Assembly (NCBI GenBank): GCA_016928075.1
Contig: JAFGLJ010000029.1
Coordinates: 1-64,000, forward strand
DNA length: 64,000 bases
DNA from: Bacteroidales bacterium
Lineage (GTDB): Bacteria; Bacteroidota; Bacteroidia; Bacteroidales; VadinHA17
Direction of reading: 5' to 3'
In this document: piece by piece, positions 1 to 64,000 of the stretch
How positions within the stretch are numbered: position 1 is the stretch's first letter
Layout of the letters: each line of letters starts with the position of its first letter
Translations under genes and position numbers: made by a program
Notes under the pieces: generated by a model
Told to the model about the DNA's origin: nothing
The model's database searches: none
The model's input: only the letters and a program-made list of their open reading frames with translations

Positions 1-442
1 CGATTGCGGCATCTATTCCTTCAAGTGCCTGGTTCAGGTCACCCCTTCTTGTCAGCCAGGTATATTTTAAGGGATCCATGGTGTCGAGACTAATATTAAC
101 CCTTTGTAATCCTGCGTCAGCGAGTGTCTTTGCAAATTTACCCAGGAGAGTTCCATTAGTGGTCATTGAAAAATCTTTTATTCCCTTTATCCCTGCCAGC
201 ATTTCAACAAGCACCGGCAGGTCTTTTCTTACAAGTGGTTCTCCTCCCGTCAGTCTCACCTTATCAATTCCCATATCAACTGCGACTTTCACAAAGTCAG
301 TTATTTCGTCAAAACTCAGAATATCGTCATGGCTTATTAGCTTAATGCCTTCGGCGGGCATGCAATAACGGCACCTCAGGTTACACCTGTCGGTTACGGA
401 AACTCTCAAGTAATTTATCCTCCTGTTATATCTGTCGTACAT
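1..442 (-). CDS. moaA: GTP 3',8-cyclase MoaA, N-terminal part (cut by window edge)
   Basis: First enzyme of molybdopterin synthesis, a radical-SAM protein that rearranges GTP to cyclic dehydro-GTP for cyclic pyranopterin formation. Reading the minus strand from the ATG at 442 gives MYDRYNRRINYLRVSVTDRC, then the radical-SAM cluster motif CNLRCRYC (CxxxCxxC) and a glycine-rich RLTGGEPL segment typical of MoaA. About 147 residues are present; the rest, including the C-terminal second 4Fe-4S site, lies beyond base 1. The start codon lies inside the last codons of moeA (17 bp overlap), so the two genes should be translationally coupled. Context: last visible gene of the minus-strand molybdenum/tungsten operon. 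Confidence 0.95.
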   Translation of the reverse strand, partial: MYDRYNRRINYLRVSVTDRCNLRCRYCMPAEGIKLISHDDILSFDEITDFVKVAVDMGIDKVRLTGGEPLVRKDLPVLVEMLAGIKGIKDFSMTTNGTLLGKFAKTLADAGLQRVNISLDTMDPLKYTWLTRRGDLNQALEGIDAAI

Positions 443-1598
443 CTACTATTTCTCCTTTCTTTAGTTCACTTACACCAATCGGCACTTTCATTACTCCGTA
501 GGCATCTGTCAATGCATTTATATGTGCAGAACCATGGTATTCGACGGGGACAACTGTTTCATCCCTTTTCAGGTTCACGGGCACCAGTGCCATCCGGTCA
601 TTATGTTTACGAATATAATCATCTGCCAGTTTGTGTTTCCTTATCCTGTCGAAATCAGTTACGCCCATTGCTCTGCAGATCATTGGTTTAACGAGCAATT
701 CGAACTGCAGGAATGATGAAACAGGATTACCTGGCAAACCAAAAACCAGTGCCCTGTCATGTACACCGAATGTGGTAGGTTTTCCCGGCTGGACGGCTAT
801 CCTGTCAAAAATTATATTTACGCCAGCCCTTTTCATCACATCCGGTACTATATCGAAATCGCCCATTGACACACCGCCTGTTAGGAGAACTATATCACAT
901 TCACTGATTGCTTCAGTCAGCATTTTGAAGATTTCTTTTTCAGAATCAGCAGCTATGCCGTAATACAGGGCCCGGGCACCTGCTCTTCGGGTCTGGGCCA
1001 TCAGCTGGTAGGCATTGCTGTTACGTATCTGTGAAGCAGCAGGTTTAACATGAGGCTCAACGAGTTCGTTACCTGTGCTGATAATTCCTACCAGAGGTTG
1101 TTTTTTTACTGCCACCTTTACCGCTCCCACTGTGGCCATGATTGCAATATCCTGCGGTTTTACCATCTTGCCGGTTTTCAGTACCATGTCACCTTTATGT
1201 ATATCTTCGCCTATTTTAGCTATATTATCCTTTCCCACTTTTCCTGCAAACCTTACCCTGCCGTTCTCCTCCTGGGCATCCTCAACCTGAAACACCCAGT
1301 TGGCGCCTTCGGGTATGGCTGCACCTGTCATTATTTTTACACACTCACCTTCTTCAACTTTTTTTGAAGCTGATACCCCGGCCGGGATAATTTCGTTTAT
1401 TATTAATTCCTTATCAATATCTTCCCTGCGGCATGCATATCCATCAACAGCTGTTTTGTTGAAGGGCGGCATATTTATATCACTGATAATATCTTCAGCA
1501 AGGCACCTGCCAATCGAATCCATGAATGGCAAATATTCCATTTCACAGGACGGCTTATATTTTTCTGTTATTGCGAAAGCTTCTTCGAAAGGTATCAT
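426..1598 (-). CDS. moeA: Molybdopterin molybdenumtransferase MoeA
   Basis: Inserts molybdate (or tungstate) into adenylylated molybdopterin in the cytoplasm. The 390-residue length is normal for MoeA. Visible family motifs are PPFNKTAVDGYA (residues 44–55), GIISTGNELV (171–180), LLTGGVSMGDFD in the MPT-binding domain (about 238–249) and GLPGNPVSS (about 287–295). The start at 1598 lies 14 bp after the ABC ATPase stop codon and the 3' end overlaps moaA by 17 bp, so it belongs to the wtp–moeA–moaA transcription unit. Bacteroidota often use such a MoeA for both molybdenum and tungsten; the metal cannot be decided from sequence, although the neighbouring aldehyde ferredoxin oxidoreductase favours tungsten. 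Confidence 0.95.
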   Translation of the reverse strand: MIPFEEAFAITEKYKPSCEMEYLPFMDSIGRCLAEDIISDINMPPFNKTAVDGYACRREDIDKELIINEIIPAGVSASKKVEEGECVKIMTGAAIPEGANWVFQVEDAQEENGRVRFAGKVGKDNIAKIGEDIHKGDMVLKTGKMVKPQDIAIMATVGAVKVAVKKQPLVGIISTGNELVEPHVKPAASQIRNSNAYQLMAQTRRAGARALYYGIAADSEKEIFKMLTEAISECDIVLLTGGVSMGDFDIVPDVMKRAGVNIIFDRIAVQPGKPTTFGVHDRALVFGLPGNPVSSFLQFELLVKPMICRAMGVTDFDRIRKHKLADDYIRKHNDRMALVPVNLKRDETVVPVEYHGSAHINALTDAYGVMKVPIGVSELKKGEIVDVRQI

Positions 1599-1612
1599 TT
1601 ACTCATACAGTT

Positions 1613-2653
1613 TTATATTATCCTCAGGCTATCAGTTGAGAAAGACAAAAAGACAGTTTTCCCGGTATTCAACGATAACTGTTCAAAACCGTTCTTACTG
1701 ACCAGGACATGATACCGGTCACCGGAATCAACAAATAGTTCATATCCATTTTCAGCCCTGTTCAATTCTGTAATTATACCCTTAATACAATTGTCCATAC
1801 CTTTTTGTTCCCCCAAATACACACTTATTGAATCACTTTTTATTATCAGCAATCCATCTTCGGGATAGTCAGCTTCATTCAGGATATACTTACGGTTGGC
1901 TGATTCAGCAACAGGTTTCCCTTTTTCCCTGTATATCTTAACCCTGTAAAAATTCCGGATACCTGCAAACCTTGCAACAAATTTATTTACAGGTCTCGAA
2001 AAAACACTATCGGGGTCTCCTGTTTGCAATATATGTCCGTTATGTATCAGTCCCACATTATCAGCCAGGCGTACGGCTTCACTATAGTCATGAGTGACAT
2101 GCAGCATGGTCATTCCCATAGTATTAATTCTTCTCAGCAGACTTCTCACATCATCCCTCAGCGGAGCATCAATTGAAGCCATGGGTTCGTCAAGAAGTAT
2201 TATTTCCGGTGATGTAACAAGGGTCCTTGCTACTGCAACTCTCTGTTTTTCGCCTCCGGACAGCTCATTTGTCTTACGGTTAAGTAAATGGCTTATATTC
2301 ACGTTTTCGGCCATTTCATTTACGGCATAATACATCCGGTCCCTTTGCATATGTTTTATTCTCAATGGGTATGCAATATTATCGAATACAGTCAGGTGGG
2401 GGAAAATTGCATAATCCTGAAAAACCATTCCCGTTTTCCTTCTCTGAATTTTCTCCTTTGTAATGTCACTGCCATTAAGGTAAATACTTCCTGTATCAGG
2501 AGATCTCAATCCGGCAATAATTTCCAGTAACAATGATTTACCGGCACCTGACCTCCCGAGCAGGATAAAGTATTCTCCTTTTGATATACTAAGGTTGATA
2601 TCTTTCAGTGCAAAATTGCCATAATTCTTTGATATGTTCTTCAGTTCAAGCAT
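1613..2653 (-). CDS. Molybdate/tungstate ABC transporter ATP-binding protein
   Basis: ATPase that powers oxyanion import through the adjacent permease. Walker A GRSGAGKS (residues 33–40), ABC signature LSGGEKQ (131–137), Walker B ILLDEP (152–157) and a following H-loop (HVTHDYS) are intact. After about residue 230 there is an accessory region, and the last 60 residues resemble a TOBE/Mop-type oxyanion-binding domain (starting near the GIITELNRAENG segment), as in ModC and WtpC. It abuts the permease gene with no intergenic base and precedes moeA by 14 bp. By context it is the WtpC/ModC component; symbol left blank because ModC and WtpC cannot be told apart here. Confidence 0.9.
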   Translation of the reverse strand: MLELKNISKNYGNFALKDINLSISKGEYFILLGRSGAGKSLLLEIIAGLRSPDTGSIYLNGSDITKEKIQRRKTGMVFQDYAIFPHLTVFDNIAYPLRIKHMQRDRMYYAVNEMAENVNISHLLNRKTNELSGGEKQRVAVARTLVTSPEIILLDEPMASIDAPLRDDVRSLLRRINTMGMTMLHVTHDYSEAVRLADNVGLIHNGHILQTGDPDSVFSRPVNKFVARFAGIRNFYRVKIYREKGKPVAESANRKYILNEADYPEDGLLIIKSDSISVYLGEQKGMDNCIKGIITELNRAENGYELFVDSGDRYHVLVSKNGFEQLSLNTGKTVFLSFSTDSLRII

Positions 2654-3463
2654 TTACCCATTATTCAAAGTTACTTTCTTAAGACTCCTGCTGGCTTGAT
2701 TTGAGAAGATCCTTATTATAATAAAAATCACCAGTGCCACGAGGATAAAAAACAGTGAAGCCGGCCTGGCATAGGATATTCCAAACTGATTAAATCTTTC
2801 ATATATCAATACAGGAGCAGTCATAGGGTGATAAGCAATAATAACTATTGCCCCGAACTCACTCATTCCCCTGGCGAACATCATAATAAATCCTGACGCA
2901 ATATTTCTCCATGTAAGTGGCAATGAAACCGTAAAAAACATCCTGACAGGTGAAGCCCCCAGGTTCATGGCAGCCTTTTCCAGTCTTTCCGGTACAGCGG
3001 CAAAACCATCTCTCGCAGCATTAATCAGGAAAGAGAGGCTGACGAAGGCCATTGCCATAGCGATGCCAACCGGGTTTCCAACCAGGTTCAGGCCTATTGC
3101 ATCAGCTGCTTTACCGATAAGCCCCTCACGCGATATAAATCCCAGTAATGCTATACCTGCTGCAGAATGAGGTAATACCACAGGAAGATCAACAAGCCCC
3201 TGCACAATGCTCTTCCCTGGAAAGTTATACCTGGCCATCAGCCATGCAAACGGTATGGCCATAAAGGAAAAAATAAGAGTTGCCATAAATGCAACTGACA
3301 ATGTCAGCCAGACACTGTCCTGCACTTCTTCATCCTTGACCGTCTGAAAAAATTCAGATGGTGATGTATCCAGCACCATTCCTATCAGAGGTGCCAGTAT
3401 AAAGAGAAGTACCAGTGATGATAATATCAGAATAATCCAGTGAAATGTACTACGAGTATCCAT
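2654..3463 (-). CDS. Molybdate/tungstate ABC transporter permease (WtpB/ModB-like)
   Basis: Inner-membrane channel subunit of the oxyanion transporter, 269 residues. It starts with a hydrophobic segment (WIILILSSLVLLFILAPLIG), has several further membrane stretches, and shows the cytoplasmic loop EKAAMNLGASP that matches the EAA motif contacting the ATPase. Length and layout fit the ModB/WtpB family. It sits between the binding-protein gene (88 bp upstream) and the ATPase gene (directly abutting), so it is part of the same minus-strand operon. Confidence 0.9.
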   Translation of the reverse strand: MDTRSTFHWIILILSSLVLLFILAPLIGMVLDTSPSEFFQTVKDEEVQDSVWLTLSVAFMATLIFSFMAIPFAWLMARYNFPGKSIVQGLVDLPVVLPHSAAGIALLGFISREGLIGKAADAIGLNLVGNPVGIAMAMAFVSLSFLINAARDGFAAVPERLEKAAMNLGASPVRMFFTVSLPLTWRNIASGFIMMFARGMSEFGAIVIIAYHPMTAPVLIYERFNQFGISYARPASLFFILVALVIFIIIRIFSNQASRSLKKVTLNNG

Positions 3464-3551
3464 TAAACATCCAATATTTACAAAACAGTTCGGTCATGTA
3501 CAGATTTGCATGTCGACAAAAATAGAAATAATACATTAAAAAGACGGTATT

Positions 3552-4505
3552 TTACCTGTCAATGAGATCCAGAAGTGTATCCGGTACTTTCCCACCCGAA
3601 CCAGAGAGATAAAGACTGAGAGGTGTCTGACCATGTTTTTGGATCACTGCCCTTCCCCTTTCTCCAAGAAAATAATACAGGAAATCCGTTGCGTCCTCCC
3701 TGTTGGGAGCATCATTAAGTATTGTTAAACCGTAAATCATGCTTCCACCCTGTATCTTAATGGTTTCACCAGGTCTGTCGCCTGTAATATCCATACTCAC
3801 CGAATTATATAACTCTTCAAATGCGGGATCAGAAAGGTTTATTTCAGCGGGCAGGTTTATATAATTAAGCTGGTGTTGTACGCAAACCGATTTATATTCA
3901 ATAATGTAATCAAGGGAATTTGTCTCCAGCAATGCAACCAGGTCAACCCCCTTAGGCCTGATCATGTTTTGATCCTTTGTTGTAAGAACCTCATCCAGAC
4001 CCTCTTTCCCGTAATAATCTGCAGCCAGTTTGAACATCAATACAGTGCGGTAACCACAGGGGTCGGCATTTGGATCAGCACGGCCATATACCACATCTTC
4101 ATCAGACAGTATTTCATACCAGTTGTCTGAATTGATTATATCTGAATTTGCTGACCGGTCATGATAAGCTATTACCATTTCATTTGTCGCAAACCATATA
4201 TTCCAATCTGTGTAATCCGGTACAAGGAATTTTTCGATCACCATATAATCAGCTGAAGCCATTATATCGCATGGTTTACCCAGCTCTGTAATTTTACGGG
4301 CACAGGCGATACTTCCAGCTCCTTCCAGCTTAATATCAATACCGGGATTCATTTCCATATACTGTGTGGCAATCTCTTTAAGGGGAACTGAAAGACTGCC
4401 TGCATGAAAAATTATTATCTCCTTTTCTTTGTCACTTTTGCATGACACCAGGAAGATCATGGATGATATAAACAAGGGCAGAAATATGCTATTTAGCTTT
4501 CTCAT
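3552..4505 (-). CDS. Tungstate/molybdate ABC transporter substrate-binding lipoprotein (WtpA-like)
   Basis: Extracytoplasmic receptor of the transporter, 317 residues. The N-terminus is a lipoprotein signal peptide with lipobox FLVSC, giving a lipidated Cys22. The mature protein begins with the IIIFHAGSLSVPL segment and contains DIMASADYMVIE and GRADPNADPCGYR, which match the WtpA/ModA-like class that binds tungstate or molybdate in octahedral geometry rather than E. coli ModA. Its start overlaps the end of the ModE-like regulator gene by 17 bp, so regulator and binding protein are probably co-translated. Confidence 0.88.
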   Translation of the reverse strand: MRKLNSIFLPLFISSMIFLVSCKSDKEKEIIIFHAGSLSVPLKEIATQYMEMNPGIDIKLEGAGSIACARKITELGKPCDIMASADYMVIEKFLVPDYTDWNIWFATNEMVIAYHDRSANSDIINSDNWYEILSDEDVVYGRADPNADPCGYRTVLMFKLAADYYGKEGLDEVLTTKDQNMIRPKGVDLVALLETNSLDYIIEYKSVCVQHQLNYINLPAEINLSDPAFEELYNSVSMDITGDRPGETIKIQGGSMIYGLTILNDAPNREDATDFLYYFLGERGRAVIQKHGQTPLSLYLSGSGGKVPDTLLDLIDR

Positions 4506-4887
4506 CAGGTCTTTTATTTATACTCCAGAAAAATTTCCTGGTTATTTCCTTCATAGATTTATTGAACTGGTCAGTAAGCTCATTATAGGCATTAATAAGT
4601 TCAATTCCTTCCTGTGTAAGCTCAGTATGCCCTCCTTCGGATCCCCCACGATGCTTTTCAACAAGATTAAACCCCAGTTTCTCCTCCACTTCCCTGATCA
4701 TCCCCCAGGCTTTTCTATAACTCATATTCATCCCCGCAGCTGCAGAGGACAATAACCCGGTCTCCCTGATTTCATTAAGCAGGCCAAATCCTTCCCAGTC
4801 CAGAATTTTCTCATTATCGATTGTTTCGAGATTGATCTGGTATTTCAGGAAAACATTGTAATATTTTGAACCCTTTGGACCTGCCAT
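4489..4887 (-). CDS. ModE-like winged-helix regulator (DNA-binding domain only)
   Basis: A 132-residue protein matching the N-terminal LysR-type helix-turn-helix of ModE: the segment SSAAAGMNMSYRKAWGMIRE aligns with the ModE recognition region, followed by LGFNLVEKHRGGSEGGHTEL, the typical wing. The C-terminal Mop/TOBE molybdate-binding domains of full ModE are absent, so how it senses metal is not evident; the short C-terminal helix may dimerise. It is the first gene of the wtp cluster (overlapping the binding-protein gene by 17 bp) and presumably controls it, and perhaps the aldehyde oxidoreductase, according to molybdate or tungstate supply. Confidence 0.85.
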   Translation of the reverse strand: MAGPKGSKYYNVFLKYQINLETIDNEKILDWEGFGLLNEIRETGLLSSAAAGMNMSYRKAWGMIREVEEKLGFNLVEKHRGGSEGGHTELTQEGIELINAYNELTDQFNKSMKEITRKFFWSINKRPDEKAK

Positions 4888-4924
4888 AATTATTGGGTTG
4901 AAAGAGTTGAGAAAGTTGAGTTTA

Positions 4925-5206
4925 TTATTTATAAATACATCTGTAAGCTGTTTGTTCCTTGACTTTTAGCTTAAAGGTTGCGTCTTTTTCAACAATGAAA
5001 GTCTCCCCTTCTTCGTAGTCTTTCCATCCGGATTCACCCGGTACCAGAACTGTTAGCACACCGGAGATAACAGTCATATATTCAACGGTTGAAGTGCTGA
5101 ACTCGTATTCACCGGGGGCCATAACACCAATAGTGGCCTGCCCGTCTTTATTTTTAAATGCAATGGATTTTACATTGCCGTCAAAATATTCATTTACTTT
5201 AAACAT
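4925..5206 (-). CDS. ppnP: Pyrimidine/purine nucleoside phosphorylase PpnP (cupin, YaiE family)
   Basis: Small cupin enzyme that phosphorolyses nucleosides. From the chosen start the protein is 93 residues, MFKVNEYFDGNVKSIAF onward, matching the usual YaiE/PpnP length and showing the family segments ATIGVMAPGEYEF and the cupin strand YRCIYK at the C-terminus. An upstream in-frame ATG at 5233 would add nine hydrophobic residues; it is rejected because the family begins at MFKVNEYFDG. A Bacteroidota-type promoter ends about 45 bp upstream. It lies 37 bp before the ModE-like gene, so read-through may feed the wtp operon; a functional link with molybdenum is not evident. Confidence 0.88.
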   Translation of the reverse strand: MFKVNEYFDGNVKSIAFKNKDGQATIGVMAPGEYEFSTSTVEYMTVISGVLTVLVPGESGWKDYEEGETFIVEKDATFKLKVKEQTAYRCIYK

Positions 5207-5250
5207 AATGATAACAATTATATTAATTAACAATCAGAGCGGATTGTCTG

Positions 5251-5284
5251 CAAATTTAAAGTTTTATTGCATTTCTAAAACAAA
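5251..5284 (-). promoter_or_regulatory. Bacteroidota-type promoter upstream of ppnP
   Basis: On the minus strand TTTG (5284–5281) is followed after 22 bp by TAAATTTG (5258–5251), matching the Bacteroidota consensus of a TTG-type -33 box and TAnnTTTG at -7. The predicted transcript start would lie near 5245, giving a leader of about 40 nt to the ATG at 5206. Confidence 0.5.
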
Positions 5285-7591
5285 TACGTGAGCTCCATTC
5301 TTATAAATATGCCATAATTTATAAATCCATCATCAACGAGTGCAACTTTGTCGAAGATATTTTCAACATCAAATTTAATGTTAATGTGGCCTAGAGTTTT
5401 CCAGAACCTGACATCAACCGTAGAAAAAGGATCAATCAGCAGGGTATTCATATCATCGGCATAATGTTCGCCTTTATAATTCATTACAGCACTTAAATTC
5501 ACTATTTTATTTCTCCAGCTCATTCCTGCCGATAACTTGTGTTTGGGCACATAAGTCAAATACTTGCCTGTAATATCTTCACTCTGGCTGCTTATTTCCG
5601 GATCAAATTCAGTTATTATAGATTCGTTATAACTGTAATTTGCAAATAATCCTATTCCCCTGTTAAAATCATAGCTCAATTTCATTTCAGCACCCTTTAT
5701 TTCAACCTCGCCTATATTTTCAACCTGTCTTACAGGTCTCATGCGGCTTCCCATTTGAAGGCTGTCGCCTGTACTCACGTAATACATAAAATCTTTACCT
5801 TTTGAAAAATAGACTGATGGGGACACTGATAACCCTTTAAAATGAAAGTCGGCGCCAAGCTCATACGAATCAAGGTTTTCAGGTTCCAGCATTGGATTAG
5901 CTTTTTTAAATCCACCCCTTACAAAACCTGAACGACATAGGTCGTCAAGTACGGAAGGGCGGAATCCATGGGAATACACTGCATAAACACGCAGGTTTTC
6001 CATGAATCCATACTGGGCTGACAATCTAGGACTTATGGCATTCCAGCTATGTTCATCCTGGTCCCTGTCCTCGAGGTCGACAAGAATGCTTGTTGCTGAA
6101 GTAGGATCTTTGATGTAATAAGCACCATCGAAATATTTTGCATTATCAAACCTCAGTCCAACGAGCAATATAAGTTTATCATTAAATGCTTTAATTTCAT
6201 CCTGTATAAATAAGGCATAATTATTCATTTTACCTCTGTTATATACCTTATCCGAAACCAGCTGGTATACATCAACGGCATCAACGCTTCCCTGCCTGAT
6301 ATCGAATCCAGCTGTAAGGGTAGACGCTTTGCCCAGCGGCATTGATGCATTAACAAGCAACCCCATATCCCTGCGATCGGATTCAACTTTATAATACTTG
6401 CTATCACTGTCACTGTCATTCACTTTTAGATATCCTTCCTGCCTGAAATACAAACTGGAGTTTATTGAAACATTGCCCATCGATCCTTTATAGTTCATCC
6501 TTGCCGAATAAGTATCGTGGTCAGCACTGCTTCCCACGGGATCAAAATAAATAAACCCTGTACCGCGCCTGTCATTGTAATAATTCAGCAATAACTCCAC
6601 CCTGTTATCTTCATTTATCTGGTAACCTGTTTTCAAATCGGCTCCATATTCCTGCATATCATTATTAATGGTTGTTGAAGCCGTGTCGGGTTCAGGAATA
6701 TAGTTTTCGTCCTCGTCCATAATAGCCAAATTTATATAGCCATCGCTCTATCTGTAATAACCGTTAACAGAATAGTAAAAACCTTTACCGGACTCAGCAG
6801 CATAATTACTGGCAATGTTAACTCTTCCACCCAAAGTATTTAGAGAACCATATTCGCCTTGCATAACCCTGGAATTCTTTTGCCGGCATTTTTGTTACCA
6901 CATTTATCACTCCCCCGAGTGCATTACCCCCATACAGTGATGAACCAAGTCCTTTCGTTATCTCTATCTTCTGCAGCTGGTCGGGTTGTATCAGGCTCCA
7001 GTTAACCGAGCCGCCATCAGACTTATTTATGGGAATTCCATCTATCAGTACAAGTACCCTTGCCTGGTTAATCCCGCTCATACCACGCATGACTATATTG
7101 TTCTTATGAGATATAAAGCCACCAGGGTTATAAACATCAACACCAGAAACGCGGTTAAGGTAGCCCATTATATCTACAGAGGGTGCCTCGGCAAATACCC
7201 TGGGCCCAACCAGCTCAAGACGGATGGGCACTTCTTCAAGTTTTCGTTCTGTCTTTGTCCCGGTAACAACTATCTCATCAGCCTGTATTATGGCCGGCGG
7301 CATTTCAATGGTGATCCTCAGATTCCTGGATGAGCTGAAATTAATTTGTCGTGTAATCGTCTCGTATCCTACAAATGACACCGTTAGTTGGTAAGGCCCG
7401 TCTTCAAGTCCATTAAACTCAAAGCGGCCATTGGAGTTGGTACTTGTCCCGGAACTTCCAGGATCCAGTATTACCGTGGCCCCGGGAAGTGTCATTCCGT
7501 TTGATCCATCAACAACCAGTCCATTGAGGTCCTGTGATTTAAGCATACAGGACATTAAGAACAAAACTGACAGGATAAGAATTTTTTTCAT
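5275..7591 (-). pseudogene. TonB-dependent outer-membrane receptor, disrupted by a frameshift and a stop codon
   Basis: The N-terminal part (7591 to about 6857) has a signal peptide, a carboxypeptidase-like domain (residues ~22–95) and the plug domain with IEITKGLGSSLYGGNALGGV. The rest of the plug and the beta-barrel continue in another frame down to 5275, ending in the barrel signature RMELTYLF. The frame changes near 6853–6860: the N-terminal frame runs to a TAA at 6818, while the correct frame continues GEYGSLNTLGGRVNIASNYA. A second lesion, an in-frame TAG at 6750–6748 in the segment NGYYR*SDGYINLA, interrupts the second frame. Two separate lesions argue for a true pseudogene rather than one sequencing error. 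An intact version would have about 770 residues. Placement between the AOR and transporter genes suggests a former oxyanion or metallophore receptor, which is inference. Confidence 0.85.
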
Positions 7592-7679
7592 AGTATTTGA
7601 TTTTGGATATGTAATTTTCTACATAACGAATATAAAGATATAATTTTTAACAGAAATTGATTTTTATCAGAACAGCTTT

Positions 7680-8780
7680 TCACTCAATTAAGATAATATA
7701 AGCGAGCTTTGCTCCTTTTAGATGCCTGTCGGCGAAAAAGTCGATGCCAGGATGCACCATGAAACGGCCGTCTTCATCATCAGGTTCATCAAGAAGGATT
7801 ACCTCGGCCATATCTGTCCGGTTCAGTATTTCAGACAATGAAAAGACAACTCTGTATGCGTCTTTTGCACCTATTGCTATCATTCCCCTCGCCAGGTCAT
7901 CATTTGTAAAACTGAACCTCTGCCTGAGCACTTCAGCGAGTGGCACACCTGTATAGTTATCTATGCTTCTGAGCCCTTTGTGCATGCCGAAAAACACTAA
8001 ATCATGGCTCACCCTGAGGTCATTGACAGTCATGGAATTGTCAATAACAGTTGTCTTATTACCGGGTCCTCTGATCTCTATCTCAGGCGAAAACAGAGGT
8101 CTCAACCCTCTGCTACCGGGAAAACTTTGCGGGAAGGATCTTATGATAATTTTAGAAGGCTGGTCAATGTTTCTTACAGTAATATAATCATTTGAAGCTA
8201 CCAAACGGGTCTTTTCGGGCAGAGTCCATTTTTCATCACTTGCCACAGGGAAAATTGGTTGAACATGAGTAGCAAGTATGATATCATGATTGTGAGTGGT
8301 AAAGAATAATTCTCCCCAGCTGAACACTGCCCTGTTTCCCCTGTCATTTTCAACAATCACGAAAATATCGGAGGTAAGACCAAATTCGCCTTTATTATAT
8401 TTCGAAACCACGTAATCCTTTACTATATCAGAGAGTGAATAGCCGATATACTGAAATGCACCTCTGAATTCAGGTTTGCCATTCCTTTTCGCAGGGAAGT
8501 ATTCCTTCACCACTACTGTGCGCTTAAGCAGTTTATCGACGTAAGCCTGACCATGGTTAAGGATTTCACCGCTTACATATGGCATATTCCCTTTCAGTTT
8601 TACAGCCCTATCATTATCATAGGGATCATTATTGTATTGAGCCCTAATCACAGGATTATCAAGATAATTCTGAAGGTATTCGGGCTTAAGTGTTTCTCCA
8701 GAAATAACATCAGGATCCTGGGCAGGCAGGCAGGTAAAGGAAAATAGCAAAATGAACAAGGGGAAGCATATTTTTCTCAT
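7680..8780 (-). CDS. Exported protein, possible duplicated molybdopterin-oxidoreductase-type domain
   Basis: Not firmly recognised. 366 residues with a clear signal peptide (MRKICFPLFILLFSFTCLPAQ). Two halves share a pattern: YSLSDIVKDYV … FVIVENDRGNRAVFSWGELF (about residues 110–160) and VPLAEVLRQRF … IAIGAKDAYRVVFSLSEIL (about 275–325). The pattern 'plxxlL…vxaxDgYxxvfsxxEl' resembles the sulfite-oxidase-type molybdopterin-binding domain, here apparently duplicated and degenerate; no cofactor-ligand cysteine is apparent in either half. It lies downstream of the aldehyde oxidoreductase gene on the same strand and upstream of the broken TonB receptor. A role as a periplasmic metal- or cofactor-binding protein is possible but inferred from context only. 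Confidence 0.55.
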   Translation of the reverse strand: MRKICFPLFILLFSFTCLPAQDPDVISGETLKPEYLQNYLDNPVIRAQYNNDPYDNDRAVKLKGNMPYVSGEILNHGQAYVDKLLKRTVVVKEYFPAKRNGKPEFRGAFQYIGYSLSDIVKDYVVSKYNKGEFGLTSDIFVIVENDRGNRAVFSWGELFFTTHNHDIILATHVQPIFPVASDEKWTLPEKTRLVASNDYITVRNIDQPSKIIIRSFPQSFPGSRGLRPLFSPEIEIRGPGNKTTVIDNSMTVNDLRVSHDLVFFGMHKGLRSIDNYTGVPLAEVLRQRFSFTNDDLARGMIAIGAKDAYRVVFSLSEILNRTDMAEVILLDEPDDEDGRFMVHPGIDFFADRHLKGAKLAYIILIE

Positions 8781-8807
8781 GTTTATAATGTGAATTGTAA
8801 CAGGAAG

Positions 8808-8839
8808 CGAATATACTTTTTTTGCATATCGGTTGCAAA
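8808..8839 (-). promoter_or_regulatory. Bacteroidota-type promoter for the exported protein gene ending at 7680
   Basis: On the minus strand TTTG (8839–8836), 20 bp spacer, then TATATTCG (8815–8808), one base off the TAnnTTTG -7 consensus. The start codon at 8780 follows after a predicted leader of about 20 nt, so this gene can be transcribed independently of the upstream oxidoreductase gene. Confidence 0.5.
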
Positions 8840-8861
8840 CCGCAAGGAATTATTTCAAAAA

Positions 8862-8972
8862 ATGAAGAAAGATCTTAATACCATGAACAGTGAAGAGACT
8901 GGTAAATTATTCCCGGCATACATTAAGGATCCTTATCCGGCAAGGCCACATTTATTCAAGAAGGATTATTGA
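8862..8972 (+). pseudogene. Short ORF, possible N-terminal remnant of a GrpB/UPF0157-type protein
   Basis: A 36-codon reading frame on the plus strand containing MNSEETGKLFPAYIKDPYPA, which resembles the start of GrpB/UPF0157-family nucleotidyltransferase-like proteins (typically '…EExGKLFPIxIxxYxPxW…'). It stops with TGA at 8970–8972, overlapping the 3' end of the convergent oxidoreductase gene by 7 bp, and nothing of the rest of the family domain follows. This looks like a decayed gene end or a chance resemblance; the likeness is from memory and has not been tested. Confidence 0.3.
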
Positions 8973-11119
8973 TAATCTCTGACCACTTCAATTAATTCCG
9001 GAAGGTCCATGCCGATCTTTTTAAGGAATTCTATCTTAGGCACCCCTTTCCTGTTCCATCCTCTTCTCTTGTAAACGGCATCGAGGAGGTTTTCGTATTG
9101 TTTTTCCCTGTACTTACGAGTTATGGCTATTTTCTCTTCAACTGATTTGCTCTCAGGGTCAACACCTATCAATTCTTTCATCTGCTTATCGTACCTTTCA
9201 GCCCTTGATTCGTATTCTTCCACTGTGACAGGTCCGGCTGCGCGATACGGCTGCCTGTCATGTTCTCGTGTTCCATACCCTCTCCTGAGGTTGAATATCC
9301 GCTGGAAGTTATACACTCTTTCAGAATCTTCTATTAGCCTGCGCTTATCAAATTCCCTGCCCGTAACTGCCTTATATATTGTTACATAATTATCAACATG
9401 CTCGGGTACTTTTGCCGGTTCATCTGTTTCAGCATTATCTGCAGGTTCAACATCATTCCAGGGCAGTTTGCATAGTCCTACAAGCCCAAACCAAGTTCGG
9501 AACATCGGGAAATAATGCAATGCTTCAGCTTTATCCTCGAATGTTGGGATCTGGTTATTGACCATATCCATAAAGATAAGCCATGCTTCATCGTGCTGGG
9601 GTCCCTTGTTGGTCATGGCGAACCCACCCTGCTGAGCGAGGGATTCCTTGGAAATATACTGTGAATATTCCAGTCCTTTATTCTCCATACCTATATCATT
9701 AAGAAAACCAGGATCACCCCATCCTTTCTCAATGAACAACTCTTTCATTTTCCTTATACCCATACCGGCTATCTTACCAAATCCTTCCCCACGGGCCATC
9801 CTATGCATGAGTTCCATTGCTGCATCAGCATTGCCAAAATTCAATTTTAGCCCGCCGGTTTTTTCTTCATCAAGTATTCCATTCTCAAAACACTCCATTA
9901 TAAATGCAAGGAGTGTACCCCAGGTAATGGTACATATACCATATGTATCACAATAGAAATTAGATTCGAGGATATAATCAGTGCTGAAAATACCGCAGTT
10001 TGACCCTAGTCCTCCTGCACTTTCATATTCCGGTCCGTCGACAATGACCTTTTGTCCTTTATAGGGACCTGTTCTAACTTTATAGTTATCAACACCTTTC
10101 GAGCACGACATGTTGCAGCCTATCCAGCATCCATCGGGTATTCCCTGGGTAAAGAGTTTTTTCCATTCTTCTGAATGAATTTTAAAAGCGTCAGGGTGGC
10201 TGCCGAACTTGTAATTATTCGTGGGCAGCAGATCATGATCGTTCATAATTTCTATCAGGTGTGCAGTGCCCACTTCTTTCATTCTGGATTGCTCGTGGTC
10301 GAGCTCACGCATTTCACGGTTAAAGCGTTGCCCTCTTTCCATAATAGCCTGTAAATCAATAACATTATTCAGATTTCCCTTAACGCCGGGCACCTTACAA
10401 ACAAGGGCTTTGATTTTTTTATTCCTGAACACCGTACCTGTTCCTCCCCTTCCTGCCTGTTTCATCCTGACAACTTTCCTTTTGGGATCATAGAAACTGA
10501 AATTGAGCATCCCTATGAGTGAATTATCCGCACCTCTTCCCGTGGACACAACAGCCACATTCTTTTTATCCCTTTCATCATCTGCATACATCTCAGTCAG
10601 CTGCTCAGCAAGCACATGGCTATCGAGGGCTTCTGCAGGTGCTTCGTATATCTCTATACTGTGGTTTATACCGTCAATATATATAATAACATCCTTTTCA
10701 GCCTTACCCTGTATTTCGAGTGCATCATAACCTGCAAATTTGAGAAATGGGCCAAAAAAACCCCCGACGTTACTGTCCATAACTGAATCGGTCTGAGGGG
10801 ATATTGTTACCACAAGTGACTTACCGGTGCCTGAATACTGTGTTATTCCACCTACTGGTCCGGATGAAATTATTATTTCATTTTTTGGATCATTCCAGGG
10901 AGTGCGGGGCTCGGTAGCATCCCATAAAAGCCTCAAACCATATCCCTTTCCACCTATGAACTTCTCTTTCATTTGTTCATGGACATCCTTTTCCTTTATC
11001 TCATTCGTTCCGACATTCACATAAAGGATCTTATCAGTATAACCTTTATTGAGTGGAGTCCATTCATATGAAAATTCTTTAAGTAACTTATGTTTTTCTT
11101 TAATTGCCTGTATATCCAT
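8966..11119 (-). CDS. aor: Aldehyde ferredoxin oxidoreductase family protein (tungsten/molybdenum bis-pterin enzyme)
   Basis: Probably oxidises aldehydes to acids (or the reverse) with ferredoxin as electron partner in the cytoplasm. 717 residues, longer than the ~600 of archaeal AOR. The N-terminal pterin domain shows KFIGGKGYGLRLLW (53–66), GPVGGITQYSGTGK (87–100) and NVGGFFGPFLKFAGYD (117–132). The 4Fe-4S ligands appear to be Cys331, Cys335, Cys339 and Cys550; the CxxxCxxxC spacing differs by one residue from the CxxCxxxC of the best known AOR. The substrate-domain segment DGPEYESAGGLGSNCGIFST is also family-typical. It has its own predicted promoter and starts the minus-strand metal run; the divergent ThiF/ThiS-like genes may serve its cofactor. 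Tungsten use is inferred from the family. Confidence 0.93.
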   Translation of the reverse strand: MDIQAIKEKHKLLKEFSYEWTPLNKGYTDKILYVNVGTNEIKEKDVHEQMKEKFIGGKGYGLRLLWDATEPRTPWNDPKNEIIISSGPVGGITQYSGTGKSLVVTISPQTDSVMDSNVGGFFGPFLKFAGYDALEIQGKAEKDVIIYIDGINHSIEIYEAPAEALDSHVLAEQLTEMYADDERDKKNVAVVSTGRGADNSLIGMLNFSFYDPKRKVVRMKQAGRGGTGTVFRNKKIKALVCKVPGVKGNLNNVIDLQAIMERGQRFNREMRELDHEQSRMKEVGTAHLIEIMNDHDLLPTNNYKFGSHPDAFKIHSEEWKKLFTQGIPDGCWIGCNMSCSKGVDNYKVRTGPYKGQKVIVDGPEYESAGGLGSNCGIFSTDYILESNFYCDTYGICTITWGTLLAFIMECFENGILDEEKTGGLKLNFGNADAAMELMHRMARGEGFGKIAGMGIRKMKELFIEKGWGDPGFLNDIGMENKGLEYSQYISKESLAQQGGFAMTNKGPQHDEAWLIFMDMVNNQIPTFEDKAEALHYFPMFRTWFGLVGLCKLPWNDVEPADNAETDEPAKVPEHVDNYVTIYKAVTGREFDKRRLIEDSERVYNFQRIFNLRRGYGTREHDRQPYRAAGPVTVEEYESRAERYDKQMKELIGVDPESKSVEEKIAITRKYREKQYENLLDAVYKRRGWNRKGVPKIEFLKKIGMDLPELIEVVRDYQ

Positions 11120-11180
11120 TTGTTCTTTCTTAAGTTTTATTTTCCTGTCTCTATTTTATTCGCAAGTCTAAGTTAGAGAC

Positions 11181-11212
11181 CAAATATAGAGCATAAAATG
11201 ACATAAATCAAT
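11181..11212 (-). promoter_or_regulatory. Promoter of the aldehyde ferredoxin oxidoreductase gene
   Basis: On the minus strand ATTG (11212–11209), 20 bp spacer, then a perfect TATATTTG -7 box (11188–11181). Predicted start near 11175, leader about 55 nt. Immediately downstream lies the imperfect dyad GTCTAAGTTAGAGAC (11166–11180), at the predicted start point, which could be an operator; that is speculative. Confidence 0.55.
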
Positions 11213-11295
11213 ATGTTAGAAAATACATATCGAAGAAAAGGTAAAAGACAAAAAGAGAGGTAATATATATCATTTATTTGACCAGGTAAAAGAAT

Positions 11296-11303
11296 TATTT
11301 TTG
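11296..11303 (+). promoter_or_regulatory. Possible -7 box upstream of the DUF4213/DUF364 gene
   Basis: TATTTTTG matches TAnnTTTG and lies 16 bp before the ATG at 11320. The nearest TTTG upstream (11277–11280) is only 15 bp away, shorter than the usual ~20 bp spacer, so the assignment is weak. Confidence 0.3.
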
Positions 11304-11319
11304 AAGGAAATATAATTAG

Positions 11320-12042
11320 ATGGATGAACCAATAAAGTATTTTTATTCTATTAAGGGTTTTGACAGGGCTGATATCAGTGAATGTGTTCTAGGCGAAAAA
11401 TATGTTGCTATAATGAACAATAGTGGGAATATTGGGGTATGCGCCACACTTGGCAATAAAATGAATGATAAGCTTCTGGCTGGAGAGCAACCCGATATTG
11501 GCAATCAAATACACAGGATAATCCTTAACGCGTACTATAATTCCATTTGCAACTATGAAAGGAATTATGAGGATATAAAAGATATTTTTGACTGCATTGA
11601 TTTCAGCAAATATCGAAGGATAGTTATGATTGGTTATTTTGAAAGTTTATATGACAAGTTTTCCTTAAACAATATCCACCTGGAAGTGTTTGATATTCAT
11701 AAAGAAAGTCATATACTGTCGGATCTTTCAAATATGAAAGAATCATTGAAGGAGGCCGAAACCATAATACTATCAGGTACAACTATTTTTAATAATACTT
11801 TTAACGATATAGTTGATCAAACGCCTGATAAATGCAATATTTTCCTGCTCGGCCCATCAAATATTTTATCTGAAGAAATGTTCAGATATCGTAATATTAA
11901 GGTTGTTTTCGGTTCGGTATTCAATCCCGGAGACCGCCGTGTGCTCAACAGCATTGCCAGTGGCCATGGAACGAGGGGATTTCTTCCATATCTTAATAAA
12001 GTGTATATTATAAAGGATAATTACAGGAATGAAATTCAGTGA
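11320..12042 (+). CDS. DUF4213/DUF364-type protein (putative heavy-metal chelation family)
   Basis: 240 residues, no signal peptide. The N-terminal third (to about residue 85) fits the DUF4213 enolase-N-like fold and the rest the Rossmann-like DUF364 domain: RRIVMIGYFESLYDKF, then AETIILSGTTIFNNTFNDIV and CNIFLLGPSNILSEEMF, matching the family pattern 'tGttliNgTxd.ll' and 'v.llGPS.pl'. The family is annotated as putative heavy-metal chelation with unproven function. It is divergent from the aldehyde ferredoxin oxidoreductase gene and overlaps the ThiF-like gene by 14 bp, so it probably forms a three-gene unit linked to tungsten/molybdenum enzyme maturation (inference). Confidence 0.75.
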   Translation: MDEPIKYFYSIKGFDRADISECVLGEKYVAIMNNSGNIGVCATLGNKMNDKLLAGEQPDIGNQIHRIILNAYYNSICNYERNYEDIKDIFDCIDFSKYRRIVMIGYFESLYDKFSLNNIHLEVFDIHKESHILSDLSNMKESLKEAETIILSGTTIFNNTFNDIVDQTPDKCNIFLLGPSNILSEEMFRYRNIKVVFGSVFNPGDRRVLNSIASGHGTRGFLPYLNKVYIIKDNYRNEIQ

Positions 12043-12634
12043 AATAAAAAGTCATCTGGGAGGATACAGTGTTGGGATTGCCGGCGCAGGCGGACTCGGG
12101 TCGAACTGCGCCATAGCCCTTGCCCGCAGTGGCATAGGTCATTTAGTAATCGCTGATCATGATATTGTTGATAGCGGTAATCTGAACAGGCAGTATTACT
12201 TTATTGACCAGGTAGGCATGAAAAAAACTGAAGCATTGAAGATGAATATAGAAAGGGTAAACCCGGAGACAAAGATTGATATTTATGATACAGAGCTAAC
12301 CAGGGAAAACATCCCTGTAATTTTCAGAGATTGCGATATAATAGTTGAGGCATTTGACAAAAGTGAAATGAAGCAGATGCTTGCAGAGACAGTATTGAGC
12401 CTTTGGCCTGAGCGGCCGCTTATCATGGGATCCGGGCTTGCCGGTTATGGAAAAACGAATAAACTGAAAGAAAGTTTCATGGGAAGAACTCTAATAGCCT
12501 GCGGTGACCAGGAATCAGAAATTTCGGATGAATTACCTCCTATGGCTCCGCGAGTAGGAATAGTTGCGAACATGCAGGCCAATGCTGTTGTTGAGATATT
12601 AATGAAAAGGAAAAGTCATGAAAATAACACTTAA
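12029..12634 (+). CDS. ThiF/MoeB-family sulfur-carrier adenylyltransferase
   Basis: Adenylates the C-terminal Gly-Gly of a ubiquitin-like sulfur carrier. 201 residues, the short ThiF form. The nucleotide loop GIAGAGGLGSN (about residues 15–25), the adenylate-contacting DSGNLNRQ segment and the VEAFDKSE segment of the crossover region are present; no CxxC zinc pair is seen, unlike E. coli ThiF/MoeB. It overlaps the DUF364-type gene by 14 bp and the downstream carrier gene by 17 bp, so all three are translationally coupled. No thiamine genes (thiG, thiH, thiC) are nearby, whereas aor, moaA and moeA are, so a role in pterin dithiolene sulfuration is more likely than in thiamine synthesis. Confidence 0.82.
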   Translation: MKFSEIKSHLGGYSVGIAGAGGLGSNCAIALARSGIGHLVIADHDIVDSGNLNRQYYFIDQVGMKKTEALKMNIERVNPETKIDIYDTELTRENIPVIFRDCDIIVEAFDKSEMKQMLAETVLSLWPERPLIMGSGLAGYGKTNKLKESFMGRTLIACGDQESEISDELPPMAPRVGIVANMQANAVVEILMKRKSHENNT

Positions 12635-12821
12635 TAACAGGCCAGAAGAGTTTGTCCAGGGTGAGATCACTGTAAGTGAAATGCTTAGAATAAAGAGGTT
12701 TACATACCGTATGCGCCTGGTTAAGATAAATGGCAAACTCATTAAAAAGGATGAATATGATAAAGCAATTATCCGTGAGGGTGACAATGTGCAGATGCTC
12801 TACCTGATGAGTGGCGGTTAA
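12618..12821 (+). CDS. ThiS/MoaD-like ubiquitin-fold sulfur carrier
   Basis: 67 residues ending in the diagnostic MSGG, the C-terminal Gly-Gly that is adenylated and thiocarboxylated by a ThiF/MoeB partner. The sequence MKITLNNRPEEF… and VKINGKLIKKDEYD fits a beta-grasp fold. It starts inside the ThiF-like gene (17 bp overlap). Given the adjacent aldehyde oxidoreductase and molybdopterin genes it may act as a MoaD substitute for the tungsten pterin cofactor; ThiS function is the alternative. Confidence 0.82.
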   Translation: MKITLNNRPEEFVQGEITVSEMLRIKRFTYRMRLVKINGKLIKKDEYDKAIIREGDNVQMLYLMSGG

Positions 12822-12829
12822 TATATATA

Positions 12830-12861
12830 ATTGATTATATTACAAATTTGTTTTAGGTTTG
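12830..12861 (+). promoter_or_regulatory. Promoter immediately upstream of the ftsB/divIC-like gene
   Basis: ATTG (12830–12833), 20 bp spacer and TAGGTTTG (12854–12861) match the Bacteroidota promoter. The start codon at 12866 is only 4 bp beyond the -7 box, so the transcript would be leaderless or nearly so. Confidence 0.5.
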
Positions 12862-12865
12862 TAAT

Positions 12866-13210
12866 ATGAATGATTTCATTAAAACTTTCATAAATAAGAT
12901 ACCTCCCATACTCAGGAACAGGTATTTCCTTACCCTTGTGGTATTCCTGATATGGATATTGCTTTTTGACAATAATAATCTTATTGACAGGTATCATTAT
13001 ATGAAAAATCTTCGTCAGCTGGATAAAGACAAACGCTATTACCAGGAAAGAATAGAAGAAGACAGCAGGAAATTAAACGAACTCAAGACCAGCGATGACA
13101 ATCTTGAGAAATTTGCTCGCGAACAGTATTTCATGAAGAAAGAGAACGAAGACATATATATCATAGTGGGCGAAGATGATGAGAATTATTCAGAAAATGA
13201 TAAGAAGTAA
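12866..13210 (+). CDS. Septum formation initiator family protein (FtsB/DivIC-like)
   Basis: Small bitopic cell-division protein. 114 residues: a short cytoplasmic N-terminus, one membrane segment (about residues 21–38, YFLTLVVFLIWILLF), then a charged coiled coil (LRQLDKDKRYYQERIEEDSR) and the family segment LEKFAREQYFMKKENEDIYI, characteristic of FtsB/DivIC, followed by an acidic tail. It is preceded by its own promoter and ends 1 bp before the convergent glycosyltransferase gene. In the cell it would bridge FtsL- and FtsQ-type proteins in the divisome. Confidence 0.9.
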   Translation: MNDFIKTFINKIPPILRNRYFLTLVVFLIWILLFDNNNLIDRYHYMKNLRQLDKDKRYYQERIEEDSRKLNELKTSDDNLEKFAREQYFMKKENEDIYIIVGEDDENYSENDKK

Positions 13211-13211
13211 T

Positions 13212-14468
13212 TTATCGTTCCATATCCCTGTATATCTTCAATAACCCTCCTGCGTTAACGGATGCATCAGGCTTACCCGTTTTCTTCAGGAAATCAGCCG
13301 CTGCTTTCTCCACCGGGATTTTCTCCAGGTAATATCGTGAGTGCAGGAAGTTCATGTACTTCACTATTCTGAACATATTAAACCAGTTGAAAAATCGTTT
13401 ACGGAAAGAATCTTTTGATCCGGTGTTATTCTTTATCTCCGATAATTTCTGAGGCCATTCATTTTCGGCCAGAAATTCCTGCAGGCTTTCATGCAGGCCT
13501 TCAATGATTTGTCCGGATTTATTCATGTCGGCATCATATAATAACATTGTTTTATCAAAAAACTCCTTCAAGTATTCAAAACCTTTGGTATCATAAGTAT
13601 TGTAAGCCATTTTATCTTCTTCAGTCATTTTAGCTATTACGGGTCCGGTACCAAAGGGGACCCTGTCTGAAATTCTTGGTGAGGGTATTACGGTTGCAGT
13701 ATTAAGGTAAAAATATCCCCCGGCAGGTATAAGCTTCTGAATGAAGTAAAAATCTTCTGCTCCCTTTCTTTTACTCATCCCCCCTGCTTTGGCATAAGTT
13801 TCTGCCTTAACTGCCATGGCTGAGCCAATGGTCTGGAAAACCCATGGATAGCCGGTATATTTCAATGACTGGTAATAATATCGCAGGTGCAGCTCATACA
13901 GGGTAATTGCATCGTAAGTAGCCTGTGGAAGCTCACCGGTGAGTGGATGTTCAAAATATATTGAGCATGCCTTACGGTCGCTTCGTTTATAAAGTTTATA
14001 GTACAGCTCTTCCAGGTAATTTTCCGAAACCCTGCAATCAGCATCAAGGGATACTATCACACCTTCGGGATTGTTTATATTGTTAAATCGTCCAAGAGCT
14101 TCATCCATCGCCATCTTTCTGGCCATACCTACTCCCCACCCGGGATTATTCTGAATTCCCGCATCATAAAAAAGCATATTAACAAATGCATCCTTATTGT
14201 CCTTCCTCCATGAAACCAGCTCACTTACAGTAGTATTGTTTTCTTTTACCTGTGATATGGTGACACGGGCCGGAGCATTAACAAGAATTATTACTTCAAC
14301 CTGGCAAGGCGGATTTTTACACTTGAGCAATGAATTGAGGGTAAAAATAATCCCGGGTTCATTAAAAGCCGGGATTATGATTATTATTCCGGTATCTTTT
14401 GCCGGTATATCTGGAAACAATGTATCAACAAGTGTTTTGTTTGCCAGATAGGTGGATGCAAAACCCAT
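13212..14468 (-). CDS. Glycosyltransferase family 2 protein
   Basis: 418-residue soluble GT-A protein. The N-terminal nucleotide-sugar fold shows IIIIIPAFNEPGIIFTLNSL (about residues 27–46), the DxD metal motif as SLDADCR, and a later acceptor-side KRKGAEDFYFIQKL segment resembling the ED motif of GT2 enzymes. No membrane helices are evident. The acceptor and sugar are unknown; envelope polysaccharide or protein glycosylation is possible. Its start codon overlaps the stop codon of the upstream OmpH-like gene by 1 bp, so the two are co-transcribed. Confidence 0.8.
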   Translation of the reverse strand: MGFASTYLANKTLVDTLFPDIPAKDTGIIIIIPAFNEPGIIFTLNSLLKCKNPPCQVEVIILVNAPARVTISQVKENNTTVSELVSWRKDNKDAFVNMLFYDAGIQNNPGWGVGMARKMAMDEALGRFNNINNPEGVIVSLDADCRVSENYLEELYYKLYKRSDRKACSIYFEHPLTGELPQATYDAITLYELHLRYYYQSLKYTGYPWVFQTIGSAMAVKAETYAKAGGMSKRKGAEDFYFIQKLIPAGGYFYLNTATVIPSPRISDRVPFGTGPVIAKMTEEDKMAYNTYDTKGFEYLKEFFDKTMLLYDADMNKSGQIIEGLHESLQEFLAENEWPQKLSEIKNNTGSKDSFRKRFFNWFNMFRIVKYMNFLHSRYYLEKIPVEKAAADFLKKTGKPDASVNAGGLLKIYRDMER

Positions 14469-15076
14469 TATTTTTCGCTATTCTCTTCCCTGTATTTATA
14501 ATTAACCCCTTTCATCACTACTTCGGTTATATCCAGGGAGTCATTTGCATACATCACAGGACTGCCAAAACTTTTTGCCAGTATATAATCATAGTTGTTG
14601 TTAACTGAAACCTCTTCAAGGTAATCGTAGATATAGTGCAGTATCCTCCTGTTCATCACCTGTTCTTCTTCCATCAGCTGTGTTTCAAGTTCATTTCTCA
14701 GGTTAAGAAGGTCCTGTTGCTGCTGGAGAAGGTCCTGTTCCATTTGTGCTGCTGTAGCCCTGGTAACAAGGCCCTTTCGTACTTTCTCTTCATAATCGCG
14801 TGCTCCGCTTTCATATTGCCTGCCTTTAGTATTCAATTCAGCCTCAGAATTTTGTTGTTTAACCATAAGTTCATCCCTGAGGTCGAAATACATATCAAAA
14901 TTCAGAATGATTGAATCTATTTCAACGTAAGCGATGTTACTCTCGGTCATTCCCTGTTCAAAAGATTCTTCTTCAGAAAGTTTTTTGTCGCCATTCAAGG
15001 CAAATTCCCATATAAACAAGAATGCCACTGCAAGGATTGACACTATTCCCAATATTAAAGGTAACTTCTTCATCAC
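14468..15076 (-). CDS. OmpH/Skp-family protein with N-terminal membrane anchor
   Basis: 202 residues. A hydrophobic N-terminal segment (PLILGIVSILAVAFLFIWEF) lacks an obvious signal-peptidase site and may anchor the protein. The rest is the OmpH/Skp pattern: IAYVEIDSIILNFDMYFDLR, then a long coiled coil rich in Gln/Glu (MEQDLLQQQQDLLNLRNELE) and a C-terminal strand YDYILAKSFGSPVMYANDSL, as in periplasmic chaperones that escort unfolded outer-membrane proteins. It is distinct from the two ompH genes next to bamA. A possible promoter box (TATCTTTG at 15117–15110 on the minus strand) lies 34 bp upstream. Confidence 0.82.
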   Translation of the reverse strand: MMKKLPLILGIVSILAVAFLFIWEFALNGDKKLSEEESFEQGMTESNIAYVEIDSIILNFDMYFDLRDELMVKQQNSEAELNTKGRQYESGARDYEEKVRKGLVTRATAAQMEQDLLQQQQDLLNLRNELETQLMEEEQVMNRRILHYIYDYLEEVSVNNNYDYILAKSFGSPVMYANDSLDITEVVMKGVNYKYREENSEK

Positions 15077-15152
15077 TAATTGTTAATTGGTTATAATTTA
15101 AACAGGCAACAAAGATAAAGGAATTTGATGAATTACGAAACAGTATATCCTT

Positions 15153-16148
15153 TTAGAATTCGGGGCATGGAACAGCATGAAACATTCTTCTCCTGGTGCC
15201 TAATGATGAAGTAATAAACTCATATACCAGTGAAATTTCATGTGAGCCACCAGTGGATGCTATGAGATTGGAGATAGTGAAATCATAAGAATAGCCAATA
15301 TGCAGTTTTTCGGTTTTCACACCTATAAGTGCAATAAGTGCATCGCCTGCCTGGCTGGTAACGAAAGGAATTCCCCTGTACCACAAGCCGAAAATTAAAG
15401 GATCCCTGTAGTAATAAAGTCCGAGGTCTGACTGCCAGAACCGATCCTGGTATTTAATATTACCTGCAATTGATATTACTTCCGAGTACCTGTTCAGCAG
15501 TCTTCCCCTCCTTGATATCTGGACTCCGCCAAAAACATTTACCTTTACCGGAACGTGAGTATCCCAGTCGCCATAGAATGACTGACGCGGCTGAAAAAGG
15601 TGATCAAGGTTAAATCCTCCCCATATTCGGTCATTATAAGCCATTGCTGAGAAAGCAAAATCTACATCTGCCACTCCTTCGAAGGGAGGTGGGTAAACCG
15701 AGGGGGTGGTACCCCTGGCGGTAATCATGCTGTTCCATATCAGCTTGCCGTAATTAAGTCCAAGGTAGATAAACTTGAAATTAATCCCCGGCCGTATATG
15801 CCAGTCCTGGTTAAGCTGGATATCGTATGAATAAAGAAGGCCTATATTGGTAGTGCTCAGGTCGCCCGATCCGGCAACATCATAGGTTGCCAGAACGCCT
15901 ATTCCCGAGCGGAAATTAGGAAGATACCTGTCATAGCTGAAACTATATGTATTGAACACACCTGTTACAGAGGGCCACTGATTCCTGTAATTTATTGAAA
16001 TCCTGTTTTCTTCAATGGCGCCCGTAAATGAAGGGGCAAGGTATAGTGCATTGGCATAGAACTGCGAAAAGTGCGGATCCTGAGCTTTTAATCCGGCAGA
16101 AACGAATACGCAAAACAAGATTATTGTATATCTAATTCGTGTTAGCAA
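15153..16148 (-). CDS. PorP/SprF-family type IX secretion outer-membrane protein
   Basis: 331 residues with a signal peptide ending LKAQ, then DPHFSQFYANALYLAPSFTG, the hallmark start of PorP/SprF proteins, followed by alternating barrel strands such as ISINYRNQWPSVTGVFNTYS and LHIGYSYDFTISNL. PorP/SprF partners are needed to deliver or attach T9SS cargo with type B C-terminal domains. The upstream gene on the same strand (168 bp away) encodes exactly such a C-terminal domain. No cytosolic role is expected; it should sit in the outer membrane. Confidence 0.9.
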   Translation of the reverse strand: MLTRIRYTIILFCVFVSAGLKAQDPHFSQFYANALYLAPSFTGAIEENRISINYRNQWPSVTGVFNTYSFSYDRYLPNFRSGIGVLATYDVAGSGDLSTTNIGLLYSYDIQLNQDWHIRPGINFKFIYLGLNYGKLIWNSMITARGTTPSVYPPPFEGVADVDFAFSAMAYNDRIWGGFNLDHLFQPRQSFYGDWDTHVPVKVNVFGGVQISRRGRLLNRYSEVISIAGNIKYQDRFWQSDLGLYYYRDPLIFGLWYRGIPFVTSQAGDALIALIGVKTEKLHIGYSYDFTISNLIASTGGSHEISLVYEFITSSLGTRRRMFHAVPCPEF

Positions 16149-16315
16149 GTCAGATTCTGTTTAGACCAGTAAGTACGAAATTAACGAAATGTACTAAAAT
16201 AAGTTACATTTTTCACATATTTATTGCATAAAAACTAACAAAGCGTTTGATTTTTGAACATTCAAGGATAGAAGACTAAGGATTTGGATTGGCGATAAGC
16301 CTCATAATTAAACAA

Positions 16316-17641
16316 TTACCATTTTGGAAGCAGGGTAAGGTCCCCACCTTTTACAAATGGTTCACCGGTTTTATACATTCCGCGAACTTTCCATATATAT
16401 ACTCCCGGTTCTGCTTTCTGGCCTTTATAATACCCATCCCATCCTATTTGGATATCATCTGTTTCAAAAACAAGGATTCCTCTTCTGCTGTAAATACGCA
16501 GATTATATGATGTGACACCTGACCATACCGGATGGAATACTTCTTCATTCTGGTCACTCCTGTTCGAATAATAGCCTCCCGTAGGGCCGCCTTCATTCGG
16601 GACGAAAGCATTAGGGAATTTAATGAAGCAGGTATTATCGCCGAATGCATTTGTGATAACCATGCTATCTGTACATCCCTGCTCAGATATAGCTATAAGT
16701 GTAACAGAGTATGATCCCGGTTTTTTATAGAAATGTGATGGTTCAAACTCATCGCTGGTATTACCGTCACCAAAATTCCATTTCCATGCGACCGAATTCT
16801 GAGAGTAGTTATAAAAGCGTATCTCTTCATCAGGTATTGCGGGATTACCCTCACTTACTTCGAATCTGGCCATCGGTTTTGGATAGACATTTACTGTTTC
16901 CCTTGCAGTTACCCTTGACCCGTTCTCCCCAAAAAGTATCAGTCTCACTTCATATCTGCCAGGTTCATCATATACCCAAACAGGGTTCAGCTCGGTACTG
17001 ATACCACCATCATCAAATTCCCAGATACATGAATCATAATTATGCGACAGGTTTATGAACGAAACATTGAGTGGAGCACATCCAGTATTTACATCGGGTT
17101 TAAAATTTGCCATTGGCGCCGGTTTTGCAAGAGATTCCAGGCTAACTTTTTTATCCATGGGTAAGCGCTTCAGGTTATCATCAGTACGCATTTCAGCTAT
17201 ATCATTGACAGTAATATCTTTTCCCTGTTCTTGAATCTCATCTTCAATTATCCCCTGAGGATGTTTTTGTTCATTTATGCCCTTCGAGGTTATACGCTGT
17301 TCCTCGTTTGTTCTCTTTTCAGGTGGCAGGTTATAATCTTCTTTATTTATAATGTTTCGTGAAGCCACTGGTAAAGAATCAGAATCGATAATTATTTTCT
17401 GTGATTCCCTGGATGTTTCTGCATTTTTTATGGTAAGTACTGATATTGTAACTGAAGCAACGGTAATGAGTCCTGCGAGGTAATATATATTGAAGCTTCC
17501 CGGCCTGAAATGCATAAACTCCCTGAAGCGGAGTTTCTTTACAAAACGCGGCCAGAAATTATCAGGAACATTATGCTCTCTGTTACCGAGCTTAGTCCTG
17601 TATAATTCCTCAATATTTTTATATTTCCCCGTATTATTCAA
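16316..17641 (-). CDS. Membrane-anchored PKD protein with gliding-motility/T9SS type B C-terminal domain
   Basis: 441 residues. No cleavable signal; a cytoplasmic N-terminus (residues 1–48, IEELYRTKLGNREHNVPDNF) resembles Bacteroidota anti-sigma N-termini, followed by one membrane helix (about 50–70), a charged linker (75–170), two PKD domains (about 176–253 with WEFDDGG, and 256–332 with WNFGDGN) and a gliding-motility-associated C-terminal domain (about 336–441: FIKFPNAFVPNE … NLRIYSRRGILVFE … GWDGYYKGQKAEPGVYIW). It lies 9 bp after the ECF sigma gene and before porP/sprF, all on the minus strand. The mix of a sigma-linked N-terminus with a T9SS domain is unusual. Whether it binds the sigma factor is inferred from layout. 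Confidence 0.85.
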   Translation of the reverse strand: MNNTGKYKNIEELYRTKLGNREHNVPDNFWPRFVKKLRFREFMHFRPGSFNIYYLAGLITVASVTISVLTIKNAETSRESQKIIIDSDSLPVASRNIINKEDYNLPPEKRTNEEQRITSKGINEQKHPQGIIEDEIQEQGKDITVNDIAEMRTDDNLKRLPMDKKVSLESLAKPAPMANFKPDVNTGCAPLNVSFINLSHNYDSCIWEFDDGGISTELNPVWVYDEPGRYEVRLILFGENGSRVTARETVNVYPKPMARFEVSEGNPAIPDEEIRFYNYSQNSVAWKWNFGDGNTSDEFEPSHFYKKPGSYSVTLIAISEQGCTDSMVITNAFGDNTCFIKFPNAFVPNEGGPTGGYYSNRSDQNEEVFHPVWSGVTSYNLRIYSRRGILVFETDDIQIGWDGYYKGQKAEPGVYIWKVRGMYKTGEPFVKGGDLTLLPKW

Positions 17642-17650
17642 GCTCTGTGT

Positions 17651-18184
17651 TTATTTATAATTCTCCAGTTTCTTACGCAAGAAAGCTTTTGCGCGTGAAT
17701 ATTGTGATTTTGATGTATTTACGTCTATATCAAGCATTTCTGCTATTTCCTTATGTTTGTATCCTTCTATTGCATAAAGGGAAAAAACTACTTTATAGCC
17801 CGGCGGCAGTAAATCAAGTACTTTCTGAAGTTCTTCATCTGTGTACCTTGAGCCAATGTAACTATTATCACCTCCTTCACTGGTATATAATTCTTCGATC
17901 TCGATATAATGCTTGTGCTTGAGATTCTTATGATAATAAGTAATAGCGGTGTTTATTACTATCCGCCTCATCCAGCCTATAAAAGAACCTTCTCCGCTAT
18001 AATCTTTTATATTAATATATATCTTCAGCAAACTTTCCTGGAGTATGTCTTCAGCTTCCGGGATATCTGTAGCATACCTTACACATATTCCCATCAATAT
18101 TCCCGAATATTTCTCAAAAAGCATTTTCTGAGAAAGCCTGTCATGTTTAAGACATCCTTCGAGTATTTGCCGGTCACTTATCAT
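17651..18184 (-). CDS. ECF-family RNA polymerase sigma factor
   Basis: Group 4 sigma factor of 177 residues from MISDRQILEGCLKHDRLSQK; an in-frame ATG at 18211 would add nine residues (MQVSNLVSV) that the family normally lacks. Sigma-2 region: DIPEAEDILQESLLKIYINI and GSFIGWMRRIVINTAITYY; sigma-4 region: LPPGYKVVFSLYAIEGYKHK and EIAEMLDIDVNTSKSQYSRA. It is followed 9 bp later by the membrane-anchored PKD/T9SS-domain gene, which takes the usual place of an anti-sigma factor. A minus-strand TAAATTTG box (18237–18230) lies upstream, without a clear -33. Confidence 0.92.
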   Translation of the reverse strand: MISDRQILEGCLKHDRLSQKMLFEKYSGILMGICVRYATDIPEAEDILQESLLKIYINIKDYSGEGSFIGWMRRIVINTAITYYHKNLKHKHYIEIEELYTSEGGDNSYIGSRYTDEELQKVLDLLPPGYKVVFSLYAIEGYKHKEIAEMLDIDVNTSKSQYSRAKAFLRKKLENYK

Positions 18185-18416
18185 TACGGAGACCAAATTA
18201 GAGACTTGCAATTATTTAAAATGGTTGCACAAATTTAAGAGCTTAATAGAAATATTGTAGATTTAAATTTGAACTATTTTACCCCGTATACTAAATTTAT
18301 CGAGAAATGTTCCAATTTTTCCGCCAAATCATATTCTCGTAACGACAAACATTATTAACTTGGCGCCCAAATTTTAATTTTTTTACGTAAAAAAGTAGAA
18401 CTTAAATACCTGACCA

Positions 18417-19328
18417 ATGTTCAACAGATTTATTGCATCCATTTTACCATATTTCCCCCAGAAATTTGTATGGATATTCTCAAAGCCATATGTATCGGGG
18501 AAGACTGCACATGACGCAATCAGGGTATCCAAAGATTTCAATTCCCATGGAATTAAAGTAACTCTTGATGTTCTCGGAGAGTTTATCAAGACCCTTGAGG
18601 AAGCTGAAGCCAGCAAAAAAGAATACCTTGACCTCATAGACCTTACGGAAAAGAATAAAATAGATGGCAATTACTCAATCAAGCCAACCAGTTTTGGTCT
18701 GCTCCTGGACAAGGAAATATGTTACCATAATATTCGCGAGGTTGTAAAGAAAGCTGTTGAATACAATAATTTTATCAGGATTGACATGGAAGATTCGCCA
18801 TGTACTGATCTTGAAATAGAATTATTCAGGAAGCTTCATAAAGAATTTCCTAAAAATGTAGGCATAGTTTTCCAGGCTTACCTTAAGAGAACGCTTGATG
18901 ATATTAAAGGTTTAATGGATCTGCACTCTGAAGAAACACCCCTGAATATCAGGTTATGCAAAGGAATATATGTTGAGCCTGCAGAAATAGCATTTAAAAA
19001 GTATGAAGAGGTAAATGAAAATTTCCTTATAGACATTGAATATATGCTCCAGAACAAGATATATTCAGGTATAGCCACTCACGACAAACCCCTTATTGAA
19101 GGATCATATGAACTCATTAAGAAGTACAATGTGCCGAAAAATATGTATGAATTCCAGATGCTTTACGGGGTTACGCCAAAGTTGAGGCAAAGTATCGTTG
19201 ATGACGGTCACGTTATGAGAATATACGTACCTTTTGGAAAAGACTGGTTTGGTTATTCAACCAGGCGGCTTAAGGAAAACCCGAAGATGGCTTCTCACAT
19301 TATTAAGGCGATATTCTATAAAGGGTGA
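18417..19328 (+). CDS. Proline dehydrogenase (monofunctional PRODH)
   Basis: FAD enzyme oxidising L-proline to pyrroline-5-carboxylate, feeding electrons to quinone. 303 residues, the stand-alone PRODH size. TIM-barrel motifs: IKPTSFGLLLD (about 85–95), FIRIDMEDS (about 120–128), FQAYLKRT (about 154–161), LNIRLCKGIY (about 177–186) and the C-terminal MRIYVPFGKDWFGYSTRRL that carries the substrate-binding Tyr/Arg-Arg. No P5C dehydrogenase gene is in the window. Gene starts after a 232-bp divergent intergenic region shared with the sigma factor and ends before a hairpin. Confidence 0.92.
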   Translation: MFNRFIASILPYFPQKFVWIFSKPYVSGKTAHDAIRVSKDFNSHGIKVTLDVLGEFIKTLEEAEASKKEYLDLIDLTEKNKIDGNYSIKPTSFGLLLDKEICYHNIREVVKKAVEYNNFIRIDMEDSPCTDLEIELFRKLHKEFPKNVGIVFQAYLKRTLDDIKGLMDLHSEETPLNIRLCKGIYVEPAEIAFKKYEEVNENFLIDIEYMLQNKIYSGIATHDKPLIEGSYELIKKYNVPKNMYEFQMLYGVTPKLRQSIVDDGHVMRIYVPFGKDWFGYSTRRLKENPKMASHIIKAIFYKG

Positions 19329-19333
19329 AATCA

Positions 19334-19389
19334 GTTGAATCGTTTAATTGTTGAAACGGGATAAATGAAAACCCGATTCAACATTATTT
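19334..19389. terminator. Bidirectional hairpin between proline dehydrogenase and the convergent gene
   Basis: Perfect 9-bp inverted repeat GTTGAATCG (19334–19342) / CGATTCAAC (19374–19382) with a 31-nt loop containing a smaller CGGG/CCCG stem, followed on the plus strand by a T-rich stretch (ATTATTTTCATTT). It lies between two convergent genes and probably serves both. Confidence 0.55.
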
Positions 19390-20103
19390 TCATTTATTAA
19401 TTTTATTCCTATACAATTCCTTCATCCGCTCCACATCCTTCTGTGGTATCATGGGTTTGGGTGGTTCGGGTCGCTCAGGCAGTCCTTTGGAAAAGTACAA
19501 TATTGCTGCAGGTATCGTAAGGAAGTTCAGGCCCACCATCCTGTCGGATGGTATAGCTCCTTTCTCGTAGGCATCTGATATTTGCCTGCGTTTTAAGATG
19601 TCATAATTTGCAGAAGGTACTCCCAGCCGCTCCTGGCCATAGATACCCTCGTACACCGATGCTGCAATATTATTCCTGGCATTAATTAATTCGGGATCAA
19701 CTGATGGGCTTTCCATGAGTATCCCCGTTCTAAGGTCAGGCAATAAAGGGACAACAATAACTTCACCAATGGCCGTGGTATCGGTTTGCAGAAATATACC
19801 TGCCATATACACTTTACCTGTAAGTGTATCCGAGGGGGTAAAAATGTAATCCCGGTAACCGATGTAGGTGAATCTTAGAGTATCGTTTTTCGCCATATAT
19901 ACTGCAAAACCCCCCTTTTCATCGGTAACATTAGCAAATATTTTATTAAGTATGAAGTGCGCATTTGGCAAAGCTTCCAGGCTGTTGGCATCCATAACCA
20001 CTCCCTGGATCAGGATAAGGTTTTCCGGCACCTTTTGCTGGGCTGATAGCAATGCAGAGTTCAGCAAAAGAAATACTAAGGCAGTATTTATCCTGGCAGG
20101 CAT
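19390..20103 (-). CDS. Exported carboxypeptidase-like regulatory domain protein
   Basis: 237 residues with a signal peptide ending LLSAQ. Residues about 30–110 form a CarboxypepD_reg-like beta-sandwich (LIQGVVMDANSLEALPNAHF … NVTDEKGGFAVYMAKNDTLR … YIGY), a domain found in TonB receptors and stand-alone surface proteins of Bacteroidota. The C-terminal half is unlike known enzymes and ends with a Lys/Arg-rich helix (QKDVERMKELYRNK). Function unknown; likely periplasmic or outer-membrane associated. It ends 9 bp from the nitroreductase gene, on the same strand. Confidence 0.7.
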   Translation of the reverse strand: MPARINTALVFLLLNSALLSAQQKVPENLILIQGVVMDANSLEALPNAHFILNKIFANVTDEKGGFAVYMAKNDTLRFTYIGYRDYIFTPSDTLTGKVYMAGIFLQTDTTAIGEVIVVPLLPDLRTGILMESPSVDPELINARNNIAASVYEGIYGQERLGVPSANYDILKRRQISDAYEKGAIPSDRMVGLNFLTIPAAILYFSKGLPERPEPPKPMIPQKDVERMKELYRNKINK

Positions 20104-20112
20104 TTTTTTGTA

Positions 20113-20685
20113 TTACAAATCAATTATCAGGTCATCAAGGCTTCTTTTAGGAACATGATGAATATCCTTTTCATCCCTCCAGTATTTTATATCCCCTTCT
20201 TTAACCTCATCTATAACCACTTTCTCCCTGGGTTTGCCCATGGCTATTATAAGCAATATCTCATACCTTGAGGGTATGTTAAGGTCCTGTCGTAATTTAT
20301 CCTTTTTTATGGATCCGATAATACATCCGCCGTACCCTTTCTCCGTAGCACCCAGTAGCATGCTCTGGGCAGCTATTCCGTGGTCTACTCCAAAAGATTC
20401 ACTTATCTCATTATCCCCCAGAATAATAATATAAGCTGAAGGTTGTTCCCCTTTTCCCGGGCCATCCCAATCAGTGAGATAGCCTGCCCATGCGGTTGAA
20501 GGGAAGACTATTTCGCATTTGGAGGGATCATTTACAATTATGAATTTCAAAGCCTGTTTATTGGATCCGGAGGCTGACAGGCGGGCAAGATTAACCAGTT
20601 CAACAAGTTGTTCCCTGTCAATTCTCTCATCCTGGTAGAATCGCCTGTAACTTCTGTTTTTTAATACCAGATTGCTTATATCCAT
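20113..20685 (-). CDS. Nitroreductase family protein
   Basis: FMN-dependent NAD(P)H oxidoreductase fold, 190 residues. N-terminal NRSYRRFYQDERIDREQL matches the FMN-phosphate 'R-S-x-R-x-F' segment, and IAAQSMLLGATEKGYGGCII plus the terminal-region MGKPREKVV complete the family signature. Substrate unknown; members reduce nitro compounds, quinones or flavins. It follows superoxide dismutase with a 1-bp gap and may share its transcript. Confidence 0.88.
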   Translation of the reverse strand: MDISNLVLKNRSYRRFYQDERIDREQLVELVNLARLSASGSNKQALKFIIVNDPSKCEIVFPSTAWAGYLTDWDGPGKGEQPSAYIIILGDNEISESFGVDHGIAAQSMLLGATEKGYGGCIIGSIKKDKLRQDLNIPSRYEILLIIAMGKPREKVVIDEVKEGDIKYWRDEKDIHHVPKRSLDDLIIDL

Positions 20686-20686
20686 A

Positions 20687-21262
20687 CTAATACCTTGACG
20701 CTATAATATCCCAGTCGACTATTTCCCAGAAGGACTTGATATAATCAGGCCTTTTATTCCTGTAATCAATATAATAGGCATGTTCCCAGACATCACAAGT
20801 GAGGATAGGTTTGAAGCCATCACGCAATGGATTTTCGGCATTTGATTTCTGGACTATTGAAAGGCTTCCGTTATTATTTTTCACCAGCCAGGCCCATCCT
20901 GAACCAAAAAGACCTGCAGCTTCTTCACCGAATTTCATCTTGAAATTTTCGAAGGAACCGTACGATGCTATCATGGCTTCAGCAAGTTCGCCTGCAGGCT
21001 CTCGTCTCCCATCCTTTGAAAAACTTTCAAAATAAAACGTATGGTTCCATACCTGGGCGGCATTATTGAAGATAGCACCATCAGCATTCTTAATTATGGT
21101 AACCAGGCCGGCCTCTTCAAACTGTGAACCGGGAAGAAGGGAATTGAGTTTGTCAACATATGCCTGATGATGTTTACCATAATGGTAATCAATTGTTTCC
21201 TCACTAATGTAAGGTTTCAGAGCATCTCTCTCGAATGGCAGTTTTGGTAATTTATGATTCAT
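20687..21262 (-). CDS. sod: Superoxide dismutase, Fe/Mn family
   Basis: 191 residues from MNHKLPKLPFERDALKPYIS. Metal ligands are visible in HYGKHHQAYVDKL (first His), NHTFYFESF (second His) and CDVWEHAYYIDYRNKRPDY (Asp and His), and GSGWAWLVKN is family-typical. The frame stays open upstream to 21454 only because an 8-bp tandem repeat encodes SSIPVFQY-like peptides; that extension is rejected because the family begins at the MNHKLPKLPF segment. Fe versus Mn cannot be settled. Located in front of the nitroreductase gene, suggesting an oxidative-stress unit in an otherwise anaerobic gene set. Confidence 0.93.
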   Translation of the reverse strand: MNHKLPKLPFERDALKPYISEETIDYHYGKHHQAYVDKLNSLLPGSQFEEAGLVTIIKNADGAIFNNAAQVWNHTFYFESFSKDGRREPAGELAEAMIASYGSFENFKMKFGEEAAGLFGSGWAWLVKNNNGSLSIVQKSNAENPLRDGFKPILTCDVWEHAYYIDYRNKRPDYIKSFWEIVDWDIIASRY

Positions 21263-21308
21263 GATCCAGTTTATTTTGAGTTTGTAATATAAATATAATA
21301 ATTTATTG

Positions 21309-21403
21309 GAATACTGGAATGATGGAATACTGGAATGCTGGAATACTGGAATACTGGAATGATGGAATACTGGAATACTGGAATACTGGAATACTGGAAT
21401 ACT
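21309..21403. repeat. 8-bp tandem repeat (AATACTGG) upstream of superoxide dismutase
   Basis: About 12 consecutive units of AATACTGG with variants AATGATGG and AATGCTGG, occupying nearly the whole interval from 21309 to 21403, then AATACTT. It lies 50–140 bp upstream of the sod start codon, where it may contain or displace the promoter. The period of 8 does not divide by three, giving an open frame with an 8-residue peptide repeat over 24 bp. Copy number may vary between strains. Confidence 0.9.
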
Positions 21404-21506
21404 TGAACCGAGCTGCAGGGGTATGCCACAGGCAAGCGAGTGCTGCGAGCTCAACGAAACTCCTCCTTAGCGGAGTGAATCAATGATGGATTGTTGGGAG
21501 GATTGA

Positions 21507-22346
21507 TCAGTGATACCCTGCAAAGATATCTTTGCGTACAGCAGGGATGGCATTTACGGCTACACCTTTTTCATACAGGATTATCACTGCATCACGGCCC
21601 TTTTTGCCAAGATCGCGACTAAAATCATTAACATACAATCGGATGTGTTTCTTCATAACCTTCCGGTCCATCGAAGCCGCATATTTCCTGACGAAATCAT
21701 ACGGTGATTCCGGGTTGTTATATGCATAATCCAGACTTGAGGCAAGTATTTTTTCCACCTTTAAAGCTATTTCATTCCCCAGTTCCCTTCTTATAGCTAT
21801 GCCGCCAAGCGGCACAGGCATTCCTGTTTGCCTCTCCCATTCCTCTCCCAGGTCAGCCACTTTATAGAGACCTTTATCACGGTAGGTAAACCTGTTCTCA
21901 TGGATCAGCAGCCCGGCAGCAGCTTTTTCTTTCAAAACAATGTCTTCTATATCAGAGAAGAGATATTCATGTCTCTCCGTAAGCCACGGATAGATAACGC
22001 TCAACAGAAGATTTGCCGTTGTGAATCTCCCGGGAATAGCTATTGGTTTACCTTTAAGTTGATCAGGCTCCTGTTTGTCGCAGGCCACCAGTAATGGCCC
22101 GTTGTTAAAGCCCAGGGCAGATCCAGAATTTAGGAGAATATATTTGTCAGACACATGGGCATAAGCATGGTAGCTTATCTTTGTAATATCGACCTTTTCA
22201 TCAAAGGCTTGCCTGTTCAATTCCTCCACATCGGTTAGCTGGCATTCAAAGGCCAGGTTAGAAGTGTCGATTTTCCCATTTACCATTGCATCAAAGATGA
22301 AAGTATCATTAGGACATGTTGATATTCCAAGGCTCAGTGTTTTCAC
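21507..22346 (-). CDS. mqnD: 1,4-dihydroxy-6-naphthoate synthase MqnD
   Basis: Futalosine-pathway enzyme converting cyclic dehypoxanthinyl futalosine to 1,4-dihydroxy-6-naphthoate for menaquinone. 279 residues with a periplasmic-binding-protein-like fold but no signal peptide. Family motifs: LGISTCPNDTFIFDAMVNGK at the N-terminus, DVEELNRQAFDEKVDITKIS, and the catalytic-His-containing LLIHENRFTY near residue 151. The start overlaps the end of mqnB by 4 bp, so the two menaquinone genes are coupled. Confidence 0.94.
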   Translation of the reverse strand: MKTLSLGISTCPNDTFIFDAMVNGKIDTSNLAFECQLTDVEELNRQAFDEKVDITKISYHAYAHVSDKYILLNSGSALGFNNGPLLVACDKQEPDQLKGKPIAIPGRFTTANLLLSVIYPWLTERHEYLFSDIEDIVLKEKAAAGLLIHENRFTYRDKGLYKVADLGEEWERQTGMPVPLGGIAIRRELGNEIALKVEKILASSLDYAYNNPESPYDFVRKYAASMDRKVMKKHIRLYVNDFSRDLGKKGRDAVIILYEKGVAVNAIPAVRKDIFAGYH

Positions 22347-23002
22347 GTAATTATAGCATTGAAGTGATTAACAAGTGCCTGCTCAAGTTGTTCAAGAGCC
22401 AGATCTATATCCCATAATGATTTATTCCTGGGTCCGACCATGTTTGATATTGCCCTTATACCAATGCATGGAATTCCCTGTTTATTACATACATAATAAG
22501 CAGCGGCACCCTCCATGCTCTCTATATCAGGATTATGCTCTGACCGGATCGCCTCACGGATTTCAGCAGAACCTGTGGCTGTACTGACTGTTACAGCTTT
22601 TACAGGGGAAAGATAAGCAGCCAGTTTTTGAACTATTTCCTGGTCGGCATGAAAGATACCTGTGGGAGTATAGTTATCATCATCATCTTTGATGCCTGCC
22701 CGGCTGAGGGGAATAAAATTTTTGCCATCGCACACACCCAGGTCAGCAAACATGTCAGATACCGGCACCACAACGGTTCCAACAGGTAAGTTACCAGTGT
22801 AACTACCGGCTATACCAATGTTTATAAGAAGGTCTGGCTTGCCATTATGGGCGAGGTAGTTCATTATGGCATAAACTGTTGATACCGGGCCTATACCGCT
22901 TATCAACAGAGGGGCTTTGTTTTTAAAGCGGCCTGCATTTACTTTGTTCATACATTCCGTTTCCCTGACTGTGGCTGCCGTTATCAATACCGTATCGATC
23001 AT
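22343..23002 (-). CDS. mqnB: Futalosine hydrolase MqnB
   Basis: Releases hypoxanthine from futalosine. From MIDTVLITAATVRETECMNK the protein has 219 residues, normal for MqnB; the earlier in-frame ATG at 23080 adds 26 unrelated residues and would collide with the divergent queD promoter. Nucleoside-phosphorylase-like motifs: INIGIAGSYTGNLPVGTVVV, VSTATGSAEIREAI and the active-site SMEGAAAYYVCNKQGIPC. It overlaps mqnD by 4 bp. Confidence 0.93.
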   Translation of the reverse strand: MIDTVLITAATVRETECMNKVNAGRFKNKAPLLISGIGPVSTVYAIMNYLAHNGKPDLLINIGIAGSYTGNLPVGTVVVPVSDMFADLGVCDGKNFIPLSRAGIKDDDDNYTPTGIFHADQEIVQKLAAYLSPVKAVTVSTATGSAEIREAIRSEHNPDIESMEGAAAYYVCNKQGIPCIGIRAISNMVGPRNKSLWDIDLALEQLEQALVNHFNAIIT

Positions 23003-23038
23003 ATTATCACTTTTAAATAAAAAGTAATGATTAAAGAT

Positions 23039-23070
23039 ATTGTTTTTCCCGATAAAAAGGGGCAATTTTG
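23039..23070 (+). promoter_or_regulatory. Promoter for queD–folE–fabD
   Basis: ATTG (23039–23042), 20 bp spacer, CAATTTTG (23063–23070), one mismatch from TAnnTTTG. The predicted start near 23077 gives a 17-nt leader to the ATG at 23094 and lies downstream of the alternative ATG at 23040, supporting the later start. Confidence 0.45.
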
Positions 23071-23093
23071 AGGCAAACAAAAATGTGTGGTTT

Positions 23094-23504
23094 ATGATAT
23101 ATCTAACCAGAAGAGAAAGGTTTAGTGCTGCTCACAGGATGTTCAGGCCTGATTTCAGTGACGAAAAAAATGCCGAAATCTATGGACTGTGTTCAAACCC
23201 CGGATGGCATGGACACAACTATGAGCTTTTTGTTACTGTCAAGGGTGAAATGAACAGGGAACTTGGTTATGTAATAAATCTCAAAAAGCTAAAGAAGATC
23301 ATTCAAGAATATGTTATCGAACCGCTTGACCATAAGAATATCAATACACAGGTTGATTTCATGAAGGGCAGACAGGCTTCAACCGAGAGCATTGCAATAG
23401 CTGTTTGGGAAGTGCTGGAACCTCAAATACGTAAAGAAGGGGTAGAATTACATTGTGTCAAGATTACCGAAACAGAAAATAATTATATAGAATATTACGG
23501 ATAA
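23094..23504 (+). CDS. queD: 6-carboxy-5,6,7,8-tetrahydropterin synthase (QueD family)
   Basis: Converts dihydroneopterin triphosphate to 6-carboxytetrahydropterin for queuosine synthesis (or acts as a 6-pyruvoyl-tetrahydropterin synthase). From MIYLTRRERFSAAHRMFRPD the protein has 136 residues. Zinc-ligand His residues lie in FSAAHRM and GWHGHNYE, with the catalytic Cys in LCSNPGWHGHNY; LDHKNINTQ and TESIAIAVW are family-typical. The next gene encodes GTP cyclohydrolase I, which makes its substrate, 12 bp downstream. Confidence 0.93.
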   Translation: MIYLTRRERFSAAHRMFRPDFSDEKNAEIYGLCSNPGWHGHNYELFVTVKGEMNRELGYVINLKKLKKIIQEYVIEPLDHKNINTQVDFMKGRQASTESIAIAVWEVLEPQIRKEGVELHCVKITETENNYIEYYG

Positions 23505-23516
23505 AACGATTAAACA

Positions 23517-24155
23517 ATGGAAATAATAAATAATGGCTCAGGGTTAAAGATTAATGGAGGGTATAATAGGATTGAAACATGGGATGATGAAAAAACCGAA
23601 AAAATGGCAGATCTCTACCGTGAAATTTTAAAGTTAATCGGTGAGGATGCCTGCAGGGAAGGTTTGAAAGACACCCCCAAAAGAGTTGCCAAAGCTTTAC
23701 AATTTTTAACCCAGGGCTATAACCATGATCCGCACGAGATACTCAGAAGTGCCATGTTCCGGGAAGATTACCGGCAGATGGTGATTGTTAAGGACATAGA
23801 AGTTTATTCTATGTGTGAACATCACATGCTCCCATTTTTCGGGAAAGCACACGTAGCCTACATACCTGATAAATATATCACAGGCCTTAGCAAGTTGGCA
23901 CGGGTTACCGAAGCCTATGCCAGGCGCCTGCAGGTGCAGGAGAGGCTGACCACACAGATCAGGGATTGTATACAGGATACTCTCAATCCCCTGGGTGTGG
24001 CGGTTGTGATTGAAGCCCAGCATATGTGCATGCAAATCAGGGGGGTTCAGAAACAACACTCTGTTACCACAACATCAGCTTTTACCGGTTGCTTCCTGAA
24101 GCACCTGCCAACACGTGAGGAATTTACTCATTTAATAGGATCTAATTTGCATTAG
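23517..24155 (+). CDS. folE: GTP cyclohydrolase I FolE
   Basis: First enzyme of pterin synthesis (folate and queuosine), GTP to dihydroneopterin triphosphate. 212 residues. Zinc and catalytic motifs: [20 protein letters not shown] (Cys, His pair), [20 protein letters not shown] and the C-terminal [17 protein letters not shown] with the second zinc Cys, then [10 protein letters not shown]. It sits directly between queD and fabD; the fabD start is one base after its stop. Confidence 0.96.
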
Positions 24156-24156
24156 C

Positions 24157-25044
24157 ATGAAGGCATATGTTTTCCCCGGTCAGGGAGCACAGTTCAGCGG
24201 GATGGGAAAGGACCTGTATGAATCAGATGATAAATGCAGGGAAATGTTTGATAAAGGAAATGAGATTCTTGGTTTCGATATTACTGACATAATGTTTAAC
24301 GGTTCAGAAAATGACCTGAAGCAGACAAATGTCACCCAGCCTGCAATATTTCTTCATTCCACAATACTGGTGGCTGCACTGGGCGAAAGGTTTAAGCCCG
24401 ATATGGTTGCCGGTCATTCACTGGGTGAGTTTTCTGCCCTGGTGGCAAACCGCACTCTCGTGTTTGAAGACGGGCTCAGGCTTGTAGCCCAGAGAGCTCA
24501 TGCCATGCAAAAAGCATGTGAGATAAGACCATCAACCATGGCTGCTATCATAGGCCTTGAGGATAACATAGTTGAGGAGGTATGCAAAAGCATTCATGAA
24601 ATTGTAATACCGGCCAACTATAATTCACCTGGGCAGGTAGTTATTTCAGGATCTGTTGAAGGAGTAGACAGTGCAATCGAGATTTTAAAGCAAAAAGGTG
24701 CACGTTTGGCAGTTAAGCTGGCAGTAGGTGGAGCCTTCCACTCCCAGTTAATGGAACCGGCGAGGATTGAACTGGAACAGGCTATTAATGAGACCAGGTT
24801 TTCCGATCCTGTATGCCCTGTATACCAGAATGTAACAGGCAAACCGGTAAGCAATCCCATGCGGATCAGGGAAAACCTTGTGGCACAGCTCACTTCTCCT
24901 GTAAAATGGACACAAACTGTTCTAAACATGATAAAGGACGGTGCCGATCACTTTACCGAAGTCGGACCTGGAAATGTGCTTCAGGGACTTATTAAGAAGA
25001 CTGATCAAAAAGTATCTGTAGATTCAGCCAGTAAATTCTTTTAA
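24157..25044 (+). CDS. fabD: Malonyl-CoA–acyl carrier protein transacylase FabD
   Basis: Loads malonyl groups on ACP for fatty-acid elongation. 295 residues. N-terminal FPGQGAQFSGMGKDLYES, nucleophile elbow VAGHSLGEFSAL (Ser about residue 89), and the catalytic His in VGGAFHSQLMEPA are all present, as is the C-terminal EVGPGNVLQGLIKK. It is the last gene of the plus-strand queD–folE–fabD unit and overlaps the convergent PEP-synthase-like gene by 4 bp. Confidence 0.96.
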   Translation: MKAYVFPGQGAQFSGMGKDLYESDDKCREMFDKGNEILGFDITDIMFNGSENDLKQTNVTQPAIFLHSTILVAALGERFKPDMVAGHSLGEFSALVANRTLVFEDGLRLVAQRAHAMQKACEIRPSTMAAIIGLEDNIVEEVCKSIHEIVIPANYNSPGQVVISGSVEGVDSAIEILKQKGARLAVKLAVGGAFHSQLMEPARIELEQAINETRFSDPVCPVYQNVTGKPVSNPMRIRENLVAQLTSPVKWTQTVLNMIKDGADHFTEVGPGNVLQGLIKKTDQKVSVDSASKFF

Positions 25045-28000
25045 CTATCATCTGCCAGTCTTTCATTCTCGCCGTCATTGCCTGGCTTGAGTATAATGCC
25101 CTTATGAATCCTTCCATCGATCATTATTTTAAGGGGTTTATCAAACCTGACATGCCTGATATATTCATCCTGGTAAACATGCGGGGTATTATTAAGAAAG
25201 TCCACATCATAGAAACCCTCATTTATAAATGGATTAATTGTAAAGTATCCCACCCTGAATGATGTTATGTTCTGGAAGAAGTGAGTACCCTGGCTAGGAT
25301 CAATCCGGTAATTGTGCAAGCCCGACTCAACTATTACCCTTGCCTGCGAGATATGGGGCCATTTAATTGGTATCCCCAGCCATGGATCAGTTGATCCCCA
25401 GCGCCCCGGTCCTATCAGAATATAATTTTTAGCATCCTTGATAAACCCGCTGTTGATTTTATCAAGCAGGTCTACTATTTTTTCATTGTTAGCTGGTTTA
25501 AATGAATCAGGTTTGATATAAATGAGATCATGGATGCCTCTTATCATACCATTTCCCAGGGCTGAATCAGACATAATAATTGTATCTTCTTCTTTGACGT
25601 CTGCCAGGTTGATCTTGGTTGTCTGGTCACTTTCAACAATAGGCCTTATCTGAAGGAAATTAAAAATATTTGGCAGGCTCGACTCGGTTTCGAGGTTGGC
25701 TGCAAATTCGATCTCAATAGGATTAGCCATTTCCTTCTGCCCCAGTTCAAGCAAGAAATCAAGTACTTTTGCAAGAGGGAATGACCCATATTTCAGGATA
25801 TTATCAAATGTTATAACACGTTTCCCCTTTTGAGCTATCCCGGGTCGTATCACATTATTATGAAGATCGTATGTTGAGGCAACCTTTTTCAGTGTACTCA
25901 CACTTACATCATCATTTATCTTAAGCTTCTTAATATTTACTCCATCGTCTACGGAAGGCACGAAACTGTCGGTATTCAGATCAAGGGCATAATAGATCTT
26001 TTGAGTTTCTTTCAAAGCTACTGATGGTGAATACATCTGTAATATCTTGGTAGGATATTTTGGCGAAAACCTGAGTGATATGCCTCCATCAACTATAAGT
26101 TTCCCCAGTCCCATCGCAATATTGGCTATTCCATCCTCAGCCTTTTCTGATCCTATTGGATAAAAGTTGATTGACCGTGCAACTCCTGATAAAGTAGGAT
26201 AATAAATATTACCGTGCCTTGTTCCACATACCTCCTGTATTATAATCCCCATCTTTTCCTCGTCTATTACATTGGCTGTTGCGGTCATATAGGCTTTGCT
26301 GCTCTTGTAATAAACAGAGGCATACACTTCTTTTATTGCATCCGAAAGCATCTTTACCATTACCGGGTTATCGCCCACCCTTGGAATCATATAGGTTGAA
26401 TAAATACCTGCAAATGGCTGGTAATGGCTATCTTCCAGCTTACTCGAAGATCTTATGGCCAGGGGATGTGACCTTGATACTGCCAGTAATGCATAAAGGT
26501 CCTGGTAAACCCAGCCAGGCAGTTCAGCTTCTACAAATTTCTTCAGAATTTCCTCATCGGGCAGGTCACTTATTCCAACAGAGTACAGATTATTCCTTTC
26601 CATGAACTCATCGAATACATCAGTGCTCAGAACAACCGTCCGGGGTATTGTGATAAGTGTGCCCGGATATTTATTAAATAGCTTATGTTTCTTTATCAGA
26701 CTGTTAATAAACGCCAGGCCCCTGGCCTTACCCCCTATAGATCCCTCGCCTATCCTGCTGAATATCTGGTACTCATCAAAGGTGTTACGGTCAAATTTTG
26801 CAATCACGCCCCTGCCTTTGCCCAATCTGAAGCTTGATATGGCCACATAGATAAACCTTCTCATTTCTTCAACAGAGTCAAAATCTTCAATCCTGATAAA
26901 TTTGAAAAGCTGGGCAACCGGAAATAGTGCTCTGGCATTCAACCACTTGGAGAAATGGTTACGTTCAGCATGATAAAAAAGGGATTTATCAGGAAGGGTA
27001 AGCAGTTTTTGCTGGAAACTCTGCAGGTCGGTAGCAACACCTATTGCTTCCATGGTATCAGGATCTCTGAATACAAAAGGACCGAAGGCAAGGTTCTGTA
27101 TAATAAAGTTTCTCAGTTCTATAGAAAGGTTTTTCGAATACTTATTCAGGAATCCCACTCCCAGTTCGTTAGCTATCTCCCTTGATTTAATATCAGATGA
27201 CTGAAGCAGCAATGGCATGTTACTGTCATCGTTCTTTATCAGTTTACACAGGTCAATGCCTGCGTCGGTTTTATGTTTGCCATCTTTTTTGTAAGATATA
27301 TCCGATATTATCCCGAGCACATTATATTTATATTTCTCATATAATGATATAGCATCCTCATAATTTGTGGCCAGTAATATTTTTGGCCTGCCCCTCATTT
27401 TGAGCATTTTCTGGTGTGGATTAACAGCTTCCTGCTGAAAATCCCTTGATTGTTTAAGAATTATCCTATACAGGTTAGGCAGGTAAGTTGATACATAACG
27501 TATTGAATCTTCCACCAGAATGATGGCTTGTACACCAACGAAATCAATATCGTACTCTGCATTCATCCTGTCTTCCAGCAATTTGATAATAGCCAGGAGC
27601 AGGCTGGCATCACCCAGCCAGCAGAAAACGTAATCGACAGCACTCAGGTCTTCCTTCCCCAATCGCAATGACACTTCCCTGGAGAAATAAGTCAGGGCAA
27701 CTATAGGTATTGCCGGGCATTTCTTTTTTATCGTGCGGGCAATGGCGAAAACATCTTTCTCCCTGAAGTTGAGCATTGAAATAACAAGGTCTATCTTTTG
27801 CTCATTCAGAATTTGCATTGCTTCATCAATACTGTCCGTCTGTACAAACGAAGGGGGATACCTGAGGTTAAGTGAGACATATTCATTAAATATCTGTTCA
27901 TCAATACGGCCATCTTCCTCGAGCATATAATTATCATAATTGCTGCAAATGATAAGGACCTTATGGATGCGTTTCTGCATCAATAGGTTGAAAGAAGTAT

Positions 28001-28049
28001 CACTGAAGTCATACTTCTGCAATTCCATTATTCCTTCGATTAGTGCCAT
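25041..28049 (-). CDS. Two receiver-like domains fused to a PEP-synthase/PPDK ATP-grasp domain (paralog B)
   Basis: 1002 residues. A degenerate receiver-like domain (about 28–160) is followed by a second (about 174–320) with a candidate phospho-acceptor in LGIISDISY (Asp250). A PEP-synthase-type ATP-grasp region follows from about 437, with GSIGGKARGLAFINSLIKKH, LAIRSSSKLEDSHYQPFAGI and, near the end, IEIEFAANLE … FLQIRPI, matching the nucleotide-binding segments of PPDK/PpsA. The last ~150 residues (YILIGPGRWGSTDPWLGIPI … GTHFFQNIT) form a domain shared with paralog A. No phosphohistidine swivel or PEP TIM barrel is present, so it cannot be an ordinary PEP synthase. It follows paralog A with a 1-bp gap, so both are likely in one transcript. 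Function unknown. Confidence 0.85.
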   Translation of the reverse strand: MALIEGIMELQKYDFSDTSFNLLMQKRIHKVLIICSNYDNYMLEEDGRIDEQIFNEYVSLNLRYPPSFVQTDSIDEAMQILNEQKIDLVISMLNFREKDVFAIARTIKKKCPAIPIVALTYFSREVSLRLGKEDLSAVDYVFCWLGDASLLLAIIKLLEDRMNAEYDIDFVGVQAIILVEDSIRYVSTYLPNLYRIILKQSRDFQQEAVNPHQKMLKMRGRPKILLATNYEDAISLYEKYKYNVLGIISDISYKKDGKHKTDAGIDLCKLIKNDDSNMPLLLQSSDIKSREIANELGVGFLNKYSKNLSIELRNFIIQNLAFGPFVFRDPDTMEAIGVATDLQSFQQKLLTLPDKSLFYHAERNHFSKWLNARALFPVAQLFKFIRIEDFDSVEEMRRFIYVAISSFRLGKGRGVIAKFDRNTFDEYQIFSRIGEGSIGGKARGLAFINSLIKKHKLFNKYPGTLITIPRTVVLSTDVFDEFMERNNLYSVGISDLPDEEILKKFVEAELPGWVYQDLYALLAVSRSHPLAIRSSSKLEDSHYQPFAGIYSTYMIPRVGDNPVMVKMLSDAIKEVYASVYYKSSKAYMTATANVIDEEKMGIIIQEVCGTRHGNIYYPTLSGVARSINFYPIGSEKAEDGIANIAMGLGKLIVDGGISLRFSPKYPTKILQMYSPSVALKETQKIYYALDLNTDSFVPSVDDGVNIKKLKINDDVSVSTLKKVASTYDLHNNVIRPGIAQKGKRVITFDNILKYGSFPLAKVLDFLLELGQKEMANPIEIEFAANLETESSLPNIFNFLQIRPIVESDQTTKINLADVKEEDTIIMSDSALGNGMIRGIHDLIYIKPDSFKPANNEKIVDLLDKINSGFIKDAKNYILIGPGRWGSTDPWLGIPIKWPHISQARVIVESGLHNYRIDPSQGTHFFQNITSFRVGYFTINPFINEGFYDVDFLNNTPHVYQDEYIRHVRFDKPLKIMIDGRIHKGIILKPGNDGENERLADDS

Positions 28050-28050
28050 A

Positions 28051-31000
28051 TTAACTGCAATCAGTACATTCTATAATTGATATTCTTTTCTTACCGTCCA
28101 TTCTGACTATAAGAGGAGAACTGAACCTTATATGCCTGAAAAATTTACCTTTGCTAAGCACTTCTCCCCTTTTGAGTTTTTCCCATTTGACAAACTCATC
28201 TTTTAATGCCTGGTCGATAGAGAAATACCCCACATTCATTGAGGTAACATTATGGAAGAAATGAGATCCCAGGGATGCATCGAGAGGAAATTCAGGCAGG
28301 CTTACTTCCACTATAACCTGTGCCTGCGATATTTGTGGCCAGGCAACAGGCACACCAATAAACCTGTCCCTGGTACCCCATCTGCCAGGTCCTATAAGTA
28401 TATATTTTTTGCCTTCCGCCAGCATTTTATCATTTATGGCTTCTATTTCTGAGGCCATTGCCTCGGTACGGGTATTATCGAATTTTTCAGGCTCGATATA
28501 TACCACATCGCTAATATTATCAACCTTACCATTACCCATACTTCTTCTTGATATGAGCAGGCATTTATCCTCATCAATTTTATCAAGGTTAATGTTATAA
28601 CCTGCCCCGCTTCCAACAAGTGGTTTTACCTGGAGCAGGTAGAAGCTGGCCTTCCCATTTTTATCGAGCTTAAGATCAACAGCATATTCAATCTCAACCG
28701 GTGTTCCGAATGCTTCTTTTACAACATCAAGTACGGTAGCTATTGTATCGGCCAGGGGTATATAATCATACCTGAGGATATTTGCAAAATTCACCACTCG
28801 CGGGCCTGAGCTGTCTATTCCCGGCTCAATGGAATCATTATCAGGATTATACACAGAGGCACAGTGTTTCAGGGTTCCATGCCTTTCAGCGTCCGCTATT
28901 TCAAGTTTAACAAGGCCTGCATTTTCACCTTCAAGCAGGTTTATTTTCTCTTTTTTCATGTCCACGGCATAGAAATAAACCTGGGAGTTCTTGGATATAT
29001 CTTTCTGTGAGACGATGTCAAGTGAAGGATAGGCAGGTGAGAACCTGTATGCTTTTTCACCTTCAACAACATACTGCCCGAGACCAATAGCAGCAACAGC
29101 GAAACCTTCATCCGGTTTCATATGAGCAACGGGGTAGAAATTATATGATTGTGCTGTACCACTTATATGCGGATAAAATCCATCTTCAAACCTGTTTCCC
29201 ACAACCTCCTGCAGCACAATTGCCATCTTTTCCTGCTCTATCATATAGTTGATAGCCTCAAAATAGGTACGTGCGCTTTTTGAATAAATAGAAGCAAAAA
29301 CCAGTTTGATAGCATCCATAATAATTCTCAGCCTCACCTCAAAATCAGGATTATTATTCGGCAGCAGGTATGTCCCGAAGATACCTGAGAAGGGCTGGCT
29401 CATGGAATCCTCAAAAAGGCTGGACGAACGAATGGCTATTGGCCTGTCCATAAGTTTCAGAAACGACCTCAGTTTTTTCTCCAGGTTATATGATAGATTA
29501 CTGTTCAGGAACTTTCTTTTCAGTTTATCATAATCCTTTTCTTCCTTAATAACTGCTCCTAGCTTATTGGTTTCTATAAAAAGGTCGAATTCATCGGTGC
29601 CAATTATTACTGTTACAGGGCTTTTTATATTAATGCCGGGAGTCAGCTTTCCCAGTTCAAAACCGTATATCAGTGTATTTATGAATGCCAGTCCTCTCCC
29701 TTTGCCTCCCAGAGAACCGCTTGCCAGGCTTACCACGTTAGTTTCATCAATGGCAGCCGATTCCACGTAGTTTACCACTTTACCCTTATCCATCTCGCGC
29801 CGGCGTTTTGATATAAGGTCCAGAAGAAAGTTTCTCAGCTCTGCAAGGTCAGAAAAATCACTAACCTTCATGGGATTAATGATTTTGGCGATCTTGACCT
29901 CGCCCCTGGCCATAAGCCAAAGAGAGAAGTGATTCTTCATTGCATGATATACTAGTGAATCTTCAGGTATTGTTTTAAGGTACTGCTCAAATTCATTCAT
30001 TGATTTTGCCACAGCGATCTGCCGTCCCATATTATCGCGATAGACAAAATGTCCGAACCCCAGGTAATAGTTAATAAACGATTTCAGGTCCTGGAGCAGG
30101 CTCTGTGAATTCTTATTTATAAAGTTTGACTTCAATGAATGTGCATATTTGGAATTCTCAGGATCGGATGACTGGAGTACTGTGGGGAGGTTTGGCAATT
30201 CACTTTTAACATACTGGATAAGTTCATATCCGGCTTTGCTGTCCATCTCGTCACCTTTAGAGAATCTCATGTCTGATATTACACAGAGCATATTGTTTTT
30301 ATACTTGTCGAAAATTGCCAGCGCATCTTCGTAGTTGGTTGCGAGCAGTATCTTTGGTCTGGCTCTCATTTTAAGAACCTTATACAATTCATCGGTACTG
30401 ACATCTTCAATCAGATGTTTTGTCTGTTCCATCACCAGGGTGTACAGAGTAGGCAGGTAACTGGAATAATATTCAGCCGAGTCTTCAACCAGCATAATAA
30501 CTCTTGTAAGGCCTTTCTTTGTATCATTCTCAACATTCACCCTGTCCTCAAGAAGCTTAACCATAGCAAAGAAAACCCTGGTCTCCCCGGTCCAGACAAA
30601 ATAATCGTCGAACGGGAATCCTTTTGATTTTTTCTTCTTGATAATAGCCACATCCCCCGGATTACTAAGCAACAGGAAGGTAGGGATATAGGGATATTTC
30701 TGTTTAATCCTGAGGCATAGTTTCATGGGATTTTCTTTCTCAACTCCAATCATTACAATTATCAGGTCGAAATGCTTCGACTTCAATCTTTCCATTGCCT
30801 CTTCGAGACCTGAAACACCGGTAACTCTTGGCATTGATGTAAGGTTAAGTTGATGATATTCGCCAAAAATATATTCAGAAAACCTTCCCTCGCCTTCTAT
30901 TGAATAAGCATCATACAGGTTAGCAACCAGTAATATTTCCTTTACCTTAAAAGGCATCAGGTCATGGAAAATATCTCTCTCGGCGTTATACCGTTCGAGA

Positions 31001-31497
31001 AAAAGTTGCAGGAGCTGGCGTGATGATGTTCCCGGCTTTAGTTGTTCATCCATTGTAGCCGTTTCGGGTATATTCATCATTTCCCTTGCAAGTATACTGT
31101 TTATGAAACCTGTGAGCAGGCTTGCCAGGTTTTCTATAAGATCTTTTTCTTCTTCAAGGAAAGGGCCATAATCAATAGTTTCGAATTCCTTCGTATAGAA
31201 TATTTCTATTGAACCCTTAGTATTATCAATTGTTTTATAGGACTGCTGGAGGACCCACTTTGTCTCCACAAAGTCAGTTGTCATGAAAACTTTGTTCCCG
31301 TATGTTATTCTTGCTACAGTAAACTCAGGATACTGCCATGCCGGAGGCAATGTATGAACAATTTTCTGCAATGTTTCATCAATTGACTTTCCTTCTTTCA
31401 GAATTGCAGTTGTACGGTTTATGCATGCCAGTTCCTTAAGGCGTTCTTTCTGATCATGCAATAATTGTTTATATCCACTATCCTGACTTTTGTCCAT
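28051..31497 (-). CDS. GAF-like + two receiver-like domains fused to a PEP-synthase/PPDK ATP-grasp domain (paralog A)
   Basis: 1148 residues. It begins with a coiled segment and a GAF-like sensor domain (about 15–140: KELACINRTTAILKEGKSID … PPAWQYPEF) not found in paralog B. Then come a degenerate receiver-like domain (about 185–320) and a second receiver (about 330–480) with the candidate acceptor Asp409 in VISDMRF. The PPDK-type ATP-grasp domain starts near 594 (SGSLGGKGRGLAFINTLIYG) and contains PIAIRSSSLFEDSMSQPFSG (685–704) and IEYAVDL … LLQVKPL. The C-terminal domain has YILIGPGRWGTRDRFIGVPV. Swivel and PEP domains are absent. This pair may sense a redox or nucleotide signal; whether ATP is used to phosphorylate a partner is unknown. 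Confidence 0.85.
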   Translation of the reverse strand: MDKSQDSGYKQLLHDQKERLKELACINRTTAILKEGKSIDETLQKIVHTLPPAWQYPEFTVARITYGNKVFMTTDFVETKWVLQQSYKTIDNTKGSIEIFYTKEFETIDYGPFLEEEKDLIENLASLLTGFINSILAREMMNIPETATMDEQLKPGTSSRQLLQLFLERYNAERDIFHDLMPFKVKEILLVANLYDAYSIEGEGRFSEYIFGEYHQLNLTSMPRVTGVSGLEEAMERLKSKHFDLIIVMIGVEKENPMKLCLRIKQKYPYIPTFLLLSNPGDVAIIKKKKSKGFPFDDYFVWTGETRVFFAMVKLLEDRVNVENDTKKGLTRVIMLVEDSAEYYSSYLPTLYTLVMEQTKHLIEDVSTDELYKVLKMRARPKILLATNYEDALAIFDKYKNNMLCVISDMRFSKGDEMDSKAGYELIQYVKSELPNLPTVLQSSDPENSKYAHSLKSNFINKNSQSLLQDLKSFINYYLGFGHFVYRDNMGRQIAVAKSMNEFEQYLKTIPEDSLVYHAMKNHFSLWLMARGEVKIAKIINPMKVSDFSDLAELRNFLLDLISKRRREMDKGKVVNYVESAAIDETNVVSLASGSLGGKGRGLAFINTLIYGFELGKLTPGINIKSPVTVIIGTDEFDLFIETNKLGAVIKEEKDYDKLKRKFLNSNLSYNLEKKLRSFLKLMDRPIAIRSSSLFEDSMSQPFSGIFGTYLLPNNNPDFEVRLRIIMDAIKLVFASIYSKSARTYFEAINYMIEQEKMAIVLQEVVGNRFEDGFYPHISGTAQSYNFYPVAHMKPDEGFAVAAIGLGQYVVEGEKAYRFSPAYPSLDIVSQKDISKNSQVYFYAVDMKKEKINLLEGENAGLVKLEIADAERHGTLKHCASVYNPDNDSIEPGIDSSGPRVVNFANILRYDYIPLADTIATVLDVVKEAFGTPVEIEYAVDLKLDKNGKASFYLLQVKPLVGSGAGYNINLDKIDEDKCLLISRRSMGNGKVDNISDVVYIEPEKFDNTRTEAMASEIEAINDKMLAEGKKYILIGPGRWGTRDRFIGVPVAWPQISQAQVIVEVSLPEFPLDASLGSHFFHNVTSMNVGYFSIDQALKDEFVKWEKLKRGEVLSKGKFFRHIRFSSPLIVRMDGKKRISIIECTDCS

Positions 31498-31544
31498 ATG
31501 CCGGCAGAGATTTTAGATCTCTTAAAGATACCTCTTTATCAAAT

Positions 31545-31576
31545 AAAAAAAAAGGTGCCCTGGAGAACACCTTTTG
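31545..31576 (-). terminator. Rho-independent terminator after korB
   Basis: On the minus strand: AAAAGGTG, a 10-nt loop region, CACCTTTT, continuing into a run of nine T residues. Located 22 bp beyond the korB stop codon and just before the GAF/ATP-grasp gene, it separates the kor operon from the downstream giant genes. Confidence 0.85.
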
Positions 31577-31597
31577 ATTAAATAATTGATTATTGTC

Positions 31598-32614
31598 CTA
31601 TTTTGCTTCCCAGGTTGATCCACTTTTGAGGAGGTCGGCAACATTCTTTATTTTACTTATTTTCTGAATTTTAGCGATCTGGCTTTCTACTGACATATCA
31701 TACGTAGGGGCTGAAACACAACGTATAACACCAAGGGCTACAGGATAACCCGGGTATCTCATATTCGCCAGCATGGTGTGCATCCCGGGATTATTCTCTT
31801 CACAATCATGCACAAGAATATCTTTTTCAGTAATACCGTTACCCAGTTTTACTACTTTGAGTTTCAGTCCATCGAGTTTAAGACCTTTATCCCCGTTTTT
31901 GCCAAATATCATTGGTTCACCCTGTTTAAGAACAATAGTAGTTTCATCCCTTGTTTCGCGGTCGGTGAGTTCTTTATGCACTCCATCATTAAATATTACG
32001 CAATTTTGAAGTACTTCAACCACTGATGTTCCTTCATGAAGGGCAGCCTGTTTGTATACTTCAGTTGAGAGGTGCACATTGGAATCTATGGTTCGGGCAA
32101 AAAATTTGCCTTTGGCGCCTATTACCAGTTCGCCCACTGAAAAGGGTTCCTCTACTGTACCAAATGGTGATGTTTTTGTTATGGCTCCTCTGAATGAAGT
32201 CGGAGAGTATTGCCCTTTGGTGAGGCCATATATCTGGTTATTAAAAAGTATTATATTGATATCGATATTACGTCTTACAGCATGAATGAAATGGTTCCCT
32301 CCGATAGCCATTGCATCACCATCGCCTGTTATTTGCCATACGTTTAAATCATGGTTGGCAATTTTAACTCCCGTTGCAATTGCTGAAGCACGTCCATGGA
32401 TGCCGTGAAATCCGTAAGTACTGAGGTAATAAGGGAACCTTGAAGAGCAACCGATACCTGAGATAAAAGCAAATTTCTCTTTCGGGATCTTCAGCTCGGC
32501 CAGTGCTCTTATTATTGCAGCCAGTACGGCATGGTCGCCGCAACCGGGGCACCATCTTACTTCCTGGTCACTTTTAAAATCATTGGGGCTATATTCCACT
32601 ATTTCTTCGTTCAT
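31598..32614 (-). CDS. korB: 2-oxoacid:ferredoxin oxidoreductase, beta (thiamine-diphosphate) subunit
   Basis: Carries the ThDP and 4Fe-4S centre of 2-oxoglutarate (or related 2-oxoacid):ferredoxin oxidoreductase. 338 residues. WCPGCGDHAVLAAI gives two cluster Cys, GDGDAMAIGGNHF is the ThDP/Mg motif followed by NNQIYGLTKGQYSPTS, and VEVLQNC supplies another conserved Cys. It follows korA with a 3-bp gap and ends at a strong terminator. Subunit length and partner fusion fit the KorAB type common in Bacteroidota; substrate is inferred. Confidence 0.93.
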   Translation of the reverse strand: MNEEIVEYSPNDFKSDQEVRWCPGCGDHAVLAAIIRALAELKIPKEKFAFISGIGCSSRFPYYLSTYGFHGIHGRASAIATGVKIANHDLNVWQITGDGDAMAIGGNHFIHAVRRNIDINIILFNNQIYGLTKGQYSPTSFRGAITKTSPFGTVEEPFSVGELVIGAKGKFFARTIDSNVHLSTEVYKQAALHEGTSVVEVLQNCVIFNDGVHKELTDRETRDETTIVLKQGEPMIFGKNGDKGLKLDGLKLKVVKLGNGITEKDILVHDCEENNPGMHTMLANMRYPGYPVALGVIRCVSAPTYDMSVESQIAKIQKISKIKNVADLLKSGSTWEAK

Positions 32615-32617
32615 ATC

Positions 32618-34459
32618 TTATTCCTCCAGTAGCTTAACACATTGTTCTTTTATTTCTTTACACGTAAAAGGCAATCCCTGGATTTTATTTATCTGTTTGA
32701 ACTTTAGTTCCTCGAATTCCATTCTCAGATATCGGATGAATTGCCCTGCATTCAGTTCAGCTACAACCAGTTTTTCAAACCCTGAAAAGACTTCAGCCGT
32801 ATTGGCCGGCAGGGGATTTATATAGTTGAAATGAGCGAGGCTGACTTTCCTACCCTCTTTTCTGAGTTCCCTGACAGAAGTCAGGAGGTGGCCGTATGTT
32901 CCTCCCCAGCCTATGAGCAACATATCACCTTCATTATCACCGTATGTTTGAAGGTCAGGCACTTTAGTTACTACCCTTGCCACTTTTTCAGCCCGCATTT
33001 TCACCATATATTCGTGATTTTCCGGTATATATGACACTGTACCTTTGACAGTTTTTTCCAGACCGCCTATCCTGTGTTCCCTGCCCCTGGTGCCCGGAAT
33101 AGCCCATCTCCTGATCAGCGTTTTAGGATCTCTTTCATAAGGAATAAATACATCATCACCTTCCTTGACCAGTGGAGGCTTTATTTCAGGCAATGAATCC
33201 ATTGATGGTATCTTCCATGGTTCTGATCCATTTGCGAGGAATCCGTCAGAGAGCAAAATAACCGGCACCATATGTTCAAGGGCTATTCTTGCGGCTTCAA
33301 ATGCATATTTAAAGCAATTGGATGGTGTGCTGGCGGCCATCACCACCACCGGGCATTCACCGTTTCGCCCGTATAATGCCTGCATAAGGTCAGCCTGCTC
33401 AGTCTTGGTCGGGAGCCCGGTGGAAGGGCCTCCACGCTGAACGTTAACAATCACTATTGGGAGTTCTGTCATAACAGCCAGTCCTATAGCTTCTGACTTT
33501 AATGCCAGCCCGGGGCCTGAAGTAGTGGTAATAGCCAGGTTCCCCGCAAAGCTTGCACCCAGTGCAGTACATATACCCGCAATCTCATCTTCCGCCTGGA
33601 AGCTTTTTACACCCAGGTCTTTTCTTGCTGCAAGAGTTTCAAGTATACCTGATGCGGGGGTTATGGGATATGATCCTATAAATAATCCAAGGCCCGCCTT
33701 CTCAGCTGCGGCAAGGAAACCCCATGATAGAGCAGTATTACCATCAATAGTACGGTATAAACCCTTTTCAATACTGGCAGGACTGACTTTATATATAGGG
33801 GTCATTGCTTCAATGGTCTCGGCATAGTGATAGCCCGCCCTCAGTACTTTGGAGTTAGCTTCTATAATCTCCGGTCGCTTACTGAACTTGCTTTTAAGAT
33901 ATTCCTCCGTGTATTCAAGGTCCCGTCCGAATAAGAAGTAAACCATACCAAGCGCAAACATATTCTTGGTCCGGATAACTGTCTTCGGATCCAGGCCAAG
34001 GTCTTTAAGGGTTTCCCTGACCAAAGTTGTGATAGGTGCAGAGATAATATTATACCTGTCAAGCCTGTCTTCTTCTATGGGATCTTTTTCATATCCCGCT
34101 TTCTTAATATTCTTTTCGGTAAAATTATCCTCATCAATAATGATTACACCACCATCACGGATATACTTTGAATTTGCTTTTACGGCTGCAGGGTTCATTG
34201 CAACCAGGACATCTGCAAAATCACCGGGTGTATAGACCTCTGACTGCCCCACATGTACCTGAAAGCCTGACACTCCACCTACTGTACCCTGTGGAGCACG
34301 TATCTCTGCAGGATAATCAGGGAAAGTTAACAGGTCGTTACCAAAAAGGGCTGAGGTATTGGAGAATAAAGTCCCGGTAAGCTGCATTCCGTCACCAGAA
34401 TCCCCTGAAAAACGAATTACCACTTCTTCTCGTTCGATGACACGCTCACTCTTACTCAT
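32618..34459 (-). CDS. korA: 2-oxoacid:ferredoxin oxidoreductase, fused gamma-alpha subunit
   Basis: 613 residues. Residues ~10–200 are the gamma domain (VVIRFSGDSGDGMQLTGTLF … IRAPQGTVGGVSGFQVHVG), and from ~240 the alpha domain begins (GNTALSWGFLAAAEKAGLGL … SYPITPASGILETLA), with the pyrimidine-binding SFQAEDEIAGICTALGASFA and TTTSGPGLALKSEAIGLAV segments. This gamma-alpha fusion is usual for KorA. It is the first gene of the korAB operon. With the aldehyde oxidoreductase it shows that ferredoxin-linked carbon oxidation is central for this organism. Confidence 0.94.
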   Translation of the reverse strand: MSKSERVIEREEVVIRFSGDSGDGMQLTGTLFSNTSALFGNDLLTFPDYPAEIRAPQGTVGGVSGFQVHVGQSEVYTPGDFADVLVAMNPAAVKANSKYIRDGGVIIIDEDNFTEKNIKKAGYEKDPIEEDRLDRYNIISAPITTLVRETLKDLGLDPKTVIRTKNMFALGMVYFLFGRDLEYTEEYLKSKFSKRPEIIEANSKVLRAGYHYAETIEAMTPIYKVSPASIEKGLYRTIDGNTALSWGFLAAAEKAGLGLFIGSYPITPASGILETLAARKDLGVKSFQAEDEIAGICTALGASFAGNLAITTTSGPGLALKSEAIGLAVMTELPIVIVNVQRGGPSTGLPTKTEQADLMQALYGRNGECPVVVMAASTPSNCFKYAFEAARIALEHMVPVILLSDGFLANGSEPWKIPSMDSLPEIKPPLVKEGDDVFIPYERDPKTLIRRWAIPGTRGREHRIGGLEKTVKGTVSYIPENHEYMVKMRAEKVARVVTKVPDLQTYGDNEGDMLLIGWGGTYGHLLTSVRELRKEGRKVSLAHFNYINPLPANTAEVFSGFEKLVVAELNAGQFIRYLRMEFEELKFKQINKIQGLPFTCKEIKEQCVKLLEE

Positions 34460-34799
34460 ATTTACGATTTATAAATTCAATTCACAAGAACGGTTCAATA
34501 AGGTCTACAAAATAAATGCATACGAAGACTTTTGATTTTCATATGCATCGTGAAGACTTAAGTATGTCTTTACTCCTATTTTCGATACTCCAAAAAGATT
34601 GCAGTTTCTATTACTGCAAAATTAACTAAATTCATTTGTGAAAATTCAATATTTACTCTTTTTTTAAACATGATTTTGGTCATGTATTTTATTTTTAACC
34701 ACGAGTGTAGCAAGAATCAAACCCGTTACCAAGGTATCAGGCTGCCAGATCATGGCCAGGAGATCCCTGTTCCGGGGAGATACCTGCTTTAGCAGGGAT
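34460..34799. other. 340-bp intergenic stretch between korA and murI
   Basis: AT-rich, no supported gene. The murI-proximal end holds an imperfect palindrome, ATCCCTG (34764–34770) paired with CAGGGAT (34792–34798), enclosing a smaller CCTGC/GCAGG hairpin, just after the murI stop; it lacks a T run, so a terminator role is doubtful. The rest should contain the korA promoter, which I could not place. Confidence 0.5.
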
Positions 34800-35615
34800 T
34801 TAGTTCCAGATATCGGCCACTTCAAGGTTAATATCACCTCCTTCAAAAAACATTCTGGCTATTTTCTCGAAGTAAGTCGTATAATCAGAGACAAAAAATT
34901 TATCTTCTGTTTTTATTTCTCCTTTGTTGAGCAGTTTATTCTTCCCCAGCATCTCCTTAAGCTCCAGGGCCACGATCCTTGCTGAATCTACCACTTCAAT
35001 ATCAAAATTATAGAACTTGCTTATCTGGTTCCTTATCAGCGGATAATGTGTACAACCCAGTACAAGTGCCTGTATACCTTCAAGTTTCTTATCGGAGAGA
35101 TAGGTACGGATGATTGCATTTGATATGTCATCGAAAATAAATCCCTCTTCGATCATTGGTACGAGGAGGGGTGTAGCAAGAGATACAAGCTCGGTTCCGC
35201 GTGACTTCTCTTTGAAGCCCATCTCATAAGTGCCGCTGGTGATTGTTCTTTTAGTTCCTATCACACCGACCCGGGAATATTTTTTCGTGGCAACATAGTC
35301 GATTACGGGGCTTATCACATCAAGAAGCAGTACTTGTTCCCCGTATTCATTTTTCAGGACTGAATAGGCTGAGGCAGAAGCTGAGTTGCATGCTATAAGA
35401 ATCAGTTTGGCGCCATGTCCGATCAGGAAATCAGTAATTTTACGGCTATAATTAATTATTGCCCCTTCTGATTTATCCCCGTAAGGCAGATGTGCAGTAT
35501 CGCCGAAATAAACCAGTGATTCATCAGGCATTATCTGCTTAATGGCATGTGCCACTGTCAGTCCCCCGACTCCGGAGTCGAATACACCAACAGGTTTATT
35601 ATTCAGGCTGTTCAT
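34800..35615 (-). CDS. murI: Glutamate racemase MurI
   Basis: Makes D-glutamate for peptidoglycan. 271 residues. Both catalytic cysteines are visible: ILIACNSASASAYSVL and LGCTHYPLIRNQ. N-terminal PVGVFDSGVGGLTVAHAI and PYGDKSEGAIINY are family-typical. It is the last gene of the envelope block; a hairpin with a T run ends just before its start codon, so it may be expressed by read-through or from a promoter near that hairpin. Confidence 0.96.
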   Translation of the reverse strand: MNSLNNKPVGVFDSGVGGLTVAHAIKQIMPDESLVYFGDTAHLPYGDKSEGAIINYSRKITDFLIGHGAKLILIACNSASASAYSVLKNEYGEQVLLLDVISPVIDYVATKKYSRVGVIGTKRTITSGTYEMGFKEKSRGTELVSLATPLLVPMIEEGFIFDDISNAIIRTYLSDKKLEGIQALVLGCTHYPLIRNQISKFYNFDIEVVDSARIVALELKEMLGKNKLLNKGEIKTEDKFFVSDYTTYFEKIARMFFEGGDINLEVADIWN

Positions 35616-35619
35616 AATG

Positions 35620-35648
35620 AAAAAATGACCATCCGCCAGGGATGGTCA
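35620..35648 (-). terminator. Terminator/attenuator between ompH and murI
   Basis: On the minus strand GACCATCC–CTGGC–GGATGGTC followed by ATTTTTTC: an 8-bp GC-containing stem, five-base loop and six T residues. It is 21 bp past the ompH stop codon and ends about 5 bp before the murI ATG, so it could attenuate murI. Confidence 0.8.
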
Positions 35649-35668
35649 CCTGTATTATTCAATCATAA

Positions 35669-36187
35669 TTATACTATGCCAAGTTTGGCTTTAACTTTTT
35701 CAAGTATATTTTCACTTTTTGTTTCGTCAAAGTATATGATCGGCCCTCGTGAAAGGTCAAAGATATAAGTAAAACCATCTTCCCTGGCCACATCTTTAAT
35801 AGCTTTTTCAGCTTTCTGTATGACAGGTTGCATAAGTTCCATTTGCTTGCTCTGAAGCTGCTGATCGGCATTCTGCTGAAAATTGGTTATTCTTTGTTGA
35901 AGGCCCAACAGTTCTTCCTCTTTTGTCTGGCGTACCAGATCCGAAAGTTTCTCAACCTGATTTGTATAATCATTTAGCTTATTATTGTATTCAACCTGCA
36001 TTATCTCAAGTGTATTCTGCAGTTCTGTCCGCAGCGCTTCCATTTGGGAAATAATTGTATCCCTCTCCGGCATTATTGAGAATAGCTCATCAGAATTGAT
36101 ATGTCCGAATTTAAAATTCTGGGCTGCTGCATTCTGACCAAATGCAAAAATCATCGCCAACGCCACTAGTCCAATTAGTCTTTTCAT
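35669..36187 (-). CDS. Periplasmic chaperone OmpH/Skp (copy 2)
   Basis: 172 residues from MKRLIGLVALAMIFAFGQNA, a signal peptide ending AAAQ; an upstream ATG at 36223 would add 12 charged residues that spoil the signal peptide. The mature protein starts NFKFGHINSDELFSIMPERD and then forms a long coiled coil (YNNKLNDYTNQVEKLSDLVR) with the C-terminal strand YIFDLSRGPIIYFDETKSEN, the OmpH/Skp layout. It escorts outer-membrane proteins to the BAM complex. It is paired with a second ompH 46 bp upstream and bamA before that. Confidence 0.92.
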   Translation of the reverse strand: MKRLIGLVALAMIFAFGQNAAAQNFKFGHINSDELFSIMPERDTIISQMEALRTELQNTLEIMQVEYNNKLNDYTNQVEKLSDLVRQTKEEELLGLQQRITNFQQNADQQLQSKQMELMQPVIQKAEKAIKDVAREDGFTYIFDLSRGPIIYFDETKSENILEKVKAKLGIV

Positions 36188-36233
36188 TATTATCTGTTTA
36201 AATATTTTAAATTTTCCCTGCAAATGTAATTAA

Positions 36234-36749
36234 TTAATTCTTATAACCTAATTTTTCAAGTACTTCATCACTAAGATCATACCTGGGGTCAGTATACAGC
36301 ATATTCATTCCTGCGGAGGTATCGAATATAACAGCATAATTACCATCGGCTGCTATTTCTTTTACTGCATTATATATCTCGTCCTGTATAGGTTGTATTA
36401 GTTCCTGTCGTTTATTAAACAGTTCACCTTCAACGCCAAAGTATTTATTCTGAAGTTCTTTAGCTTCCTGTTCATTGTTAATGATCTCCTCTTCACGTTT
36501 GATTTTTGCTTCACGCGAAAGCAGGACCACTTCATTCTGGTAGGTTTTATACATCTCTTCCACCAGATTATAAGCATCTGATATCTCCTTTTCCCATCCT
36601 TTTGAAAGCTCATCGAGTTTTTCCTGTGCAGCTTTATAAGATGGTATATTATTAAGGATATATTCTGTATCTACGAATGCATATTTCTGTGCAGCGGCTG
36701 TGCCCGCCAGAAATATCAAAGCTGTAAAAAGTAAAGTTATTTTTTTCAT
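36234..36749 (-). CDS. Periplasmic chaperone OmpH/Skp (copy 1)
   Basis: 171 residues with signal peptide MKKITLLFTALIFLAGTAAA. Mature start QKYAFVDTEYILNNIPSYKA, coiled coil through the middle and C-terminal ADGNYAVIFDTSAGMNMLYT, typical of OmpH/Skp. Tandem arrangement with the next ompH gene after bamA is a common Bacteroidota layout. It lies 19 bp after bamA on the same strand. Confidence 0.92.
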   Translation of the reverse strand: MKKITLLFTALIFLAGTAAAQKYAFVDTEYILNNIPSYKAAQEKLDELSKGWEKEISDAYNLVEEMYKTYQNEVVLLSREAKIKREEEIINNEQEAKELQNKYFGVEGELFNKRQELIQPIQDEIYNAVKEIAADGNYAVIFDTSAGMNMLYTDPRYDLSDEVLEKLGYKN

Positions 36750-36768
36750 GATTAATAAATTTAATTTT

Positions 36769-39279
36769 CTAAAATTGTTGTCCCATTACAAAATGGAATT
36801 GTGACCCAGCCACATCCCTTCCGGGTACAGGGTCAAAACCGTAAGCCCAGTCAATACCCAGCAGTCCAAACATAGGCAGGTTTGCCCTCAAGCCCACTCC
36901 TGCTGACCTGTGCATTTTGAAAGGGTTAAATTCTTTAAGTTCGTACCAGGCATTTCCTGCTTCCAGAAAGGTAAGGAGATAAATTGTAGCCTGTGGGTTC
37001 AGTGTAAGCGGATACCTTAATTCGAAAGTAAGTTTTGAATACACGTTCCCCACGTATACAGTTTTATTGTCTTTCACAATGGTCGGGGTGAGGCTTCCAT
37101 TTTCATACCCCCTCAACGCTATCACGTCACGTCCATAAAAGCTATAACCTGTCATACCATCTCCTCCCAGGTAAAAATTTTCGAAAGGTGAAGGTCCGAT
37201 ATCCTTATTATAAAAGCCCAGGTATCCGAATGATACTCTTGTGTTTAGGACAAACTTGTCAAACAGTTCATAATAATAATCTCCTTTGAAAAGCCATTTA
37301 TGGAATTCAATCCACCTGTATTTTTCCTGGTCGGTGGCATCTGAATAATCTTTTCCTGTGAATAATGAATAAGGAGGGGTAAGCTGCAATGAAAGGCTGA
37401 ACGAGGAGCCCCTGCGTGGATAAATAAGGCTTGGTCCACTTGAGAATCTCGTTATTCTTGTGGTCAAAGACAGCATGTTGGCTTCGCCGTTTCTGAAAAG
37501 AAAGTTATAATAAGAATAATTATTAAGGCTGTATCTCTGGTAGCCCAGTTCTGCATAAAGGCTGAAGAAATCATCCGGCCATTCCAGGCGTTTCCCGATA
37601 CCTGTTGTCACACCGTCGATAATCATCGACTGACGGCTTTCAGTCCCCTTTCTGTCACCATTGGTCATAACGGAACGATAGGCTGAAACGGAGAATGTAT
37701 TTGGCTTTTTACCACCCAGCCATGGTTCCACAAATGAAACATTATATGACTGGTATACGCGTCCGTTTGATTGTGCCCTGATACTCAAAGATTGTCCGTC
37801 ACCACTGGGATATGGTCTCCACTCTGAAAGTTTGAAGAAATTCTTCATGGCAAAATTATTGAACCTCACCCCCACAGTTCCCACCAGCATTCCTGCTCCC
37901 CAGCCTCCTGATATTTCAAACTGGTCATTTGCTCTTTCTTCAAGCGCATATTCAAGGTCGACATTCCCTTCCGCCGGATTCATAATAGGTCGGGGGTTTA
38001 TCTTTTCCGGGTCGAAATGACCGAGCACAGCCACCTGACGTGCCGACTTCATAATTGCATCTTTACTGAAAAGGTCTCCGGGCAGGGTATATAGCTCACG
38101 CCTGACAACATGTTCATTGGTACGGTTATTGCCTTTTACGATAACCTTGTTAAGGGTTGCCTGTTCACCTTCCTGTATCCTTATTTCCAAATCGATAGAA
38201 TCATTCTGGATATCGGTCTCAACGGGTACCAGGTTTGAGAAAAGGTAGCCGGTATTCAGGTAAAGTGAGGATACAGCATCTTCATCATAGTTCAGTCTTT
38301 CGTTAAGCAGTGTCTGGTTATATACATCACCCTCGTTAATATTGAGGACTGCTGAAAGCAATTCCTTAGGGTATATACTATTCCCCACCCAGTCGATATC
38401 ACCGAAATAGTACTGACCGCCTTCTTCCACCATGAGAGCCATCACCACCCTGTCTTCAGACATATCCATAATAGTATCATTGAGTATCCTGAAATCGCGG
38501 TACCCGTTTTCATTATAGAAAGTGACAAGGCTTTCCTTATCCTCTTCAAACAGATCTTCCACGTATTTTGAAGCCTTGAAAATATTAAGATTCTTCTTTT
38601 TCGTATTTTTCATAACCCTTCTGAGTCTCTTGTCAGAGAATGCCTCATTACCCTCGATGACTATATCGCTAATCTTGACCCTGTCATTTTTATCAATATG
38701 CACATTAAGTTTGATGCTATTGGGGTTTACCGGGTCGTCTTTCTGGATTATTCTCACTTCGGTGTTCAGAAATCCTTTTTCAACAAAATGATCCCTTATA
38801 ATTGTTATGGCGTTTGATAATATATGGTCGGTAACCTGACTTCCGCTTATCAGGTTAACCTTTTCAATGATATCTTGTATTTCGTTCTGTTTAACCCCAA
38901 AGTATTCGACAGAAGATATACGTGATCTTTCTCCCAGGTATATATTAAGAAATATTGTATCGGATCTGATATCGGTTGCGGTGATTTTAACTTCAGAGAA
39001 CAGGCCCTGGCTCCATAATTTCTGGACGGCCTGTGTAATTACTTCACCCGGCACCAGTATCCTTGAATATTTTCTTATTCCTGACAATCCTACTATTGCG
39101 TTTATGTCAAGATATTTAACACCCGACACAGTTATGTCTCCTACCACATATTCAGCAGGATCCATATAGTCCATTATCCTGGCATCTTCCTGTGCCCTTA
39201 TTTTTAATGGTGAGAAAAATAATATTATTGCTGTCAGAAGTATTGAAAATTTTACAAACATGTCAATTCTCTTTTTCAT
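36769..39279 (-). CDS. bamA: Outer-membrane protein assembly factor BamA
   Basis: Core of the BAM complex that folds outer-membrane barrels. 836 residues from [20 protein letters not shown], a plausible signal peptide ending IRAQ. A longer in-frame start at 39330 lies deep inside uppS and is rejected; the ATG at 39261 is the alternative. POTRA repeats run from about residue 45 to 430 (for example [20 protein letters not shown] and [20 protein letters not shown]), then the barrel, ending in FHFVMGQQF. The lid-loop-like segment in the barrel contains [22 protein letters not shown] split over two parts. It overlaps uppS by 17 bp. Confidence 0.94.
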
Positions 39280-40015
39280 GCACCTGTTCACTTGTTTTTC
39301 CAAATCTTCTCTCTCTTTTCTGATACTCAATTAATGCCTTATATAATTCTTCTTTACCAAAATCAGGCCAAAGTGTTTCAGTAAAGTATAATTCGCTGTA
39401 TGCAATCTGCCATAGCAGGAAATTGCTTATGCGCAGTTCACCACTGGTTCTGATAAGCAATTCGGGGTCAGGTATATCCCTGGTAGTAAGGTAATTCTCA
39501 AATATCTTATCATCAATATTACCCGGATCTATTTTACCTTCTTTTATTTTATAGGATATATCCCGTACAGCTTTCACCATTTCCCACCGCGAGCTGTAAC
39601 TAAGTGCAACAATCAGGGTCATTCCACTGCACTTTGAAGTTCGTTCGAGGGTGTAATCCAGGCTTTCTCTGACTTCAGCTGAGAGTCTGTCAATATCACC
39701 TATAACTTTAAGTATGATATTATTATCGACAAGTTTTTTTGTTTCATTATTTAATGAATTGACCATCAATTCCATGAGCGCCTCCACTTCTTCCCATGGC
39801 CGGTTCCAGTTTTCAGTTGAGAAAGCATACAGGGTAAGGTATCTTATGCCCAGTTCAGCTGCTCTTTCAATAATCTCCCTGACTGCGTCAACTCCTTTTT
39901 TATGGCCGTAGTTACGATCCTTGCCTCTCTGCATAGCCCATCGGCCATTACCATCCATTATAATGGCAACATGTTTTGGCAAGCGCTTTAAGTTTATACT
40001 CTCTTTCAGGGACAT
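39263..40015 (-). CDS. uppS: Isoprenyl transferase (undecaprenyl diphosphate synthase)
   Basis: Cis-prenyltransferase making the C55 carrier lipid for cell-wall and polysaccharide synthesis. 250 residues. [20 protein letters not shown] is the diphosphate-binding active-site motif, [15 protein letters not shown] follows, and the C-terminal [20 protein letters not shown] … [12 protein letters not shown] is diagnostic. It shares one base with the porG-like gene upstream and overlaps bamA downstream by 17 bp, so the block is one operon. Confidence 0.96.
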
Positions 40016-40701
40016 TATCTGCGTTTTCTTTTTTTATCATCCCAATAATCATCATAAGCGGGGCAGCTTTGCAGGTTATGGAACATTTTCCATGTAAAGG
40101 TCACACCTGTAAACATATACCAATCATTATTATGAGTCCAAGAATGATGATCATCATAAATATTATCAGTTAAGCCGTCAAAGTTATCATAAAATGTTTT
40201 ACGAGCGCCATATTCAAGCTCTAATCCTAAATTTTTATAGATATTTACTTTGACTCCAACCGTGAAGGGGATAACAGGAGTAATTTTCATGTCCTCACCA
40301 GTTGTTAAGCACAATCCTCCTCCCAGTGCAAAATAAGGTGAATAATCCCACCATTTACCTGTTGTTGTATAAGGTAAAAAATTGAATTCGAATTGAACAG
40401 CCCACTCCAGGACTGAGGATTTAAATGATTCAGCCCGGGTTTGCTGATAATTATTATTGAAATCGAGGTCATTTGCCCTGAGTTGACCGTAGAAAATATT
40501 TGTTCTTAAGGCATGCCTGGGATGGAAATTGTATCGATATATAATTCCCAGGGCAGGAGATGATCCATAAAAGAACCTCTCAGGGTTAATATCGCCCATA
40601 TAATAAGAAATACCCCCGAAAACGCCATAATCTGAATTTCTTTGAGCGTTCAGAGGGATAATAAAAACAAATAGAAAAACAATCCCTAAGTACCTCTTCA
40701 T
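40015..40701 (-). CDS. DUF6089/PorG-like outer-membrane protein (type IX secretion component)
   Basis: 228 residues with signal peptide [20 protein letters not shown]. The mature protein starts [20 protein letters not shown], the conserved opening of DUF6089/PorG proteins, and has short barrel strands such as [17 protein letters not shown] and [19 protein letters not shown]. In Porphyromonas gingivalis, PorG is a T9SS outer-membrane component encoded just ahead of uppS and bamA, the same order as here. A basic tail (DDKKRKRR) ends the protein. The T9SS role is therefore supported by both sequence and synteny. Confidence 0.85.
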
Positions 40702-40723
40702 TTAAAACAATATTCCGTATTTA

Positions 40724-41470
40724 TTACTTTCTAAAAGTCGGTAATCCTTTCTCCGATGTTTTCAGTTTATGAGTATAAACGAAGGTCATAAAGTAATAAA
40801 CGTCATTTCGTCTTGAATATTGCGAGGTATATCCGTCAATATAATCTGATGTTGTATATCTTAAACCAAAATCAAAACCGATGAGGGAATTAGGTGAAAA
40901 CACATAGTTAAATCCCAGGCCTACCGGTATGGCAAGTGCCACTCCCGAGGTTGTCATGTCGCGGTCTTCGAGTGCATCATTCGGTCTCACATTAAAGAAA
41001 GTGGGGCCCAATCCCGTATATATACATCCATCGAGCCTGGCAATTAATGAGGTTATAACCCTTTCGCCCTTTATAAACCTGTAGCTACTCTCAGCGTTGT
41101 TTTTCAGGAAATAGTATTCACCCTTGATTATGGATTCAAATAATGATGTTGAGGATTCATAGCCCCTTGACTCGTTACTTCCCTTAATATCTGAAGCATG
41201 CATATAGCCATAGTTCAGGTCGAAAGCAATTCCCACTCTTTCCACAATCCTGTAGCGCATCCCTGCCTTAATATTAAAACGCGTCTGGTTAATCATCAGA
41301 TCTTTGAATCCCCAGGCATTTTCACCGATGCTGAAGCCGCCAATATCTCCAAAAACCTGTGCGGTACCAATTCCGCCGTAAATTTCGTATCGCCGCAGTT
41401 TCCATAGCTGTCCGCTGGCAACCGGGTATAAGAAAGCGAATAAAAAAAGAATCAGGAAAACCCTTTTCAT
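40724..41470 (-). CDS. Second outer-membrane barrel protein, PorG-like paralog
   Basis: 248 residues from MKRVFLILFLFAFLYPVASG (signal peptide); an ATG four codons upstream at 41482 is also possible. The mature part (WKLRRYEIYGGIGTAQVFGD) resembles the porG-like gene product next door in its opening 'yGg.g…GDigg' pattern and in strands such as GMRYRIVERVGIAFDLNYGY and LIGFDFGLRYTTSDYID. A TATATTTG -7-like box (41505–41498, minus strand) is just upstream without a clear -33. Function is inferred only; it may be an accessory T9SS or general barrel protein. Confidence 0.7.
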   Translation of the reverse strand: MKRVFLILFLFAFLYPVASGQLWKLRRYEIYGGIGTAQVFGDIGGFSIGENAWGFKDLMINQTRFNIKAGMRYRIVERVGIAFDLNYGYMHASDIKGSNESRGYESSTSLFESIIKGEYYFLKNNAESSYRFIKGERVITSLIARLDGCIYTGLGPTFFNVRPNDALEDRDMTTSGVALAIPVGLGFNYVFSPNSLIGFDFGLRYTTSDYIDGYTSQYSRRNDVYYFMTFVYTHKLKTSEKGLPTFRK

Positions 41471-41550
41471 AGTATTGTGCATAAGTTATTGCTTATACAA
41501 ATATAATAATCGAAAAATAACAATCCTAAAAGAATGTATGAAAATGACAT

Positions 41551-42414
41551 TCAATTTCTCCTATCGGCCCCCCACATCAACTTATTACGTAGTGTGCTGA
41601 AAAAATCCTGGCCTTCCACATTTATTGTTTTTATAGTATAATCAGCCTTTGATATAACCAGTTCCTTGAAGAAAGGCAAACGCACCGATCTGAAATCACA
41701 GGTTACAAGGTATTCAGCACTTCTGCCCTCAACTTTCATTCGAAGCCTGCTGGTACCCGGAAGAACTATTGGCCTTACACTGAGTGTATGCGGGGACAAA
41801 GGTGAAATAATTATGCTTTCATCAGCGGGTGACAGGATTGGGCCGCCGGTGCTCATATTATATGCAGTTGATCCGGTGGCAGTTGATATTATCAATCCAT
41901 CTGCCCAGTAGGTATTCAGGTAAAGATCATCCACGAATACATTTACCCTGATCATATTCAGATCGGCTTTCTGTATAGTGATATCATTAAGTGCCACATT
42001 TGAGGAGCCCAGAATACCGAAGGGTTCAGTTAGTTCTATCAGATGACGGTCTATAATTGTATATTCACTTCTGACGATTTTTTCAAGAGATCCGGTTATA
42101 TCATCATGTATATTAGCGAGAAAACCCATTCTTCCAGCATTTACACCCGCAATTGGAATCCCCGAATCTTTAACCTGCAGGACAGTTTCAAGGAATGTGC
42201 CGTCACCTCCAACACTGAGAACAAGATCGGGTATAATATTCTCTTTATAAAGGTTCCTGAATAGCCCGTATGAAGCTATATCAACAATTTTTGCAAGATT
42301 TTCATGCAGCAGAATATTCAGATTATGTGGTTTCAGAACCGACAGGATATTAATCAAACAATTGGTTGTGTTTTTACCATTGTCAGACCCGAAAATTGCT
42401 ATTTCCTTGAGCAT
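41551..42414 (-). CDS. nadK: NAD kinase
   Basis: Phosphorylates NAD to NADP. 287 residues. The ATP-grasp-like GGDGT motif is in LSVGGDGTFLETVLQVKDSG, and the NAD-binding region is GLIISTATGSTAYNMSTGGP. N-terminal IAIFGSDNG is typical for Bacteroidota members. It lies 13 bp after the CBS-domain gene and before the barrel-protein genes on the same strand. Confidence 0.95.
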   Translation of the reverse strand: MLKEIAIFGSDNGKNTTNCLINILSVLKPHNLNILLHENLAKIVDIASYGLFRNLYKENIIPDLVLSVGGDGTFLETVLQVKDSGIPIAGVNAGRMGFLANIHDDITGSLEKIVRSEYTIIDRHLIELTEPFGILGSSNVALNDITIQKADLNMIRVNVFVDDLYLNTYWADGLIISTATGSTAYNMSTGGPILSPADESIIISPLSPHTLSVRPIVLPGTSRLRMKVEGRSAEYLVTCDFRSVRLPFFKELVISKADYTIKTINVEGQDFFSTLRNKLMWGADRRN

Positions 42415-42427
42415 AAATAATCATTTT

Positions 42428-43093
42428 TTAAATATCCAGGTAACGCATAAAAGAGTCGAAGCGGTCAGAATAGAAACTATCCATATCATCATGTTCACCA
42501 TGCCATGCCGTGACTTCGTACTTAAAACGCTCAAATGTCTTGATGATGGGCATCAGGTTATTGGTATTCAGCTTAATAGTTACCTCCATCCTGGTGGAAT
42601 CAGGATGAGATGATATATAAAGGTTCAGTATTTTCGCATCATTACTTTCAATTATCTGGGCAATCTGTGAGAGGGAATAATCATTCTGCAAAATATCCAG
42701 TACTATCAGCCCTCCCGGTTCTTTTATTGATGACATTTTTGCCAGCTCGTCAATAAGATCACTTGCCATAATCACGCCTTTGTAATGGTTATGATCATCC
42801 AGCACGGGCACAACAGATAGTTTCAGCCTTGCCGCCAGGCTTATTACATCAAATATATGCTGATCGAGTCTTACATAGGGTTTTATCAATGACAATTTAT
42901 GGTTCCCAATAGGTTGCTCCGGATCATTCAAGTCATAAATATCGGTATCTGAAATAAGCCCAAGGAATTCAAGATTATTTACTATGGGTAAGTGCGATAT
43001 GCGGTAAACCTCCATCCAGTTTAGAGCCTTCTGACCTGTATCAGAGGTTCTTAGTGCAGATACCACTTCAGATATAAGTTCTTTTGCTAACAC
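42428..43093 (-). CDS. CBS-domain protein
   Basis: 221 residues. Two CBS motifs in the N-terminal two thirds: MEVYRISHLPIVNNLEFLGL (about 28–47) with a following LISDTDIYDL, and LKLSVVPVLDDHNHYKGVIM with ASDLIDELA; CBS pairs bind adenine nucleotides. The last ~75 residues form an ACT-like fold (GGLIVLDILQNDYSLSQIAQ … STRMEVTIKLNT). Role unknown; the gene is commonly found before nadK in Bacteroidota (from memory), suggesting a link to nucleotide sensing. It diverges from pdxJ across a 113-bp gap. Confidence 0.85.
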   Translation of the reverse strand: MLAKELISEVVSALRTSDTGQKALNWMEVYRISHLPIVNNLEFLGLISDTDIYDLNDPEQPIGNHKLSLIKPYVRLDQHIFDVISLAARLKLSVVPVLDDHNHYKGVIMASDLIDELAKMSSIKEPGGLIVLDILQNDYSLSQIAQIIESNDAKILNLYISSHPDSTRMEVTIKLNTNNLMPIIKTFERFKYEVTAWHGEHDDMDSFYSDRFDSFMRYLDI

Positions 43094-43206
43094 CGTTATC
43101 CCTAGTTATTATGAATATTAATATAACACATCTAAAATACGGAAAAAAATACTTATTGTTGTTTAATTCATTTCTTATATGAAAATTTGTATAAACAGAA
43201 AGAATT

Positions 43207-43923
43207 ATGACAAGACTTAGTGTTAACATCAATAAAATAGCCACCATAAGAAATGCCAGGGGGGGCAATATTCCTGATGTACATAAGGCAGCGATAGAAT
43301 GTGAAAGGTACGGGGCAGATGGAATAACCGTGCATCCCCGTCCTGACGAACGGCACATAACCTATGAAGATGTAAGGATTATAAGACCTGATATTAAGAC
43401 TGAATTCAATATAGAAGGATATCCGTCAGATAAATTTATCAGCCTTGTTTGCGAGGTAAAACCCCACCAGGTAACCCTCGTTCCAGATCCGCCTGATGTT
43501 CTGACATCAAATGCCGGATGGGATACTGTCAGGCATGCCAGTTTCCTGAAAAATATCATAGATATTTTCAAAGGACATGGTATTCGCACTTCAATATTTA
43601 TCGACACTGATATTGCCAAAATAGAAGCCGCAATCAAGACAGGATGCGACAGGCTTGAGCTTTATACCGAGCCATACGCCTCGGGGTTCCAATCCGATCC
43701 TGAAAAAGCCATCGGGCCTTTTATCAGGGCTGCTGAAGCAGCAAGGGACCTGGGGCTTGATCTTAATGCAGGTCATGACCTCAACCTGGATAACCTTAAA
43801 TACTTCTCAAAGAATATACCATGGCTCAAGGAAGTTTCAATAGGACATGCACTGATATCTGATGCCCTCTATTATGGCCTTCAAAACACAATAGGTATGT
43901 ATAAAAGACTGCTGGTAAAATAA
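43207..43923 (+). CDS. pdxJ: Pyridoxine 5'-phosphate synthase PdxJ
   Basis: Condenses 1-deoxyxylulose 5-phosphate with 3-amino-2-oxopropyl phosphate in vitamin B6 synthesis. 238 residues. [19 protein letters not shown] at the N-terminus, the [20 protein letters not shown] segment and [11 protein letters not shown] with the C-terminal [16 protein letters not shown] are hallmark PdxJ. It is followed 20 bp later by an alpha/beta hydrolase gene. Confidence 0.96.
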
Positions 43924-43943
43924 TAAAATCACGGTATCACGCA

Positions 43944-44747
43944 ATGGAATTGTTTTACCGCGAATACGGCGCTGGCTTCCCCTTTGTAATACTGCATGGA
44001 TTATATGGATCATCCGACAACTGGGTTTCAATAGCCAAGGCTTTATCAGACACATACAGGATTATTTTGCCTGATCTGCGGAATCATGGCAATTCACCTC
44101 ATAACCAGATTCATACATATACATCAATGAGTGAAGACATTTTTGAACTGGTAAACAAGCTTGAAATAAGCAAATTTGTACTGGTAGGGCACAGCATGGG
44201 CGGTAAAGCAGCTTCTTTTTTCGCCAGGCAATGGCCTGAGATGCTTGCAGGTCTAGTAATTATAGATATATCTCCCTTCAGAACAGGACCTGAACACATT
44301 GCGTCTGACACTATGCACGCCCGTATACTCGAAAAGATGAGTGAAACCGATCCCTCACTATTTGAAAACCGGGAAGATGCCGATAAAATTTTCAGGGAGA
44401 TAACTTCCTCCGGGAAAGTAAGGAATTTCTTATTAAAGAACCTGCAGAGAAATAATAAGGATATCTTTGAGTGGAAGCTTAACCCGCGTAATCTTTATGA
44501 TAACCTGGAAAATATATTCGACGGATTTGAGATACCCGGTCATGGTGAAGTTGAACATGTGTATGGTTACCCCGTATTTTTTCTCAGAGCACTTAATTCC
44601 GATTATTTAAGTGAAAGCGATTATGGCCCCATACAGAAGCTTTTCCCTGCGGCTGAAATAATCGAGGTGCCCGATACCGGTCACTGGATGCATGCTGAGA
44701 AACCTGAACTGATAATTAAGCTCCTCAGGGATAATTTCCCTGTTTAA
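43944..44747 (+). CDS. Alpha/beta hydrolase (YbfF-like esterase family)
   Basis: 267 residues. Oxyanion-hole region ILHGLYGSSDNWVSIAKAL, acid-base DLRNHGNSPH, nucleophile elbow LVGHSMGGKAAS (Ser about residue 92) and catalytic His in DTGHWMHAEKPE show a complete serine hydrolase triad. The layout resembles esterase YbfF; substrate unknown. It ends overlapping the convergent exonuclease gene by 4 bp. Confidence 0.88.
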   Translation: MELFYREYGAGFPFVILHGLYGSSDNWVSIAKALSDTYRIILPDLRNHGNSPHNQIHTYTSMSEDIFELVNKLEISKFVLVGHSMGGKAASFFARQWPEMLAGLVIIDISPFRTGPEHIASDTMHARILEKMSETDPSLFENREDADKIFREITSSGKVRNFLLKNLQRNNKDIFEWKLNPRNLYDNLENIFDGFEIPGHGEVEHVYGYPVFFLRALNSDYLSESDYGPIQKLFPAAEIIEVPDTGHWMHAEKPELIIKLLRDNFPV

Positions 44748-45481
44748 TCAATAAAACGTGTAACAGATTCTATCCTTTCCAGGGGAATAATATTATTATT
44801 CCTGAATTTCAGGAAAACCTGGACAAGAGCGATAACATCTTTTTCACAATATTTTGCTATTCGAGGAAGATCATTTTCTTTCCAGTATATATCAGCTACC
44901 ATTGATCCATCAATATCATCTTTAGGCGTGGGAATGTTAAAAAGGCCCGCGAGAAGCTCAAGTGAGGTATAGCTTTTATAATCACCAAATTTCCATAGTT
45001 CCATTGTATCCAGCAGGTTTATCTCCCATGGTTTTTCCCCGGCATTGTCAAGCACAGCCGGAATCTTCAAACCATTAATTACCATACGCCGCGCTATATA
45101 GGGATAATCAAATTCTTTCCCATTATGAGCACATAATAATGCTTCTTTATTTGCACTGAAGTTATTGAGCATAACTGAAAAATCTTCCAGTAACTGTTTC
45201 TCATTATCGCTGAAAAATGATTTAAGCCTTAAAGACATATTATTATCATGGCCGGTAATAAAGCCAGCTGAGATGCATATTATTTTGCCGAATTCAGCAT
45301 AAATACCTGCCCGTTCAAAAACATCAGCAGCATTTTGTTCCTCCGATCGGAAATGTGAGGATTTCTTATCCCACAGAACCTGGAATTCAGGGCTCAGTTC
45401 ATCAAAGGAACCCACAACAGGAGCTGTTTCTATATCAAGAAATAAGATGCGTGAAGGATTGATATCGTTAAGTAATTTCAT
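44744..45481 (-). CDS. DEDDy-type 3'-5' exonuclease (PolB-exonuclease-like)
   Basis: 245 residues. ExoI motif ILFLDIETAPV (Asp and Glu), ExoII LLCAHNGKEFDYPYIARRM and ExoIII RIAKYCEKDVIAL with Tyr-x3-Asp define the DEDDy class of stand-alone proteins related to the proofreading domain of DNA polymerase B. It degrades single-stranded 3' ends in repair or RNA turnover; the real substrate is unknown. It is convergent with the hydrolase gene. Confidence 0.88.
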   Translation of the reverse strand: MKLLNDINPSRILFLDIETAPVVGSFDELSPEFQVLWDKKSSHFRSEEQNAADVFERAGIYAEFGKIICISAGFITGHDNNMSLRLKSFFSDNEKQLLEDFSVMLNNFSANKEALLCAHNGKEFDYPYIARRMVINGLKIPAVLDNAGEKPWEINLLDTMELWKFGDYKSYTSLELLAGLFNIPTPKDDIDGSMVADIYWKENDLPRIAKYCEKDVIALVQVFLKFRNNNIIPLERIESVTRFID

Positions 45482-45499
45482 AAGTTATAGAATTATATC

Positions 45500-45646
45500 A
45501 AGCTAAGGCTAAGGTATATAAAATTGGTTAAAGATGCCATTATATTGACCGGTGGAGCCGGGTGCGGATCTTCCTCCTACGCTCTTCGAGCTTCGGAGGG
45601 CAGAGGGAGACGCACATCATCGAGTAATACTCAGCCTCAGCCTTTG
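45500..45646. repeat. Small MITE-like palindromic element between udk and the exonuclease gene
   Basis: The interval is framed by imperfect terminal inverted repeats, AAGCTAAGGCTAAGG (45500–45515 area) and CTCAGCCTCAGCCTT (45629–45645 area), with an internal hairpin CCTCC…GGAGG (45574–45600 area). No coding potential. Size ~145 bp and structure suggest a small non-autonomous repeat; other copies would be needed to confirm. Confidence 0.35.
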
Positions 45647-45650
45647 TCTC

Positions 45651-46262
45651 TTATGAGTTTAAATATTTCTCAATTGAAGATACCAGCATTTCGATGGCAA
45701 CCTCGTTCTCTCCCCCCCTTGGAATAATTATATCGGCATATCTTTTAGTCGGTTCAATAAACTGCAGGTGAGAGGGCTTAACAGTATCATAATATCTTTT
45801 AAGAACCATATCTATATTCCTGCCCCTTTCTTCTATATCCCTGCTTATGACCCTTGCAAGACGATCATCGGGATCGGCGTCTACATAGGCTTTTATCCGC
45901 ATCTTCCCCCTGAGCTCTTCATCTGTCAGGACAAGTATGCCTTCAATTATTATGACCCTTGCTGGTTTAACCGGTGTATATTCATCAGCTCTTGTGCATG
46001 TGATATATGAGTATTGAGGCATTTTAACCGTCAGTCCACGGCGGAGGTCGTCAATATGCCTATTCAGCAGGCTGAATTCGATGGAACCGGGATGATCAAA
46101 ATTAATTTTTTGCCTTTCCTCGAGCGGCAGATGCCTGTTATCTTTATAATAGGCATCCTGTGGTATCAGTATCACATTTTCATCGCCCAGAAGGTCCATT
46201 ACCTTCTTTGTAACGGTGGTTTTGCCTGATCCTGTGCCACCTGCAATTCCTACAATCAACAT
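45651..46262 (-). CDS. udk: Uridine kinase
   Basis: Phosphorylates uridine and cytidine. 203 residues. P-loop GIAGGTGSGKTTVTKKVM (8–25), FDHPGSIEFSLL and YSYITCTRADEYTPVKPARV match family motifs. It is divergent from manA, with about 75 bp between the two starts. Confidence 0.94.
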   Translation of the reverse strand: MLIVGIAGGTGSGKTTVTKKVMDLLGDENVILIPQDAYYKDNRHLPLEERQKINFDHPGSIEFSLLNRHIDDLRRGLTVKMPQYSYITCTRADEYTPVKPARVIIIEGILVLTDEELRGKMRIKAYVDADPDDRLARVISRDIEERGRNIDMVLKRYYDTVKPSHLQFIEPTKRYADIIIPRGGENEVAIEMLVSSIEKYLNS

Positions 46263-46269
46263 ATTTTAT

Positions 46270-46277
46270 TACTTTTG
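46270..46277 (+). promoter_or_regulatory. Possible -7 box of the manA operon
   Basis: TACTTTTG matches TAnnTTTG and lies 60 bp before the manA ATG; no good -33 element is visible 20 bp upstream, so the call is tentative. Confidence 0.3.
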
Positions 46278-46337
46278 TATGCAATAATTCAGTCAAAAAT
46301 ACTAATTATTGTTAATGATTAAATAAATCATTCCTTT

Positions 46338-47333
46338 ATGACAAGTTTATATCCCCTGAAATTCATACCAATCCTGAAAGAAAGAGTATGGGGTGGCAAC
46401 AGGCTATCACAGGAATATGGTAAAAAGGCAGATGAAAAAGCCAGAATAGGTGAAAGCTGGGAATTATCAGGTGTACAGGGTGATATTTCCATCGTGGCAA
46501 ACGGTTTCCTGGAAGGAAATAACCTTGAGGAGATTATCGAGGTATACATGGGCGACCTGGTTGGAGAAGAAATCTATGAGAAATTCGGCAGGGAGTTTCC
46601 TCTCCTGATTAAACTCATTGACGCCAACGAAGATCTTTCGATACAGGTTCATCCCCCTGATGATATGGCCAGGGAACGACACCATGCATATGGAAAAACG
46701 GAAATGTGGTATGTACTGGAAGCAGAAAAAAACTCAAAGATATATACAGGGTTTAACAGGGAGATGACTGAAGAGCTATATGTTAAAGCCCTGAAGCAAG
46801 GAGATATTGCTAAAATATTAAATATAGAAAACCCTGAGCCCGGCGATGTTTTCTTCATTCCGGCCGGACGTATTCATGCAATAGGCAAAGGGGTGATGCT
46901 AACTGAAATACAGCAAACATCAGATATCACTTACAGAATATGGGACTGGAACAGGAACGGACTCGATGGCAAACCGCGTGAGCTTCATACCGAACTGGCT
47001 GTTGATGCAATTGATTATAATACTTATGCGTCGTACAAAACAAGAGTAGAGCCAAAACCGAATGGGACTGTCAATATTATTGATTGTAAATACTTTACAA
47101 CAAATATTATTGAACTGGATCAAACCATTATCAAGGATTATTCACTTATTGACAGTTTTGTTATATATATTTGTGTCAGTGGAAGTGCAAAGCTGGAATG
47201 GGATAGCAGGTCTATGAATCTGGAAAAAGGTGAAACAGTGCTAATACCTGCTTTAATGACAACCATAGGTATAAACCCTGCTCCATCAGCCAGAATTCTT
47301 GAGGTTTACATAAGGAGAATAATTGAAGAATAA
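46338..47333 (+). CDS. manA: Mannose-6-phosphate isomerase, class I
   Basis: Interconverts mannose-6-phosphate and fructose-6-phosphate. 331 residues. Zinc ligands are in SIQVHPPDDMARERH (Gln-x-His) and GKTEMWYVLEAE (Glu), with FIPAGRIHAIGKGVMLTEIQ for the later cupin His. N-terminal PLKFIPILKERVWGGNRL is characteristic of the short Bacteroidota/Firmicutes type. First gene of a plus-strand run through the thioesterase and engB. Confidence 0.93.
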   Translation: MTSLYPLKFIPILKERVWGGNRLSQEYGKKADEKARIGESWELSGVQGDISIVANGFLEGNNLEEIIEVYMGDLVGEEIYEKFGREFPLLIKLIDANEDLSIQVHPPDDMARERHHAYGKTEMWYVLEAEKNSKIYTGFNREMTEELYVKALKQGDIAKILNIENPEPGDVFFIPAGRIHAIGKGVMLTEIQQTSDITYRIWDWNRNGLDGKPRELHTELAVDAIDYNTYASYKTRVEPKPNGTVNIIDCKYFTTNIIELDQTIIKDYSLIDSFVIYICVSGSAKLEWDSRSMNLEKGETVLIPALMTTIGINPAPSARILEVYIRRIIEE

Positions 47334-47354
47334 GCAGCCAAAATCAACACAATA

Positions 47355-48104
47355 ATGATAAAAAGGATATTTCTTCTGGCACTGTTAATAATACTGGCAG
47401 CAGGTTGTCAGAACGCCGTCGATAAAAAAGCCCGGGAAGATAATAAAGAGGAGGGAAATAAAGTCCAGGTTAAAAAGTATTATAATGAAGGTAAGCTTGT
47501 TAAGGAAGTTACTTTCAAAAATGATATAAGAAACGGAATTTGTCGTAACTACTATGATGACGGCAGGCTGAAAAGAACTATATGGTATGAAAACGGGCTG
47601 AAGGAAGACACAGCCAAATGGTATTATCGCGAAGGTATGGTATACCGTGCCACCCCCTATAAGAAAGATAAGATACACGGAGTACAAACTAAATACTATA
47701 AGTCAGGCCGTGTTCAGGCCACCCTACCCTATGAAAGCGGCCTCAGGGCACAGGGGCTGAAAGAATATCTTCCCGATGGCAGGGAACCGGAAACATATCC
47801 AACAATTGAGTATACAATAAGGGACCTTACAGATACCCCGTCAGGTTTGGTGAGAATATTCACCAGGCTAAGCAATGAATCAACAAATGTCAGGTTTTAC
47901 CGGGGGTCACTTATAGATGGAGTATTTGACCCGGATAAATGCCAGGATATCACTACATCTTCAGGCATGGGCTTTGTCGAACTGAAGCCCAATTCTGAAA
48001 AGGGTAAAGGCTATGTTGATATTATCGGGGTATATTCAACAAGGTTGAGAAATACAAAGATTCTAACCACAAGAATAAAATTACCTTATAATAACCTGTA
48101 CTAA
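47355..48104 (+). CDS. Lipoprotein with YwqK/MORN-like repeats
   Basis: 249 residues; lipobox LAAGC gives a lipidated Cys near residue 18. The central part has three to four YwqK/MORN-like repeats of about 22 residues (KKYYNEGKLVKEVTFKNDIR, CRNYYDDGRLKRTIWYENGL, AKWYYREGMVYRATPYKKDK, TKYYKSGRVQATLPYESGLR). The C-terminal ~100 residues are a beta-rich domain of unknown type. Envelope surface role is likely; function unknown. It shares one base (TAATG) with the thioesterase gene. Confidence 0.78.
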   Translation: MIKRIFLLALLIILAAGCQNAVDKKAREDNKEEGNKVQVKKYYNEGKLVKEVTFKNDIRNGICRNYYDDGRLKRTIWYENGLKEDTAKWYYREGMVYRATPYKKDKIHGVQTKYYKSGRVQATLPYESGLRAQGLKEYLPDGREPETYPTIEYTIRDLTDTPSGLVRIFTRLSNESTNVRFYRGSLIDGVFDPDKCQDITTSSGMGFVELKPNSEKGKGYVDIIGVYSTRLRNTKILTTRIKLPYNNLY

Positions 48105-48487
48105 TGGATGTTCCTATTGAAGAGGGAGAAACGATTGTAATCACAACCAGGGTGAATGACAATGACACCGCCAGAGTGTATGGTTCAGGACTTCTGGATG
48201 TGTACTCAACACCTGCCATGGTGGCATTAATGGAAAAAGCTTCAATGGAACTTGTCCAGCCGCATCTTGAAGAAGGTCATGGCACAGTAGGTATATCATT
48301 GGATATAAGGCATATGAAAGCTATCCCTGTTGGTGAAGAGATAAAATGCATCAGCAAATACAAAGGAAGGGAAGGCAACCAGCTCACCTTTGAGGTAAAG
48401 GTGCTGCGGGGTCAAGACACAGTAGGTGAGGGAATACATAAAAGGTACATAATTGATGAAAAGAGGTTTCTCTTAAAAATAAAATAA
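48104..48487 (+). CDS. Hotdog-fold thioesterase, FlK-like
   Basis: 127 residues. The pattern VYSTPAMVALMEKASMELVQ, HGTVGISLDIRHMKAIPVGE and GEGIHKRYIIDEKRF matches fluoroacetyl-CoA thioesterase FlK-type proteins, whose catalytic residues include Thr, Glu and His; the Thr in STPAM, the Glu in MEKA and the His in DIRHMKA are the candidates. In most bacteria such proteins hydrolyse unknown short acyl-CoAs. Translationally coupled to the upstream lipoprotein gene and 4 bp before engB. Confidence 0.85.
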   Translation: MDVPIEEGETIVITTRVNDNDTARVYGSGLLDVYSTPAMVALMEKASMELVQPHLEEGHGTVGISLDIRHMKAIPVGEEIKCISKYKGREGNQLTFEVKVLRGQDTVGEGIHKRYIIDEKRFLLKIK

Positions 48488-48491
48488 TATA

Positions 48492-49100
48492 ATGGTCATC
48501 CGGTCAGCCAGATTCATTAAAAGCAGTACAAAACTAAGTGACTGCCCCCGGGCTGACAGAGCGGAATATGCTTTTATCGGCAGGTCAAATGTAGGCAAGT
48601 CTTCACTTCTGAATATGCTTGCCGGAAGAACAAAGCTCGCGAAGATCTCATCCACCCCAGGTAAAACTCAAACTATCAACCACTTTCTTATAAATGATGA
48701 CTGGTATCTTGCCGATCTGCCTGGTTATGGTTATGCCAAAGTGTCAAAATCATCACGTAAACGGTGGTCAGGATTTATAGCTGAATACATAACGAAGAGA
48801 GAAAATCTGGTATCCCTGTTTATCCTTATTGACTCCAGGCATGAGCCATTCAAATCAGATTATGAATTTATGGAGTTCCTTGGATTTAACAGGATACCAT
48901 TTGCAAGGATATTTACAAAATCAGATAAGGTAAGCAACAGCAAGCTTACAGGAAATATTGCTGTTCATGATAAACTGATGCTCGAGACATGGGAAAGCCT
49001 TCCACCTGCATTCATCAGTTCAGCCGGCACCCAAAGGGGCCGTGAGGACATACTAAAATATATTGAAGAAACATTAACTTTTTTCAAAAAGCTACCTTAA
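48492..49100 (+). CDS. engB: Ribosome biogenesis GTPase EngB (YsxC/YihA)
   Basis: Circular-shaped small GTPase needed for 50S maturation. 202 residues. G1 GRSNVGKSSLLNMLAG, G2 region STPGKTQTINHFLI, G3 DLPGYGYAKVS and G4 FTKSDKVSN are intact, with FISSAGTQRGREDIL for G5. Fits the usual length. It follows the thioesterase by 4 bp. Confidence 0.96.
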   Translation: MVIRSARFIKSSTKLSDCPRADRAEYAFIGRSNVGKSSLLNMLAGRTKLAKISSTPGKTQTINHFLINDDWYLADLPGYGYAKVSKSSRKRWSGFIAEYITKRENLVSLFILIDSRHEPFKSDYEFMEFLGFNRIPFARIFTKSDKVSNSKLTGNIAVHDKLMLETWESLPPAFISSAGTQRGREDILKYIEETLTFFKKLP

Positions 49101-49167
49101 GGTAATTATGATTTTTGTAGTTTTGTAGAGAGCGTAAAACCTGTTACTAAAACCGAAATCCTCTAAA

Positions 49168-50106
49168 ATGAATGGAAAATCACCTTTGAAGATATTCTCC
49201 TGCAGAGCATCACGATATATAGCTGAAAATATTGCCAAACACCTCGGGGTAAGACTGGGTGAAAGCAGTGTAACAGAGTTCAGTGATGGTGAATTTCAAC
49301 CACGTATTGATGAATCAGTGAGAGGCTGCTCCGTTTTTATCATTCAGTCTACCTTCCCTCCAGCTGAAAACCTGATGGAGCTGTTGCTGATGATAGATGC
49401 AGCAAAAAGGGCATCTGCTTACAAGGTTATAGCTGTAATACCATATTTTGGACTGGCCCGCCAGGACAGGAAAGACAGGCCAAGGGTATCGATAGGGGCA
49501 AAAGTGGTAGCTGATCTTCTGGAATCAGTAGGTGTTGACAGGGTGATGACTCTTGATCTTCACGCTGACCAGATACAGGGATTCTTTAATGTCCCGGTGG
49601 ATCACCTCTATGCTTCCTTCCTGTTTGCCAATTATATCAAGGAAATGAACCTGAGTAACATTACGATATCAGCACCCGACATGGGAGGTTCAAAAAGAGC
49701 TAATGCTTATTCGCGCCACCTGCAGTCAGAAATGGTGCTAAGCTATAAACTCAGGAAAAAACCAAATGTAATAGAGGAAATATCAATTATAGGAGAAGTT
49801 AAGGACAGAAACGTTATTATTATCGATGATATGGTTGATACAGCGGGGACCATGACACTGGCCGCCCAGGTAATAAAAGACAATGGGGCAAAAAGCATTC
49901 ATGCTTTTGCTACCCATCCCGTATTGTCGGGTCCCGCTTATGAAAGAATAGAAAATTCACCCATAGAAAAACTCGTCGTTACCGATTCAATACCAAATGT
50001 AAGACCATCTCCCAAGATTGAAATACTTTCTGTTGCAAAGCTTTTTGCTGATACTATAGATGCCGTATACCATAATGAATCAATTAGCACTGGCTTTGTT
50101 TTTTAA
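49168..50106 (+). CDS. prs: Ribose-phosphate pyrophosphokinase
   Basis: Makes PRPP from ribose-5-phosphate and ATP for nucleotide, NAD and tryptophan/histidine synthesis. 312 residues. VTEFSDGEFQPRIDESVRG, PYFGLARQDRKDRPRVSIGA, DLHADQIQGFFNVPVDHLYA and the PRPP-loop NVIIIDDMVDTAGTMTLAAQ are diagnostic. A TAGTTTTG -7-like box (49118–49125) precedes it, without a clear -33. Its 3' end carries the -33 box of the following gene. Confidence 0.96.
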   Translation: MNGKSPLKIFSCRASRYIAENIAKHLGVRLGESSVTEFSDGEFQPRIDESVRGCSVFIIQSTFPPAENLMELLLMIDAAKRASAYKVIAVIPYFGLARQDRKDRPRVSIGAKVVADLLESVGVDRVMTLDLHADQIQGFFNVPVDHLYASFLFANYIKEMNLSNITISAPDMGGSKRANAYSRHLQSEMVLSYKLRKKPNVIEEISIIGEVKDRNVIIIDDMVDTAGTMTLAAQVIKDNGAKSIHAFATHPVLSGPAYERIENSPIEKLVVTDSIPNVRPSPKIEILSVAKLFADTIDAVYHNESISTGFVF

Positions 50107-50126
50107 CTCAATTTATCCTATATTTG
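50095..50126 (+). promoter_or_regulatory. Promoter of the L25 gene
   Basis: TTTG (50095–50098) inside the end of prs, 20 bp spacer, perfect TATATTTG (50119–50126). The predicted start near 50133 gives a leader of about 85 nt to the rplY start codon at 50218. Confidence 0.6.
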
Positions 50127-50217
50127 CAGGCCAAATTTTTAATTAAACAATTATTGTCGAACGTGTGATGGGAGGTCATAGCAATATGATCTTGAGTAGC
50201 ACAACAAAAGATGACAA

Positions 50218-50892
50218 ATGAGAACTCTCGAAATTATTGCCGAGCAAAGAAAACAGACAGGTAAAAAAGAAACCAGAAAACTAAGGGATGAAGGAAATGT
50301 GCCATGTGTAATGTATGGAGGTAAAGAGACATTACACTTTTATTCACATGAAAATAACTTTAAAGAACTGGTTTACACACCTAATGTATATGTCGTTACC
50401 ATTAACATGAATGGAAAGAAATATAAGGGTGTGCTCAAAGATATCCAGTTCCACCCTGTTACTGACAGTATATCCCATATAGATTTTATGGAGGTATCCG
50501 ATGAAAAGCCTGTAACTGTGGTAGTGCCCGTTAACCTGACAGGAGAGTCAGTAGGTCTTAAAGCAGGAGGTAAATTGAGACTTAAGAGAAGAAGGCTGAC
50601 TGTCAGAGGCTATATGGATAAACTGCCGGATAAACTGGATATTGATATTACAGATCTTGACATAGGTCAGACACTTAAAGTGCATGAGCTCAACTATGAA
50701 GGTATCGAAATACTTGATCCACCCAGGGCTATGGTTGTAGCTATTATTTCATCCCGACTTGCATTGAAAGGGATGGAAATTTCTGAAGTAGTTGAAGAAG
50801 CAGCTGAAGGTGAAGCCGAAGGCGAAGAGGTAAAAGAAAGAGCTGAAACCGCTGAAGCAAAAGAAGCAGAGGAAGAAGCCGAAAACAACTAG
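50218..50892 (+). CDS. rplY: 50S ribosomal protein L25/general stress protein Ctc
   Basis: Binds 5S rRNA. 224 residues: the L25 domain (1–~95: EIIAEQRKQTGKKETRKLRD … SISHIDFMEV), the TL5/Ctc C-terminal beta domain (~96–185: VTVVVPVNLTGESVGLKAGG … DLDIGQTLKVHELN), and a highly acidic Glu/Ala-rich tail (last ~35 residues). Own promoter lies upstream; pth follows after 31 bp. Confidence 0.93.
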   Translation: MRTLEIIAEQRKQTGKKETRKLRDEGNVPCVMYGGKETLHFYSHENNFKELVYTPNVYVVTINMNGKKYKGVLKDIQFHPVTDSISHIDFMEVSDEKPVTVVVPVNLTGESVGLKAGGKLRLKRRRLTVRGYMDKLPDKLDIDITDLDIGQTLKVHELNYEGIEILDPPRAMVVAIISSRLALKGMEISEVVEEAAEGEAEGEEVKERAETAEAKEAEEEAENN

Positions 50893-50923
50893 AACAATCT
50901 TTTAACCCCAAAAACCCCATACC

Positions 50924-51523
50924 TTGAAATATTTAATTGCAGGATTGGGTAATATTGGTGAGGAGTATATAAATACACGCCATAATATCGGATTTATTAT
51001 ACTGGATGCCTGGGCCCGGGTATCCAATGTTGAATTCACTGACAGAAGGTATGGCTCAGTGGCTTCATTGAAACACAAAGGCCGCACATTTGTACTGCTT
51101 AAACCATCAACATTTGTCAACAGGAGCGGAAATGCAGTAAAATACTGGCTGAAAAAAGAAAAAATTCCTGAAGAAAACCTGCTTGTTCTTGTTGATGACC
51201 TTTCGATTCCATTCGGGTCAATGCGTCTCAGAGCCAAAGGCGGAGATGCTGGGCATAATGGACTCGCACATATTAATATGATACTGGGACACGGCAACTA
51301 TGCCAGGCTAAGATTTGGAATAGGCGATGATTTCATGACCGGTGGACAGGTTAATTATGTACTGGGCAAACTAACAGAAGAAGAAGAGAAAATACTAAAC
51401 AAACGACTCGACCTTGCCCTTGAAATGATCAAGTCGTTCGGTACCTTAGGGGTTGAACTCACTATGACAAAATATAATAAAGAGGCAAAAGCGCTGGATG
51501 ATGGTGAAGAATACAGTTACTGA
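50924..51523 (+). CDS. pth: Aminoacyl-tRNA hydrolase Pth
   Basis: Recycles peptidyl-tRNA. 199 residues with a TTG start giving MKYLIAGLGNIGEEYINTRH, the correct family N-terminus (GLGNxGxxYxxTRHNxG with catalytic His in TRHNIGF). No usable ATG lies nearby upstream. FVLLKPSTFVNRSG and DDLSIPFGSMRLRAKGGDAG, plus GHNGLAHINMILG, are diagnostic. It overlaps the S4-domain gene by 26 bp. Confidence 0.95.
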   Translation: MKYLIAGLGNIGEEYINTRHNIGFIILDAWARVSNVEFTDRRYGSVASLKHKGRTFVLLKPSTFVNRSGNAVKYWLKKEKIPEENLLVLVDDLSIPFGSMRLRAKGGDAGHNGLAHINMILGHGNYARLRFGIGDDFMTGGQVNYVLGKLTEEEEKILNKRLDLALEMIKSFGTLGVELTMTKYNKEAKALDDGEEYSY

Positions 51524-51890
51524 TCAGAGAATTGATAAATTCCTATGGTCGGTACGGATATATAAAACAAGAAGCATGGCTACTGAGGCTTGTAAAAAGG
51601 GAAGAGTAATAATAAACGATGTACCTGTAAAACCTGCCAGGTTTATAAACGAAGGCGAAATAATACAGGTAAAAAAAACACCGGTGCTATATACATACAC
51701 GGTCAAAAAAATTCCACCGTCAAGAGTGTCGGCCAGAATGGTGAATGAATATATTGAGGACAATACCCCTGATGAAGAAAAATTAAAACTGGAAATGAAG
51801 AATAATACATATGACAGTTACAGGTATAAAGGTTCAGGGCGACCTACAAAAAAAGAAAGGCGAGACATCGACAAACTAATGGGGATATGA
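51498..51890 (+). CDS. S4 RNA-binding domain protein (Hsp15-like)
   Basis: 130 residues. The S4 domain is at the N-terminus (QRIDKFLWSVRIYKTRSMAT … GRVIINDVPVKPARFINEGE), and the remainder is basic (TKKERRDIDKLMGI at the end). This matches heat-shock protein 15-type factors that rescue stalled 50S subunits. The start lies within pth, indicating coupling; the second ATG (51501) is equally possible. Confidence 0.9.
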   Translation: MMVKNTVTDQRIDKFLWSVRIYKTRSMATEACKKGRVIINDVPVKPARFINEGEIIQVKKTPVLYTYTVKKIPPSRVSARMVNEYIEDNTPDEEKLKLEMKNNTYDSYRYKGSGRPTKKERRDIDKLMGI

Positions 51891-51918
51891 AATAAACAAA
51901 GTATATTTTATTATTTTG

Positions 51919-51926
51919 TAATTTTG
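51919..51926 (+). promoter_or_regulatory. Possible -7 box upstream of the acyltransferase gene
   Basis: TAATTTTG fits TAnnTTTG, 71 bp before the start codon at 51997; the -33 region is not convincing. Confidence 0.25.
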
Positions 51927-51996
51927 AAATGAATCTCAGTACCACCTGGACTCCACAAATAGCAGTCTTTCAGGCAGTATAAAATAATGAGAGGGT

Positions 51997-53340
51997 ATGG
52001 GTAAGAACAATATTGAAAAAACCTCGGCAGGCTATGCAATTCTGAAAATACTGGCCAGTATCTGGCATAATTACATTCACTACAGGAAAGTAATAGTTAT
52101 TGGCAGGGAAAACCTGAAAAACAATTTCCCAAAGATAATAGCTCCAAATCACCAGAATGCCCTGATGGATGCAATGGCCATCGTATGCTCCTCACCTGGT
52201 CAGCAGGTTTACCTTGCACGGGCTGATATCTTTAAAAAGAAGCTTATCGCTTCCATCCTATATTTTCTAAAAATACTGCCTGTATATCGAATAAGGGATG
52301 GATATGACAGTCTTAAGCAGAACAGTGACATATTCAGAAAAACAATTGATGTACTTAAAAACAAAAAGCCACTTGTAATTCTGCCTGAAGGCAATCATGC
52401 CGGTTTCAGGAGACTGAGACAGTTAAAAAAGGGTATTTTCAGGATAGCCCTGCAAACCGAAGAGTCTGAAAACTTCACAATGGGTCTAAAAATTATACCT
52501 GTAGGGCTTAGCTTTTCTGATTATCACCGTTTCAGGTCTGTTCTGACAGTTATGTACGGAGAACCTATTGATGTGCTGGAATACAGGAAATTATATGAAG
52601 AGAATCCCCAGTTAGCCTATAATGCCTTCAGGGAAAGGTTGTCCACTGAACTGAAGAAATATATGGTTCACATTGAATCGGAAAAAGATTATGAAGCTCT
52701 TGATGAACTCAGGGAGATTGTGAACGGGAAATACTGCACTGACAGTGAAAATCCCAAAGTAAACCGTGACAAAAGGCTTATTAAACAAATGGAGTCGCTA
52801 AAGGAAAATGAACCTTCACATTATAGAAAAATATGCAACCGTACGCTTAAGATTAAGGAACTGGCAAAAAAGCTGAATATAGGATATTACCACCTGAACC
52901 GCAAAAAACCCAGACTGGTATTTCATTTCCTGGCCATTGCCGGTCTTATTGCCCTGTCTCCGGTATTTCTTGCCGGGTGGGTTCTTAATTATATCTTTTA
53001 TAAGATCCCCAAGCTTCCACTTAAAAATATAAAGGATATAATGTTCCATGGTTCAATAAGATATGTAATATCACTTGTTCTGGGATTAATATTCTTACCT
53101 GTATATGCAGTAATTGCTTTTGTCTTTATACCGATGTGGTGGTTAGCGCTTATTGTTGTACTGTTAATAATACCTGCCGGTATCTTTGCATGGAATTACG
53201 CGCTTATGTGGCAAAAATTGCTTGAAAGGATAAGGGTCAGGAAGTATATAAACAGGATGAACAAAGAATACAGGCAGTTAATGGGAGAATATTCAAGCCT
53301 GCTGGATGATGTCAGTGTTTTAAAGAATGATATACAATAA
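51997..53340 (+). CDS. Membrane-bound 1-acylglycerol-3-phosphate-type acyltransferase
   Basis: 447 residues. The PlsC-type catalytic segment is PNHQNALMDAM (His and Asp separated by five rather than four residues, as in some relatives), and the second block is LPEGNHAGFRRLRQLKKGIF. The C-terminal half adds three or four hydrophobic segments (RLVFHFLAIAGLIALSPVFL, RYVISLVLGLIFLPVYAVIA, WLALIVVLLIIPAGIFAWNY) and a final coiled coil. It likely acylates a glycerophospholipid precursor at the inner membrane; the extra membrane segments are unusual for a simple PlsC. Its end overlaps the SDR gene by 14 bp. Confidence 0.8.
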   Translation: MGKNNIEKTSAGYAILKILASIWHNYIHYRKVIVIGRENLKNNFPKIIAPNHQNALMDAMAIVCSSPGQQVYLARADIFKKKLIASILYFLKILPVYRIRDGYDSLKQNSDIFRKTIDVLKNKKPLVILPEGNHAGFRRLRQLKKGIFRIALQTEESENFTMGLKIIPVGLSFSDYHRFRSVLTVMYGEPIDVLEYRKLYEENPQLAYNAFRERLSTELKKYMVHIESEKDYEALDELREIVNGKYCTDSENPKVNRDKRLIKQMESLKENEPSHYRKICNRTLKIKELAKKLNIGYYHLNRKKPRLVFHFLAIAGLIALSPVFLAGWVLNYIFYKIPKLPLKNIKDIMFHGSIRYVISLVLGLIFLPVYAVIAFVFIPMWWLALIVVLLIIPAGIFAWNYALMWQKLLERIRVRKYINRMNKEYRQLMGEYSSLLDDVSVLKNDIQ

Positions 53341-54121
53341 TAAAATATTCTGGGTTACCGGTGCTTCGTCAGGCATTGGTAAAGCAGTTGTTTACGAGCT
53401 TTTAAAAAGGGGAGCCGGTGTTATAGCCTCATCAAACAGGGCTGATGAACTGGAAGAGGTAAAGAAAAATAGCCGAGAGAAAATGCATTTGCTCAGTACT
53501 GTTATTTTTGACCTTGAGGATACGGGTATTATCGAGACGATAGTGGCACAACAGTTTAAGAAACATGGTCGTATAGATGTGCTTATCAACCTCGGAGGTG
53601 TAAGCCAGAGGGCAAAGATCACCGAGACACCACTCTGGCTTGACAGGAAGATAATGGAAATCAACTATTTCGGTACTATTGCCCTGAGTAAAGCAGTGCT
53701 TCCCTATATGATTGAACAGGGATCGGGTCATATAATGGCAACGAGCAGTATAGCAGGGCGGTTTGGCTTTCCCCTACGCTCAGCTTATTCTGCATCAAAG
53801 CAAGCCTTGCATGGCTTTTTTGAGACCCTGCATATTGAAAACCGGGAAAATAATGTAAAAGCTTCAGTAATCATACCGGGAAGGGTGAAAACCAATATTT
53901 CATTTAATGCTTTAACTTCTACAGGCTCAATACATGGGCAGTTGGATGCCGGGCAGGCAAGAGGTATATCTCCTGAAAAAGCTGCCAGGATGATACTCAG
54001 AGGATTAGAACGTAATAAAAGGGAAGTACTTGTCGGTGGAAAAGAGCTAATAATGTTGTTTGTAAGGAAGTTTTTTCCTTCAATTTTCTTTAATATTGCA
54101 TATAGAATGAAACCCTACTAG
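53327..54121 (+). CDS. Short-chain dehydrogenase/reductase
   Basis: 264 residues. NAD(P) loop WVTGASSGIGKAV, structural LINLGGVSQ (NxGG variant of NNAG), catalytic Ser in ATSSIAGRFG and YSASKQALHGFF (Tyr-x3-Lys) are intact. The C-terminal hydrophobic RKFFPSIFFNIAY may hold it near the membrane. Substrate unknown; overlap with the acyltransferase gene suggests a shared lipid pathway. Confidence 0.9.
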   Translation: MIYNNKIFWVTGASSGIGKAVVYELLKRGAGVIASSNRADELEEVKKNSREKMHLLSTVIFDLEDTGIIETIVAQQFKKHGRIDVLINLGGVSQRAKITETPLWLDRKIMEINYFGTIALSKAVLPYMIEQGSGHIMATSSIAGRFGFPLRSAYSASKQALHGFFETLHIENRENNVKASVIIPGRVKTNISFNALTSTGSIHGQLDAGQARGISPEKAARMILRGLERNKREVLVGGKELIMLFVRKFFPSIFFNIAYRMKPY

Positions 54122-54174
54122 ATATCAGTAATGCAATATTAAAGAGTTCCATACTTAAGTAAATAGTTAATATA

Positions 54175-55263
54175 ATGAAAAATTATCTTATAAGTGGTAT
54201 TCAGCAGATGGGAGTCGGGGTCAAGAATCTCCACGAAGCATGGGAATGGTACAGGAAATTTTTCGGCATGGATGTACCAATATTTGAAGAGGAAGCTGAG
54301 GCAAAGCTTATGCTTCCATATACAGGTGGTAAGCCCCGCATGCGCCATGCTGTACTTGCCATGAACCTGCAAAGCGGCGGAGGATTTGAAATATGGCAAT
54401 ACAAGGGACGGCAGCCAAAGGAAGTTAAAAGGGAAATACTGGCAGGTGATCTGGGTATTTTCGCATGCAAGATGAAAGTCAAAAATATCGGTGATGCACT
54501 TAATAATTTTAAAGATAAGGGTGCAAAGGTGCTTGGCGAACCTGATAAAGATCCGCTAAACAGAAATACATTTTTTATAAAAGACCCTTATAACAATCTC
54601 TTTCAATTTGTTGAAGCTTCTGACTGGTTCCTAAACGAGAAAAAAGTAAACGGGGGAGCGTACGGAGCAATAATTGGTGTTTCTGATATTGAAAAATCAC
54701 TCAGGGTGTATTCAGGAATACTGGGTTACGATAATGTCTTATACGACAAATCAGGCGTATTCAAAGATTTCAATAATCTTCCCGGGGGTGATCACGAATT
54801 CAGGCGTGTTTTATTAAGGCAGAGTAAACCTTTCAGGGGGGCCTTCAGCAGGTTATTTGGAGACAGTGTAATAGAACTTATAAGCGTTAAGGAAAGAAAG
54901 CCTTCAAAAATATTTGAAGACCGATACTGGGGCGACCCCGGCTTTATACACTTATGTTACGACATAAAAGGAATGGACCAGCTAAAGGAGCACTGCCTGA
55001 AAGAAGGTCATGCTTTCACTGTCGACAGCAAAAAAAGCCATGATATAAAAGGGTTTGATATGGGTGAAGCAGCAGGTCATTTTGCCTATATTGAAGATCC
55101 TGACGGTACACTGATCGAATTTGTCGAGACCCTGAAATTACCGATAATTAAGAAACTGGGTTGGTATATCGACCTTAGCAAACGCCACCCGGAGAAGAAC
55201 CTGCCGGCATGGATAATTAAGAGTCTGAGGTATATGAAAGTTAAGGATAAGAAAGATAATTAA
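54175..55263 (+). CDS. Two-domain VOC (glyoxalase/dioxygenase superfamily) protein
   Basis: 362 residues with two VOC modules: about 8–145 (GIQQMGVGVKNLHEAWEWYR … TFFIKDPYNNLFQFVE) and about 160–320 (AIIGVSDIEKSLRVYSGILG … FAYIEDPDGTLIEFVETLKL). Candidate metal ligands are His/Glu in the second module (GHFAYIEDPDGTLIEFVE), which looks more complete. Tail is basic. It follows the SDR gene by 53 bp; substrate unknown, perhaps a fatty-acid or aromatic compound. Confidence 0.82.
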   Translation: MKNYLISGIQQMGVGVKNLHEAWEWYRKFFGMDVPIFEEEAEAKLMLPYTGGKPRMRHAVLAMNLQSGGGFEIWQYKGRQPKEVKREILAGDLGIFACKMKVKNIGDALNNFKDKGAKVLGEPDKDPLNRNTFFIKDPYNNLFQFVEASDWFLNEKKVNGGAYGAIIGVSDIEKSLRVYSGILGYDNVLYDKSGVFKDFNNLPGGDHEFRRVLLRQSKPFRGAFSRLFGDSVIELISVKERKPSKIFEDRYWGDPGFIHLCYDIKGMDQLKEHCLKEGHAFTVDSKKSHDIKGFDMGEAAGHFAYIEDPDGTLIEFVETLKLPIIKKLGWYIDLSKRHPEKNLPAWIIKSLRYMKVKDKKDN

Positions 55264-56499
55264 CTACGAACTTGATGTTTCACTGGCTTTTACAGCTAGC
55301 TTTTCATTTTCGCGCAGTACCCTCATTACGTTACCTCCCCATATCTTTTCTATCTCAGCCCTGGAATAACCGCGCCTGAGCAGTTCAATGGTAATGTTTT
55401 TCATCTGCGACACATCCATGGCACCCTCTATGCCTCCTCCCCCGTCGAAGTCGCTACCTATACCAACATGATCAATTCCAATTAATTGAACGACATGATC
55501 AATATGATCAACGGCATCTTCAACTGTAGCAAGTTTACGGTATTTCTCCCTTACCTCATAATATTCCCTCCTGGCCATGTTAAATTCCTCCTCTGAAAGG
55601 CCTTCAAAATCATTATATTTCTCCCTTATTTCTGCCAGTTTTTCCTCGAGGACAGGGTTTGGCTCAGGTTGCTTAAGGTAATTACTCAGGATGCATATCT
55701 GTATTACACCACCATTATCCTTGAGGGCCATCAACATTTCGTCGTCAAGGTTGCGCGGGCTCTCGCACAGTGCCCGACAGGATGAATGAGAAGCAATAAC
55801 AGGGGAGGTGCTTATTTCTATTACATCATAAAATGCCTCATCAGAAATATGGGATACATCAACCATCATCCCCAGCCTGTTCATTTCCTTCACCACTTTT
55901 TCGCCAAATTCAGATAAGCCATTATGCTCAGGACCACGGTCATCTGTAGACGAATCGCATATATCATTATTTCTGGAATGAGAAAGGGTGATATACCTTG
56001 CCCCCAGGTCATAGAATTCTTTCACTTTAGTAAGATCCATGCCAACAGGATAACCATTCTCAATGCCTGTAAATGCAATTCGTTTCCCTGTTTTTTTGAT
56101 ACGGTAAGCATCATCAACGGTGTAAGCCCTTTCCGCCATCCCTGAATTTTTCTCTACATTTTCGTGTATTCTCCGGAAGGTCTCAACTGCCCTATTGTAT
56201 GCATCCTTATACCCTTCCGGTGTTCTGGGTCCCTGCCCGATAAACACAGCAAAGAATTCAGCATCAAGGCCTCCTTCCACCATTCTTGGAAAATCGACAC
56301 AACCATCTTCATTCTCTACCCCAAGATCAAAATCTGACCTCATAAGCCTCATCGGTGTATCACAATGAGTATCAACAGTCAGGACAGCCTTATGGATCTT
56401 ATCTGCCTTTTTTGTAATTCTTGCTTCCTCGTCACCGCATGACGAAAGTGCAAATGATATAAGAATTATTACCGAGATAAGGAGATTTCTTTTCATCAC
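55264..56499 (-). CDS. Membrane dipeptidase (peptidase family M19), exported lipoprotein
   Basis: Zinc dipeptidase. 411 residues with a lipobox LSSCG at about residue 21, so probably a lipoprotein. Binuclear metal motifs: VDTHCDTPMRL (His-x-Asp), FTGIENG (Glu), VDVSHIS and SHSSCRALCESPRNL for the later His residues, and GSDFDGGG for the final Asp. Likely acts on D- or L-dipeptides in the periplasm. It is convergent with the VOC gene by abutment at 55263/55264. Confidence 0.9.
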   Translation of the reverse strand: MMKRNLLISVIILISFALSSCGDEEARITKKADKIHKAVLTVDTHCDTPMRLMRSDFDLGVENEDGCVDFPRMVEGGLDAEFFAVFIGQGPRTPEGYKDAYNRAVETFRRIHENVEKNSGMAERAYTVDDAYRIKKTGKRIAFTGIENGYPVGMDLTKVKEFYDLGARYITLSHSRNNDICDSSTDDRGPEHNGLSEFGEKVVKEMNRLGMMVDVSHISDEAFYDVIEISTSPVIASHSSCRALCESPRNLDDEMLMALKDNGGVIQICILSNYLKQPEPNPVLEEKLAEIREKYNDFEGLSEEEFNMARREYYEVREKYRKLATVEDAVDHIDHVVQLIGIDHVGIGSDFDGGGGIEGAMDVSQMKNITIELLRRGYSRAEIEKIWGGNVMRVLRENEKLAVKASETSSS

Positions 56500-56983
56500 A
56501 ACATTTTATTTGGTAGAACTTCAAAATTAGATAAAATGCATTCAGGAAAGAAGAAATTGAACTACTGCAGAACAGTTTTTAACAAAGATTAACAAAGAAG
56601 CCCCTGACGTTAAGGTCAGGGGCAGCCATGAAAAGAATGGAAAAATTGCTTTTGGACAGTAAAAAGCACGAAATCTGTTTTCTGATAGGAGAAAGGATCA
56701 GAAACCTGATCAGTTTTAAGGAGATGCTTTACTGTCTAAGGTTATGATTAATTGTTAAAATGCTGAATCAGTAACAAGAAGGGGACAAAATGATTGGATT
56801 TTTTTATAGTAAACAGGAGTGATGAACCTATTAATTTTTCATTGACCGTGTGTTATAGGCAAGTCTTTTCAATTATTCTTTTGGCTGGCAATAGTCTTTT
56901 TTACTGCTTCGAGGTGAAGATATGCTATCGATAACTAACGGATGTACAGCAAATGATTTAATATTATTAATTTGAAACTTAAA
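56500..56983. other. 484-bp AT-rich intergenic region holding repeat copy 1
   Basis: No gene is supported. It contains the first copy of a 73-bp direct repeat (56592–56664). After the repeat a reading frame on the plus strand (56629 onward, MKRMEKLLLDSK…) stays open for 39 codons and is almost certainly chance. The remaining sequence shows no clear promoter or terminator. It may mark the edge of an inserted segment. Confidence 0.5.
56592..56664. repeat. 73-bp direct repeat, copy 1, with a GC-rich hairpin
   Basis: 72 of 73 bases match copy 2 at 59607–59679 (the single difference is A at 56612 versus G). It contains a perfect 9-bp palindromic arm pair, GCCCCTGAC … GTCAGGGGC, around a 6-nt loop, followed by AGCCATGAAAAGAATGG and a stretch ending GGACAGTAAAA. 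Confidence 0.9.
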
Positions 56984-59062
56984 TTACCAGACAAATCTAC
57001 AATTACTTAGTCCTGTTATAGATACACAATTTTTACAGCCGTAGATCTTTGTTATTTTCTTATCTAAAAATCCTCGACTATTATATATAACTGTAGATGA
57101 GGACTTTTGTAAAGCTTGAAATTCTGGCTTAAGAATAACTTCCCCGGATTTTCTTATAATATTACCATTTTCATCTAAACAAAGGAACTTTTGATTTTTT
57201 GGTTTGCCAAATTCGTAAAGTATGGTTTGAATGGAGTTTCCGGAAACAAGGTCTTTTATACCTACCCAATCAATAAGGGAAGGATTGTAAGGATTGCTAT
57301 AAAATTCCTTTTTTAAAATTTCTATCCCGTACACATTTAATAAGACGGCATAACTCGCACGACCATATGAATCATATTGCAAGACCTCGGTCACGTATGA
57401 ATCTTCTTCAATAATTCTTTTGATCTTAGGAATAACATTCGCGGCAACTTGTGTTTTTGAATCTGCCAGAATTCTTGCAGCTTTGATTCGCATTTCTGCA
57501 TCATCAGAATCTAATGTACTTATGTATATATCAATACATCTTGGATTATTCATATCAAGTAAAGCAACTCTTGCTGCTTTTTTTACATTTGAATCAAGAT
57601 CCTCGTTCATTGTAGATATAAGATTCTCCAAAGCTTTCGGGTCATTTATTTCACCTAGAGTTCTTGCTGATCCCTGTCGAATAACAGCATCCTCATGTTT
57701 TAAGGCACTTATTAAAGGATCAACTGCTGACATGTCCAATTCTTTCAATTTATCCCATTTCTGAGCAGCTATTAAGTAGGCAAATTTTTGATCTGGATTT
57801 TCCGGCACCCACTTTAAAGAATCTAAAACCTTGGTAATTTGTAATCCTGCTGCGGCATTCTCATCATTCAGGGCGGCGATTAATGAATTAATATCTAGAT
57901 AGCCCACACATAAAAGCCCTTCAAATGCATTTTTACTAAGATGCTCTGATTGGGACTTTAAAAAGGGTAATAAATGTAAAACTATATCACCATCTTTCAG
58001 GGCTGTGAGTACATCATCAACATTTGATTCACATAATTCGCGCAGAGAATACATGCTATAAGATTGTACATTAGCATTCTCGTCGTTCATAGCACTAATT
58101 AGAGGATCAACACATTCGGCAGTCCCGATCTTCCACAGAATAGTTACAATATCTTCTCGGATTTGTGCATCCTTTTCAGTTTCTAATTGAGTTTTTAAAA
58201 AAGGCACAAATTCTTCTCTACTAATTCTTTTTATATTTGGATTTGTAGGACTTAGAATAAATCTAAGGTCTTTATTAGCACGGATTATATCAAATAAAGA
58301 TTCCAATGTACTAAGGTTTAGATGATCTGCATTATACATAAGTGAATAAGCGGCTGTCTGACGAACTATATTGTCTTGATCTCCTAAAGCAAAAATTAAT
58401 GGTTGAATATTACGCGGATCAGGAATCAGTCCAAGAGCTTTTGATATACTAAGTCTACAATTAGAATTTTCACTTTTATACAGTAATTTAATCATAGGTT
58501 CAACTGCACGAGTATCTTTTAGCTCGCCAAGTGCTGTTGCAACGCTTGCCTGAGATTCTTTATCATTCTGTAAAATTTCAATCAGTGGCTCGACAGCTCG
58601 GGGATCTTTTAGCTTGCCAAGTGCTGTTGCAACTCTTGTCCGAGAGTCTTTATCATTTTGTAAAATTTTAATTAGTGGTTCGACAGCTCGGGGATCCTTT
58701 ATTTCACCAAGAACATTTGCCGCATTTTCTCGAATTTTTTTGTTCTTTCTCATTTCACTTAATAGTATGTCTACTGAGGGTTGACCGATTATTATAAGTG
58801 CTTTCTCTGCGCGCGATGCACGAGTATCATAAAGAGGATCTATATAATCTTTTGTTTTTGCTTTAAATACATCAATTAAAATTTGAACCACTTCAGGAGT
58901 ACCAATTCTCCCTAAAGCAAGGGCAGCATCATTTATTTCTCCAATGTCGCAACTGTTTATCAATGAATTTTTTAGTTCTTCAACATCTTTTTCTTGAGAA
59001 TACAATGGAGTTAGTATAAAGAAAATGCCAAAGAACACGATAACAAATTTTATGTACCACAT
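56984..59062 (-). CDS. Exported HEAT-repeat protein, probably acquired
   Basis: 692 residues with signal peptide MWYIKFVIVFFGIFFILTPL. It is built mostly of HEAT/PBS-lyase-like repeats of about 30 residues (AAN VLGEIKDPRAVEPLIKILQ, VATALGKLKDPRAVEPLIEI, ARTLGEINDPKALENLIS and others). From about residue 118 to 185 three repeats are nearly identical and are also repeated at DNA level with a 90-bp period. Such repeats usually mediate protein binding; partner unknown. The C-terminal ~80 residues (Gly/Cys-containing, YGCKNCVSITGLSNC) are not HEAT-like. The gene is visibly more AT-rich than its neighbours and is bracketed by a 73-bp direct repeat, suggesting lateral gain. No operon partner. Confidence 0.8.
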   Translation of the reverse strand: MWYIKFVIVFFGIFFILTPLYSQEKDVEELKNSLINSCDIGEINDAALALGRIGTPEVVQILIDVFKAKTKDYIDPLYDTRASRAEKALIIIGQPSVDILLSEMRKNKKIRENAANVLGEIKDPRAVEPLIKILQNDKDSRTRVATALGKLKDPRAVEPLIEILQNDKESQASVATALGELKDTRAVEPMIKLLYKSENSNCRLSISKALGLIPDPRNIQPLIFALGDQDNIVRQTAAYSLMYNADHLNLSTLESLFDIIRANKDLRFILSPTNPNIKRISREEFVPFLKTQLETEKDAQIREDIVTILWKIGTAECVDPLISAMNDENANVQSYSMYSLRELCESNVDDVLTALKDGDIVLHLLPFLKSQSEHLSKNAFEGLLCVGYLDINSLIAALNDENAAAGLQITKVLDSLKWVPENPDQKFAYLIAAQKWDKLKELDMSAVDPLISALKHEDAVIRQGSARTLGEINDPKALENLISTMNEDLDSNVKKAARVALLDMNNPRCIDIYISTLDSDDAEMRIKAARILADSKTQVAANVIPKIKRIIEEDSYVTEVLQYDSYGRASYAVLLNVYGIEILKKEFYSNPYNPSLIDWVGIKDLVSGNSIQTILYEFGKPKNQKFLCLDENGNIIRKSGEVILKPEFQALQKSSSTVIYNSRGFLDKKITKIYGCKNCVSITGLSNCRFVW
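58501..58700. repeat. 90-bp internal near-repeats within the HEAT-repeat gene
   Basis: The stretch CGACAGCTCGGGGATC occurs at 58591 and again at 58681, exactly 90 bp apart, with nearly identical sequence between, and a more diverged unit begins near 58501. One unit encodes 30 residues, one HEAT repeat. This points to recent duplication inside the gene. Confidence 0.8.
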
Positions 59063-59935
59063 AATTACCCTCCTTTTCTGTATAAAATAACTGTTAATAC
59101 ATTCGTATGACCAACTAATAAATAGGTCACGAAATTGCCATTTATGATTTGTTAACTTTAAGATAAATTTTTAAGGATTTTAGAATTATTAATCACTATA
59201 TTATCATACTATACTCTTACTTCACAGCAATGTAGATAGATGCACTTTAGGGCTTCCATTTCTTATAAGTAAAGTTAAATCATATTTAAACCAAAGTCAA
59301 TTTTATTATAAGCTTAGTGGCTCAGAGTAATTAAGTTATGAAAGTAATTAATACTATACAAACAAGAATCATTGATAGCTATCCTGTCCTTTAAGGTATG
59401 TCTCGATGCTTCATATCAGGCTAAAATAGAACCAGAGTTTTATTACTTATTTAAAGAAAGTAATTTACGCAATTCTATTCAAATATAGCGACAATCATGT
59501 TCAAGAAGAGTATCAGAAACTCAGATTCTGAAATTCTCTCATCAGGCATAATTGCTGGAAAAATTATCTGTACCCCGAAGGTATCCCATTTTACTACAGG
59601 ATATATACAAAGAAGCCCCTGACGTTGAGGTCAGGGGCAGCCATGAAAAGAATGGAAAAATTGCTTTTGGACAGTAAAAGCATCATTTAAGCCTAAAGCT
59701 TAATAATCTTTTAAACATTACGTTTATCACCATTCTTATATAACATGGTAAAAGTATGAAAAATAAGGCCAAAAAGCAATTATCTGAATTTTAATTCAAT
59801 AAATATCCGCATTTTTTACACCAAAGACTGATAAATGATGGTAAACCAGCGTTTTCAGTATATTAAAGACTTCCCTCTTTAAAAAAATTAATGTCGCGTC
59901 CGGTAAGTAGTAAAAATACTATTTTTGTCCTCATT
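59063..59935. other. Long AT-rich intergenic region upstream of the EamA gene, holding repeat copy 2
   Basis: About 870 bp without a supported gene. The first ~540 bp are very AT-rich with no domain-like reading frame; the second direct-repeat copy lies at 59607–59679. A TATTTTTG -7-like box (59920–59927) precedes the chosen EamA start at 59936, but no -33 partner is clear. An in-frame ATG at 59891 would start the EamA gene earlier. Confidence 0.5.
59607..59679. repeat. 73-bp direct repeat, copy 2
   Basis: Same orientation as copy 1, offset 3015 bp, 72/73 identical, including the GCCCCTGAC/GTCAGGGGC hairpin. The two copies bracket the HEAT-repeat gene. Confidence 0.9.
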
Positions 59936-60802
59936 ATGCTCAGAGATAAATTAATCAACTGGTCATTACTTTTTCTATTATCTCTTATCTGGGGAACATC
60001 ATTCATACTTATGAAGAAGGGCCTGAGGTCTTTTGATGCCCTCCAGATTGCTTCTCTTAGGATTTTTATCAGTTATATTTTTCTCCTGCCTGTAGCTATT
60101 CTTAATATAAGAAAACTAAATCCGGATAACGTGCTGAGCCTGATTATAATAGGGTTGATAGGTAATGCTCTGCCTGCCTTTTTATATCCTTTTGCTCAAA
60201 GGAGAATAGACAGCTCTGTGGCTGGCATGCTCAATTCATTAACTCCTCTTTTTACTTTGTTAACGGGTATACTAATATACAACCGGAAAGCCAGGTTGAG
60301 CCAGGTCGCAGGAATACTTATCGGTTTGGCAGGTGCTGCCGGGTTACTCTACAGGGGTTCTCTTTCATTTAATCCGCTGGGATTGCTTATCGTACTTGCT
60401 ACATTTTTCTACGGTATAAGTTCCAACCAGGTAACTCTCATTAAAAATCTTAACGGTATCGTTATTGCTTCACTGGCATTTTTCATTATAGGCCCTTTTG
60501 CCGGTATTTCACTTCTTTTGAGTGACTTCGGGCCAGCGATGGAGACTGAAAACTGGCTGCGCAACCTCGGCTTTATTTCCATATTATCAGTTTTTGGTTC
60601 AGGTATTGCAGTAGGTCTATTTAATATACTTATAATAAGAACATCACCGGTATATGCTGTCTCTGTAACCTACCTGGCCCCCCTGGTGTCAACACTTTGG
60701 GGGTTTGCAGATGGTGAGAATATTACTCTCTTTATGATTATTTCTGTAATTTGTATTCTCGCTGGTGTTTACCTTACGATACAAAGGAAAACCCCGGGAT
60801 AA
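59936..60802 (+). CDS. EamA/DMT-superfamily transporter
   Basis: 288 residues from MLRDKLINWSLLFLLSLIWG with about ten membrane segments in two EamA halves. N-terminal SLIWGTSFILMKKGL and the second-half ATFFYGISSNQVTL with the ending AGVYLTIQRK are family-typical. The longer start at 59891 would place 15 polar residues before the first helix. Substrate is unknown; relatives export amino acids or metabolites. lnt follows after 14 bp. Confidence 0.87.
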   Translation: MLRDKLINWSLLFLLSLIWGTSFILMKKGLRSFDALQIASLRIFISYIFLLPVAILNIRKLNPDNVLSLIIIGLIGNALPAFLYPFAQRRIDSSVAGMLNSLTPLFTLLTGILIYNRKARLSQVAGILIGLAGAAGLLYRGSLSFNPLGLLIVLATFFYGISSNQVTLIKNLNGIVIASLAFFIIGPFAGISLLLSDFGPAMETENWLRNLGFISILSVFGSGIAVGLFNILIIRTSPVYAVSVTYLAPLVSTLWGFADGENITLFMIISVICILAGVYLTIQRKTPG

Positions 60803-60816
60803 ATTAAATATTCAGG

Positions 60817-62427
60817 ATGAAAAACAAGTTATGGTTAGTTTCTTTGCTGGGTGGTTTGTTATGCGGGCTTGCCTGGTATGAAAAGTCTACAGGGCTGGTA
60901 ATGCTGTTTGCTCTTGTGCCTTTTCTATATATCTTCAATTACACCAGCAATAAAAATGATCCACACAGCCTGTTATTCCTGAGGGTGCTGCCAGGTTTCA
61001 TTTTATATAACATCCTGACTATATCCTGGTTGCGCAATGCAACTATAACAGGTGCATTATATGCAGTTACAGCTAATGCTTTCCTGATGTCAACAGTATT
61101 CTGGATTGCATCAGTGATTTACAGAAGGTCATCATCGTTCCTGGGATATACCAGCCTCCTGAGTTTCTGGATCATCATGGAACATATAAACACCAGGGTA
61201 AGTATATTAACTCCATGGCTTAATCTCGGCAATGCACTGGGTAACGATATACTCTTTATCCAGTGGTACGATGTAACAGGTATAACAGGAGGCACATTAT
61301 GGATACTCCTTTGTAACCTTTCTCTGTTCTTTCTTATCTTCTCACCAGATAAAACAAAGAGAAACCTCATAAGACAAACAGTTATAATCCTTTTATTGAT
61401 GTTGATTCCTTCATGTTTTTCAGCATGCAAGTATCATAAATATGAACGTATTGGAGAGAAGTCTGAATTTATTATAATCCAGCCCAATATTGATCCTTAC
61501 AATGAGAAATTCAGTGGTTACCCCTTTGAAATGCAATTAAGGGAAATGTTGAGTATTGCTCAAAAGAATATAATTGATGATACTGACTGGATAATACTTC
61601 CTGAAACAGCAGTGGATGATCCTTTCTATGAAGAATACGTGCTTAAGAATAAGTATTACCTGATGATTGATTCTCTGCTTGATGATTACTCCGGAATAAG
61701 CCTGGTTACTGGTGCCACCACAATGAGATCATTTCATGAATCGGACACTAACCTGCCACCGGGAGCTTCCAGAATCGAAGGCAGCAGGGTTTATTATGAG
61801 GTTTATAACAGCGCCATGCAGGTTAATCCGGGTTCAGATGTTCATTTCTATCACAAATCGAAACTTGTTCCAGGAATAGAAAAGAAGATCAGGGCATTGC
61901 CGAAATTTATTAAAGATAAGATAATACCTGACCTGGGAGGCACAATGACAGGTTATGGCTCACAGGATGATAGAACTGTTTTCTTCCACCCTGACAGTAT
62001 TGCAAGGGTTGCCCCGGTTATTTGTTATGAATCAGTTTACGGGGAATTCGTGACAGAATATATCAGGAATGGTTCAAATGTCATAATAATAATTACAAAT
62101 GATGGCTGGTGGGAAAATACTGCCGGGTATAAACAACATCTGATGTTTGCCAGGATCAGGGCTATTGAAAACAGGAGGTCGATAGCCAGAGCAGCCAACA
62201 CAGGCATTTCATGCTTTATCGATCAGAAAGGCAGGATAATAAAACAGTTAGGCTGGTGGGAAAAAGGGGTTTTGAGTCAATCTTTAAGCCTTAATAACAA
62301 AATGACTTTTTACTCCTCGAATGGGGATTATATATCAAGGTATGTAAGTATCTTCGGAGTATTCATACTTATAATAACATTCATAGCAGCACCAATAAGG
62401 AAATTGCGAGACCCTTATATTTTTTAA
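60817..62427 (+). CDS. lnt: Apolipoprotein N-acyltransferase Lnt
   Basis: Adds the third acyl chain to lipoproteins at the inner membrane. 536 residues: N-terminal membrane domain (about 1–205) then a nitrilase-like domain with the Glu-Lys-Cys triad in IILPETAVDDPF, FYHKSKLVPGIE and VAPVICYESVYGEF, plus TNDGWWENTAGYKQHLMFAR. A final membrane helix (YVSIFGVFILIITFIAAPIR) anchors the C-terminus. Complete by length and motifs. Confidence 0.92.
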   Translation: MKNKLWLVSLLGGLLCGLAWYEKSTGLVMLFALVPFLYIFNYTSNKNDPHSLLFLRVLPGFILYNILTISWLRNATITGALYAVTANAFLMSTVFWIASVIYRRSSSFLGYTSLLSFWIIMEHINTRVSILTPWLNLGNALGNDILFIQWYDVTGITGGTLWILLCNLSLFFLIFSPDKTKRNLIRQTVIILLLMLIPSCFSACKYHKYERIGEKSEFIIIQPNIDPYNEKFSGYPFEMQLREMLSIAQKNIIDDTDWIILPETAVDDPFYEEYVLKNKYYLMIDSLLDDYSGISLVTGATTMRSFHESDTNLPPGASRIEGSRVYYEVYNSAMQVNPGSDVHFYHKSKLVPGIEKKIRALPKFIKDKIIPDLGGTMTGYGSQDDRTVFFHPDSIARVAPVICYESVYGEFVTEYIRNGSNVIIIITNDGWWENTAGYKQHLMFARIRAIENRRSIARAANTGISCFIDQKGRIIKQLGWWEKGVLSQSLSLNNKMTFYSSNGDYISRYVSIFGVFILIITFIAAPIRKLRDPYIF

Positions 62428-62485
62428 TAAATAATATGCAACCCGGACGTAATGTTCTTGTCATTTAGTATGTGATAATAATTCC

Positions 62486-63046
62486 GTGACCCAGGAACAG
62501 ACTAAAATAGACTTTACTGTAATAGAGGCCTGTAGGAAAGGTAACAGGCTCGCACAGTACACCCTCTACAATCAATATTCAAGAGCAATGTATAACCTGG
62601 CTTACAGGATGATGAATAATAAAGAAGATGCTGAGGACATGTTGCAGGATGCTTTTACAGATGCTTTTACCAAGCTCGGTTCTTTCAGGTATGAATCAAC
62701 ATTTGGTGCATGGCTTAAAACAATACTAATAAATAAATGCATTAACCAGCTCAGGAAAAAGAAAGTGGAAATGGTAACTGAAGATATCCCTGAGAACTTA
62801 AATGATAATATTGACGATTCGGAATTGACTTTCCATGGCGACATTCAGAAGGTATTCAGAGCTATTGAGAAACTACCCGATGGTTACAGGATTGTCTTTA
62901 CCCTTTACCTGCTTGAAGGATATGACCATTCAGAAATCGGGGATATCCTTGGAATATCAGAGTCAACATCAAAAACACAGTATCACAGGGCAAAAATAAA
63001 GTTAAAAAAAATACTTGCAGAGGAGGATCTGAAATGGACAAACTAG
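62486..63046 (+). CDS. ECF-family RNA polymerase sigma factor
   Basis: 186 residues starting at a GTG codon (MTQEQTKIDFTVIEACRKGN). Sigma-2 motifs NKEDAEDMLQDAFTDAFTKL and STFGAWLKTILINKCINQLR; sigma-4 LPDGYRIVFTLYLLEGYDHS and EIGDILGISESTSKTQYHRA. The next gene overlaps by 13 bp and encodes a single-pass membrane protein likely to be its anti-sigma factor. This resembles the sigma operon at 16316–18184 but with a different partner. Confidence 0.92.
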   Translation: MTQEQTKIDFTVIEACRKGNRLAQYTLYNQYSRAMYNLAYRMMNNKEDAEDMLQDAFTDAFTKLGSFRYESTFGAWLKTILINKCINQLRKKKVEMVTEDIPENLNDNIDDSELTFHGDIQKVFRAIEKLPDGYRIVFTLYLLEGYDHSEIGDILGISESTSKTQYHRAKIKLKKILAEEDLKWTN

Positions 63047-63576
63047 AGAAATACATACTTGACAACAGGGATGACCTTGACAGGTACAATCCCGATAGTT
63101 CAGTCTGGGAAAACATAGAAAAGAACACAGGTAAGAAGAAACCATCATTCCGTAAAATCTTTTCCAGGGCTGCTATAGTGGTGTTAATTACAGGCCTTTC
63201 TTTCGTGGCATATTTTTATTTTACAACAACTTCACAAACTGATAATGCCGGATCTACTGACGGATACCTGCCCTCACATCTCAGGGAAACCGAATTATAT
63301 TACTCTATAAAAGTGAACTCTCTTCTTGAGAAGACAAAGCCCCTTCTTACTGATAAACCGGATCTGGAAGAAGAATTGATGAAAGATATTTCTGTGCTCG
63401 ACAGTATATGCATCCACATTAAGAATGACCTGAAAGATAATATAAGTAACCAGGAAGTAATAGAAGCCCTGATACTTAATTACCGTATTAAAGTTGATAT
63501 ACTCGAAGAAATGTTGGCTGTTCTTGAAGAGAAAGAAAACCGGAATCCTAAAAATAGTCCATACCATGAATTATAG
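63034..63576 (+). CDS. Single-pass membrane protein, probable anti-sigma factor
   Basis: 180 residues. A cytoplasmic N-terminus (DKLEKYILDNRDDLDRYNPD, SVWENIEKN) is followed by a membrane helix (about 46–62, AAIVVLITGLSFVAYFYF) and an extracytoplasmic helical region of about 115 residues. The 'D…P..dvWe.Ie' start is common in Bacteroidota anti-sigma proteins. The ECF sigma gene overlaps it by 13 bp, supporting the assignment. Sequence identity with known families is weak. Confidence 0.75.
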   Translation: MDKLEKYILDNRDDLDRYNPDSSVWENIEKNTGKKKPSFRKIFSRAAIVVLITGLSFVAYFYFTTTSQTDNAGSTDGYLPSHLRETELYYSIKVNSLLEKTKPLLTDKPDLEEELMKDISVLDSICIHIKNDLKDNISNQEVIEALILNYRIKVDILEEMLAVLEEKENRNPKNSPYHEL

Positions 63577-64000
63577 AAATATTATATTAAAGTGTATTAT
63601 GGCATTTATGATCTGTGGCCCCACACTTAATGCACAACCAGTAACAGAAACAAGGTCGATGGAAAAATCATTCGCCCTGACTGGCGAAATGAGACTTGAG
63701 GTAATTAATAAATACGGTAAAGTACACCTCGCCCCGTCACCTGATGACTCAGTTCATATCCATGTTGAAATGAAGGCAAGCGCAAAAAATCCCTCCAGGC
63801 TTCGCAAACTAACAGATGGTATTTCCTTCAACCTTTCCTCAACCAATTATTTTATTATTGCTGAAACAAATTTTAACAGGGGGCCTGCAGATGTTTTGGA
63901 AAGCCTTAGAATTATTACTAATAATTTAATATCGACTGAAAGTAAGATAGAAATTGATTATTACGCCAGGATACCAGGAAGTATTAAGGTTAAGATTGAT
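63566..64000 (+). CDS. Exported DUF4097-like (adhesin-type beta) protein, N-terminal part
   Basis: Starts at ATG 63566, overlapping the previous gene by 11 bp, and runs off the window end after 145 residues. A signal peptide (MNYRNIILKCIMAFMICGPT, ending NAQ) precedes EVINKYGKVHLAPSPDDSVH, the opening pattern ('vxNkyGxvxi') of DUF4097-type beta-helix proteins, often encoded after ECF sigma/anti-sigma pairs. Function unknown. Confidence 0.75.
   Translation, partial: MNYRNIILKCIMAFMICGPTLNAQPVTETRSMEKSFALTGEMRLEVINKYGKVHLAPSPDDSVHIHVEMKASAKNPSRLRKLTDGISFNLSSTNYFIIAETNFNRGPADVLESLRIITNNLISTESKIEIDYYARIPGSIKVKID

Follow-up and report, generated by a model that had tools for sequence, protein, structure and literature searches.

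A candidate anti-sigma switch across the cell envelope for giant T9SS adhesins in Bacteroidales

FecR-type anti-sigma factors lie in the inner membrane, and their periplasmic end communicates with an outer-membrane TonB-dependent receptor. FlgM, an anti-sigma factor of flagella, is itself an export substrate. How Bacteroidota match the output of adhesins of more than 5,000 residues to export by scarce, non-recycled carriers is not known to have been settled. The Dma proteins of Bacteroides thetaiotaomicron have been proposed to act as glycan sensors at the cell surface (PMC13088901). In the type IX secretion system (T9SS), type B substrates require a specific carrier, which is scarce and is not recycled (PMC12618676), and PorP-like proteins bind proteins with a type B C-terminal domain (CTD) (PMC9143113). 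In Flavobacterium johnsoniae a cysteine in the tail of the carrier SprF is disulfide-bonded to the gliding-track protein GldK (PMC12635249).

The locus described here lies in the window, by which we mean the whole stretch of 64,000 nucleotides that was analysed, and comes from a fragmented, metagenome-like assembly (76 contigs, 76% complete). From 18184 down to 15153 on the minus strand it consists of a sigma gene, 9 nt, an anti-sigma gene of 441 codons, 167 nt and a PorP/SprF gene. Its features are:

18203..18229, minus strand: putative ECF-type promoter element TGCAACC-N17-GTC of the sigma operon (53 of 53 loci)
17651..18184, minus strand: ECF sigma factor gene (Pfam regions 2 and 4; conserved ATG at 18184)
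16316..17641, minus strand: gene of the membrane-anchored Dma-like anti-sigma factor with PKD domains and type B CTD, 441 aa, TTG start (Pfam, NCBIfam, alignment, HMM, AlphaFold2)
17489..17641, minus strand: its cytoplasmic N-terminal domain, putative sigma-binding region, residues 1-51 (HMM A2)
17426..17488, minus strand: its single membrane helix, residues 52-72 (AlphaFold2; one hydrophobic segment in 24 of 24 orthologues)
17135..17419, minus strand: its disordered polar tether, residues 75-169 (pLDDT <50)
16883..17119, minus strand: its PKD domain 1, residues 175-253 (Pfam PKD_4; pLDDT ~97)
16652..16876, minus strand: its PKD domain 2, residues 256-330 (best PKD_4 stretch 282-326; pLDDT mostly high)
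16319..16630, minus strand: its T9SS type B CTD, of the GPTGGYY subtype common to adhesins, residues 338-441 (CHU_C, alignments, tree)
15153..16148, minus strand: gene of a PorP/SprF-family outer-membrane protein, probable CTD carrier (PF11751, TIGR03519, 14-strand model)
15165..15167, minus strand: codon of Cys328 in the invariant PorP tail PCPEF (59 of 59 distinct orthologues)

The layout of the trio recalls Dma, its docking pair recalls SprB-SprF and, by our reading, its logic is like that of FlgM. Judged from sequence, it lacks one defining feature of each family against which it was tested: the barrel of Dma, the signal peptide of cargo and the second tail cysteine of SprF.

The three genes (ECF sigma factor, gene in the anti-sigma position, PorP/SprF) were all found on the minus strand where the initial annotation had put them, and Pfam agreed: the sigma protein matched Sigma70_r4_2 (1.9e-15) and Sigma70_r2 (3.3e-11), the PorP protein PF11751 (PorP_SprF, 6e-55) and also TIGR03519 (7e-63). 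Conservation of the trio had been named beforehand as one of the points on which the proposal could fail, and it held. The order sigma/anti-sigma/PorP is intact in 41 of the 44 named loci with enough flanking sequence, a count that leaves out named loci ending at a contig or stretch edge; in the other three (L074, L092, L103) PorP is not adjacent. The anti-sigma gene adjoins an ECF sigma gene in every locus that holds both. Because of this conserved order, and because 24 full-length orthologues could be aligned, the arrangement cannot be attributed to chance. The trio-bearing records are metagenome-assembled genomes, mostly of Bacteroidales, and no cultured organism was found among them. A divergent proline dehydrogenase gene (18417-19328, plus strand) stands head-to-head with the sigma gene, as it does in most related loci.

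The middle protein had been described as an anti-sigma-like N-terminus, one helix, two PKD domains and a type B CTD, a layout with which HMM, hydropathy, Pfam, AlphaFold2 and alignments all agree. The AlphaFold2 model consists of two short helices, the membrane helix, the disordered segment, the PKD domains, both predicted with confidence, and then the CTD. By hydropathy, every one of the 24 orthologues has a single clear membrane segment, with about 45-70 mostly hydrophilic residues ahead of it and, in most of them, a tether of roughly 95-125 residues, about 70% polar, behind it. The alignment of these orthologues shows a variable tether between conserved parts, namely the N-terminal region and the helix on one side and the PKD-CTD part on the other. 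None of the 24 appears to have a cleavable N-terminal Sec signal peptide, the helix being preceded by the hydrophilic stretch. Pfam found PKD_4 in two stretches (5e-25); neither Pfam nor NCBIfam gave a match to a FecR domain. Solved structures gave nothing beyond generic hits to PKD and giant-adhesin proteins, among them the Aureispira grappling hook protein and SiiE.

The CTD scored 26.8 bits (5.6e-6) on the CHU_C type IX signal model, just below the 27-bit cut-off, and 20.2 bits on TIGR04131, whose cut-off is 35; taken alone, these scores are marginal. The entire PKD-plus-CTD part can be aligned, at ~37-46% identity, with the C-terminal ends of secreted proteins 850-5,800 aa long, and a CTD of the GPTGGYY type is likewise found at the C-terminus of large secreted proteins encoded in these genomes. 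Despite the sub-threshold scores on the general models, full-length homology to adhesin CTDs thus argues for a type B CTD. In a quick tree the anti-sigma CTDs formed one group (support 83) nested among the adhesin CTDs; the rows L018, L075 and L097, labelled adhesin in that tree, are anti-sigma factors by length and gene context. We call an adhesin giant if it exceeds 5,000 aa. A homologue of the giant adhesin of G003 is encoded immediately behind the anti-sigma gene in two genomes, G007 (E 2.6e-48) and G025 (E 1.7e-18); it is a giant adhesin in G007 and, by homology, also in G025. From the source genome, at 76% completeness, no giant adhesin with a GPTGGYY-type CTD was recovered.

The N-terminus was compared with other regulators by means of an HMM (A2) of residues 1-75, searched against 394 genomes of the phylum. 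Its matches were the N-terminal regions of proteins whose genes adjoin ECF sigma genes, and several of these proteins end in outer-membrane barrels. The best E-values on such barrel-type anti-sigma factors were 1e-6 to 1e-9, and the window protein is only about 20% identical to their N-termini. One matched locus (E 7e-4) has the gene order sigma, barrel anti-sigma, DUF4943, DUF4858, which is that of das2-dma2 of B. thetaiotaomicron (PMC13088901). The window sigma factor is 33% identical to the sigma factor of a dma2-type locus. On these sequence matches the middle protein is best described as a Dma-like anti-sigma factor in which an export/docking domain replaces the barrel, the barrel being a separate protein, and its N-terminus would bind the sigma factor. 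With Dma1/Dma2 and their ECF21 sigma factors it shares a homologous N-terminal anti-sigma domain, one membrane helix, a long disordered tether, a C-terminus directed to the outer membrane and an adjacent cognate ECF sigma gene; unlike Dma1/Dma2, which carry their own C-terminal beta-barrel, it has two PKD domains and a type B CTD, and the barrel, PorP, comes from a gene of its own further downstream (PMC13088901). We call it Dma-like, and not a member of the Dma family, because the same chain ends in PKD domains and CTD and contains no C-terminal beta-barrel. FecR-type systems (cf. PMC9249621) are similar in that the periplasmic end of an inner-membrane anti-sigma factor addresses an outer-membrane barrel, but the trio has neither a FecR domain nor a TonB receptor, and has a T9SS carrier instead.

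The structure model of the PorP protein is a 14-strand barrel with a disordered C-terminal tail; no match to a solved structure was found. The tail PCPEF is present in all 59 distinct orthologues, and in 56 of them its cysteine is the only one of the mature protein. The source genome has seven PorP-family genes: one adjoins gldK, four lie directly behind their own CTD protein, and the remaining two are the trio PorP and one divergent copy. Among the seven, only the trio PorP ends in PCPEF. One orthologue of it was found in 28 of 31 genomes, and several proteins per genome bear the CTD subtype. PorP directly follows a large or giant adhesin in G004, G011 and G013, and it persists in G021, G028 and G032, where the sigma and anti-sigma genes are lost or fragmentary. 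These arrangements suggest that the trio PorP is a carrier of giant adhesins too, beside the anti-sigma factor, to whose CTD it would also dock. The gene adjacent to that of the CTD protein is of the cognate carrier type, as annotated; the protein looks, however, like the carrier of the adhesins and not of the anti-sigma factor alone.

Among the closest described systems is SprB-SprF of F. johnsoniae (PMC12635249, PMC12618676), which likewise combines a type B CTD, a PorP/SprF carrier with a conserved tail cysteine and giant adhesins, whereas in the trio the CTD protein is predicted to be an inner-membrane anti-sigma factor. The Cys-X-Cys motif of the SprF tail does not occur in the orthologues of the trio PorP, which have the one invariant cysteine of PCPEF. 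Transcription of the SprB operon in F. psychrophilum also differs from that proposed for the trio, as it depends on sigma-54 and a different motif (PMC9723704). In the PorE-PorP-PG1035 complex of P. gingivalis a PorP-like barrel also binds a type B CTD protein, but that complex has no regulatory part (PMC9143113).

The element TGCAACC-N17-GTC lies about 41 nt ahead of the sigma start in all 53 loci (0 of 10,600 shuffles), and the window has a single copy of it. With at most one mismatch it precedes six of six giant adhesin genes and two of 33 genes for other adhesins of this CTD type, a difference whose p value (8.6e-6) is optimistic, because the test followed the noticing of G003, which is included, and because related genomes are not independent. 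The match before the giant adhesins is exact in G003, G028, G032 and G042 and has one mismatch in G012 and G021. In G042 the sigma and adhesin promoter regions resemble each other beyond the core and on into the first part of the sigma gene. The element was not found before the adhesins of 850-870 aa. Judged by this motif, the sigma factor therefore probably acts on its own operon and on those giant adhesin genes whose products share the CTD, and not on the T9SS machinery. The coupling of envelope status to gene expression foreseen in the initial annotation remains plausible, since a periplasm-spanning protein fits it and Dma provides a precedent (PMC13088901), but its expected T9SS targets have given way to adhesins and the sigma operon.

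Control of PorP by the sigma factor was considered and rejected: in the sequences ahead of PorP that were compared the element did not appear, and most of them have a different pattern in common. T9SS core genes were likewise dropped, as none occurred among the motif matches examined. Second strict matches in G000 and G010 are not promoters, because they lie inside conserved coding sequence. Each genome also holds a handful of other strict copies, located within coding sequence or next to genes with no evident relation, and these look like chance.

Further occurrences are weaker evidence for the regulon because they were found via the motif itself. In the source genome the element precedes the gene of a secreted HYR/laminin-G protein, cut by the contig end at 1,291 residues (L239, G000:C17, 1-4013, minus strand); its counterpart in G003 has the same gene context, is preceded by the element and is likewise cut off. 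In G019 the element precedes an N-terminal fragment. Type A cargo may belong to the regulon as well, because in G003 the element stands before a gene (L245, 1729-4564, minus strand) whose 937-aa beta-helix product carries a T9SS type A signal. Another copy in the source genome (L240, G000:C33, 3535-5036) is located just before the second of two adjacent genes for similar secreted proteins of ~500 residues, and could be due to chance.

The architecture and the regulon are well supported. For their purpose, we give about even chances to the view that the three proteins form a switch that spans the envelope, senses export and free carriers and controls the genes of giant T9SS surface adhesins. 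Somewhat more tentatively, it may be a T9SS checkpoint, in which an anti-sigma factor bearing a version of the adhesin docking domain would gate giant-adhesin synthesis by export capacity and free carriers, in the manner of FlgM. The N-terminus would hold the sigma factor in the cytoplasm, the helix would sit in the inner membrane and the disordered tether would cross the periplasm, so that the PKD-CTD end, a version of the export/docking domain of the adhesins, could meet the adjacently encoded PorP carrier as its outer-membrane partner. With a working T9SS and empty carriers, the CTD would be captured by T9SS/PorP; capture would cause tension, a conformational change or cleavage and release the sigma factor, which would then transcribe its own operon and the giant adhesin genes. 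Carriers filled by adhesins, or a block in export, would leave the CTD free and the sigma factor inhibited. A response of this sign, with adhesin synthesis following from free carriers and a working T9SS, would give stable negative feedback. How the signal might pass across the inner membrane is a presumed step in this scheme. The weakest step is the meeting of an inner-membrane-anchored protein with a carrier whose site is probably on the outer face: the anti-sigma factor may be pulled through SprA, may bind PorP from the periplasm or may be cleaved. Other points also speak against the switch: in G004, G005 and the g10 genus PorP and adhesin manage without the anti-sigma factor, the source assembly yielded no giant adhesin with this CTD, and the strict element has further copies in coding or unrelated places.

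With the docking domain of the adhesins in its chain and the carrier gene next to its own, the regulator would be well placed to report export and carrier availability; such a tag beside a likely carrier may let the cell make costly giant adhesins only when they can be delivered. The proposed logic is that of FlgM, an anti-sigma factor with an export signal through which export capacity sets late-gene expression; FlgM, however, is soluble and lost from the cell, whereas the trio protein is predicted to be anchored and its export is only proposed. In P. gingivalis the T9SS-CTD protein PorA also affects an ECF sigma pathway (PorXY-SigP), but it is a secreted surface protein, acts via a two-component system instead of an anti-sigma factor and targets T9SS genes (PMC7712824). 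We found no description of an anti-sigma factor with a T9SS signal in the literature searched, which covered few subscription papers. If true, the proposed switch would be the first substrate-gated regulation for the T9SS and would show what one branch of the Dma-type anti-sigma factors senses; it predicts a sigma regulon, competition for one carrier and a disulfide to the gliding track.

The strongest alternative, which we consider unlikely, is a Dma-like surface sensor with a split barrel, whose CTD would merely anchor the anti-sigma factor to PorP; the signal would be an external ligand or outer-membrane stress, and the adhesins would be the output. The layout shared with the Dma proteins, which are proposed surface glycan sensors (PMC13088901), and the N-terminal homology to Dma-type anti-sigma factors speak for it, and the regulon evidence fits it equally well. 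By itself it leaves unexplained why the docking module is of the adhesins' own type and why one PorP serves both.

The anti-sigma factor might also report movement or tension of the gliding/T9SS track, and not carrier availability, if PorP were disulfide-linked to GldK through its tail cysteine. The invariant PCPEF tail with its usually sole cysteine, the bond of the SprF tail cysteine to GldK (PMC12635249) and the presence of GldK in the source genome and of GldJ in 20 of 20 relatives are in line with such a track sensor. Absence of the gliding machinery, suggested by the lack of GldJ in the source assembly, was rejected: as all 20 relatives checked have GldJ, the gap is likely to reflect incompleteness. 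This account is quite doubtful, however: SprF has a Cys-X-Cys pair where PorP has a single cysteine, the PorP-GldK bond is only predicted, and the tail need not concern signalling because it is also found on PorPs next to adhesins.

That the middle protein stands behind the sigma gene by accident, being either normal T9SS cargo with a much lengthened N-terminus or a fusion that plays no part in regulation, is very improbable. Cargo typically has such CTD and PKD domains, but the signal peptide is absent, 45-70 hydrophilic residues stand ahead of the membrane helix, the N-terminus is conserved and related to anti-sigma factors, and a sigma gene is adjacent in every locus that has both. An assembly artefact or chance gene fusion, conceivable in a fragmented assembly of this kind, is practically negligible, being refuted by conservation of the full-length protein in dozens of independent assemblies at 32-61% identity.

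In several genomes the trio is incomplete or differently arranged. G023 has the sigma and PorP genes with no anti-sigma gene between them (L260). In G021 (L179), G028 (L180) and G032 (L181) PorP is intact, and sigma and anti-sigma genes are lost or only a fragment is left. In G011 a large secreted protein resembling YD-repeat proteins follows the anti-sigma gene instead of PorP (L258, 3140-5764), and PorP sits elsewhere, behind a giant adhesin. Another split of the theme was seen in G104 (L255, 1751-5424), where the order is sigma, a 205-aa anti-sigma factor, a separate 313-aa protein of unknown family and a type B CTD protein; the sigma gene there has the same promoter element.
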